From Acidobacteria bacterium RIFCSPLOWO2_02_FULL_65_29 (GTDB lineage Bacteria; Acidobacteriota; Vicinamibacteria; Vicinamibacterales; CAVVIG01), in the NCBI GenBank assembly GCA_001767435.1, contig MEKT01000163.1:26215-66886 (forward strand): DNA of 40,672 nt, written 5' to 3'. Both the position numbers and the translations under genes were made by a program. The notes under the pieces are model-generated. The model ran no database searches. It had not been told where the DNA came from and saw only the letters and a program-made list of their open reading frames with translations. Shown here one piece after another: positions 1 through 40,672 of the stretch (positions are counted from its first letter, which is position 1; each line of letters starts with the position of its first letter).

Positions 1-120
1 GAAAATGATGCCTCGCATGGCGCGCATCCTAACATTTTTCTCGGGCGTTACGGGCGCGGACCGTAGTACGGCGGGGCCTGACGTCGTTCGCGTGCCCCCC
101 CGCGTGACGCCGGCGGGGCT

Positions 121-160
121 CTAACTTCTGACTTCCAAGTTCCAACTTCTAACTTCCTCT
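121..160. repeat. Degenerate 7-mer array at rplQ stop
   Basis: Five tandem 7-base units of the AACTTCT type (variants GACTTCC, AAGTTCC). The stop codon of rplQ (149-151) lies inside the array, so the last residues of L17 are encoded by it. Only one arm is visible here; the same family returns with two arms at 1893-1969. Confidence 0.8.
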
Positions 161-751
161 AGGCCCCTGCTTCTTGGGTCGCGGCTTGGCGCCGCCGGCG
201 CCTTTCGTGCTGATGTGTTTGAGCGCCTTCTCCTCCTGCGCGCCATCGCCTTTGTTCCCGCGCAGACGCTCCGCTGCAGCTCGCAGCCGCCCACCCACGC
301 CTTTGGCCTTCTTCGGCGCGTCGGTTTCGGTCTTGGCTTCGGCCTCGGCCTTGGCGCGTGGATTGAACTCGCTGCCCACGAGCTCGACCTGCGCGATCTC
401 GGCGGCGTCGCCCTTGCGGAACCCCAGACGAAGCAGCCGCGTGTAGCCGCCCGGGCGCGACTGGAAGCGCGGCGCCAGCGTGTCGAAGAGCTTCGTCACC
501 ACCTCGCGGTCCTGCAGGTCGCGCATGACGTGGCGACGGGCGCCGAGGACCCTGCCGTTCTCCGCGCCACCCGACACGCCGCGCTTCGCGATGGTGATCA
601 GCCGCTCGACAAACGGGCGCAGCTCCTTCGCCCTCGCCACGGTGGTCGTCAGATGCTCGTAGCGGAGCAGGGCCGTCGCCTGGTTTCTGAGCATCGCCAA
701 GCGGTGCTCGGTGACGCGGCCCAGTTTTCTGAAAGCAACTCGGTGTCTCAT
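149..751 (-). CDS. rplQ: 50S ribosomal protein L17
   Basis: L17, a component of the large ribosomal subunit near the peptide exit tunnel. The first 120 residues carry the family signature (MRHRVAFRKLGR at the start, then LLRYEHLTTTVARAKELRP). At 200 residues it is much longer than the usual 115-130: the last 70 or so residues form a Lys/Ala/Gly-rich tail of low complexity with no domain I recognise. It ends the alpha operon, 35 bp behind rpoA, with no repeat in that gap. The stop codon and last codons fall inside a short tandem repeat, so part of the tail may have been added by repeat DNA. The start is an ATG at the conserved N-terminus. Confidence 0.98.
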   Translation of the reverse strand: MRHRVAFRKLGRVTEHRLAMLRNQATALLRYEHLTTTVARAKELRPFVERLITIAKRGVSGGAENGRVLGARRHVMRDLQDREVVTKLFDTLAPRFQSRPGGYTRLLRLGFRKGDAAEIAQVELVGSEFNPRAKAEAEAKTETDAPKKAKGVGGRLRAAAERLRGNKGDGAQEEKALKHISTKGAGGAKPRPKKQGPRGS

Positions 752-786
752 GGCTGTTTGATCTGGCCGGGCTTCGAGGCTCGGGG

Positions 787-1773
787 TTATTCCTGCGAAG
801 CGGCCGGCGCCGCGTCGACACGCATCCCGAGGCTCAGCCCCATGGTGTGCAGGATTTCCTTGATCTCGTTCAGGCTCTTCCTGCCGAAGTTCTTCGTCTT
901 GAGCATTTCGGCTTCGGTCTTCTGCACCAGCTCGCGAATCGTGCGGATGTTCGCGTTCTTGAGGCAGTTGTACGACCGGACCGACAGCTCCAGCTCCTCG
1001 ACCGATTTATCGAGGTTCTCGTTGCCGATGCCGCTGCGCGGCTGCTCGCCGGCGCCGTCCGCCAGCGGCTCCGCGCCTTCCTCGAGGTTGATGAAGATGT
1101 TCAGGTGGTCGCGAATGAGCTTGGCCGAGAGCGACAACCCGTCGCGGGCGCTGATCGAACCGTTGGTCCAGACGTCCACCGTGAGCTTGTCGTAGTCGGT
1201 CGTCTGGCCGAGCCGCGCGGCCTCGACCAGGTAATTGACCTTCTTGATCGGCGAGTGCACCGAGTCGATCGGAATCCAGCCGATCCCCAAATCTTCGTCG
1301 AAGTTCTTGTCGGCCGCCACGTACCCGCGGCCGCGCTTCATGCGCATCTCCATATGGAGCTTGCCGTGCTCGGCGACGGTGGCGATGTGCGCGTCGGGCT
1401 CGAGAATCTCGACGTCGCCGTCGGCCTGGATGTCTCGCCCGCGCACTTCGCCGGCCTTGTCGACGCGAATCGTGAGCGTCTTGGTCTGATCCGTGTGCAG
1501 TTTCAGGGGAATCTGCTTGAGATTGAGGATGATGTCGGTCGCGTCCTCGACCACACCAGGAATCGGCGAGAACTCGTGGAGCACTCCGTCGATCTTCACC
1601 GCGGTGATCGCGGCGCCCTCGATTGACGACAGCAGGACGCGCCGCAGCGTGTTGCCGATCGTCGTCCCGAATCCACGCTCGAACGGCTGGGCGTAGAAAC
1701 GCCCGAATCGATCGGTCAGGGTCTCGCGCTCGAACTCCAGCCGCTTGGGCCGCTGAAAACCTTTCCAGAGCAT
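787..1773 (-). CDS. rpoA: RNA polymerase alpha subunit
   Basis: Alpha subunit of RNA polymerase; the dimer is the platform for assembly of beta and beta', and its C-terminal domain contacts UP elements and activators. At 328 residues it has normal length. The N-terminal dimerisation domain covers about residues 1-235 ([19 protein letters not shown] near 33-51). The C-terminal domain (about 255-320) shows the helix-hairpin-helix stretch with [11 protein letters not shown] and [10 protein letters not shown], which include the DNA-contacting Arg, Lys and Ser positions. It lies between rpsD and rplQ, the classical alpha operon order. The 188-bp gap to rpsD contains a two-armed repeat. Confidence 0.99.
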
Positions 1774-1892
1774 CGTGATGGTTCCTTTCGCCTACGGGCC
1801 CGCAGACGGGCCTCCAGACCTGCAAGTGGCCGCCGATCTCCCGCCGCAGGTCTGTGTAAGGCTGCGGATCGGCGGATGACGAACGACGAGAG

Positions 1893-1969
1893 AAAGTCAG
1901 AAGTTAGAAGTGAAAAGTTAGAAGGACTGCACTGTCCTTTTGACTTTTCACTTTCAACTTTTTACTTTG
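1893..1969. repeat. Two-armed 7-mer inverted repeat, rpsD-rpoA
   Basis: Left arm 1893-1925 is built of GTTAGAA-type units; the right arm 1936-1969 holds the reverse complement type (TTTTCAC, TTTCAAC). Between them GGAC/GTCC closes a small loop. In the transcript this folds into a stem of about 30 bp between rpsD and rpoA. The right arm supplies the stop codon of rpsD (1962-1964). Confidence 0.85.
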
Positions 1970-2591
1970 AATAGAGCTCCACAATCAGCTGTTCCTGCAC
2001 CGGTAGATTGATCTGCTCACGCGTCGGCATCGAGAGAATACGGCCGCTGACGGCGGTCGCATCGAACGAAAGCCACGCCGGAATGCCGCGACCCTTCACT
2101 TCCTCCATCGCGTGCTCGATCGTCGGGTTCTTCTGGCTCCGGCCGAGCACGGCGACGACGTCGCCCTCTCGCACGGAGTACGACGGGATGTCCACTTTCT
2201 TGCCGTTGACGAGGAAATGGCCGTGGCGCACGAGCTGCCGCGCCTGCGGCCGCGACGTCGACAGCCCCAGGCGGTAGACCACGTTGTCGAGCCGCCGCTC
2301 GAGCAACTGAAGGAGCGTGACGCCGGTGATGCCCCGCGCGCGCTCGGCCGTCTCGAAGTAGCCGCGGAATTGGTCCTCGAGCACACCGTAGATCCGCTTG
2401 ACCTTCTGCTTCTCGCGCAGCTGCAGCCCGTAGCCGGCCAGCTTCGCTTTCCGCGTCTTGCCGTGCTGTCCGGGCACGAAGTTACGCTTCTCGATCGCGC
2501 ACTTCTCGGTGTAGCACCGCTCGCCCTTCAGGAAGAGCTTCATCCCCTCGCGGCGGCACAGGCGGCAAACCGGTCCGATGTAACGAGCCAT
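1962..2591 (-). CDS. rpsD: 30S ribosomal protein S4
   Basis: S4, a primary 16S rRNA binding protein that starts assembly of the small subunit body; in enterobacteria it also represses the alpha operon. The 209-residue length is standard. It is the zinc-binding form: C9, C12, C26 and C31 form a C-X2-C...C-X4-C set. The S4 RNA-binding domain occupies about residues 98-160 ([20 protein letters not shown]). The C-terminal motif [10 protein letters not shown] is family-like, and its stop codon comes from the repeat arm that follows. Order rpsM-rpsK-rpsD-rpoA is conserved. Confidence 0.99.
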
Positions 2592-2624
2592 CAGTCACCT
2601 TTCTGAATCTGGTAATTGGGCAAT

Positions 2625-3080
2625 CTACACGCGCCTCCGCTTGGGCGGCCGGCACCCGTTGTGCGGAATCGGTGTCACATCGCGGATCGACTTCACCTCG
2701 ATCCCGACCGTCTGCAGCGCCCGGATGGCCGACTCGCGACCGGACCCTGGCCCCTTCACGCGCACGTCGAGCGACCGCATGCCGACCGCCTTGGCGGCGT
2801 TCCCGGCGTTCAGCGCCGCCTGCGTCGCGGCGAACGGCGTGCCCTTGCGCGACCCCTTGAATCCGATGCCGCCCGCGCTCGACCACGCCACGACGTTGCC
2901 CTCGGTGTCGGTGATCGTGACGACGGTGTTGTTGAACGACGCCTGGATGTGCGCCAGCCCGTGGTGCACGATGCGCTTCTCACCACGTTTCTTGAACGTC
3001 TTCTTCCGTTTACCCGCCGGGCCTTCTTTTTTCTCCGGTGTCGCGCCCTCGGGTGTCGCCGCCGCTTCGCTCTTGGCCAT
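2625..3080 (-). CDS. rpsK: 30S ribosomal protein S11
   Basis: S11, on the platform of the small subunit, next to the mRNA exit and the Shine-Dalgarno helix. The core is typical ([15 protein letters not shown]-terminal [11 protein letters not shown]). At 151 residues it exceeds the usual 125-130 because of an N-terminal extension of about 25 residues rich in Lys, Glu, Ala and Pro. A shorter internal start is not offered by a Met, so the long form is taken as real. It sits 33 bp upstream of rpsD; that gap holds only a faint TAATTGGG-type repeat relic. Confidence 0.98.
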
Positions 3081-3085
3081 GCAAT

Positions 3086-3118
3086 CCCCAGTCCCAGTCC
3101 CTAGTCCCTAGTCCCTAA
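3086..3118. repeat. CTAGTCC 7-mer array at rpsM stop
   Basis: Four to five units of the type CTAGTCC fill almost the entire gap between rpsM and rpsK. The rpsM stop codon (3115-3117) is the last TAG of the array on the transcribed strand. The same unit recurs at 17.3 kb and 39.7 kb. Confidence 0.85.
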
Positions 3119-3489
3119 ATGGTCTTCTTCTTCGCGATCGCGCCTTTGCGCGGACCCTTGCGTGTCCTGGCATTGGTTCGCGTTCGCTGGCCGCGCACCG
3201 GAAGGTTCCGGCGGTGCCGGCTGCCCCGGTAGCAGCCGATCTCCATGAGCCGCTTGATGTTCATCGAGATCTCCTTGCGGAGATCGCCCTCGACGCCGCC
3301 CTGCTCTTCAATCACCCGGCTGATTTTCCGGACGTCGTCTTCCGACAAGTCCTTCACCCGGACGTCTGCGCTGACGCCGGCGTCCTTGAGGATGTTGTTC
3401 GATCGGACGCGTCCGATGCCGTAGATGTAGGTCAGACCGATCTCGACCCTCTTGGTGCGCGGAAGGTCAATACCTGCGATACGTGCCAT
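3115..3489 (-). CDS. rpsM: 30S ribosomal protein S13
   Basis: S13 lies in the head of the small subunit and contacts the P-site tRNA and the L5 bridge. The N-terminus [20 protein letters not shown] and the basic tail [14 protein letters not shown] are diagnostic. The 124 residues equal the family norm. It follows rpmJ, after a repeat-filled gap of about 100 bp. Its stop codon is inside a 7-mer array. Confidence 0.99.
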
Positions 3490-3502
3490 AACTGTGATCC
3501 CT

Positions 3503-3594
3503 CGAATTTGAGAATTTGAGAATGTGAGAATCTGAGGATCTTGAGACCCTTCAGATAAATCCTCACATCCTCAAATCCTCACATCCTCAAATTA
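3503..3594. repeat. Two-armed 8-mer inverted repeat, rpmJ-rpsM
   Basis: Left arm 3504-3547 contains 8-base units of the type GAATTTGA; the right arm 3559-3594 contains TCCTCAAA and TCCTCACA. The arms pair with several mismatches and G-U pairs. The rpmJ stop (3592-3594) lies at the end of the right arm. Confidence 0.85.
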
Positions 3595-3705
3595 CCCCTG
3601 TCTCTGTTTGTGTTTCTGGTTCGGACAAATGACGCGCACGACACCCCGGCGCCGTACGATCTTGCATTTGTCGCAAATCCGTTTCACCGACGCACGCACT
3701 TTCAT
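3592..3705 (-). CDS. rpmJ: 50S ribosomal protein L36
   Basis: L36, the smallest large-subunit protein, 37 residues. It reads [20 protein letters not shown] at the N-terminus and then [16 protein letters not shown]. It is the zinc-ribbon form: C11, C14, C27 and H32 are the expected ligands. It lies between infA and rpsM, as in most bacteria. Both flanking gaps are filled with AAATCCTC-type repeats, and its own stop codon is the first bases of one of them. Confidence 0.98.
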
Positions 3706-3744
3706 AAATCCTCAAATCCTCAAATCCTCAGATCCTCAGATTCA
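3706..3744. repeat. 8-mer array between infA and rpmJ
   Basis: Four to five units of AAATCCTC (one variant AGATCCTC) fill the whole gap from the infA stop (3742-3744) to the rpmJ start (3705). This places the rpmJ ribosome-binding region inside the array. Confidence 0.85.
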
Positions 3745-3945
3745 AAGGATCTTCTCAACGATCCGCCCCCTCCCCGCGTCAACCGGAGAGATCTCCACTC
3801 GCACGCGATCGCCAACGAGCAGCCGGACGAAATTGCGATCCAGCCTCCCCGCGATATGCGCCGTCACCGAGGGCCCCTCGTCGAGCTTCACGCGATACAA
3901 CCCGCTGGGGAGCTGTTCGGTGATCACGGCGACGACGTCGGTCAC
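3742..3945 (-). CDS. infA: Translation initiation factor IF-1
   Basis: IF-1 binds the A site of the small subunit during initiation. The OB-fold is clear: LPSGLYRVKLDEG, AHIAGRLDRNFVRLLVGDRV and EISPVDAGRGRI. The called start is a GTG giving 67 residues, four to five fewer than usual. The codons just upstream (reading KRRESLA) align with the missing N-terminus of normal IF-1, yet this open frame, which runs back into the map gene, offers no ATG, GTG or TTG. There is only a CTG six bases upstream, and no good Shine-Dalgarno sequence before the GTG. The start is therefore uncertain; the identity is not. Confidence 0.93.
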   Translation of the reverse strand: MTDVVAVITEQLPSGLYRVKLDEGPSVTAHIAGRLDRNFVRLLVGDRVRVEISPVDAGRGRIVEKIL

Positions 3946-4027
3946 AGCCAGCGACTCGCGCCGCTTTCCGTCGACGTGCTCGGGGAGACCTGAGCGCGCC
4001 GAAGGCTCGGCGGTTGCGAACGTCTGT

Positions 4028-4903
4028 TCACCGCTCGCGGGATCCCACCCCCACTCGCCCGTGGCTCGAGGCGACGCCTGTCTGGCCGCGCGCTTCCCTC
4101 GACGCGACCCGGGATGCCGGGCCGGCGTCGCCAGCGCTCGCGTGGGCGTCAGGCGTTCTCGCCGTGAGAATCCACGGTACTCCCGCGGTCACCGCCACCG
4201 TGTGCTCGAAGTGCGCCGACAGACTCTTGTCGCGCGTCACCGCCGTCCACCCATCACCCAGCACCTTCACGGCCGGCTTGCCCGCGTTCACCATCGGCTC
4301 GATGGCGAGGACCATGCCCTCGGCGAGCCTCGGGCCGCGGCCGGGCTCTCCGTAGTTTGGCACCTGCGGCTCCTCGTGCATCCGCTGGCCGATGCCGTGC
4401 CCGACGAATTCGCGCACGACCGAGAATCCGTAGGCCTCGACGTGCGACTGCACCGCGCAACCGATGTCCGACAGCCGGCCGCCAGGCCGGACGCGCTCGA
4501 TCGCCTTGTAGAGCGCCTCTTCGGTCACGCGGAGCAGCGTCGCGGCCTGCTCCGACACCTTGCCCACCGGCAGCGTGATGGCGCTGTCGCCGTAGTACCC
4601 GTCGAGTGCCGCCCCTACGTCAATCGAGAGGATGTCGCCCTCTGCCAGCACGCGGCGCCCCGAGGGAATCCCGTGAATCACCTCGTCGTTGATCGACGCG
4701 CATATCGTCGCCGGGTACCCGTGGTACCCCTTGAATGCCGGCGTCCCACCCGCCCTCGCAATCCGGCGTTCGGCCAGCTCGTCGAGCTCCGCCGTGCTCA
4801 CGCCGGGTGCCACCTTCGCTGCCAGCTCCATCAGCACGTCGCCGACCAGGCGTCCGGCTTCGCGCATCCGCTCGAGCTCGGCCGCCGACCGGCAAATAAT
4901 CAT
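4028..4903 (-). CDS. map: Methionine aminopeptidase, type I
   Basis: Removes the N-terminal methionine from new proteins in the cytoplasm; a two-metal enzyme of the M24 family. Visible landmarks are ICASINDEVIHGIP, the metal ligands in SIDVGA and GDSAIT, the catalytic His in GHGIG, AIEPM, and the last Glu in HFEHT. The ATG overlaps the adk stop by 4 bp (ATGA), so the two are translationally coupled. The enzyme normally ends near the WILT stretch, at about residue 250. Here another 40 residues follow, rich in Ala, Ser, Gly and Arg, with no recognisable fold, and the following infA has an odd start. The tail may be secondary. Confidence 0.97.
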   Translation of the reverse strand: MIICRSAAELERMREAGRLVGDVLMELAAKVAPGVSTAELDELAERRIARAGGTPAFKGYHGYPATICASINDEVIHGIPSGRRVLAEGDILSIDVGAALDGYYGDSAITLPVGKVSEQAATLLRVTEEALYKAIERVRPGGRLSDIGCAVQSHVEAYGFSVVREFVGHGIGQRMHEEPQVPNYGEPGRGPRLAEGMVLAIEPMVNAGKPAVKVLGDGWTAVTRDKSLSAHFEHTVAVTAGVPWILTARTPDAHASAGDAGPASRVASREARGQTGVASSHGRVGVGSRER

Positions 4904-5562
4904 CGCGCCGCTCCAACGCCCTGGGCGCCATCCACCGCCACGGCCATCGCTTCGGCCACGCGCTCCGGCGAATCAGCGCCGTCGACCGATCGGAACGTCG
5001 GCCTCGCCCGGTAATACTCGATGAGCGGCATCGTCTTCGCCCGGTACACCGCCAGGCGCTCGCGAATCGTCGCCTCGTTGTCGTCCGAGCGCTGCACGAG
5101 CTGCCCGCCGCACTGGGCGCACACCAACGACTGGGCCTCCTCGGGCGTCGCCGCGTTCGAGCCACAGACGGCGCACACCAGGCGTGCGCTCAGCCGGCGA
5201 ACGAGATCCCCTTCCGGCACCTCGATGTCGACGACGACGAGCGGCGCGCGACCCTCCATGATGCCGTCGAGCGCCTGTGCCTGCGCCACGGTGCGCGGGA
5301 AGCCATCGAGCAGGAAGCCGGCCGCCACGTCGGGCCGATCGAGCCGCTCTTTCACAATCGCGACCATCACCTCGTCGCCCACGAGCTCGCCTCGATCCAT
5401 GATGGCCTTGGCGCGCCGGCCGATGTCGGTTCCCGCCTGCACCGCCTCGCGCAGGATGTCGCCGGTCGAGATCTTCGGGATCCGCCGCGCCTTCGCCACG
5501 CGCTCTGCCTGCGTACCCTTTCCGGCGCCCGGCGCACCGAGGATGATCAGATTCAGCGCCAT
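4900..5562 (-). CDS. adk: Adenylate kinase
   Basis: Interconverts ATP + AMP and two ADP in the cytoplasm. The P-loop GAPGAGKGTQ (residues 9-18), the AMP-binding DGFPRT, and the LID domain are visible. The LID carries a zinc ribbon: two C-X2-C pairs (CAVC and CAQC) around residues 130-153, as in Gram-positive and many other non-enterobacterial enzymes. The 220-residue length is normal. It follows secY by 15 bp and overlaps map by 4 bp, the usual secY-adk-map block. Confidence 0.98.
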   Translation of the reverse strand: MALNLIILGAPGAGKGTQAERVAKARRIPKISTGDILREAVQAGTDIGRRAKAIMDRGELVGDEVMVAIVKERLDRPDVAAGFLLDGFPRTVAQAQALDGIMEGRAPLVVVDIEVPEGDLVRRLSARLVCAVCGSNAATPEEAQSLVCAQCGGQLVQRSDDNEATIRERLAVYRAKTMPLIEYYRARPTFRSVDGADSPERVAEAMAVAVDGAQGVGAAR

Positions 5563-5577
5563 GTTCGCCGCTTCGCC

Positions 5578-6963
<1,386 letters not shown>

Positions 6964-6979
6964 ACAAAAAACCTACATG

Positions 6980-7073
6980 GCAGAATTGCAGGATTGCAGA
7001 ATGACAGAAGGGAAGGTGTGAAGGATCGTCAGATCCTTTCTGCAATCCTGCAATTCTGCAATCCCGCAATTCA
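6980..7073. repeat. Nested cruciform 8-mer repeat, rplO-secY
   Basis: Two arms of GCAATCCT/GCAATTCT units form a perfect 22-bp inverted repeat (6980-7001 against 7038-7059). The 36-nt loop itself contains a 7-bp perfect stem (AAGGATC, 7021-7027, against GATCCTT, 7032-7038, around GTCA). The right arm runs on to the rplO stop at 7071-7073. In the transcript it would be a strong hairpin between rplO and secY. Confidence 0.92.
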
Positions 7074-7517
7074 TCCGATGGCCTCCGCCGCGCCGCCCGC
7101 CGCCTGGATCTTCTCGGCCGCCTTGCCGCTGAACCTGTGGGCACGCACCGTGAGCGCCTTGCCGACTTCGCCGCGCGCCAGGATCTTCACCGGGCGGCCG
7201 CCACCCGGCACCAGACCTTTCTCGTGCAGCAGCTCCGGCGTGACGGTCGCGCCGGCGTCGAACTTGGCGGCAAGCTGATCGAGGTTCACCACTTCGTACT
7301 CGACGCGAAACGGGTTGTGAAACCCCCGCTTGGGCACGCGGCGATGGAGCGGCATCTGCCCCCCCTCGAATCCGCGCTTGAACTTATAGCCCGAGCGCGA
7401 CTTCGCGCCCTTGTGCCCCCGGCCCGCGGTCTTGCCCTGGCCGGACCCCTGGCCGCGACCGACCCGCTTCTTCGAGTGTTTCATCCCCTTCGGGGGACGC
7501 AGGTTCGACAGACTCAT
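7071..7517 (-). CDS. rplO: 50S ribosomal protein L15
   Basis: L15, a late-assembly protein of the large subunit. It shows the glycine/arginine-rich N-terminal extension that penetrates the rRNA ([12 protein letters not shown]), then [17 protein letters not shown] and the C-terminal globular part. The 148 residues are standard. It lies between rpmD and secY as in other spc operons. Both flanks are repeats; the stop codon is part of the downstream arm. Confidence 0.98.
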
Positions 7518-7522
7518 GGCGA

Positions 7523-7581
7523 TCTCAATTCCTCAATTTCTCAAATCCTCAAATCCTCAAATCCTCAAATCCTCAAATTCG
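7523..7581. repeat. CCTCAAAT 8-mer array, rpmD-rplO
   Basis: Six to seven tandem units of CCTCAAAT or close variants occupy most of the 70-bp gap. There is one arm only. On the transcribed strand each unit carries a TGA, spaced 8 nt apart, so all three frames are closed within 24 nt. Confidence 0.88.
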
Positions 7582-7587
7582 AGGCCA

Positions 7588-7809
7588 TCACCCACTCACG
7601 TCCACCAGGTGTCGCACCTTGTGAATCATGCCGCGCGTCGCCGGCGTGTCCTTGATCTCCACGGTGTGCCGGATGCGGCGCAGCCCGAGGCTGCGCACGA
7701 CGATTGCCTGCTTCCGATCGAACCCGGTTGGGCTCCTGAGGAGCGTCACGGTGACGGTGCCTGTGTTCTTCGAGTCGGTTCGCTCATTGACCATTGGCGC
7801 CTGCGTCAT
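7588..7809 (-). CDS. rpmD: 50S ribosomal protein L30
   Basis: L30 of the large subunit. The core [19 protein letters not shown] followed by RSLGLRRI and the C-terminal [13 protein letters not shown] are diagnostic. The ATG gives 73 residues, slightly over the usual 58-62. An internal ATG five codons on (MVNERTDSK) would give 68 and is equally possible. It follows rpsE, as in the standard spc operon. Confidence 0.96.
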
Positions 7810-7818
7810 TCACGTTGC

Positions 7819-7842
7819 GCTGGGGCCCCACCCCCAGCGCCT
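7819..7842. other. Perfect hairpin between rpsE and rpmD
   Basis: GCGCTGGGG (7819-7827) pairs with CCCCAGCGC (7834-7842) around a 6-nt loop. No run of T follows on either strand, so it does not look like an intrinsic terminator. It is a structured spacer in one of the few long gaps of the cluster without a 7/8-mer array. Confidence 0.6.
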
Positions 7843-7902
7843 ACCGCCGCTCGCTCCCATCGCTCGCGGCGCGGATCCGAAGCGACTCTCCGCTCAGCAA
7901 CT

Positions 7903-8427
7903 CTACGCCGACGAGGGCATCAGTTCCTCGAGCTCCTTGCCACGCATCCGCGCAATCGTCGCCGGATCTTTGAGCGAGGCGAGGCCAGCCACCGTGGCCC
8001 GCACCACGTTGTGCGGATTGGCCGACCCAAGCGACTTGGTCAGGATGTTGGTGACCCCGGCCGCCTCGACCACCGCGCGCACCGAGCCGCCAGCGATGAT
8101 GCCCGTCCCATCGGGCGCTGGTTTGAGCAGGACGCTTCCTGCTCCGAAGTTGCCCACGATCGCGTGGGGGATCGTCGTGCCCTGGAGCGGCACGCGAATC
8201 AGATTTTTCTTCGCGGCTTCGATGCCCTTCTTGATCGCCGACGGCACTTCCTTCGCCTTGCCGACGCCGAACCCGACCACGCCGTGGCCGTCGCCGACCA
8301 CGACGAGCGCGCTGAAGCTCAGGTTCTTGCCGCCCTTGACGACCTTGGTGACGCGGTTGATGGAGACGACCGTGTCCTTGATGTCGAGCTGGCTTGCGTC
8401 GATGCGTTCACGTGTGCGAATGCGCAT
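7903..8427 (-). CDS. rpsE: 30S ribosomal protein S5
   Basis: S5, involved in decoding accuracy and in the mRNA entry helicase activity of the small subunit. The N-terminal double-stranded RNA-binding fold ([19 protein letters not shown]) and the C-terminal domain ([20 protein letters not shown]) are clear. The 174-residue length is typical. It sits between rplR and rpmD. The gap to rplR holds a dispersed palindromic element rather than a 7-mer array. Confidence 0.99.
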
Positions 8428-8471
8428 GTTGTGACCAATCCCTCATCCCGATCCCCAATCCCGAGCGCCGC

Positions 8472-8538
8472 GTAACGAAGCTTCGTCTCACACCGACGAG
8501 AAAACCGAGGCTCTGGGTCGGTGGAGCGTCGTTACTAG
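8472..8538. repeat. Dispersed 67-bp palindromic element, copy 1
   Basis: Begins GTAACGAAGCTTCG and ends CGTTACTAG, with complementary ends. It closely matches 21626-21693 and, inverted, 22070-22136; all share a CCGACGAG/CCGACGG core. It lies between rpsE and rplR and contributes the rplR stop codon (8535-8537). It resembles REP or MITE-like elements; no transposase is present in the window. Confidence 0.8.
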
Positions 8539-8909
8539 AACTGCAGCCCGGCCTTTCGCGCGGCGTCGGCCACGGCGCGAATGCGGCCGTGATACAAGAA
8601 ACCGCTTCGGTCGAACACCACGCGCGTGATGCCCTTCTCAATTGACCGCTCGGCGATCGCCTTGCCGATCGCCTCGGCGCCTTTGACGTTGCCGCCCCCG
8701 ATGCCGTCGGTGAAGGCCCCCTTCAGCGCCGCGTCGACGCTCGACGCGGACACCAGCGTCTTGCCGCTCAGATCGTCGATGACCTGCGCGTAGATGTGCG
8801 TGATGCTGCGAAACACACTCAACCGCGGGCGCTCGACGGTGCCCATGATCCGTTTGCGCTGCCGCAATTGAATGCGGCGGCGACGGTCGGCTTTGGTGGT
8901 GATCTTCAT
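8535..8909 (-). CDS. rplR: 50S ribosomal protein L18
   Basis: L18 binds 5S rRNA and anchors it on the large subunit. [20 protein letters not shown] and the C-terminal [20 protein letters not shown] are diagnostic. The 124 residues match the family. It begins 2 bp behind rplF, so it is tightly coupled. The stop codon is provided by a dispersed palindrome. Confidence 0.99.
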
Positions 8910-8911
8910 AG

Positions 8912-9454
8912 TTAGGCCTTCGCGCCTGTCTTACCCGCCTTCTTCTTCAGCACTTCGCCCGTGTAGCGGACGCCCTTCTGCTTGTAGGGATCCGGCTCGC
9001 GCAGGCGTCGGATGTTGGCGGCCACCTGGCCGACCAACTGCCGGTCGACGCCGGTCACGGTGATGTGCGTCTGCTTTTCGATCACGATGTCGATGGCGTT
9101 GGGAATGTCGAAGACGACCGCGTGCGCGTAGCCCAGGGCGAAGATCACCTGCTTGCCCTTGACCTCGGCTCGGTAGCCCACGCCGACGATATCGAGCTCT
9201 TTCTTGAAGCCACCGGTGACACCGGCGACGGCGTTGGCCACGAGGCTCCGCGCCAGGCCGTGGAACTTGCCGAGTGCGGGACTGTCGGTCGCCTGCTTCG
9301 CCAGCAGCTGGCCACCCGCGAGCTCGAAATCGATGCCACTCGGCACGCCCTGCGTCAGCGTGCCTTTCGGGCCCTGCACTTCGACCGCGCCCACGAGCAC
9401 CTTGACGGTGACGCCCTTGGGAATCGTGATTGGCTTTCTTCCGATTCGAGACAT
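8912..9454 (-). CDS. rplF: 50S ribosomal protein L6
   Basis: L6 lies near the sarcin-ricin loop and the factor-binding site. Two L6 repeats are visible; the second ends with the signature [20 protein letters not shown]. The 180 residues are normal. Order rpsH-rplF-rplR is conserved. Its upstream gap to rpsH is a two-armed repeat, while its downstream junction is only 2 bp. Confidence 0.99.
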
Positions 9455-9464
9455 ATCGTTATCT

Positions 9465-9525
9465 CAGTTGACAGTTGACAGTTGACAGTTGACAGTCTGT
9501 GAACTGTCGACTGTGAACTGTCGAC
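9465..9525. repeat. Two-armed TTGACAG repeat, rpsH-rplF
   Basis: Left arm 9465-9497 has four TTGACAG units; right arm 9499-9525 has alternating CTGTCGA and CTGTGAA. The arms are nearly contiguous, giving a long hairpin with a tiny loop. The same pair of unit types recurs at 11182-11270. This family has no stop codon on the transcribed strand. Confidence 0.9.
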
Positions 9526-9535
9526 TTCGCGATCT

Positions 9536-9946
9536 TCACCAGATATTGCACAACACCTCACCGCCGACGCCCGCCTTGACCGCCGCGCGGCCGGTCATCA
9601 CACCACGCGACGTGGTCAGAATGCTGGTGCCGAGCCCCGCCAGCACCACCGGCACATCGTCGCGCCCGAAGTAGACGCGGCGGCCCGGGCGGCTGATGCG
9701 CGCGACGCCGGTGATGAGACGTTCGCCGTGCGGCCCGTATTTCAGGAACAGGCGGAGCGTCTTGACGGGGCCGGCCGCCTTGCCGCCGTCCTCGTCGAGG
9801 AGCTTGAAGCCCTGAATGTAGCCCTCGTCCTGAAGAATCCGCGCGATGTCGGTCTTGATGCGCGAGCTCGGCATGTCGACCCGCGTGTGCTTGGCGGTCA
9901 CGGCGTTACGAATGCGCGCAATCATGTCGGCGATAGGATCTGTCAT
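9536..9946 (-). CDS. rpsH: 30S ribosomal protein S8
   Basis: S8, a primary binder of 16S rRNA helix 21 and, in E. coli, the repressor of the spc operon. It starts MTDPIADMIARIRNA and ends GRAAVKAGVGGEVLCNIW, both classic. The 136 residues are within range. It lies between rpsZ and rplF; both gaps carry arrays. Confidence 0.99.
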   Translation of the reverse strand: MTDPIADMIARIRNAVTAKHTRVDMPSSRIKTDIARILQDEGYIQGFKLLDEDGGKAAGPVKTLRLFLKYGPHGERLITGVARISRPGRRVYFGRDDVPVVLAGLGTSILTTSRGVMTGRAAVKAGVGGEVLCNIW

Positions 9947-9950
9947 ATCT

Positions 9951-10000
9951 TCAGCTCTCAGCTCTCGGCTCTCAGCTTTCGGCTCTCAGTTCTCGACTCT
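9951..10000. repeat. TCAGCTC 7-mer array, rpsZ-rpsH
   Basis: Seven units of TCAGCTC/TCGGCTC/TCAGTTC just ahead of rpsH. It is one of the few arrays closer to the downstream start (9946) than to the upstream stop (10075). A weaker relic with TAGCTGA-like units lies at 10056-10080, beside the rpsZ stop. Confidence 0.8.
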
Positions 10001-10074
10001 CCGCCATGACCCACCAGCTCCAGTCCTCAGCACGTTGGTCGACCGCCCGCCGGAACCTATAGCTGATAGCCGCT

Positions 10075-10260
10075 CTACCAGCTACTCTTGGTCACCCCGG
10101 TGACGTCGCCCTCGAGCGCCAGCTTGCGGAAGCAGAGGCGGCACAGCGCAAACTTCCGCATGTACGCGCGCGGCCGGCCGCACAGCCGGCACCGGTTGCG
10201 CAACCGAACCTTGTATTTCGGCTTCTTCAGTTCCTTCGCGATCTTTGCGGTGGTAGCCAT
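10075..10260 (-). CDS. rpsZ: 30S ribosomal protein S14, zinc type
   Basis: S14 of the small-subunit head, short zinc-binding paralogue. The 61 residues carry the C-X2-C...C-X2-C ribbon ([20 protein letters not shown]). The basic N-terminus and the terminal KSSW are standard. This type is common in Acidobacteria, Firmicutes and Actinobacteria and contrasts with the 101-residue enterobacterial protein. It lies between rplE and rpsH. Confidence 0.98.
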
Positions 10261-10270
10261 CGTGCGTTAA

Positions 10271-10312
10271 CCCCAGCCTCTAGCCCCTAGCCCCTAGCCC
10301 CCAAGCCTCTAG
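10271..10312. repeat. CTAGCCC 7-mer array, rplE-rpsZ
   Basis: Five units of CTAGCCC or CCAGCCT fill the 48-bp gap. The rplE stop codon (10309-10311) is inside. Each unit gives a TAG on the transcribed strand. Confidence 0.85.
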
Positions 10313-10851
10313 CTGGCCCGGAACGGCATTCCGATGAACTGCAGCAGCTTTCGCGCTTCTTCGTCGGTCTTCGCCGTCGTCACGACAGAGACGTTCATGC
10401 CGCGGCTCTTGTCGACTTTCATGTAGTCGATCTCCGGAAAGATGATCTGGTCGCGCAGCCCGAGCGTGTAGTTGCCGCGTCCGTCGAAACCGCCGGGCGA
10501 CACACCCTTGAAGTCGCGGACGCGCGGCAGCGCGATGTTCATCAGCCGATCGAGAAATTCCCACATGCGCTCGCCGCGCAGCGTCACCATCGAGGCGATG
10601 GGCATGCCGCGGCGGACCTTGAAGGCGGCGATCGACTTCTTCGCGCGTCGCGTGACAGGCTTCTGCCCGGTGATGCGCGCCAGCTCGTCGGCGCCCGTGT
10701 CGACCAGCTTCGCGTTCGAGGTCGCCTCGCCGAGCCCCATGTTGATCACGACTTTCTCGAACTTGGGCACGGCCATGACGTTCTTGTAGCCGAACTCCTT
10801 GCGCAGGGCCGGCACGACGTCCTTCTGGTATTTGTCCTTCAGCCGGTTCAT
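10309..10851 (-). CDS. rplE: 50S ribosomal protein L5
   Basis: L5 binds 5S rRNA and bridges to S13. [16 protein letters not shown] and [19 protein letters not shown] are diagnostic; the product has 180 residues, the usual size. The chosen ATG at 10849-10851 overlaps the rplX stop by 4 bp (ATGA). The open frame extends seven codons further upstream, but that part lies inside rplX and lacks homology. Coupling to rplX is therefore expected. Confidence 0.98.
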
Positions 10852-11180
10852 TTGTCGACAACCCCCTCGCACTTACGGCAAATCCTGACCTTGCGGCCGT
10901 CGCCGAGGACCTTGCGTCCGATGCGCGTCTGGACCCCACACTCGGGACAGACCAGCTGCACATTGCTGGCGTTCAGCGACGCCTCGCGCTCCACGATGCC
11001 GCCCTTGATGTTCCTGCCGGGGTTGGGCTTCGTGTGCCGCTTGATCATGTTCACGCCTTCGATGACCAGGCGATTGGCCTCGGGCAGCACCTTCAGCACG
11101 CGGCCTCGCTTGCCGCGGTCCTTGCCCGTGACCACGAGCACGTTGTCGTTCTTTCGAATCGGCGTAGCTAAACGCGACAT
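10848..11180 (-). CDS. rplX: 50S ribosomal protein L24
   Basis: L24, an assembly-initiating protein of the large subunit. The KOW motif is visible ([18 protein letters not shown]) and a C-terminal zinc ribbon with CPEC and CRKC follows. The start is placed at the ATG of [10 protein letters not shown], giving 110 residues. The frame stays open 20 codons further upstream, but those codons are the translated repeat array and are rejected. The end overlaps rplE by 4 bp. Confidence 0.98.
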
Positions 11181-11181
11181 A

Positions 11182-11270
11182 CAGTTAGTTCGAGTTAACA
11201 GCCAACAGTTGACAGTTGACAGTTCGCGCGACGAATTCACACTGTGAACTGTCGACTGTGAACTGTGGAC
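11182..11270. repeat. Two-armed TTGACAG repeat, rplN-rplX
   Basis: Left arm 11182-11225 (TTGACAG and degenerate relatives), right arm 11239-11270 (CTGTGAA, CTGTCGA). It is the same family pair as at 9465-9525, two genes away from it. The left arm ends 1 bp before the rplX start codon, so the rplX ribosome-binding site is made of repeat DNA. Confidence 0.88.
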
Positions 11271-11279
11271 TTCGCTCCG

Positions 11280-11648
11280 TCACAATACCTCCGGCGCCAG
11301 CGAGATGATCTTCATGAACCGGCGCTCGCGGAGCTCCCGGGCCACCGGGCCGAACACGCGCGTGCCGATCGGCTCGCCCTCGTCGTTGATGAGCACGGCC
11401 GCGTTGCGGTCGAATCGGATATAGGTGCCATCGCGGCGGCGCTGCTCTTTCACGGTGCGAACGATCACGGCCTTCACCACTTGCCCTTTCTTCACATTGG
11501 ACTCGGGCGTGGCTTCCTTCACCGACGCGGTGACGATGTCGCCCAGCCGCGCGTAGCGACCGGTCGAGCCGCCGATCGGGTTGATGACCGCGATCTTGCG
11601 CGCGCCGGAATTGTCGGCGACGTCCAACATCGAGCGCATCTGAATCAT
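11280..11648 (-). CDS. rplN: 50S ribosomal protein L14
   Basis: L14 forms an intersubunit bridge and is the docking site of the silencing factor Rsf[25 protein letters not shown] and the C-terminal [16 protein letters not shown] fit the family. The ATG of [14 protein letters not shown] gives exactly the standard 122 residues; an upstream in-frame start five codons earlier is not needed. It lies between rpsQ and rplX. Confidence 0.99.
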
Positions 11649-11691
11649 GACTAAGCTCCACACACACGAACGTTCGACGGGCCGAACGGCT

Positions 11692-11946
11692 CTACACGAC
11701 CGCTGCCTGCCGCACGACCTTCTTGAGCGCCCAGCGCTTGCGGCGGCTCATCGGTCTCGTTTCCACGATCTCGACGGTATCACCCGGCCTGGCCACGTTC
11801 TGCTCGTCGTGTACCATGAACGTCGACGTGCGCCGTTTGGTCTTGCCGTAGAGCCCATGGCGCACGTGCCATTCGACGGCCACCACGATGCTCTTCTGCA
11901 TCTTGTTGCTGATGACGAGGCCGATTTTTTCAGCTTTATCAGACAT
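11692..11946 (-). CDS. rpsQ: 30S ribosomal protein S17
   Basis: S17, a primary 16S rRNA binder with an OB-fold. [15 protein letters not shown] and [19 protein letters not shown] are diagnostic. The 84 residues are normal. It is preceded by rpmC across a two-armed array and followed by rplN after 43 bp without arrays. Confidence 0.99.
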
Positions 11947-11955
11947 ATCTGTTTC

Positions 11956-12056
11956 TCGAATCGGGTAATTGGATAATTGGGTAATCGGCTAATTGAAGAC
12001 TCAGCAATTGAGCAATCCAATTACCCGATTACTCGATTACCCGATTACCAGATTCA
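11956..12056. repeat. Two-armed TAATTGGG repeat, rpmC-rpsQ
   Basis: Left arm 11957-11994 carries 8-mers of TAATTGGG/TAATCGGG; right arm 12012-12056 carries TTACCCGA and TTACTCGA. The arms pair over about 35 nt with few mismatches. The rpmC stop (12054-12056) is the end of the right arm. On the sense strand a TAA recurs every 8 nt. Confidence 0.9.
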
Positions 12057-12245
12057 CCGTTCCCTCTTCTGCCTCGCCACGGTCTTGACGCGAGCGAGAT
12101 CGCGACGCACGGTCCGCATCTTGTCGGGCGCTTCGAGCTGTCCCATCGATTTCTGAATCCGCATCCGGAACAGCTGATCGACGAGCTCGCGCTCCTTGGT
12201 CCCCAGCTCGTCCGGGCCGAGATCCCGCAGCTCAGCGGCCTTCAT
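12054..12245 (-). CDS. rpmC: 50S ribosomal protein L29
   Basis: L29, a small two-helix protein at the tunnel exit, part of the SRP and trigger-factor docking site. The 63 residues start [20 protein letters not shown] and include [15 protein letters not shown]. The ATG overlaps the rplP stop by 4 bp (ATGA), so it is coupled. Identification rests on the family pattern and the rplP-rpmC-rpsQ order. Confidence 0.98.
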
Positions 12246-12667
12246 AACATCCTCTCCTGCGAGTAGCGGGTCGCGAACTTCGTGAGAATCGGCAGCTTCG
12301 AAGCGGCCAGCCTCATGGCCTCGCGCGCGTCCTTTTCCGAGATACCTTCCATCTCGAAGAGCACCCGGCCAGGACGGACGACCGCCACCCATTGCTCCGG
12401 CGCGCCCTTCCCCTTGCCCATGCGCGTTTCCTGCGGCTTCTTGGTGATCGGCTTGTCGGGAAACACACGCGTCCAGATTTTTCCTCCGCGCGCGATGAAA
12501 CGCGTCATCGCGACGCGCGCGGCTTCGATCTGCCGATCGGTGAGCCAGCAGGGCTCGAGCGCTTTCAGGCCATAGTCGCCAAACGACACGTCGCTGCCGC
12601 GCCACGCCTTGCCGCGCATGCGGCCGCGCTGCTGTTTCCGATACTTGACCTTCTTGGGCATCAACAT
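12242..12667 (-). CDS. rplP: 50S ribosomal protein L16
   Basis: L16 organises the A-site and peptidyl transferase region. It begins [16 protein letters not shown] and contains [19 protein letters not shown] and [10 protein letters not shown]. The 141 residues are standard. It overlaps rpmC by 4 bp and is separated from rpsC by a repeat-filled gap of 98 bp. Confidence 0.99.
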
Positions 12668-12681
12668 ACGCTGTTATCCCG

Positions 12682-12765
12682 AATTGGGTAATTGGATAAT
12701 CGGGTAATCGAGTAATCGATGGCTCAATAGATCAATCCAATTACCCAATTACCCGATTACCCGAT

Positions 12766-12768
<3 letters not shown>
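12682..12768. repeat. Two-armed TAATTGGG repeat, rpsC-rplP
   Basis: Same family as 11956-12056. Left arm 12681-12718 (GGGTAATT, GGATAATC), right arm 12732-12768 (CCAATTAC, CCGATTAC). The rpsC stop (12766-12768) is the end of the right arm. Confidence 0.9.
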
Positions 12769-13461
<693 letters not shown>

Positions 13462-13471
13462 AGTCGCTCCC

Positions 13472-13903
13472 TTACTTGTTAGACCTTTTTGGCGCGCCAC
13501 GGCGCGGCTTGCGCGTCGGCACCGCCTCCACTCCCGGCGCCCCCACCGGGACGATCTTCTCGGGCCGCTCCGACACATGCACGGTGAGGTGCGCGGTCCG
13601 CTTCAACACCCGGAACGCCCGGCCCATCGGCGCCGGCCGCACGCGCTTCTGTGACGGTCCCTGGTTGGCGTAGCACGCCGACACGAAGAGGCGATCGACG
13701 TCGCCGCTGAAGCCGTCTTTCTGTTGCGCGTTGGCGATCGCCGACCGCAGCAGCTTGGCCACGTCCTCCGCCACCGACTTCTTCGTGAAGCGAAGCGTCG
13801 CGAGCGCGCGATTGACGTCCTTGCCACGGATGAGCGCGAGAACGAGCCCGGCCTTCTGCGCCGAGGTCCGCACGTACCGAGCGGTCGCGTGTGACTGGAT
13901 CAT
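13472..13903 (-). CDS. rplV: 50S ribosomal protein L22
   Basis: L22 lines the exit tunnel with its long beta-hairpin. [20 protein letters not shown] and [16 protein letters not shown], the hairpin tip, are diagnostic. At 143 residues it has about 25 extra residues, a Pro/Arg/Lys-rich C-terminal tail. The ATG overlaps the rpsS stop by 4 bp. Confidence 0.98.
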
Positions 13904-14295
13904 GACTCCTTGCCTCCAGGCTTCGCCCCGCCCGCGGGCGCCGACGCGGGCGCGGCACCAGCCGCCGCCGACGCACCGGCCGCCCCGGGCGCGCCCGCCG
14001 CCGCAATCGCCGCCGCAGCGGCCGCACGCTCGGCGACCCGCGTCGTGTGGCCCTTGAAGATCCTGGTCGGCGCAAACTCCCCGAGCTTATGGCCCACCAT
14101 GTTCTCGGTGATGTACACCGGAATGAACTTCTTCCCGTTGTGCACGGCCATCGTGTGTCCGACCATTTCGGGCACCACCGTCGACCGCCGCGACCACGTC
14201 TTGATGACCTTCTTCTCCGACCCGCGGTTCATCACCTCGATCTTTTCGAGGAGCGGCGTGTCGACGAACGGGCCCTTCTTCTGTGAACGTCCCAT
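13900..14295 (-). CDS. rpsS: 30S ribosomal protein S19
   Basis: S19 sits in the head and contacts S13 and tRNA. The first 90 residues are standard ([38 protein letters not shown]). The normal protein ends around residue 92. Here about 40 residues follow that consist almost wholly of Ala, Gly, Pro and Ser, ending with a short Lys/Gly tail. The tail overlaps the start of rplV by 4 bp, so it is unlikely to be an assembly error, but its function is unknown. Confidence 0.98.
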
Positions 14296-14298
14296 AAA

Positions 14299-14352
14299 CA
14301 GCTCTCAGCCCTCAGCTCTGAAGCCCTGCTCCCCGCCCTCGGCTCTCAGCTA
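14299..14352. repeat. CTCAGCT 7-mer array, rplB-rpsS
   Basis: CTCAGCT/CTCAGCC units in two short clusters flank a CCCTGCTCCCC spacer. Same family as 9951-10000. The rplB stop (14350-14352) closes the array. Confidence 0.8.
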
Positions 14353-15174
14353 CTTCTGTCTGCGTTGCACGATGAACTTGTCGGTCGACTTGCGATTGCG
14401 CGTCTTGTAGCCCTTGGTCGGCAATCCCCACGGCGACACGGGATGGCGCCCGCCCGAGGTCTTGCCCTCGCCACCGCCGAGCGGGTGGTCGACCGGGTTC
14501 ATCGCGACGCCACGAACGTGCGGCCGTTGCCCGAGCCATCGGCTGCGCCCCGCCTTGCCGATCGACACGTTCTCGTGATCGAGGTTGCCCACCTGGCCAA
14601 TCGTCGCGTAGCACTCGATGAAAATCTTGCGAATCTCGCCCGACGGCATCTTGACCGACGCGTACTCGCTCTCCTTGGCGACCAGCTGCACCGACGACCC
14701 CGCACTGCGCGCGACCTGGCCTCCCTTGCCCGGCCGCAACTCCACGTTGTGGATGAGCGTGCCAAGCGGGATGTTCTTGAGCGGCAGAGCGTTTCCCGGG
14801 AGGATGTCGACGCTTGCACCGGCCACAATCGTGTCGCCCACCTTCAGCCCGTTGGGCTGCAGGATGTAGCGCTTCTCGCCGTCGCCGTACGTCAGCAGCG
14901 CGATCCGCGCCGAGCGGTTCGGGTCGTACTCGATCGTGGACACCTTCGCCGGAATATCCCGCTTGTCGCGCTTGAAATCGATGATGCGGTACATCCGCTT
15001 GTGGCCGCCGCCGCGCCACCAAATCGTCAGCTCGCCTTGGTTGTTGCGCCCGCCCGAGCTCTTGAGCGGCTCGACGAGCGGCTTGTGCGGCTCCGACGTC
15101 GTGATGTCGTCGAAGGTCTGAACGGTCTGAAACCGCTGACCCGGCGAGGTTGGATTGAATTTGCGAATGGGCAT
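14350..15174 (-). CDS. rplB: 50S ribosomal protein L2
   Basis: L2 is needed for subunit joining and peptidyl transfer. It begins [15 protein letters not shown] and carries the highly conserved C-terminal stretch [18 protein letters not shown], which includes the essential His. The 274 residues are standard. It starts 2 bp behind rplW, so the two are coupled. Confidence 0.99.
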
Positions 15175-15176
15175 GA

Positions 15177-15467
15177 TTACGCGCCTTCGAGAAATTCAGG
15201 CATCTTCTGGCCTTCGCGCAGCGTGACGTAGGCCTTCTTCCAATCGGGCCGCTGCCCCGCGAAGCGTCCCTGCCGCTTGACCTTGCCATGGGCGATGTTG
15301 GTCCGGACGTGCGCGACCTTCGAACCGAGCAGCTGCTCGATCGCCCGCTTGATCTCTATCTTGTTCGCGCCCGTTGCCACCTCGAAGACGATCGTCCTGC
15401 CGTCCTCGCGCAGGATCGAGGTCTTCTCGGTGATGAGCGGCCGCCGGATGACGTCTGTGAGCTTCAC
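15177..15467 (-). CDS. rplW: 50S ribosomal protein L23
   Basis: L23 stands at the tunnel exit and is the main docking site for trigger factor and SRP. It reads [17 protein letters not shown] at the start and includes [24 protein letters not shown] start overlapping the rplD stop by 4 bp gives 96 residues, the usual length. Longer frames upstream run inside rplD and are rejected. Confidence 0.98.
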
Positions 15468-16084
15468 GCCAACGCCTCCTGCAGTTTCTCGAGCGCGTCC
15501 TTCGTCGCGACGACGCGCTCGGCGTCCATCACGTCGCGCGCCGTGACCTTGCCGCTCGCCACGAAGCGCACGCCCGGGACGTTGCGTACCGACTTGGCGA
15601 GCGTCTCGTCGGGCTTCACGTCGATCAGCAGCGCCTTGCCGTCGACACCAAGCGTCCTCAACATCGCCACGGCGGCCTTGGTCTTGATCTCGCTCGCCGC
15701 CAGCTGGTCGACAATGACGACCTGCCCGTCTTTGAGCTTCTGCCCCAACGCCGCGCGGAGCGCACCGCACTCGACCTTCTTCGGCAGCGCGTACTCGTAG
15801 CTCCTCGGCTGCGGAGGAAACACCGTGCCGCCATGCCGCCAGAGCGGAGTCCTGATGGAGCCGACGCGGGCGCGGCCGGTTCCCTTCTGGCGCCACGGCT
15901 TCTTGCCGCTGCCGCTCACGAGCGCGCGGTTCTTCGCCTTGTGCGTGCCGCGCCGCTTGGAGGCGTTCTCGCGCACGACCGACTCCCAGATGAGGTCGCC
16001 GTTCACGCGTCCACCGAACACCTCATCACTCACCGTGAGAGCGCCGACTCTTTCGTTGCTGCTGTTGACGACATCCAGTTCCAT
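15464..16084 (-). CDS. rplD: 50S ribosomal protein L4
   Basis: L4 lines the exit tunnel and in enterobacteria autoregulates the S10 operon. The tunnel loop is recognisable: SGKKPWRQKGTGRARVGSIR and then RHGGTVFPPQPRSY. The 206 residues are normal. It is 31 bp behind rplC (a gap with only a faint array) and overlaps rplW by 4 bp. Confidence 0.99.
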   Translation of the reverse strand: MELDVVNSSNERVGALTVSDEVFGGRVNGDLIWESVVRENASKRRGTHKAKNRALVSGSGKKPWRQKGTGRARVGSIRTPLWRHGGTVFPPQPRSYEYALPKKVECGALRAALGQKLKDGQVVIVDQLAASEIKTKAAVAMLRTLGVDGKALLIDVKPDETLAKSVRNVPGVRFVASGKVTARDVMDAERVVATKDALEKLQEALA

Positions 16085-16115
16085 GAGACCCTGTAGAGGC
16101 TGGGGGCGCCAGTCC

Positions 16116-16814
16116 CTACTTCTTTCCTTTCTTGGGCTTCTCCACCTGGGCCACCTTGATGCGCTTGGCGGTAATCGCCTTACGCACGACCACGTACGCG
16201 CTCGGCGCTCCGGGGATGCCGCCCTCGACGACGAGCAGATGGTTTTCGGGATCCACGCGCAGCACCTTCAAGTTCCGGATCGTGGCGCGCCCGCCGCCCA
16301 TGCGGCCGGCCCCTCGCATGCCCTTGATGACGCGCGAAGGAAACGACGACGCGCCGATCGAGCCGGGCGCCCGGTGGAACATCGAGCCGTGCGTCGCCGC
16401 GCCTCCAGCAAAATGGTGGCGCCTCACGACGCCCTGGAACCCCTTGCCGCGACCCGTCCCAATCACGTCCACGCGGTCGCCGTTGGCGAAGATGGACACG
16501 AGCACCTGATCGCCCGACTTCAGCGCGACATCGCTCGCGGCGCCCCCAGGACCGGTCGCGACCTTCACTTCGCGGCGCACGCGGGTCGGCGGCACGTTGG
16601 CGGCCTTATAGTGTCCGGCGGTCGGCTTGTTGGACTTCGCCGGCGTCTCTTCGACAAGACCCAACTGGACGGCTACGTAGCCGTCGTTCTGCGCGGTCTT
16701 CGCCTGCACAACCACGCACGGGCCGGCCTTGATGACCGTCGCGGGATGCACGGTCCCGTCCGCGTCGAAGATCTGCGTCATGCCGACTTTTCTGCCGATG
16801 ATGCCAGTGACCAT
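16116..16814 (-). CDS. rplC: 50S ribosomal protein L3
   Basis: L3 reaches to the peptidyl transferase centre and starts large-subunit assembly. It opens [20 protein letters not shown] and includes [17 protein letters not shown] and [20 protein letters not shown]. The 232 residues are slightly above average owing to a Lys-rich end. It lies between rpsJ and rplD. Confidence 0.99.
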
Positions 16815-16822
16815 CGAATACT

Positions 16823-16914
16823 CCAGAGGCTGGAGGCTCGAGGCTTGGGACGAGGACGAACGTTCGCGACGTGCGTCGCCGTTCTTCCAGCCCCCAGCCC
16901 CCAGCCTCTAGCCT

Positions 16915-16917
<3 letters not shown>
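16823..16917. repeat. Two-armed 7-mer repeat, rpsJ-rplC
   Basis: Left arm 16823-16849 (AGGCTGG, AGGCTCG), right arm 16887-16918 (CCAGCCC, CTAGCCT). The arms pair across a 37-nt loop. The rpsJ stop (16915-16917) is in the right arm. Confidence 0.85.
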
Positions 16918-17250
<333 letters not shown>

Positions 17251-17264
17251 ATTCGTGATCTCAG

Positions 17265-17374
17265 TAGGGACTAGAGGCTGGGGACTAGGGGCCAGAAGAA
17301 CTCTCGAGCTCTCCCTCGTGCCGAGTCCCTAGTCGCTAGTCCCTAGTCCCTAGTCCCTAGTCCCGAGTCCCTGT
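17265..17374. repeat. Two-armed CTAGTCC repeat, fusA-rpsJ
   Basis: Right arm 17323-17373 has seven units of CTAGTCC/CTAGTCG; left arm 17265-17293 has complementary GGACTAG/GGGGACT units. The fusA stop codon (17374-17376) directly touches the right arm. Each unit gives a TAG on the transcribed strand. Confidence 0.9.
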
Positions 17375-19494
17375 CATTTCCCCTGCATCCTTGCTACGAC
17401 TTCCTCGCTGACATTGCGTGGCGCGGGCTCGTACCGATCGAAGTGCATCGAATACGTCGCGCGCCCCTGCGTGCGCGACCGGAGATCGGTCGCGTAGCCG
17501 AACATCTCCGACAGCGGCACCCGTGCCGAGACAATCTGCGTGCCTCCGCGATCTTCCTGCGACTGAATGTGGCCGCGGCGTCCCGAGAGATTGCCGATGA
17601 CGTCGCCCATGTGTTCCTTCGGCACGACGACCTCGACGCGCATCACCGGCTCGAGCAGCACCGGGAGGGCCCGTTTGGCCGCGTCCTGAAACGCCATCGA
17701 GCCGGCGATCTTGAACGCCATCTCCGACGAGTCGACGTCGTGGTACGAGCCGTCGTACAGCTCGATCTTCACATCGTCGACCGGATAGCCGGCGAGCACG
17801 CCGCGCGTGAGCGCCTCCTTGATGCCTTCGTTGATCGGCTTGATGAATTCCCTCGGGACCGAGCCGCCCACGATTTCGTCTTCGAAGATGTAGCCGGTGC
17901 CCGGCGCGCCCGGGTACAGGCGAATCTTCGCGTGGCCGTACTGCCCGCGGCCGCCGGTCTGCCGCACGTAGCGGCCTTCCCCATCAGCTTGCCGCGTGAG
18001 CGTTTCCTTGTAGGCGACCTGCGGCTTGCCGACCGACGCTTCGACGTTGAACTCGCGCTTCAGGCGGTCGACGATGATCTCGAGATGGAGCTCGCCCATG
18101 CCGCGAATGATCGTCTGGCCGGTCTGCAGATCGGTATTGACGCGGAAGGTCGGATCCTCGGCCATCAGCTTGCCGAGGCCCGTGCCGAGCTTCTCCTGAT
18201 CGACCTTGGTCTTGGGCTCGATGGCCAGCGAGATGACCGGCTCCGGGAAATCCATCGACTCGAGCACGATCGGTCTTTTCTCGTCGCAGATCGTGTCGCC
18301 GGTGGACACGCTCTTCAATCCGACGGCCGCGGCGATGTCGCCGGCGTACACCTCATTGATGTCCTCACGCTTGTTGGCGTGCATCTTCAAGAGGCGGCCG
18401 ATGCGCTCCCGCTTCTGCTTGGTCGCGTTGTAGACCGTGGCGCCCGACGCCATGACGCCCGAGTACACGCGGAAGAACGTGAGGTGGCCGACAAACGGGT
18501 CGGTCATGATCTTGAACGCGAGCGCCGAAAACGGCGCGTCGTCGGACGCCGGACGTTCAATGGGCGTTTCTTCGGCCTTCGTCGGATCGAGGCCCACAAT
18601 CGGCGGCACGTCCACCGGCGAGGGCAGGAAGTCGACGACCGCGTCGAGCAGCGGCTGCACGCCTTTGTTCTTGAACGCCGAGCCGCAGATGACCGGTACG
18701 AACGCCGCCTCACCCTTGCTTCTCACCGAGCTGAGCACGCGCTTCCTGAGGACGGCCTTGATGTCCGCTTCGTCGATCGGCTCGCCGTGCAGGTACTTCT
18801 CGAGGATCCGGTCCGAGACTTCGTCGTGGGATTCACTGACTTTCTCGATCAGCTTCTCGCGGTACGACTGCGCCTCGGCCAGCATGTCGGCCGGAATGTC
18901 GCCGATGTCGTAGTCGGCACCCAACGTTTCGTCCTTGTAGGTGATCGCCTTCATTCGGATGATGTCGACCACACCGAGAAATCTGTCTTCCGATCCGATC
19001 GGAATCTGAATCGCGACGGGATTGCCTTCGAGTTTGGCGATGATCTGATCGAATGTGCGCTTGAAGTCGGCCCCGACGCGGTCCATCTTGTTGACGAAAC
19101 AGATCCGCGGCACGCGGTACTTGTCGGCCTGGCGCCACACGGTTTCAGACTGCGGCTCGACGCCGGCGACCGAGTCGAACACGGCCACGGCGCCGTCGAG
19201 CACGCGCAACGAGCGCTCCACCTCGGCCGTGAAGTCGACGTGACCGGGCGTATCGATGATGTTGATGCGGTGGTCGCGCCAGAAGCAGGTGGTCGCGGCC
19301 GACGTGATGGTGATGCCGCGCTCCTGTTCCTGCTCCATCCAGTCCATGACCGCGGTGCCTTCATGGACTTCGCCGATCTTGTACGTAATGCCCGTGTAGT
19401 ACAGGATGCGCTCCGTCGTCGTCGTCTTACCGGCATCGATGTGGGCCATGATGCCGATGTTGCGCGTGTTGCCGAGTGAAGACTGCCGGGCCAT
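17374..19494 (-). CDS. fusA: Elongation factor G
   Basis: EF-G, the GTPase that drives translocation and, with RRF, ribosome recycling. The G-domain motifs are AHIDAGKTT (17-25), EQERGIT (56-62), DTPGHVDF (81-88) with catalytic His85, and NKMD (135-138). Domain IV and V sequences follow ([33 protein letters not shown]). The 706 residues match the canonical form rather than the shorter or divergent EF-G2. It lies 10 bp behind rpsG in the str operon. Confidence 0.99.
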
Positions 19495-19504
19495 GTCTCA
19501 AGAC

Positions 19505-19978
19505 TTACCAGCGGTAGTGCGCGAACGCCTTGTTCGCTTCAGCCATCCGGTGAGTGTCCTCGCGCTTCTTCACCGCCCCACCCCGGAGATTGGCGGCGTC
19601 CATCAACTCGTTCGCCAGCTTCTCCTGCATCGTCTTGCCGTCGCCGCGCGAGGTCGCATAACCGACGATCCACCGGATGCTCAGCGACAGGCGGCGATTC
19701 GGGTTCACCTCGACCGGCACCTGGTAGTTCGACCCGCCGACTCGCCGCGATTTGACCTCGAGGCTCGGCTTGACGTTGTCGATCGCCTTCTTGAAGATCT
19801 TGAGCGGATCGTCGCTGGTCTTTTCCTTGATGAGGTCAAAGCTCTGGTAGAGGATCCGTTCGGCCGTCGCGCGCTTGCCGCCCGTCATGATGCAGTTGAT
19901 GAACTTGGTCACCAGCGGGCTGTCGTACAGCGGGTCGGCCGCAATGTCGCGCTTCGGAACTTCTCGTCGTCGAGGCAT
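19505..19978 (-). CDS. rpsG: 30S ribosomal protein S7
   Basis: S7 starts assembly of the small-subunit head and contacts E-site tRNA; in E. coli it represses the str operon. It begins [20 protein letters not shown] and includes [16 protein letters not shown] and AFAHYRW at the end. The 157 residues are standard. Gap to rpsL is a pure array of AATTCTC units. Confidence 0.99.
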
Positions 19979-20008
19979 TCTTAATTCCTAATTCTCAATT
20001 CTCAATTA
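19979..20008. repeat. AATTCTC 7-mer array, rpsL-rpsG
   Basis: Four 7-base units fill the complete 27-bp gap and provide the rpsL stop (20006-20008). On the transcribed strand the units contain TGA, TGA, TAG and TAA in successive frames. The same family recurs with two arms at 37.85-37.96 kb. Confidence 0.88.
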
Positions 20009-20383
20009 CGCCTTCTTCGGCCTCTTCGCTCCGTACTTCGATCGTCCCTGCATACGTCCCTGCACGCCGACGGCGTCGAGCGTGCCCCGCACGACATGGT
20101 AGCGGACGCCCGGCAGATCCTTGACGCGGCCACCGCGGATGAGCACAAGCGAGTGCTCCTGCAGGTTGTGACCGACGCCTGGAATGTAGGTCGTCACCTC
20201 GATGCCGTTGGTCAGTCGCACGCGCGCAACCTTTCGGAGCGCGGAATTCGGTTTCTTCGGCGTCTGGGTGAAGACGCGGACGCAGACGCCGCGCTTCTGC
20301 GGACTGTCCTGCAGCGCCGGGCTCTTCGTCTTGGTGACGATCTTCTTTCTGCCCGCGCGCACGAGTTGGCTGATGGTCGGCAT
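20006..20383 (-). CDS. rpsL: 30S ribosomal protein S12
   Basis: S12 monitors codon-anticodon pairing and is the classic streptomycin-resistance locus. The 125 residues start [16 protein letters not shown]. The region [11 protein letters not shown] (41-51, with K43 and K44) and KDLPGVRYH (88-96) show the wild-type residues known from sensitive strains. It is the first gene of the cluster and has a leader of about 220 nt. Longer upstream reading frames are without homology and were rejected. Confidence 0.99.
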
Positions 20384-20451
20384 ACGGTTTACGGTCCTGA
20401 ACCCGCGAAACGAGACACGGAGGACGCCGAAGCGGCGGTCCACTGTCGTTC

Positions 20452-20483
20452 CAGGCCTAAAAGCCGTGACGGCTTGGCGCCTG
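20452..20483 (-). promoter_or_regulatory. Hairpin in the rpsL leader
   Basis: On the transcribed strand AAGCCG-TCA-CGGCTT forms a tight stem (20461-20475), extended outward by GGC/GCC pairs, and is followed by TTTTAGG. This looks like a weak attenuator or a ribosomal protein binding site in the leader. No regulator can be assigned from sequence alone. Confidence 0.45.
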
Positions 20484-20569
20484 AAACCCCTACGACCCTT
20501 GGTGCGAATTGTTCGCGACGCGGCCTTCCCGGTAACGAGAGACGGGCCGGGGACGCTATTCCAATGCGG

Positions 20570-20597
20570 CGAAGCTAGATAGGGTGTCCTAGCTTCG
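20570..20597 (-). promoter_or_regulatory. Inverted repeat at the transcript start
   Basis: CGAAGCTAG (20570-20578) and CTAGCTTCG (20589-20597) are perfect 9-bp arms around 10 nt. It lies just downstream of the predicted transcription start, so it could be an operator or the 5' end stem of the mRNA. Confidence 0.5.
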
Positions 20598-20610
20598 ACA
20601 GAACCTGACG

Positions 20611-20640
20611 AATATAGCACGCCCCTCGGAAACCGCGCAA
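20611..20640 (-). promoter_or_regulatory. Sigma70-like promoter of the ribosomal cluster
   Basis: On the minus strand TTGCGC (20635-20640) is followed after 18 bp by TATATT (20611-20616). Initiation would be near 20604, giving a leader of about 220 nt to rpsL. The -10 box and spacing are good; the -35 box matches at three or four positions. The rest of the 439-bp gap 20384-20822 holds no gene: two hairpins, then an unstructured GC-rich part, then two arrays. Confidence 0.55.
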
Positions 20641-20706
20641 CCTGGTGACATCGCTGGTCACGGCGGCGTCCGCGCTGGCGCGGCAGCCGTAGGCCGTCAC
20701 GAAACA

Positions 20707-20768
20707 GTCGTTAAGTCCGTTAGTCGCTAGTCGTTAGTCGCTAGTCGTTAGTCGTTAGTCGTTAGTCG
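20707..20768. repeat. GTCGTTA/GTCGCTA 7-mer array
   Basis: About eight tandem 7-base units alternating GTCGTTA and GTCGCTA, upstream of the rpsL promoter. Each unit has a stop triplet on both strands. The same family occurs at 39.3 and 40.4-40.6 kb. Confidence 0.9.
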
Positions 20769-20798
20769 CGCCGTGAATTCGAGCCTCACGGGGTTTGT

Positions 20799-20825
20799 TT
20801 CGCGTTTTCGTGTTTTCGTGGCCTA
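20799..20825. repeat. ACGAAAAC 8-mer array at PP2C stop
   Basis: On the minus strand the stop TAG of the phosphatase gene is followed directly by GCCACGAAAACACGAAAAC. It belongs to the same family as 28631-28715 and 32761-32804. Confidence 0.8.
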
Positions 20826-21602
20826 ACCGGGCAGATACTGCGCGACGAGGGCCGTGCAGTTGTCGCGGCTGCCGCGTGCGAGCGCGGTGCGTACCAGGTT
20901 GGTGGCGATCGCCGCCGGGTCCCATCCCTCCGACAGCAACCTCCTGATCCGCCGATCGTCCAGTACTCCGTGCACGCCGTCGGTCGTCATCGCGATGAAT
21001 TCGCCGCCGCGCAGCGTCTCTTCCACCACGTGCACGTCGGCGCCCACGAAGGCGCCCACGGCGTTGGTCAGCGCGTTCCGCATGGGATGGTGCATGAGCG
21101 ACACGGGATCGATGCGTGGATCCCCGGCGAGCGTCGCCGCCATCCACGAGTCGTCCAGCGTGACCTGCCGTAGTTCGTCGTCCGCAAACACGTACAGACG
21201 GCTGTCGCCAACATGGGCGACCGTGAGCCGGTCGCCGCTGAGCAGGGCCGCGACGATCGTCGTGCCCATGCCCGAATACTGTTCGTCGGCCGCCGATGTT
21301 TCGAGGACCTGGACGTGTGCGGAGTAAATGGCCGTGCGAAGCAGGTTGCCGGCTCGCGACAGCTCGGTCTCGAACCCAAATGGCCATTCGCCGGTCTCGT
21401 CGACCGAACGAGGCGCGAGCGTCGCGCGCCGGATCTGCTCCACGACGGCATCCACGGCCAAACGCGCGGCCACTTCCCCGGCGTTGTGCCCACCCATGCC
21501 GTCGGCGATGACGCAAAGCCGAAGTGATTCGTCGACGAAGAAGAAGTCTTCGTTGACGTCACGGACGCGGCCCCTGTCCGTTACGCCGTGCGCGCGCAGC
21601 AC
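20823..21602 (-). CDS. PP2C-type serine/threonine phosphatase
   Basis: Cytoplasmic metal-dependent phosphatase that reverses Ser/Thr phosphorylation, of the PrpC/Stp type. Motifs in order: RDVNED (14-19), DGMGGH (34-39), GTTIVAALL, HVGDSR, MTTDGVHGVLDD and DNCTALV (from D247). These supply the aspartates for two metal ions. The 259 residues match a stand-alone catalytic domain; no kinase gene lies next to it. The start is a GTG. It points into the ribosomal cluster but is separated from it by 439 bp with a separate promoter. The stop codon touches an array, and a compound palindrome lies upstream. Confidence 0.95.
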   Translation of the reverse strand: MLRAHGVTDRGRVRDVNEDFFFVDESLRLCVIADGMGGHNAGEVAARLAVDAVVEQIRRATLAPRSVDETGEWPFGFETELSRAGNLLRTAIYSAHVQVLETSAADEQYSGMGTTIVAALLSGDRLTVAHVGDSRLYVFADDELRQVTLDDSWMAATLAGDPRIDPVSLMHHPMRNALTNAVGAFVGADVHVVEETLRGGEFIAMTTDGVHGVLDDRRIRRLLSEGWDPAAIATNLVRTALARGSRDNCTALVAQYLPG

Positions 21603-21625
21603 GCCTGCATGCCTTCTGGTCCCCT

Positions 21626-22136
21626 GTAACGAAGCTCCGCCTCGAACCGACGGAAAAAACGAAGCGCCTGGGGCGGCGAAGCTTCGTTACTAGTTGCGCG
21701 GCCGCCGGAGCGGCCGCGCCTAAGACAGCTTCTAAGGCTCACCGACAGAAACTGGCTTCATGTATCACGATCACGGCCTTTAGAAGATGTCTAGGGATCC
21801 CGTACGGGTTTCGTGGTGTATCGGCCTGCCCAAGGCCTCGGAACAGGTCGGCCACGCCTCAACTTTCGCATTTCGACACGAACTTAACGTGGGGCTCCGC
21901 CCCACACCCCGGCTCGGTCGCTTGCGGGGACCCCTACGCCCCGCGCCGCTCCCTCGCAGGCGCGCCGTGCGCGCCTAGACATCTTCTAAGGCCCGACTCG
22001 TGACAAAAGAGGCAATTCTGTCCTGCGTCTTAGAAGCCGTCTTAGTTGCGGCCGCGGAGCGGCCGCCTAGTAGCGAAGATTCGCTGGTCTACCCACGAGC
22101 CCGTTACTCGTCGGTGAGGCGAAGCTTCGCTACTCA
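21626..22136. repeat. 511-bp compound nested palindrome
   Basis: Fills the gene-free stretch 21603-22129. Three inverted pairs are nested about a centre near 21880. Outermost is a 67-bp palindromic element, direct at 21626-21693 and inverted at 22070-22136. Next is a GC-rich NotI-like palindrome joined to CTAAGACAGCTTCTAAGG (21691-21738 against 22026-22070). Innermost is TAGAAGATGTCTAGG (21775-21795 against 21974-21994). The middle contains CCCGTACGGG and GTGGGGCTCCGCCCCAC palindromes and no convincing coding frame. The DinB-like gene takes its stop codon from the right end. Confidence 0.88.
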
Positions 22137-22606
22137 AACTCTCTACGCGGGGCCACCTGGTCTGTGCCGACGCGGCCGGCGGCGATGTCGGCCTTGAAAT
22201 AGTTCTCGCCCCTGATGGCCGTGCCCGCCAGGCGACGGAGCATGGCGAGCTGACCGATGTGAGTCAGCGCGTCGGCGAGGGGGCCCTGAACAATCTGCTC
22301 GGCTGGGCACCCGAGCGGCGCGTCGGACACCAGGTACGCGTCGAAGCGCCCGATCGCCTCGAAAAAGCGCACGACCTCCTGGTCCCATTCGAGAGGCGTC
22401 GAGTCGTGCCACTCCTGCTTCCCCTTGGCAATCGACAGGGCCCAGTCGAAGAGGTCGCCCACGTGCGCCAGGATGCGCGCCGGCGTGCGCGTCGTCTCGC
22501 CAATCCGGAAGGACGCGAAGGTCGACGGCGCGTCGCGCACCGATTTCGCACCGCGGTACGCAATCGTGGCGACCACATGGCGCAGGAGCTCACGCTTGGG
22601 ATCCAT
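22130..22606 (-). CDS. DinB-like four-helix protein
   Basis: A 158-residue protein that fits the DinB/YfiT-like superfamily: helical bundles with a three-His metal site and mostly unknown substrates, some being thiol-dependent transferases. Visible signs are RTPARILAHVGDLFDWAL near residue 40-57 and HIGQLAMLRRLAG near 116, which hold two of the expected histidines. It follows the helicase gene with no gap, so the two are probably co-transcribed. Specific function unknown. Confidence 0.8.
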   Translation of the reverse strand: MDPKRELLRHVVATIAYRGAKSVRDAPSTFASFRIGETTRTPARILAHVGDLFDWALSIAKGKQEWHDSTPLEWDQEVVRFFEAIGRFDAYLVSDAPLGCPAEQIVQGPLADALTHIGQLAMLRRLAGTAIRGENYFKADIAAGRVGTDQVAPRREFE

Positions 22607-23956
22607 TTACCCTTTCCGGCGGCCGTGCCACGGGCGCGAGGGCCCGCGGCCGCCGCCCGGGGCATGCGGGGCGTGACCATCGGGACGGGGGGACTGATGG
22701 GTCGTGCCGCGCCGAACGTCCGCCGCGCGGCGCTGAGCGTTCGCGCTCGCACGTGCGCGCTCGTCGGCCTTTCGGGCGCGGATCTGCGCGATACGCTGCG
22801 CGAGCGGCACTTCGAGTCGAGCCTCCTGCCGCGCCGCGTAGTCGAAATCGGGAACGGTCACGCGCGGAAGCCGTCTGTTGATCATGCGTTCGATGGCGCG
22901 CAGGCTGCCTTCTTCCTCCGGCGAGACGAAGGTGAACGCCGACCCGGTGGCTTCGGCGCGCGCCGTGCGCCCGACGCGATGGATGTAGTCCTCGGGCACG
23001 TTCGACACGTCGAAGTTCACGACGTGGCCGAGCTCCGTCACGTCGATGCCGCGGGCCGCGATGTCGGTCGCCACGAGCACCTGGTATTTCCCGCTCTTGA
23101 ATCCCGCGAGCGCCTCGGTCCGCTGCGCCTGCGACCGGTTGCCGTGGATCCGCTCGGTCCGAAGTCCGTGCTGGACCAGGTGTTTGGCCAGACGATCTGC
23201 CCGGTGCTTCGTCCTCGTGAACACGAGCGCGTCGTGCATGTCGCCCTTCTTCAGCAGGTGTACGAGGAGCGATGGCTTGAGGTGCTGCGGCACGGGATAC
23301 ACGGCGTGGGTGATACCGGTCGCCGGCGTCGCGCGGCGCTCGAGGTTGATCGTCGCCGGGTCGCGCAGCATCTCGCGGGAGAGCTCCGCAATCGGCGGGG
23401 GGATGGTGGCGCTGAAAAATAGCGTCTGTCGGCGCGGCGGCAGGTGCCGAAGCACGCGGCGAATGTCGGGCAAAAACCCCATGTCGAGCATGCGATCGGC
23501 CTCGTCGAGCACCAGGTACTCGAGGCCGGCCAGCTTCGCGTACGGCCTGCGGAAATGATCGAGGAGCCGCCCCGGCGTGGCGACGATCACATCGACGCCG
23601 CTTCGAAACGCGTGTTCCTGGGGACCCATACCCACGCCGCCGAACACCGACGCGGCCGTGATGGGCGTGTGGATGGCGAGATCGTTCAGGTCCTCGAGAA
23701 TCTGCGCGGCGAGCTCGCGCGTCGGCGTGAGCACCAGCGCGCGCGTGGTGCCGCGAGGACGATCGATGAGCTTGTGCAGAATCGGCAGCAGAAACGCCGC
23801 CGTCTTGCCGCTTCCGGTCATCGCGCAGGCCAGCAGATCGCGGCCGGCGAGCGCCGGTGGAATGGCGTCGGCCTGGATCGGTGTCGGACGCGTGAACCCC
23901 AGGTCCTTGAGGCCTCGGACCAGATTCGGATTGAGACTCAGGCCGCTGAAAGGCAA
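22607..23956 (-). CDS. DEAD-box RNA helicase, RhlE-like
   Basis: ATP-dependent RNA helicase acting in ribosome assembly or RNA decay. In order: Q motif around GFTRPTPIQ (20-28), motif I AMTGSGKT (45-52), PTRELA, TPGR, DEAD, SAT, then in the second RecA domain RGIDV and HRVGRTAR. The 449 residues end in a basic Arg/Gly/Pro-rich tail, as in RhlE and CsdA relatives. Its start overlaps the end of the dimethylargininase-like gene by 19 bp, so it is translated from the same mRNA. Confidence 0.96.
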   Translation of the reverse strand: MPFSGLSLNPNLVRGLKDLGFTRPTPIQADAIPPALAGRDLLACAMTGSGKTAAFLLPILHKLIDRPRGTTRALVLTPTRELAAQILEDLNDLAIHTPITAASVFGGVGMGPQEHAFRSGVDVIVATPGRLLDHFRRPYAKLAGLEYLVLDEADRMLDMGFLPDIRRVLRHLPPRRQTLFFSATIPPPIAELSREMLRDPATINLERRATPATGITHAVYPVPQHLKPSLLVHLLKKGDMHDALVFTRTKHRADRLAKHLVQHGLRTERIHGNRSQAQRTEALAGFKSGKYQVLVATDIAARGIDVTELGHVVNFDVSNVPEDYIHRVGRTARAEATGSAFTFVSPEEEGSLRAIERMINRRLPRVTVPDFDYAARQEARLEVPLAQRIAQIRARKADERARASANAQRRAADVRRGTTHQSPRPDGHAPHAPGGGRGPSRPWHGRRKG

Positions 23957-24729
23957 TCGGACTCCTCGAAGATCAGACTACAGCATGTCACAGCGCCTTC
24001 GGCCTTGGCGAGCTCACTGACGTCGACCGCGGTCACATCGAAGCCTCGCCGCTCGATGCGCGCTCGCGTGCGCGGAAACGACGCGCTATAGAGCAACCGG
24101 GTGCCGACGCGAACGATGTTGGCGGCGGACGGCTCGCCCGGATCGACGTCGAGGAACTTGAAGCCGCGGAGCTCCTCGAGCGGCGCCCACGCGCGATTGA
24201 CGAGCAGCGTCTGGTCGTCGATCGAGGTCACCGCCGACTTCAGGTGAAGACAGCCGCGTACCGACACCGGACGCACGGCGTAGCCCAGTGGGGCCGCGAT
24301 GTGCCGCATCTGCTCGATGCCCGCCAGGTTGGTGCGCCTCGACGTGCCGATGAACATCGACCGGCCGACCACCAGCACGTCGCCGCCATCCAGCGTCCCT
24401 GGCGGCTCCAAGACGAGGAGCGGTCGATAGGGCTCGAGCGCCTCGGCCACGCCCGGCGCTTCGGCGCGGCGCGACTCGGCGCCGGGCCGCGTGACGATCG
24501 CCACTTCGTCGAGCACGACCGCCGCGTCCTCGATGAACACCGAGTCGGGAAGGTCCTGACCGGCGGCTATGCGACGGACCGCGCACCCCATCCGCTCGAG
24601 GGCGCGCTCGTAGTCCGCGTGCTGGGCCGCCGCTTTGTCCGGATCGATCGGCACGCGCGAGAGATGTGTGAGCTCGCACCGCGCGATCGCGGGGCTCACG
24701 GCGCGGGTGATGGCGAGAAGCTGGCCCAT
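23938..24729 (-). CDS. Dimethylargininase-like guanidino hydrolase
   Basis: Member of the amidinotransferase fold, closest in pattern to NG,NG-dimethylarginine dimethylaminohydrolase, which turns methylated arginine into citrulline. Visible residues: the substrate-binding FIEDAAVV, PGTLDGGDVL, the catalytic His in HLKSA, and a catalytic Cys at 249 or 250 (VTCCSLIF) near the end. The 263 residues match that family; arginine deiminase is longer. It heads a three-gene run and is divergent from the hydrolase gene across 123 bp. A hairpin GAAGAG/CTCTTC lies at 24756-24772 in the shared upstream region. Confidence 0.88.
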   Translation of the reverse strand: MGQLLAITRAVSPAIARCELTHLSRVPIDPDKAAAQHADYERALERMGCAVRRIAAGQDLPDSVFIEDAAVVLDEVAIVTRPGAESRRAEAPGVAEALEPYRPLLVLEPPGTLDGGDVLVVGRSMFIGTSRRTNLAGIEQMRHIAAPLGYAVRPVSVRGCLHLKSAVTSIDDQTLLVNRAWAPLEELRGFKFLDVDPGEPSAANIVRVGTRLLYSASFPRTRARIERRGFDVTAVDVSELAKAEGAVTCCSLIFEESDCLSAA

Positions 24730-24852
24730 CGACGGACGCGATCATAGTCCAGGAAGAAGAGTTTCACTCTTCACTTCTGGCGCCCGGCCCGCCCCGAATG
24801 GTGGCAAGATAGTGCGGTGAATTCTGCAACGCATTCTCAGGAGAACACAGTC

Positions 24853-26850
24853 ATGACGACACGGATTGGACTACGGCGTCTGGCACTCGTCGGACTGCTC
24901 TTGCTCCTCGCGCCGGCGCGCGGCGGAGCCGACGTGACCCGCGTCGACATCCAACGGCGGGAGGACGTGCTCGGCGGGAAGGCATTCGGCGCCGCCGGAC
25001 CATACGAGAAACTCGTCGGGAAGGTCTACTTCGCGGTCGACCCGAACAACCCGCACAATCGAATCATCGTCGACCTCGACAAGGCGCCAAAGAATGCGCA
25101 GGGCAAGGTCGAGTTCTCCTCCGACCTGTACATCATCAAGCCGAAGAACTCCGCCCGCGGCAACGGCGTCGTCCTCTTCGACATCGTCAATCGTGGAAAC
25201 AAAGCGCTGCTTCGCGTGTTCAGCCGCGGCGGCGGATCGGTGGACCCGACGACCGAAGCCGACTTCGGCGACGCGTACCTGTTGGAGCAGGGCTATACGC
25301 TGGTCATGGTGGGCTGGCAGTTCGACGTCGCGAAAGGCCGCGGGCTCGTGGGCTTCGACGCGCCGATCGCCACCGACAACGGCACGCCCATCACCGGCTG
25401 GGTGAGGATGTGGTTCATCTCGAACCAGCCGACGTTGGCGTTCGAGTACGCGGCCAATGGCTACAACACGCGCGCGTACCCGGCGCTCGACCCGAACGAT
25501 CCGAGCTATCGGTTGACCGAGCGTGAGGGCATTTACGCGCCGGTCCGGCTGATTCCGCGCGACCAGTGGCAATTCGCGAAGATGGAAAACGGCAAGCCGG
25601 TCGCCGATCCGAGCTTCATTCATCTCGAGACAGGATTCAGGGCAGGCCTCACCTACGAGGTCGCGTACGAAACGAAGAACCCGCCAGTTGCCGGCCTCGG
25701 CCTGGCCGCGATCCGGGACATGGCCTCGTCGCTGAAATTCGGCGCGAGCCCTATTGCTCCCGCCCGATACACCTACATGTACGGCGCCTCGCAGACCGGG
25801 CGGCTGATTCGCCACATCATCTACGAGGGTTTTACGGTCGACGAACAGGGCCGCAAGGCCTTCGACGGCGCTTTCGTGCAGACAGGCGCCACTGGCATGG
25901 GGAGCTTCAACGAGCGCTTCGCGCAGCCGAACGAGCTCGGCTCGTTCACGCAGACGAAGTTTCCGTTCTTGTACAAGACGACCATCGATCCGCTGACGGG
26001 CAAGCAGGATGGTCTGGGCGCACGGATTCCGGCCGGGCTCGAGCCGAAGTTGATGTTCGTGGACACTGGTTCGGAGTACTGGGATCGCGGGCGCGTGGCG
26101 GCGCTTCGCCACACATCGCTCGACGGCCGCGAAGACGTCGAGGACGCGCCACACGTGCGCGTGTATCTGCTGGCCGGCACCAAACACGGCGCCGGCAGCT
26201 TTCCGGCGGCCGATAACGGCGGCGAGTTCAAGGAAAACACCAACGACTACCGGTGGGCACAGCGCGGGCTGCTCGCCGCTCTCGACGCGTGGGTGCGCCA
26301 AGGCACGGCACCGCCGCCGAGCCGCCATCCGACGCTGTCGGACCTGACGCTCGTGGCACGCGACAACCTGAAGTTCCCCGCCATCCCCGGCGTGAAGTGG
26401 CCGGCGCACGTGCCGGGCGGCTACAGGAGCGACGTCGCCGGGCCCTACTCGGCGCTGCCTTTCATGGTGCCGAGAGTTGACGCCGACGGCAACGACATCG
26501 CGGGCATCCGCCTACCGGAGCAGGCGGTGCCGCTGGCGACGCTCACCGGATGGAATTTCAGGAGCGAGCGGATCGGCTTACCGGATGTGCTGATCGCGAT
26601 GGCTGGCGCGTACATTCCATTGCCGACGACGCGTGCGGAGCGCGAGAAGCTGAAGGATCCGCGGACGTCCATCGCGGAGCGGTATCCGTCGCGCGCCGAT
26701 TACCTGAAGAAGGTCCAGGAGTCGGCCAACACGCTCGCCGCGGAACGCTACATCCTGCAGCGGGACGTTCCGCCGATCGTCGAGTCGGCCGGGCGGCACT
26801 GGGATTCGCTGATGACGCCCGCGAAGAGCACCAGCCAGGCGTCGAGATAG
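24853..26850 (+). CDS. Exported alpha/beta hydrolase domain protein
   Basis: A 665-residue protein with an N-terminal signal peptide (Arg pair then LALVGLLLLLAPARGGA). It resembles the large alpha/beta-hydrolase domain family found in Acidobacteria and Proteobacteria with no known substrate. The likely nucleophile is the Ser in YGASQTGR and the likely His in AGTKHGAG; the acid is not certain. The ATG is chosen because AGGAG stands 8 bases before it; a longer frame starting 36 bp earlier lacks such a site. It is monocistronic and divergent from the dimethylargininase-like gene. Confidence 0.85.
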   Translation: MTTRIGLRRLALVGLLLLLAPARGGADVTRVDIQRREDVLGGKAFGAAGPYEKLVGKVYFAVDPNNPHNRIIVDLDKAPKNAQGKVEFSSDLYIIKPKNSARGNGVVLFDIVNRGNKALLRVFSRGGGSVDPTTEADFGDAYLLEQGYTLVMVGWQFDVAKGRGLVGFDAPIATDNGTPITGWVRMWFISNQPTLAFEYAANGYNTRAYPALDPNDPSYRLTEREGIYAPVRLIPRDQWQFAKMENGKPVADPSFIHLETGFRAGLTYEVAYETKNPPVAGLGLAAIRDMASSLKFGASPIAPARYTYMYGASQTGRLIRHIIYEGFTVDEQGRKAFDGAFVQTGATGMGSFNERFAQPNELGSFTQTKFPFLYKTTIDPLTGKQDGLGARIPAGLEPKLMFVDTGSEYWDRGRVAALRHTSLDGREDVEDAPHVRVYLLAGTKHGAGSFPAADNGGEFKENTNDYRWAQRGLLAALDAWVRQGTAPPPSRHPTLSDLTLVARDNLKFPAIPGVKWPAHVPGGYRSDVAGPYSALPFMVPRVDADGNDIAGIRLPEQAVPLATLTGWNFRSERIGLPDVLIAMAGAYIPLPTTRAEREKLKDPRTSIAERYPSRADYLKKVQESANTLAAERYILQRDVPPIVESAGRHWDSLMTPAKSTSQASR

Positions 26851-26910
26851 GGCTGGCAGAGCGGCCGGGGCAGGCAGGGCGGGTACGTCTGCGCTACCGA
26901 TTCTGCGCGT

Positions 26911-26976
26911 AGGGCGGGTCTTGCCTTGTAGACCCGCCTCGGACCCTGCCAGCCGGGTCCGAAGAACAGGACCCGG
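26911..26976. terminator. Hairpin cluster between convergent genes
   Basis: GGCGGGTC (26913-26920) pairs with GACCCGCC (26931-26938). CCGGGTCC (26953-26960) pairs with GGACCCGG (26969-26976), and CGGACCC (26940) competes with it. It separates convergent genes, so a bidirectional stop is plausible, but no T-run follows. Confidence 0.45.
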
Positions 26977-26980
26977 CCTA

Positions 26981-28618
26981 CTAGCGATTTTGCGCTGACG
27001 GCGCCGCGCCGCGTCCGCGCACGGGCGCGGGCAGTGCCTTGCGCGGGAGTTTGTCGTCCCGCATCGCGGCGTTGTAGGCGAAGATCGCAATGACCGTCGC
27101 CTGCTGGACCATGTCCTCCCGCTGCACGCGATCGAACGTGTCCATGTTCGAATGGTGCGTGCGCGAGTTGTACTCGAGCCGTTCCACGAGGAACTGGAAC
27201 GCGGGAATGCCAGCGTTGTCGAACGACACGTGATCGGTCTGCGACACCGATCGCGGGCTGAGCGTCGTGACGCCGAGGTCGCGGAGCGGCTCGATCCACG
27301 ACTGGAAAATCGGCCGCACGGCCAGGTTGTTCTGCAGCCACACGCCGCGCACGCGGCCGGTGCCGTTGTCGGAGTTGAAATACACCGACAGCTTCGCGTG
27401 CTCGGGCTTGAGCGCCATCGTCTCGATATCGGCCAGGTGCTCGCGCACGTAGGCGCGCGACCCGAGCAGCCCCTGCTCTTCGGCGCCCCAGAGCGCGATC
27501 CGAATCGTGCGGCGCGGCTTCACACCAAGTGTCTTGAGCAGGCGAATGGCTTCCATCATGGCGGCACTGCCCGTCGCGTTGTCGGTGGCGCCGGTGGCGT
27601 ACGGATGAGAATCGAAGTGCGCGCCGAGAAGCACGATCTCGGACGCAAGGTCGCTACCCGGAAGCTCCGCGATGGTGTTGAAGCCGTTCGGCGTCGTCTC
27701 GTCGTAGAACCTCGTATCGACGTTCAGCTCGACCTTGACGGGCACGCCCTTGTCGAGCACGCGAACCATGCGGTTGTAGTGCTCGACGGCCAGCGTCACC
27801 GCAGGCACATTCTGGCCCGCGTTCTGGTCGCGGGCGAGAGCGCCGCTCGGGAACAGCGTGCCGCCGTCGGGGCGCTGCGTTTGCCACGACAGGTCGCTGC
27901 CGCCGGCCGCCATGTCGCTGTCGCTACCGCGGTCGAACAGTGCCACGACGCCTTCGGCCTTGTAGAAATCGTCCAGCGCCCGCCGGAACGCCGCCGCGTT
28001 CTGAGCCGGCGCTGCCGCCGCGTCCCCGCCACCGATGCCCGCACCGCCGCCGCGTGCGGGCGGCACCGGCGTGGTTTCCGCTTCGAGGGTGGCCGGTCCG
28101 TCCATGCGCAGAATGACGGGACCTTCGAGGAGCCGGACGACGCGCGTCGGCTGCGTCAGCACGACCTTTCCCGCGAGCTTGCCGCGGTACTTGGAGAAAT
28201 CGGCGTCCGAAGCGATCGACACGCGCACGACGTCGGCGGTGACGGTGCCGCGTGTGCCCGGCGACCACTCGCGCGGGTAGCCGATGATCGGCTGCACCTG
28301 GGGCTCGAGCATGTTCGCGTGGAAACGCACGAGCGACCAGCCTTTGCCGAACGCGAAGCGTTCCTGATGGATGTTGGCCAGACCCCACCCGGTGAATGTC
28401 TTCATCGCCCATTCGCTCGCCTGCTGGATGGCGGGTGAGCCGGTGAGGCGCGGCCCGTAGACGTCCGAGAGCCACGAGACGTGGTCCATCACCTGCGACC
28501 GGTTGAGGCCTTCGTCGCGGATGCGGCCGATCGTCTGGTAATCGAGCCTGTCGGACTGTGCGAGGACGAGCGTCGAGGCGATTGCCGCCAGAACCAGGAC
28601 GAGCACAGGCCTTCTCAT
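26981..28618 (-). CDS. Exported M28 family metallopeptidase
   Basis: Zinc aminopeptidase/carboxypeptidase of the M28 family, probably periplasmic. A signal peptide is present (MRRPVLVLVLAAIASTLVLA). The zinc ligands are the His in GAHFDSH, the Asp in GATDNATG, a Glu in WGAEEQGLLGS, an Asp in FNSDNGTG and a His in the THHSNMDTFDRV end. A protease-associated-like insert rich in Gly/Ala lies around residues 180-250. The start ATG has AAGGGG before it; a longer frame of 29 codons is the translated upstream array and is rejected. The product is 545 residues. Confidence 0.93.
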   Translation of the reverse strand: MRRPVLVLVLAAIASTLVLAQSDRLDYQTIGRIRDEGLNRSQVMDHVSWLSDVYGPRLTGSPAIQQASEWAMKTFTGWGLANIHQERFAFGKGWSLVRFHANMLEPQVQPIIGYPREWSPGTRGTVTADVVRVSIASDADFSKYRGKLAGKVVLTQPTRVVRLLEGPVILRMDGPATLEAETTPVPPARGGGAGIGGGDAAAAPAQNAAAFRRALDDFYKAEGVVALFDRGSDSDMAAGGSDLSWQTQRPDGGTLFPSGALARDQNAGQNVPAVTLAVEHYNRMVRVLDKGVPVKVELNVDTRFYDETTPNGFNTIAELPGSDLASEIVLLGAHFDSHPYATGATDNATGSAAMMEAIRLLKTLGVKPRRTIRIALWGAEEQGLLGSRAYVREHLADIETMALKPEHAKLSVYFNSDNGTGRVRGVWLQNNLAVRPIFQSWIEPLRDLGVTTLSPRSVSQTDHVSFDNAGIPAFQFLVERLEYNSRTHHSNMDTFDRVQREDMVQQATVIAIFAYNAAMRDDKLPRKALPAPVRGRGAAPSAQNR

Positions 28619-28630
28619 GGGTGCCCCTTT

Positions 28631-28715
28631 GGCCACGAAGACACGAAGACACGAAGAAGACAATCGGCGCTTCGCGGCCACAAAGGCACGAAGACACGAA
28701 AACACGAAAAAGACA
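28631..28715. repeat. ACACGAAG 8-mer array, two tandem copies
   Basis: Two direct copies (28631-28661 and 28677-28715) begin with GGCCAC and continue with ACACGAAG units. They lie 12 bp upstream of the M28 peptidase start, in its 5' leader. A short 9-mer relic with GCGTCCTTT and GCGTCCTCG units follows at 28757-28777. Confidence 0.85.
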
Positions 28716-28815
28716 TTGGTGTTTCAGGAGTGTAGCGCAACACTGCGCTGAGGGACACTCGCTCGGCGTCCTTTGCGTCCTCGGCGGTGAACGCCATGAT
28801 GTCGCAATGGTTCTC

Positions 28816-30183
28816 TTATAGCACGCGAATGAGGTCGGACCGCGTGATGATGAACGTCTTCTCCGTCTTGAAATCACGGACCAGCACCGCCGGATTCTCG
28901 GGCGTGATCATCGTCGACAGCAGGTCGACGGGCGTGGAGATGTCCACGAACGGAAACGCCGGCAGCATGATCGACTCGACCGGCTCGCGCTTCACCGCTG
29001 GACTCCTCACCAGCTCGGCGTAGAGTCTGGCTTCGTTCAGCGATCCCACGAGCCGCTTTTCGCGCGTGATGGAAATCTGCGAGAAGTCGTGCTCGCTCAT
29101 CAGCACCACCGCGTGCTCGACCGGCTCGTTCGACTCGATCGAGCAGAGCTCGCCCGACACACCGGCCGCGACCAGATCGCGCGCTGTCATGCCGCTTCCC
29201 TCGAGGAAGCCCTTCTCCCGCATCCAGTCGTCGTCGAACATCTTGCCGAGGTAGCGGGATCCGTGGTCGCTGAAGATCACGACCACCAGGTCGCGTTCGT
29301 CGAACCGGTCTCTCAACTGGAGCAGGCCGGCCATCGCGGACCCGGCCGAGTTGCCCGCGAAGATGCCTTCCTCGCGCGCGATCCGGCGCGTCATGATCGC
29401 CGCGTCCTTGTCGGTGACCTTCTCGAAGTGATCGATGATCGAGAAATCGACGTTCTTCGGCAGGAAGTCTTCGCCGATCCCTTCAGTGATGTACGGATAG
29501 ATTTCGTGCTTGTCGAAGACGCCGGCCTCCTTGTACTTCTTGAACACCGAGCCGTACGTGTCGATGCCCCAGACCTTGATGGCGGGGTTCTGCTCTTTGA
29601 GGTACCGTCCAGCCCCGGTGGCCGTACCGCCCGTGCCGACCCCGACCACCAGGTGCGTGATCCGGCCTCCGGTCTGCTCCCAGATTTCCGGCCCCGTCTG
29701 CTCGTAGTGCGCTGCGGAGTTCGACAAGTTGTCGTACTGGTTCGCCTTCCATGAATTGGGGGTTTGCTCGACGAGGCGCGACGACACCGAGTAGTAGGAG
29801 CGAGGATCTTCAGGATCCACGTTCGTCGGGCACACGATGACCTCGGCGCCGAACGCCTTCAGCGCGTCGACCTTCTCCTTCGATTGCTTGTCGGTGGTCG
29901 TGAAAATGCACTTGTAGCCCTTCACGACGGCGGCAATCGCCAGGCCCATGCCGGTGTTGCCCGATGTGCCTTCGATGATCGTCCCGCCGGGCTTGAGCAG
30001 GCCCGCGCGCTCGGCGTCCTCGATCATTTTCACGGCCATCCGGTCTTTGATGGAATTGCCCGGATTGAACGTTTCGATCTTGGCCAGGACCGTCGCGCTG
30101 ACCAGCCCCTTCGTGATCGTGTTGATGCGCACCATCGGAGTGTCGCCGATGGCATCGAGGATGGTGTCGCAGATGGGTTTCAT
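28816..30183 (-). CDS. Cystathionine beta-synthase
   Basis: PLP enzyme joining serine and homocysteine to cystathionine, or an O-acetylserine-using relative. The PLP lysine is in NPGNSIKDR (about residue 46), the phosphate loop is GTSGNTGMG, and GVGTGGTATGAGRYLKE binds the cofactor. DDDWMREKGFL is characteristic of cystathionine beta-synthase rather than plain cysteine synthase. The last 120 residues resemble a pair of CBS domains, the adenosyl-binding regulatory module. The ATG is preceded directly by an in-frame GTG, so one extra residue is possible. Monocistronic. Confidence 0.93.
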   Translation of the reverse strand: MKPICDTILDAIGDTPMVRINTITKGLVSATVLAKIETFNPGNSIKDRMAVKMIEDAERAGLLKPGGTIIEGTSGNTGMGLAIAAVVKGYKCIFTTTDKQSKEKVDALKAFGAEVIVCPTNVDPEDPRSYYSVSSRLVEQTPNSWKANQYDNLSNSAAHYEQTGPEIWEQTGGRITHLVVGVGTGGTATGAGRYLKEQNPAIKVWGIDTYGSVFKKYKEAGVFDKHEIYPYITEGIGEDFLPKNVDFSIIDHFEKVTDKDAAIMTRRIAREEGIFAGNSAGSAMAGLLQLRDRFDERDLVVVIFSDHGSRYLGKMFDDDWMREKGFLEGSGMTARDLVAAGVSGELCSIESNEPVEHAVVLMSEHDFSQISITREKRLVGSLNEARLYAELVRSPAVKREPVESIMLPAFPFVDISTPVDLLSTMITPENPAVLVRDFKTEKTFIITRSDLIRVL

Positions 30184-30319
30184 CACGGTTATATGTGAGA
30201 ATGCGTTGTGAGCCCCGCCACGACGAGATCGCGCGGAGCACGCGGATACACCGACTGATCGACTCTGCGGGTTCTGCCGTAATCGTTGTTCGCAATGTTC
30301 TCACAGGTCGGAGGGGGCC

Positions 30320-30682
30320 ATGCCGAGGCTGATTGAGGGGCCAACGGTGATCGCGTCGGCCGGCAACAAGCCGAAGCAGATTCAGGAATTCGCGGGCCGC
30401 GTGAACTCCGGGCACGCCGGCGTGAGCGTGGCGCGGATGATCTCGCCCAGCGGCTGGCAGGAGCCCGGCCAGCGGCCCGAGTTCGAGGAGATCACGGTGG
30501 TCCTTCGCGGCCTCCTGCGCGTCGAACACGCCGGAGGCGCCCTCGACGTCCGCGCCGGCCAGGCCATCGTCGCCGCGCCTGGCGAATGGATCCGCTACAG
30601 CACACCTGACGAGGGTGGGGCGGAGTACATCGCTGTGTGCCTGCCCGCGTTTTCTCCCGCCACTGTGCATCGCGACGAGTAG
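30320..30682 (+). CDS. Small cupin-domain protein
   Basis: A 120-residue single cupin barrel. RPEFEEITVVLRGLLRVEHAG and VRAGQAIVAAPGEWIRYS give the two cupin motifs. The first motif has Glu residues but lacks the usual pair of His, so metal binding is uncertain. A strong GGAGGGGG site stands before the ATG. It is divergent from the cystathionine beta-synthase gene. No substrate can be proposed. Confidence 0.82.
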   Translation: MPRLIEGPTVIASAGNKPKQIQEFAGRVNSGHAGVSVARMISPSGWQEPGQRPEFEEITVVLRGLLRVEHAGGALDVRAGQAIVAAPGEWIRYSTPDEGGAEYIAVCLPAFSPATVHRDE

Positions 30683-30859
30683 AGCCTCGTCGCGCTCGAC
30701 CAACCCACCTGCCCTACCGGGCCTCCCCCGACCTCCCTGGCCCGCCGAACACGCGATGCAAGGATCCGCCTGTCGATCGTTCTAAGACCAAATGCGCGCG
30801 GGCAGGGTCTAGACCAAGTGCAGGACGCCGCCAGCGTCGCCCCAAGTCGCGGAGGATGT

Positions 30860-32761
30860 ATGCGCAAGTTCGCCGTGCTGGCCCTCGTGTGGATGGCGAC
30901 AGTGGCGTTGATCGGCGGGCTGGGCGCTCAGGCACGACCCGGCCAGATCACCGGGGTCGTCAAAGACGCGGCCGGCGCCCTGTTGCCGGGCGTGACACTC
31001 ACTCTCACTAGCCCATCGATCACGACCACGACGAGGACCACCGTCTCGAACCAGAAAGGCGAGTTCACGTTTCTGAGCCTGCCGCCCGGGCGGTACACGA
31101 TCACCTCCGCGCTTGCCGGCCTGAGGTCCGCCCCTACGGAGGTCCTCGTACAGCCCGGCGCGACCGCGAAGGTGAGCATCGCGATGGCTGTGGCGTCCGC
31201 AGCCGAGAGCATCGCAGTCAACAGAGAAACCGCCAAGGTCGACAGCGCTCACGCCCCCGCCACGCTGGGCGGTGTCATCGGAGGCGTGGTTGGCGGTCTC
31301 TTCCACCCCGGGCGCGCACTCATGGCGCGCCAGGAGTTCAACACCGAGGCGTACGACAAGATCGACGACAACCAGTGGACGGAGGTCGGCCGAAAGCCGT
31401 TGTCGACCTTCTCGATCGACGTCGACACGGCGTCCTATTCGAATGTCCGGCGCTTCCTGAACCAGGCGCAGACGCCGCCGAAGGACGCGGTCCGGATCGA
31501 AGAGCTGATCAATTACTTCTCGTACGACTACCCGCAGCCGAAAGACGGGCAGCCGTTCTCGATCACGACCGCGATTGCCGGCGCGCCCTGGAACCCACGT
31601 CATCGTCTCGCGCTCGTGGGGCTTCAAGCCAGAACACTCGACTCCAGCCGCGTGCCGCCGAGAAATCTAGTGTTCTTGATCGACGTCTCCGGCTCGATGA
31701 TGGACGCGAACAAGCTGCCGCTCGTGAAAGGCTCGCTCGCGATGCTCGCGCCCAACCTGACGGAGAAGGATCGCGTCGCGATTGTCGTGTATGCGGGCGC
31801 GGCCGGCCTCGTGCTGCCGTCGACCTCGGGCAGCGATACGACGACCATTCTGGAGTCCCTCAACCGGCTGCAGGCCGGCGGATCGACCGACGGCGCGCAG
31901 GGCATCCGCCTCGCGTATCAGGTGGCGCAGGATCACTTCGTCAAGGGCGGCGTCAACCGCGTGATTCTGACCACCGACGGCGACTTCAACGTCGGCGTGA
32001 CGAACCAGGGCGACCTGAGCCGCCTGATCGAAGAGGAGCGCGAGAGCGGCATCAGCCTGTCGGTGCTCGGCTACGGGATGGGCAACCTCAAAGATTCAAC
32101 GATGGAGAAGCTGGCAGACAAGGGGAACGGCAATTACTTCTACATCGATTCGCTGGCCGAGGCGCAGAAGGTGCTCGTCGAGCAAGCCGGCGGCACGCTC
32201 GTCACCGTGGCCAAGGACGTGAAGCTGCAGGTCGAATTCAACCCGCGAACGGTCGCCGCGTATCGCCTGATCGGATACGAGAATCGCCTCCTGCAGGATC
32301 AGGACTTCAACAACGACAAGAAAGACGCCGGCGACATGGGCGCGGGCCACTCGGTGACGGCGCTGTACGAGCTCGTGCCAGCCGGCGAGAAGATCGACAT
32401 TCCGGGTATCGATCCCTTGAAGTACCAGCAGCCGTCAACCTCGTCGGCGGACGCGCGGCTCGACGAAACGATGACCGTGAAGCTGCGCTACAAGCAGCCC
32501 GAGGCGTCGGAGAGCTCGCTGCTGTCGGTCACCGTCCCGACCAAGACGGCAATGACGCCCGAGCTGGGTTTCGCGGCGGCAGTGGCCGAGTTCGGCATGC
32601 TGCTTCGCGACAGCGAGTTCAAGGGGAGCTCGTCGTATGCCGACGCGCGTACGCTGGCGGCGAGATTCAAGGGCGCCGATCCCCACGGGCACCGCGCCGA
32701 GTTCATCCGCTTGATCGACGCGGCCGAAGGGATGCGCCACCTGAACGCGACGAGAAGGTAG
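30860..32761 (+). CDS. Exported VWA protein, YfbK type
   Basis: A 633-residue exported protein: signal peptide (1-23), a carboxypeptidase-regulatory-like beta domain (about 28-108, GQITGVVKDAAGALLPGV), a spacer, then a von Willebrand N-terminal region, and the VWA domain (270-450). The MIDAS is complete: DVSGSM (275-280) with further Thr in GGSTDG and Asp in TTDGDFNVG. The C-terminal part resembles the DUF3520 extension of E. coli YfbK. It probably acts as a metal-dependent adhesion or assembly factor in the envelope. The ATG is four bases behind GGAGG. The stop is immediately followed by an array. Confidence 0.9.
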   Translation: MRKFAVLALVWMATVALIGGLGAQARPGQITGVVKDAAGALLPGVTLTLTSPSITTTTRTTVSNQKGEFTFLSLPPGRYTITSALAGLRSAPTEVLVQPGATAKVSIAMAVASAAESIAVNRETAKVDSAHAPATLGGVIGGVVGGLFHPGRALMARQEFNTEAYDKIDDNQWTEVGRKPLSTFSIDVDTASYSNVRRFLNQAQTPPKDAVRIEELINYFSYDYPQPKDGQPFSITTAIAGAPWNPRHRLALVGLQARTLDSSRVPPRNLVFLIDVSGSMMDANKLPLVKGSLAMLAPNLTEKDRVAIVVYAGAAGLVLPSTSGSDTTTILESLNRLQAGGSTDGAQGIRLAYQVAQDHFVKGGVNRVILTTDGDFNVGVTNQGDLSRLIEEERESGISLSVLGYGMGNLKDSTMEKLADKGNGNYFYIDSLAEAQKVLVEQAGGTLVTVAKDVKLQVEFNPRTVAAYRLIGYENRLLQDQDFNNDKKDAGDMGAGHSVTALYELVPAGEKIDIPGIDPLKYQQPSTSSADARLDETMTVKLRYKQPEASESSLLSVTVPTKTAMTPELGFAAAVAEFGMLLRDSEFKGSSSYADARTLAARFKGADPHGHRAEFIRLIDAAEGMRHLNATRR

Positions 32762-32850
32762 GGCCACGAAGGCACGAAGACACGAAGAAGACACAAACAC
32801 GACAATGTACGACGATCACCGCAGAGCCCGCAGAGTTCGCAGAGATGCCC
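32759..32850. repeat. ACACGAAG and GCAGAG arrays after the VWA gene
   Basis: Directly behind the stop TAG comes GGCCACGAAGGCACGAAGAC with further units to 32804. A 9-mer array of CGCAGAGCC, CGCAGAGTT and CGCAGAGAT follows at 32820-32850. Confidence 0.85.
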
Positions 32851-32900
32851 AACAGGCGGTTGCGCCCCTCGGCGGCGCCTGCGGTCGCGCACCTCGCTCG

Positions 32901-35372
32901 TCAGCCCTCCCGCAACACCGCCGCCGGATCGAGGCGCGAAGCGCGCCGGGCAGGAAGCCAGCCGGCCAACGCCCCCACCGCAGACAAGACGAGCACAGCC
33001 CCGACGAGCGTGAGCGGATCCCGCGGCTCGAGACCGTACAGGAGCGGCGCCACGAATCTCGACGCCCACGCGCTCGTGCCGACGCCGAGGATTACGCCGA
33101 GCCCGACGAGCACGGCCACACGGGTCAGCACGAGACGCACGACGCCGGCTGGGGCCGCCCCCAACGCCATGCGAATGCCGATGTCGGCGCGCCGCCTCGC
33201 GACCGAATACGACGTGACACCGTACAGTCCGAGCCCCGCCAGCAAAAGCGCGAGCCCGCCGAAGAAGCCTGACAGCATCGCGACGAGGCGGTCCTGAACG
33301 AGCGAGTCGTTGACCTGCTGAGCCAGCGGACGGAATGTCAGGGTGAGATCGCGGCTGACCGAGGTCAGCGCCGCGGTCAGGCTGCGCGTCAAGAGGACCG
33401 GCGATTCCGTTGACGACCTCACAGCGATGTAGAAATTATCGAAGAGGAGCGGGCCGTCCCGCTGGGCCAGCGGAAAATAGACGGCCGGCCGTACCGGCTC
33501 GCGGATCGACCGATACACAGCGTCGCCAACAACGCCGACCACCGTCCTCGATCCTAGCAGGTGATCACCGAGAGGAGCGGCACGGAACGTCACCGCAAGC
33601 GTCGTCCCGATCAGGCTGCGGTCCGGAAAGTACCGGCGTACGAATGCCTCGTTGACCAGCATCACGGGAGGTGCGGCTGTCGTGTCGTGATCGTCGAAGT
33701 CGCGGCCCGCGCGAACCACGGTTCCATAGGCCGAAAACCATCCTGGGGTCGTTTCATTCGACTGCGAAATGCGTTCAGCGTCGGGTGGGGGCGTGACACC
33801 GGGCGCCGAAACCACGAGGTCACCCCTGAGAACGCCGATCAGAGGCGGATTGAGCGACCCGCCGGCGTACGCGACGCCGGGAACGGCCGAGGCGGCGCTG
33901 ACCAGCCGGTGGTAGAAAGGATTGCGGTCGCCAGCCAGAATCGTCGGAGCCGCCAGGGTGACCACCACCGTGCGATCACGATCGAATCCGAGGGGCGCGC
34001 GCGCCAGCCGATCAAACGTCCGGACGAAGAGACCTGCGGCCACCACGAGCATCAGCGACAACGCCACCTGCGCCACGATAAGGCTGTTCGCTGCGCTGAA
34101 GCCGAAGGAGCGGCCGGCGGCCCTGCGGTCTTTCAACGCATCCATCGGCGCCGACCGCGTCGCGCAAAGCGCTGGCGCCGTGCCAAAGAGCAGCGCCGTC
34201 GCGATCATTGTCGCGCCTGTAAACGCCAGCACTCTCCAGTCGAGCGGCAGGTGGAGAAATGCGCGTGTCGTTGAGGTTGACAACTGGGCCACGAGCGCCT
34301 GACCTGCCCAGGCGGCAAATGCAAGCCCGACGATCGAGCCGATCGCTGCGAGAACGAGGCTCTCGACGAAGGATTGGCGTGCGAGCCGCCAAGGTGAGGC
34401 ACCCAGCGCGAGGCGCACGCTCAGTTCATGTTGACGCGCGGCGCCCCGAGCCAGCATCAGGTTTGCGATGTTGGCGCACGCGATGAGCACCACCAACGCG
34501 ACGACGGCAAAGACTGCGACGAGCGGCTGCCCGAAACGTTGGCGTAGTGCCGAAACTCCCGCGCCCGCCGGGTTAAGCGTGAGCGGATCCTTCAGAAACT
34601 CGGCGGCCCTGAACGTCCGCGGCATGGCAGCGGCTCGAATCTGTGGCTGAACGGCGCGAAGGGCTGTGGTAGCCGCTTCGAGCGACTGACCCGCCTTGAG
34701 CCGCAGCATGATGCTGAGCCACACCAGATCATCGTCCAGCGGCGTGGCCGGCTCTATCAAGGGCTGTATCTTGACGGGCAGCGCGATGTCGAACGCCCGT
34801 CCGACCTCGAGTCCGAAGAACTCCGGTGGCGTCACTCCGACAATCGTGACCGGGACCCGCCCGATGGTGAGTGGAGTGCCGATGACGCTGGCCGCGCCGC
34901 CGAGCCGGCTTTGCCACAGTCGATAGCTGATCATCGCCACGGGGCCATCCAAACCGCCGCCAGCCACATCGTCGGCTGGCACCAGGGTGCGGCCAAGGAG
35001 TGCGGGAACCCCAAGCGTTGTGAAGAAGTCGCCGCTGACAAACAGACTCTCGACACGCTCGGTCTCGCCGCCAATTGTCAGAGACTCCCTCCCGAGGAGC
35101 GATGACGCGAGTGCGCCGTCGAACAGCTCCGTATGCCGACGGATTTGATCGAAGGTTGCGTAGCTGTACGGGGCCTCAGGGAACGCGGAACCCGATGCGA
35201 GCGTGACGAGGCGCTCGGGTTCAGCGACCGGCAGCGGGCGCAGGAGCAGGCTGGCGACCAGGGAGAAAATCGCGGTGTTCGCGCCGATGCCCAGTGCGAG
35301 AGACAGAACCGCGACAGCCGTGACGACGGGCGTCGCGCGAAGCGCGCGGAAGGCAAGGCGGAGATCCTGCAT
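32901..35372 (-). CDS. ADOP family permease (MacB-like)
   Basis: An 823-residue inner-membrane protein of the MacB/FtsX permease type with no ATPase gene beside it. The N-terminal transmembrane segment (TAVAVLSLALGIGANTAIFS) leads into a periplasmic core domain. The first FtsX domain (CANIANLMLARGAARQHEL) and the second (GVTSYSVARRRADIGIRMAL) follow; the end is ASRLDPAAVLREG. This double-permease form, called acidobacterial duplicated orphan permease, is abundant in Acidobacteria; its substrate is unknown. The ATG of MQDLRLAFRALRA is chosen; the frame runs 42 codons further upstream through palindromic DNA and is rejected. Confidence 0.92.
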   Translation of the reverse strand: MQDLRLAFRALRATPVVTAVAVLSLALGIGANTAIFSLVASLLLRPLPVAEPERLVTLASGSAFPEAPYSYATFDQIRRHTELFDGALASSLLGRESLTIGGETERVESLFVSGDFFTTLGVPALLGRTLVPADDVAGGGLDGPVAMISYRLWQSRLGGAASVIGTPLTIGRVPVTIVGVTPPEFFGLEVGRAFDIALPVKIQPLIEPATPLDDDLVWLSIMLRLKAGQSLEAATTALRAVQPQIRAAAMPRTFRAAEFLKDPLTLNPAGAGVSALRQRFGQPLVAVFAVVALVVLIACANIANLMLARGAARQHELSVRLALGASPWRLARQSFVESLVLAAIGSIVGLAFAAWAGQALVAQLSTSTTRAFLHLPLDWRVLAFTGATMIATALLFGTAPALCATRSAPMDALKDRRAAGRSFGFSAANSLIVAQVALSLMLVVAAGLFVRTFDRLARAPLGFDRDRTVVVTLAAPTILAGDRNPFYHRLVSAASAVPGVAYAGGSLNPPLIGVLRGDLVVSAPGVTPPPDAERISQSNETTPGWFSAYGTVVRAGRDFDDHDTTAAPPVMLVNEAFVRRYFPDRSLIGTTLAVTFRAAPLGDHLLGSRTVVGVVGDAVYRSIREPVRPAVYFPLAQRDGPLLFDNFYIAVRSSTESPVLLTRSLTAALTSVSRDLTLTFRPLAQQVNDSLVQDRLVAMLSGFFGGLALLLAGLGLYGVTSYSVARRRADIGIRMALGAAPAGVVRLVLTRVAVLVGLGVILGVGTSAWASRFVAPLLYGLEPRDPLTLVGAVLVLSAVGALAGWLPARRASRLDPAAVLREG

Positions 35373-35381
35373 GACGGACGT

Positions 35382-35467
35382 TGAAAGAACTACCGCCTTT
35401 AAAGGCGGTAGACTCTGCGCGCGACTGAAAGTCGCAGCCGCGCCGCCTGCGTGCGGTAGTTCTTTCA
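35382..35467. repeat. Hairpin element upstream of ADOP gene
   Basis: Perfect 15-bp inverted ends (35382-35396 and 35453-35467; GAAAGAACTACCGC and complement) enclose a 22-bp perfect palindrome (35390-35411) and a GCGACT-gaa-AGTCGC hairpin (35421-35435). Several stems are closed around GAAA or TTTAAA. Looks like a small mobile element without a gene. Confidence 0.75.
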
Positions 35468-35491
35468 TAGGAAGAATCGTGGTCTTCACTA

Positions 35492-35587
35492 TGCCCACGT
35501 GCGCGCTAATCCGACGCAGATGATCTGATCAGAACTGCTCGAAGCTGACCGGCTGAAAGCCGGTGGGTTTAACCTGGCACGTGGGCA
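35492..35587. repeat. Second hairpin element
   Basis: TGCCCACGTGC (35492-35502) and GCACGTGGGCA (35577-35587) are perfect 11-bp inverted ends. Inside is ACCGGCT-gaa-AGCCGGT (35548-35564), the same stem-GAA-stem pattern as in 35421-35435. The rest of 35373-35600 holds no gene. Confidence 0.65.
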
Positions 35588-35600
35588 CTAAACCGTGATG

Positions 35601-36464
35601 TTATTCGTCCTCTACGATGCCATGTTCACGCATGTAAGCGGCGAGTTGCTCGGCAAATGCCTCCGCATCTCGCTCCTCAAAGATCTCGTGCCGAAGTTTC
35701 ATCTTATGGAGCAGGTTCTTTGCCTTTTCGTATGCCGGCCGGTGAGACTCGAGACGTGGTTCGCCAAGCAAAATGTGAAGCATCCCTATCTGAGGATGTC
35801 CTTCGAGCACCGACGCGGTACCCAGCCATTTCGTAGCCTTGTCTTGCAAGGACTCGGCTCGAATAAAGTCCATTGTGACAGGTTGGACGGCGTGCCATTT
35901 CTGATTCTGGAACGCGTGGTCAAACTTGATCTCGAAGTCTGGTCCGGTGAATACCTTCTCGGTTAGCCGGTGGCTGATTCTTACGTTCCGAAGAGAATTC
36001 TGATATCCCACCCAGACCTCCTCGTCACTTCGCCTTTCAACATCTGGCCTCGCCGCGCCCTGAGATGACACCATGCGTGCGAACAGCGTCTCAGTGACCC
36101 GATCCATTGGTTCCGTGGCGATTCCTGAGAGCACAGGTCCAGCCGACAGGCTCAGATCAAGATCAGGCCAGATCAGGCGAATGATCTCTGGAGCGGTCGT
36201 TGGGATGGGTCGCAACCCAGGCAGTTCATCTAAACGGGGCCGGAGTCGCTGCACGGACTCGGAGAAGCGAGCCAGTGCTCTTCGATAACCATCACCGTCG
36301 AATCCTGAGAAGGCTTTCGAGAGCCGCTCGAACTTCTGCTCGACCCTTGCACCGATGAAACCGGCCTCCGGGGCGCACACTACCACGCCAACGTTCAGAA
36401 TCTCGCCGGCGCCACGATCATGGATATAACGGATGACGGCGAATGTGTAGGGGACTGCTTTCAT
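35601..36464 (-). CDS. DUF3037 domain protein
   Basis: A 287-residue cytoplasmic protein. The N-terminal YTFAVIRYIHDRGAGEILNV with VGVVVCAPE is the DUF3037 pattern; the middle (LRPRLDELPGLRPIPTTAPE) and end are poorly conserved. In many bacteria such a gene sits directly behind a HipA-like kinase gene. Here the partner is deleted (next entry) but this gene is intact, with AGGAG six bases before the ATG. Function unknown; a defence or toxin role is often guessed. Confidence 0.85.
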   Translation of the reverse strand: MKAVPYTFAVIRYIHDRGAGEILNVGVVVCAPEAGFIGARVEQKFERLSKAFSGFDGDGYRRALARFSESVQRLRPRLDELPGLRPIPTTAPEIIRLIWPDLDLSLSAGPVLSGIATEPMDRVTETLFARMVSSQGAARPDVERRSDEEVWVGYQNSLRNVRISHRLTEKVFTGPDFEIKFDHAFQNQKWHAVQPVTMDFIRAESLQDKATKWLGTASVLEGHPQIGMLHILLGEPRLESHRPAYEKAKNLLHKMKLRHEIFEERDAEAFAEQLAAYMREHGIVEDE

Positions 36465-36816
36465 GCCAGACTCCTGCGAAGCCCGTCCTCGAATAGGTCA
36501 CTGCTTGGCCCGGCTTCGGCGCGACACCCCATTCTTTCAATTGTTCGGAGGATGCCGCGAGGAGCTCGGAACTGAGATCGACGATAAAGGTCAAGGGAGC
36601 GTCGATTCCAAACTCCACCGCTAGGCGTGCGCCAAAGTACTCAGCAAACAGACTCTTCTCGGTGGTCTCTGGTAAACCAATCGCCTTCGTCAGCATATCG
36701 CGTCGTTCCATTGGCTCGCCGGCTGCACCGCGAAGGACACTCGCGACGATGAGCGGCTTTGTGCGACCGCCCTGGGGCCCGTCGATCCGCTCCACCTCCC
36801 ACACTGAAGCTGTCAT
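36461..36816 (-). pseudogene. HipA-like kinase gene with internal deletion
   Basis: The first 100 or so codons read like the N-terminus of the HipA-like kinases that precede DUF3037 (SVWEVERIDGPQGGRTKPLI; KAIGLPETTEKSLFAEYFGA; LSSELL). After GQAV the frame continues with TYSRTGF and runs into the next gene. In the next frame the same DNA reads DLFEDGLRRSLA and stops in an ATGA overlap with the DUF3037 start, which looks like the true end of the kinase gene. The middle of about 150 codons with the kinase core is missing. I infer one internal deletion that also shifted the frame. Confidence 0.7.
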
Positions 36817-37001
36817 TCACTTGGAGTCAACGATTGTCGGCGCCTGTCAGTATATCGGCAGCTAGCTGGGGGCCGGCCATCGGCTGGAGTCCTACCAGAA
36901 GCTGGTGCGCATATTGTTTGCTGGGACTCTCGTCTTGAGGTCCGGCAAAGCCAAGAAGGCGTCACCGGGCATCGGCTCGCTGAAACCGACCTTGGCTAGG
37001 A

Positions 37002-37853
37002 TCAAAATAGGCTCGACACACGGCTCGCGGCCACGTCGTGCGGCCGATCGATGAGTCCTGCCAGCAGCGCCGCGTGGCCGATGACCTGCGGCGCGGTCCA
37101 GCCCCTGGCTCGGGAATCGCGAACGCCCGTATCCCCATCCGACTTGCTCAACTTCTGCGTGGGCGTTTTCATGATCAGCGTGTGATGCAGAAACCGCGGC
37201 GGGGCGGTCCGACCGAGCAGCCTCGCGAGCTGGATCTGCCGGCCGGTCGACGCGAGCAGATCGTCGCCTCGGATCACCAGCGTCACACTCTGCTCGAAAT
37301 CGTCGATGGTCGCCACGAACTGATAGGTCCAGTTGCCCTCCCGGTCGCGGACCAGCAGGTCGCCGCACTGCGCCGAAGGCTGCTGTTCGCACACGCTGTG
37401 CGCGAGATCCTCGAAGCGCTCGATCGAGGGCGCCAGGCGCACCCGCGTGCCAAGGCCGGGCCGTTCCGGCAGGCCCTTACCCGAGCACGTGCCCGGATAC
37501 CTGAGCTCGCTGCCGGACTTCCCCGCCGCCGAGATCTCGCTCCGCGAGCACTCACACGCGTAGACGAGCCCGTCCGCACGCAACCGTGCGAGGGCGGATT
37601 CGTAGACGGCGTGGCGTTCGCTCTGGCGGACAAGCGGCTCAGGCGACCGGAAGCCGAGCCAGTCGAGATCGTCGAGAATCGCCCTCTCGTACTCGGCCCG
37701 ACTTCGCTGCCGGTCGTGATCCTCGATGCGCAGCAACACGCGCCCGCCGCGCGCGCCGGTCACACCCCAGACGTAGATCGCATTGAGGACGTGGCCCAGA
37801 TGCAGGAATCCGGTTGGTGCGGGAGCGAAGCGGGAGAGGACAGGGTCAGGCAA
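37002..37853 (-). CDS. gluQ: Glutamyl-Q tRNA(Asp) synthetase
   Basis: Attaches glutamate to the queuosine base of tRNA(Asp). It is a truncated glutamyl-tRNA synthetase with no anticodon-binding domain. Visible: HIGH-type motif HLGH (18-21) after RFAPAPTG, RIEDHDRQR, the zinc site C-X-C (CECS) with Tyr/Cys in RYPGTC, and the KLSKS loop (TQKLSKSDGD). The 283 residues fit GluQRS. The start is a TTG that lies in the left arm of an AATTCTT array; no better start and no Shine-Dalgarno sequence is visible. The C-terminus is followed by a 185-bp gap with one possible gene fragment. Confidence 0.94.
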   Translation of the reverse strand: MPDPVLSRFAPAPTGFLHLGHVLNAIYVWGVTGARGGRVLLRIEDHDRQRSRAEYERAILDDLDWLGFRSPEPLVRQSERHAVYESALARLRADGLVYACECSRSEISAAGKSGSELRYPGTCSGKGLPERPGLGTRVRLAPSIERFEDLAHSVCEQQPSAQCGDLLVRDREGNWTYQFVATIDDFEQSVTLVIRGDDLLASTGRQIQLARLLGRTAPPRFLHHTLIMKTPTQKLSKSDGDTGVRDSRARGWTAPQVIGHAALLAGLIDRPHDVAASRVSSLF

Positions 37854-37963
37854 TTAAGAATTCGGAATTAAGAATTAAGAATTCGTAACGAGACACGACG
37901 ATGAGCTAACCAGGAGGCCGATCGAGACGCATTCTTAATTCTCAATTCTTAATTCTTAATTGC
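37851..37963. repeat. Two-armed AATTCTT repeat, P450-gluQ
   Basis: Left arm 37851-37886 (AATTAAG, AATTCGG), right arm 37930-37963 (AATTCTT, AATTCTC). The left arm holds the gluQ TTG start; the right arm encodes the last residues and stop of the P450. So one array supplies coding bases to both neighbours. Confidence 0.88.
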
Positions 37964-39288
37964 GTGTTCATCCTGAGCCCGCCCTTCACCCGCAGCGTGA
38001 CGACCGGTTGCGGCACCACCGAACGGCCGGGCACGAGACGCAGGCGCCATCGCTGGGCGATGGTGCTGACGACGAGGACGAGCTCCATCCAGGCAAACGA
38101 CTCGCCGATGCATCGGCGCGCACCGCCCCCAAACGGAAAATACGCGAACGGCTGGAGCCGGGCCTTGAACTCGGCGGTCCAGCGATCCGGCCAGAAACGC
38201 TCCGGGTCCGGAAAGTACCTTGCGTCGCGGTGCACCAGGTAAGGACTCATCACGACGATCGACCGGGCGGGAATCAGATACTCGCCGACCTCGTAGTCCT
38301 CGAGCGCGCGCCGCCCGATGATCCATGCGGGGGGATACAGCCGCATCGACTCGGTGACGACCTTCTCGACGAAGGGCAGCGCCGGGATGTCGGCAACAGT
38401 CGGCAGTCGGCCGCCGAGCACGCGATCGATCTCCTCGTGCAGCGCTGCCTCGACCTCTGGCGTCTGGCTCAACAGGTACCACGTCCACGCCAGCGCGTTC
38501 GCCGTTGTCTCGTGGCCGGCGAGGAAGATGGTCATCGCTTCGTCGCGGACCTCGAGGTCGCTCATTCCCTGGCCGCCAGCTTCTTCGTCTTGCGCCATCA
38601 GAAGCATCGACAGTAGATCGCCGCGGTCGCTCGGCGACGTGCGGCGCTCGGCGATCATCGCATAGATGATTCTGTCGAGCGTTTCGCGCGCCGCGCGGCT
38701 CCGGCGCAGTGCCGGAATCGGCAGCCGTTCCAGCAGATCCGGGAACGGCAGCATCAGCATCCAGAACGATTCCATCGTCGCCGCGAGCGCCTTGCCCACT
38801 TCCTTCGCCTGCGACTCGACGTCGGCGTCAAACAGCGTCTTTCCGACGACGCCGAGAGTGAGCCTTGCCATGTCCTGCGCGGCGTCAATCGTCCCCCCGT
38901 CGGTCCAACCGCGGCGGACGCGGTCGGAGAACTCGGTCATCACGCTCGCGTACGACGCAATCCGATCGCGATGGAAGGCGGGCTGCATCAGACGCCGCTG
39001 GCGCACGTGCACGGCCCCCTCGCTCGTGAGCAGGCCTTCGCCGAGCAGCCGCTTGGCCCGATCGAGGCCGCGGCCCTTCATGAACAGGCGCTGGTCGGTG
39101 ACCAGGATGTCGCGGATCGCGCGAGGATCGTTGACGAGGTAGACGTGCTCTCCCGCCATGTGGACGTGGGCGAGATCGCCGTACGTGCGGGCCAGGTTCC
39201 CGAAAAACGACAGCGGGTCCCGTCCGGGGCCGTAGACGAGGAGCGTGCGGATCGAGCGCCGCGGGCCGGGAGGGGAGGCGACGGGCAT
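37942..39288 (-). CDS. Cytochrome P450
   Basis: Haem-thiolate monooxygenase, 448 residues, soluble. The I-helix AGHETTA, the K-helix ESMR, the PERF-like PDPERFWPDRW and the haem loop FPFGGGARRCIG with Cys393 are present. Substrate unknown; no ferredoxin gene lies next to it. The tail after GGLRMNT (last six residues) is encoded by the downstream array and not by ancestral sequence. Sequence type is close to CYP families of Acidobacteria and Actinobacteria, by eye only. Confidence 0.95.
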   Translation of the reverse strand: MPVASPPGPRRSIRTLLVYGPGRDPLSFFGNLARTYGDLAHVHMAGEHVYLVNDPRAIRDILVTDQRLFMKGRGLDRAKRLLGEGLLTSEGAVHVRQRRLMQPAFHRDRIASYASVMTEFSDRVRRGWTDGGTIDAAQDMARLTLGVVGKTLFDADVESQAKEVGKALAATMESFWMLMLPFPDLLERLPIPALRRSRAARETLDRIIYAMIAERRTSPSDRGDLLSMLLMAQDEEAGGQGMSDLEVRDEAMTIFLAGHETTANALAWTWYLLSQTPEVEAALHEEIDRVLGGRLPTVADIPALPFVEKVVTESMRLYPPAWIIGRRALEDYEVGEYLIPARSIVVMSPYLVHRDARYFPDPERFWPDRWTAEFKARLQPFAYFPFGGGARRCIGESFAWMELVLVVSTIAQRWRLRLVPGRSVVPQPVVTLRVKGGLRMNTQLRIKN

Positions 39289-39357
39289 GTTAGTCGCTAG
39301 TCGCTAGTCGCTAGTCGCTAGTCGCTAGTCGTTAGTCGGTAGCCGCTAGTCGCAAGC
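39289..39357. repeat. GTCGCTA 7-mer array upstream of P450
   Basis: Nine units of AGTCGCT/AGTCGTT lie directly upstream of the P450 ATG, so its leader is repeat DNA. Only one arm is seen. Confidence 0.9.
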
Positions 39358-39387
39358 TGCGAGCGTCTGCCGAAGCCTGGCGTGCGG

Positions 39388-39663
39388 CTACGCTCCCGCG
39401 ACGACGGTCCACGGCTTGACCTTCCAGCGGATCACGAGCCCCTGCTTGACGTAGGGATCGGCGGCTGCGAAGCGCTCGGCAACCTGCGGCGAATCGGCGC
39501 GAAAAATCAGTAGCGCACCGTCCACCGGGTCGCCGACCGCTCCGGCCATGACGATCTCGCCGCGGGCATGCCCTTCGCGAATGAGCCGCAGATGCTCCTC
39601 CCGATACGGGGCTCGCTTGGTGACCATGTCGTCGACGACGTCGTACAGAAGGACGTAGTGCAT
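39388..39663 (-). CDS. YciI-like protein
   Basis: A 91-residue protein of the YciI superfamily (dimeric alpha-beta barrel). HYVLLYDVVDD at the start, EEHLRLIREGHARGEIVMAG with the typical His and Gly, and AADPYVKQGLVIRWKVKPW at the end fit. Some relatives act as dehalogenase-like or chlorohydrolase-like enzymes; here no activity can be stated. Array-free stop, with an array 30 bp away. Confidence 0.9.
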   Translation of the reverse strand: MHYVLLYDVVDDMVTKRAPYREEHLRLIREGHARGEIVMAGAVGDPVDGALLIFRADSPQVAERFAAADPYVKQGLVIRWKVKPWTVVAGA

Positions 39664-39675
39664 ATATTGATCGCG

Positions 39676-39750
39676 TAGGGGCGAGGGGCTGGGGGCTAGA
39701 AGACAGCTGGCACCTTCCTAGTCCCTAGTCCCTAGTCCCTAGCCCCTAAC
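39676..39750. repeat. Two-armed CTAGTCC/CTAGCCC repeat
   Basis: Left arm 39676-39701 (GGGGCGA, GGGGCTG), right arm 39717-39750 (CTAGTCC, CTAGCCC). It lies between the YciI-like and DUF2585 genes and mixes two families used in the ribosomal cluster. Confidence 0.85.
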
Positions 39751-39786
39751 CTCACACGCCATGATATGCCGTGGCGCCCTCGGCGT

Positions 39787-40428
39787 TCAGATCGCCGCCT
39801 GCCACGCCTTGATGGCTTCAATTGGATACACGAGCATCAGGATGTTGAGCGTGAGGTTATCGCGGATCCAGAACACCAGCATGACCTCGAACAGCACCAC
39901 CCACGTGATCGTCGCGGCCCGGGGCAGGCGCCAGGCCATCAGAAATCCGACAATGCACGCGACGATGTCGGCCGCAGAATTGATGAGGCTGTCTCCGTAG
40001 TAGCCGAGCGAGATGGTTTCCGTCCGGTACCGCTCGACCACCGTGTCGGTGTTCTCGTACACCTCCCAGGCGGCTTCGACGCCGGTGGCGACGAGCAGGC
40101 GCGTGGCGATCGACGCCGGGCGCATCGCCAGCCACGTCAGGCCGTAGAATGCCGCGCCGTGCGTGACGTGCGTGAGGGCATAGGGATCGGCGATCTGCTG
40201 TGAGTTCTGATCGCTCGTGATGTCTCCAGACCAGAGCCTGACGGGGCCGTGACGATACGTCACGGGCCTGCCCATGCCGAGCTCGAGGCCGGCGGCCACG
40301 ATCATCAGCGCGACGACGAACGCGAGGTCGACGGCCGGGCGGCTGGTCTTCAAGACAAATCGCCGCCAGCCCATCAGCGTCGCCGCCGTGCCGGCGATGA
40401 TCAGTGGAGGGAAGAAGCCATCCAGCAT
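39787..40428 (-). CDS. DUF2585 (UPF0314) membrane protein
   Basis: A 213-residue inner-membrane protein with about six hydrophobic segments. VRLWSGDITSDQNSQQIADP, YALTHVTHGAAFYGL, EAAWEVYENTD and SLGYYGDSLINSAADI are the conserved blocks of the DUF2585 family. The Trp/Ser/Asp, His, Glu-Asn and Gly-Asp-Ser residues lie between helices and could form an active site, as in membrane hydrolases. No function is known. Directly upstream is a long two-armed array. Confidence 0.9.
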   Translation of the reverse strand: MLDGFFPPLIIAGTAATLMGWRRFVLKTSRPAVDLAFVVALMIVAAGLELGMGRPVTYRHGPVRLWSGDITSDQNSQQIADPYALTHVTHGAAFYGLTWLAMRPASIATRLLVATGVEAAWEVYENTDTVVERYRTETISLGYYGDSLINSAADIVACIVGFLMAWRLPRAATITWVVLFEVMLVFWIRDNLTLNILMLVYPIEAIKAWQAAI

Positions 40429-40597
40429 AGTCGTTAGTCGTTAGTCGTGAGTCGCTAGTCTTGAGTCGTGAGTCGTGAGTCGCTAGTCTTGAGTCGTGAG
40501 TCGTGATTCGTGAGTCGCATCGCCATCAAGGCACTGGCAGGACTAACGACTATCGACTAACGACTATCGACTATCGACTATTCGACTATTCGACTCA
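40429..40597. repeat. Long two-armed GTCGTTA repeat
   Basis: Left arm 40429-40518 has 12 or 13 units (AGTCGTT, AGTCGTG, AGTCGCT, AGTCTTG). Right arm 40541-40597 has about eight complementary ACGACTA/TCGACTA units. The arms enclose a 22-nt loop. The right arm delivers the stop codon of the next gene. It is the longest array in the window. Confidence 0.92.
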
Positions 40598-40672
40598 CTG
40601 CCTTCCCCACGCCTGCCAGATCTTCGCCATGAGCGCTTGCTTCAGCTCGGGCGAGCTGGTGTCGAAAATTCC
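40595..40672 (-). CDS. 3' end of an unidentified gene
   Basis: The last 25 codons of a gene that begins outside the window, ending in ELKQALMAKIWQAWGRQ and a TGA in the repeat arm. The fragment is too short to assign to a family. Confidence 0.5.
   Translation of the reverse strand, partial: GIFDTSSPELKQALMAKIWQAWGRQ

Follow-up and report, generated by a model that had tools for sequence, protein, structure and literature searches.

In the literature, REPs are found no more than 20 bp from the 3′ ends of ORFs and form clusters in opposite orientation; GTAG REP termini are a frequent source of TAG stop codons, and CGTC REPs have no dedicated transposase (PMC3733652). TnpA-REP has been shown to cut at CT or CA adjoining REPs (PMC8266576). 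Within the Acidobacteria, a repeat family has been described for Koribacter, namely the TIRs of TIRYT genes (PMC3733652). Here we consider a 511-bp patch at positions 21626–22136 of a 40,672-nt stretch of acidobacterial DNA (the window). Our results suggest that this patch is quite probably a BIME-like cluster that arose by three insertions from two mobile hairpin families, here called A and B, and not one element. Separate insertions can thus yield a striking symmetrical intergenic structure.

Architecture of the 511-bp patch

Family B, which the patch contains twice, measures about 165 bp; it starts with GTA[G/A]C and ends with GTCTAG, with three hairpins in between. The first copy (21626–21794, plus strand) has the ends GTAAC ... 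GTCTAG, is 94% identical to B consensus 1–169 and folds into hairpins at 21626–21690 (H1), about 21696–21719 (H2) and about 21720–21794 (H3). The second copy is inverted (21975–22133, minus strand), with B 1–169 matched at 22133–21974. When 21626–21796 was compared with the reverse complement of 21975–22134, the two halves gave one continuous alignment with a local score of 108, whereas 200 dinucleotide shuffles averaged 17 and reached at most 26. The inverted pairs listed in a preliminary description of this DNA are all present by coordinates: the arms at 21710–21741/22024–22055 and 21774–21795/21974–21995, and the caps at 21626–21641/21675–21690 and 22069–22084/22119–22134. Their nesting, however, does not make them independent features, since one three-hairpin repeat standing twice in opposite orientation explains all of them. 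The caps are, as had been proposed, copies of a 67-bp element, which corresponds to B hairpin 1 and also stands alone at 8472–8538 (plus strand, 86.8% identity to B 1–68).

The patch had further been described as ordered around one centre. This is true of the two halves, which are inverted copies, but the centre itself is asymmetrical: it consists of a unique spacer of about 93 bp (21795–21887), including the CTTAA where the family A left end starts, and of a copy of family A (21888–21978, plus strand) that had been overlooked. This copy is a short form with a 100% match to A consensus 2–95; it comprises a left hairpin GTGGGGCTCCGCCCCAC, a GC-rich core and a right hairpin GGCGCGCCGTGCGCGCC, and it ends in CTAG. 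Family A and the second B copy join right end to right end, the palindromic CTAG being common to both. The claim that the patch exactly fills a gene-free gap also needs a correction. The gap (21603–22129) between a PP2C-type phosphatase ORF (20823–21602, minus strand) and an ORF without a Pfam match (22130–22606, minus strand) is indeed filled, but the patch also extends over the stop codon of the gene upstream: the TAG at 22130–22132 (minus strand, GAG-TAG-CGAAGC) comes from the GTAG terminus of the second B copy, whose left-end distance to this stop is −4.

Folding of the 511 nt (−291.8 kcal/mol) was far better than that of shuffled sequences (z −10.5), and a structured RNA had been among the readings first offered. 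Besides the strong fold, this reading has the covariation of the B stems on its side. In an alignment of 24 B copies, 98.0% of the cells of 38 pairs are paired and six pairs have changed on both sides, a level that 0/500 shuffles attained; a two-sided change also shows the pairing of GTAGC/GTAAC with GCTAC/GTTAC. Single-stranded DNA, however, would be expected to show such covariation just as much, and an Rfam search of the window returned no match at the gathering threshold.

We searched the source genome (5.5 Mb in 239 contigs) with a 531-bp query covering the patch. The middle of the query (271–364, about 94 bp) had dozens of matches at 97–100% identity and the outer parts had fewer; this search found neither a match elsewhere for the spacer at 21795–21887 nor a second B-A-B block. 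Family B, whole or as sub-modules, occurs in 20 of 60 relatives, with further copies in the source genome, and in several places it stands at stop codons. Inner and outer parts alike recur symmetrically in the source genome and in relatives, the opposite of what would have spoken against the preliminary description, so the earlier notion of a composite MITE holds as far as MITE-like parts are concerned, but movement of B-A-B as a unit is not supported. The stronger version of that notion would be a single composite transposon that uses B as long terminal inverted repeats and moves as a 508-bp unit. The inverted B copies do flank the rest in the manner of TIRs, and contig C44 has a second inverted B pair; nevertheless, most other B copies are solitary, the spacer is unique, the B-A-B block was found once in the source genome, and flanking B is nearly absent from the roughly 78 copies of A. 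A composite transposon is therefore very improbable.

Many intergenic spacers of the window hold repeats of a different kind, namely degenerate tandem arrays whose unit is 7 or 8 bp long (14 bp in some) and differs by spacer (CCCTAGT, TAGTCGT, TCCTCAAA, ATTACCCG and others). They were seen at 3086–3117, 3548–3602, 7518–7588, 9452–10005, 11954–12068, 12669–12780, 16881–17373, 20692–20774, 28623–28715, 37847–37966, 39255–39365 and 40406–40595, and are like the short tandemly repeated repeats of cyanobacteria.

Spread, modules and ends of family A

The A core pattern has 83 matches in the source genome, most of them without mismatch, versus 3 for a backward control, which we read as about 78 A places. 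Insert-free cores average 98.7% identity to the consensus in the source genome and 92.3% in other genomes; the 18 of 39 source-genome cores that are identical to the consensus suggest a recent spread. Family A is present in 22 of 60 relatives, belonging to several families of the order, and was not found in the other 38. When 84,980 species were scanned for the exact pattern, the matches listed included only Acidobacteria/Vicinamibacterales records; no exact match that would point to a virus as vehicle was found in viral contigs. By this distribution, the window would come from Vicinamibacterales or close to it.

Copies of A range from 91 to 150 bp. The 91-bp form has the structure CGTGGGGCTCCGCCCCAC-core-GGCGCGCCGTGCGCGCC-TAG, many copies carry an extra right-hand hairpin CCCGTTATGCGG...GCATAACGGGCTAA, and others contain extra hairpin cassettes, in many combinations, at roughly three fixed points within A that follow ACACCCC, CGCTTGCG and CCCTCG. 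Cassettes of the CCCTTCGACTGGCTCAGGG type, for instance, stand at fixed positions inside A at L112, L117, L138, L148 and L154, among others. At the other extreme, the copy on contig C146 consists of the left and right hairpins alone; in relatives, A also forms head-to-tail tandems. A CCCTGAGC...GTCGAAGGG hairpin is also found in the REP loop beside a RAYT of a complete relative (L102).

Could these dispersed palindromes simply be binding sites of a nucleoid or chromosome-organising protein? Dispersal as such would be expected of binding sites, and PMC2817692 reports REPs and BIMEs to be bound by several proteins. Variable hairpin cassettes, patchy occurrence among relatives and insertion-like junctions are all at variance with this explanation, which we regard as extremely improbable.

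The left end of A is sharp. It reads CT[A/C]A-CGTGGGG, and the left flanks of 70 copies have nothing in common but (AA)CT[A/C]AC directly before GTGGGG, with A at −2 and C at −1 in 99% of copies each and T at −4 in 89%; past about 10 bp upstream there is little conservation. The right end is either GGGCTAA-like (in long forms) or GCGCGCCTAG, and is independent of the left flank. Since the right end does not follow the left flank, there is no copy-specific target duplication. Accordingly, the flanks agreed in 2.28 of 4 letters, compared with 2.08 expected after shuffling (p 0.025) and with the 4 of 4 that a true duplication would give, and we rejected the target-duplication model for lack of a copy-specific match. 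Family A also lacks the TIRs and target-site duplication that define classical MITEs, its two ends differing in sequence. Two further readings were discarded. The tail hairpin GTTATGC...GCATAAC was judged by eye not to be attC-like, as its GTT/AAC boxes are inverted in order and no cassette arrays were seen; a Helitron-like ending, recognised by CTRR, was dropped because the right flank is not T.

The sole empty site found within the genome is provided by locus L154, where a B copy is interrupted by a copy of A and continues on its far side. The A element is bordered there by GACATCTTCTAA and GGTCATGATC, versus GACATCTTCTAAGGCCATGATC in B; in a longer reading, GACATCTTCTAA is followed by C-GTGGGG...CGGGCTGA and then by GGTCATGATCG, versus GACATCTTCTAAGGCCATGATCG in B. 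These junction sequences agree equally well with duplication-free joining on the 3′ side of CTAA and with a cut inside it, between CT and AA. The left hairpin of A starts 1 nt from the target, which leaves no space for an IS608-type guide.

These features can be accommodated in one scenario. Two B copies would have inserted into a single gap between genes, in opposite orientations, with a copy of the unrelated repeat A inserting between them. Both A and B would be non-autonomous miniature elements of a REP-like kind, moving as single strands in folded form: an enzyme supplied in trans would cut them beside a tetranucleotide that contains CT and join them either 3′ of CTAA or within it; mobilisation in trans is probable for both families. 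Stop codons would then be tolerated landing sites because, we infer, the junction keeps a stop codon.

Stop codons and the search for a mobiliser

The association of A with stop codons is strong. According to our own simple GC3-based gene caller, which is crude, 31 of the 33 source-genome genes that read into an A left end have a stop codon within 14 nt of it, as against 23 of 227 CTAA/CTCA/TTAA/ATAA sites after genes (Fisher p 3e-23); in other genomes the corresponding counts are 15/19 and 53/393 (p 1e-9). In those 31 cases the stop codon ends 1–14 nt before the first hairpin base of A, most commonly at a spacing of 1 nt (CTAA-C-GTGGGG) or 5 nt (TGA-CTCAC-GTGGGG). Copies within called genes are few (3/78). 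Several of the proteins encoded at A align with homologues up to, or nearly up to, their last residue, and the genes are thus not visibly truncated. Among A-free genes, TAA serves as the stop in 27 of 144 and the stop context CTAA occurs in 1 of 144; with CTAA this rare, the TAA found at A may either have been there as a prior target or have been supplied by the element. In the same set of A-free genes (n = 144), C precedes about a third of TAG/TGA stops, yet CTAA is seen once.

A position directly 3′ of stops, together with the strong fold and the compensatory changes in B, might be taken to mean that A and B serve the host as cis-acting RNA elements (3′-UTR structures, terminators or ribosome-termination structures) that are selected after stop codons and dispersed secondarily. 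PMC7518266 indeed describes a conserved RNA structure that follows directly upon stop codons. However, the left end faces the 5′ side of a gene in about half of the A copies and 15 copies lie between divergent genes, which argues that A is not simply a terminator. Near-identity of A copies within the genome, the copy that interrupts B, the tandem copies and the failure to find A in 38 of 60 relatives likewise speak against this reading, and we consider a host RNA role unlikely. Hairpins placed right after stop codons could still have incidental effects on the 3′ ends of mRNAs. Taken further, the mobile-element reading would have A and B belong to a superfamily of modular hairpin elements that extends across the order, selective for stops via a CTAA-type target, keeping a stop at the junction, gathering cassettes at fixed internal positions and moved by an enzyme unlike any known IS200/RAYT kind. 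We put forward this wider proposal as a rather doubtful one.

If A and B move in trans, which enzyme moves them? The source genome has no Y1 transposase match (PF01797) and no RAYT match with a profile built from ten RAYTs of this order. Among relatives, 15 of 20 have a Y1 match, with no convincing A or B near these loci, and several of their RAYTs have different REPs, for example GTCCGGCTGAAGCCGGAC, on their flanks. TnpB was found in none of 12 genomes, including the source genome. IS110 and IS91-type genes occur in most, not all, A carriers, and no convincing A/B match lies alongside those checked. No autonomous copy of A or B was found, and RAYT, TnpB, IS110 and IS91 were all set aside as partners, being either absent or without flanking A/B. 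As separate observations, RAYT genes with REP families of their own (GGTAGGGCGCGG..., GTCCGGCTGAAGCCGGAC), unrelated to A/B, are seen at L102 (1141–1960), L093, L098 and L104, and in the source genome IS91-type transposase genes lie directly 3′ of a tyrosine-recombinase-like ORF (L340, 576–2813; L341).

A mover of the non-Y1 type (an IS110-type, IS91-type or still other recombinase) would agree with the 6 IS110 and 4 IS91-type matches in the source genome, where Y1 was not found, and with the IS91-like combination of a precise end beside a tetranucleotide and a far end that varies. On the other hand, genome G003 is rich in A and has no PF02371 or PF04986 match, and the IS110 and IS91 loci checked carry no convincing A/B match at their sides. 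We regard a non-Y1 enzyme as rather doubtful. More generally, A and B may be the leftovers of a lost enzyme, the enzyme may be absent from the draft assembly (97% complete), or it may be of another kind.

Comparison with known repeat systems

GTAG and CGTC REPs and their BIMEs resemble A and B in several ways. All are dispersed extragenic palindromes with tens to hundreds of copies that often cluster in opposite orientation, lie near ORF 3′ ends and supply stop codons from their termini; family A is extragenic, of high copy number and near ORF 3′ ends, as REPs are. The absence of a dedicated transposase is shared with CGTC REPs. In contrast, REPs are single palindromes of 20–40 bp, whereas A and B measure 91–170 bp, have two or three hairpins and, in the case of A, carry internal hairpin cassettes. 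The tag differs as well: A has CT[A/C]A(C), which is neither GTAG nor CGTC, and the GTAG of B is base-paired to CTAC, while the REP tag is unpaired. Finally, a REPtron, in which the repeat flanks its cognate RAYT, is not seen in the source genome, which has no RAYT.

PATEs and other non-autonomous IS200-IS605 derivatives also have a hairpin at each end and no terminal inverted repeats. Like A, they insert 3′ of a fixed tetranucleotide without target duplication and repeat the tetranucleotide at the right end, although for A this target assignment is drawn from one empty site, with which a cut within CTAA agrees too. They differ in that the left hairpin of A abuts the target (1 nt), that the source genome lacks TnpA and that the ends of A and B match no autonomous TnpA/TnpB element (TnpB being absent in 12 genomes). 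One-ended MITEs of the IS91 type have one precise end at a tetranucleotide, a variable far end and no target duplication. Family A shares all three features, but no A/B-like ends were seen at the IS91-type genes checked. Some TIR repeats of acidobacterial TIRYT genes, such as those of Koribacter, are partly or wholly self-complementary and some are clustered (PMC3733652), which makes them similar to A and B; they flank a tyrosine transposase gene, however, and no such gene was found next to A or B.

Overall, A and B are best filed as REP-like in placement and clustering, yet distinct from REPs in size, in tag and in having no RAYT. Their hosts belong to an uncultured acidobacterial order without a known mover for such repeats. 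Family A has some 78 near-identical copies here whose ends are sharp, one empty site and a strong preference for stop codons, in genomes without the usual RAYT, and so turns the spread of REP-like palindromes that have no dedicated transposase into a testable question.
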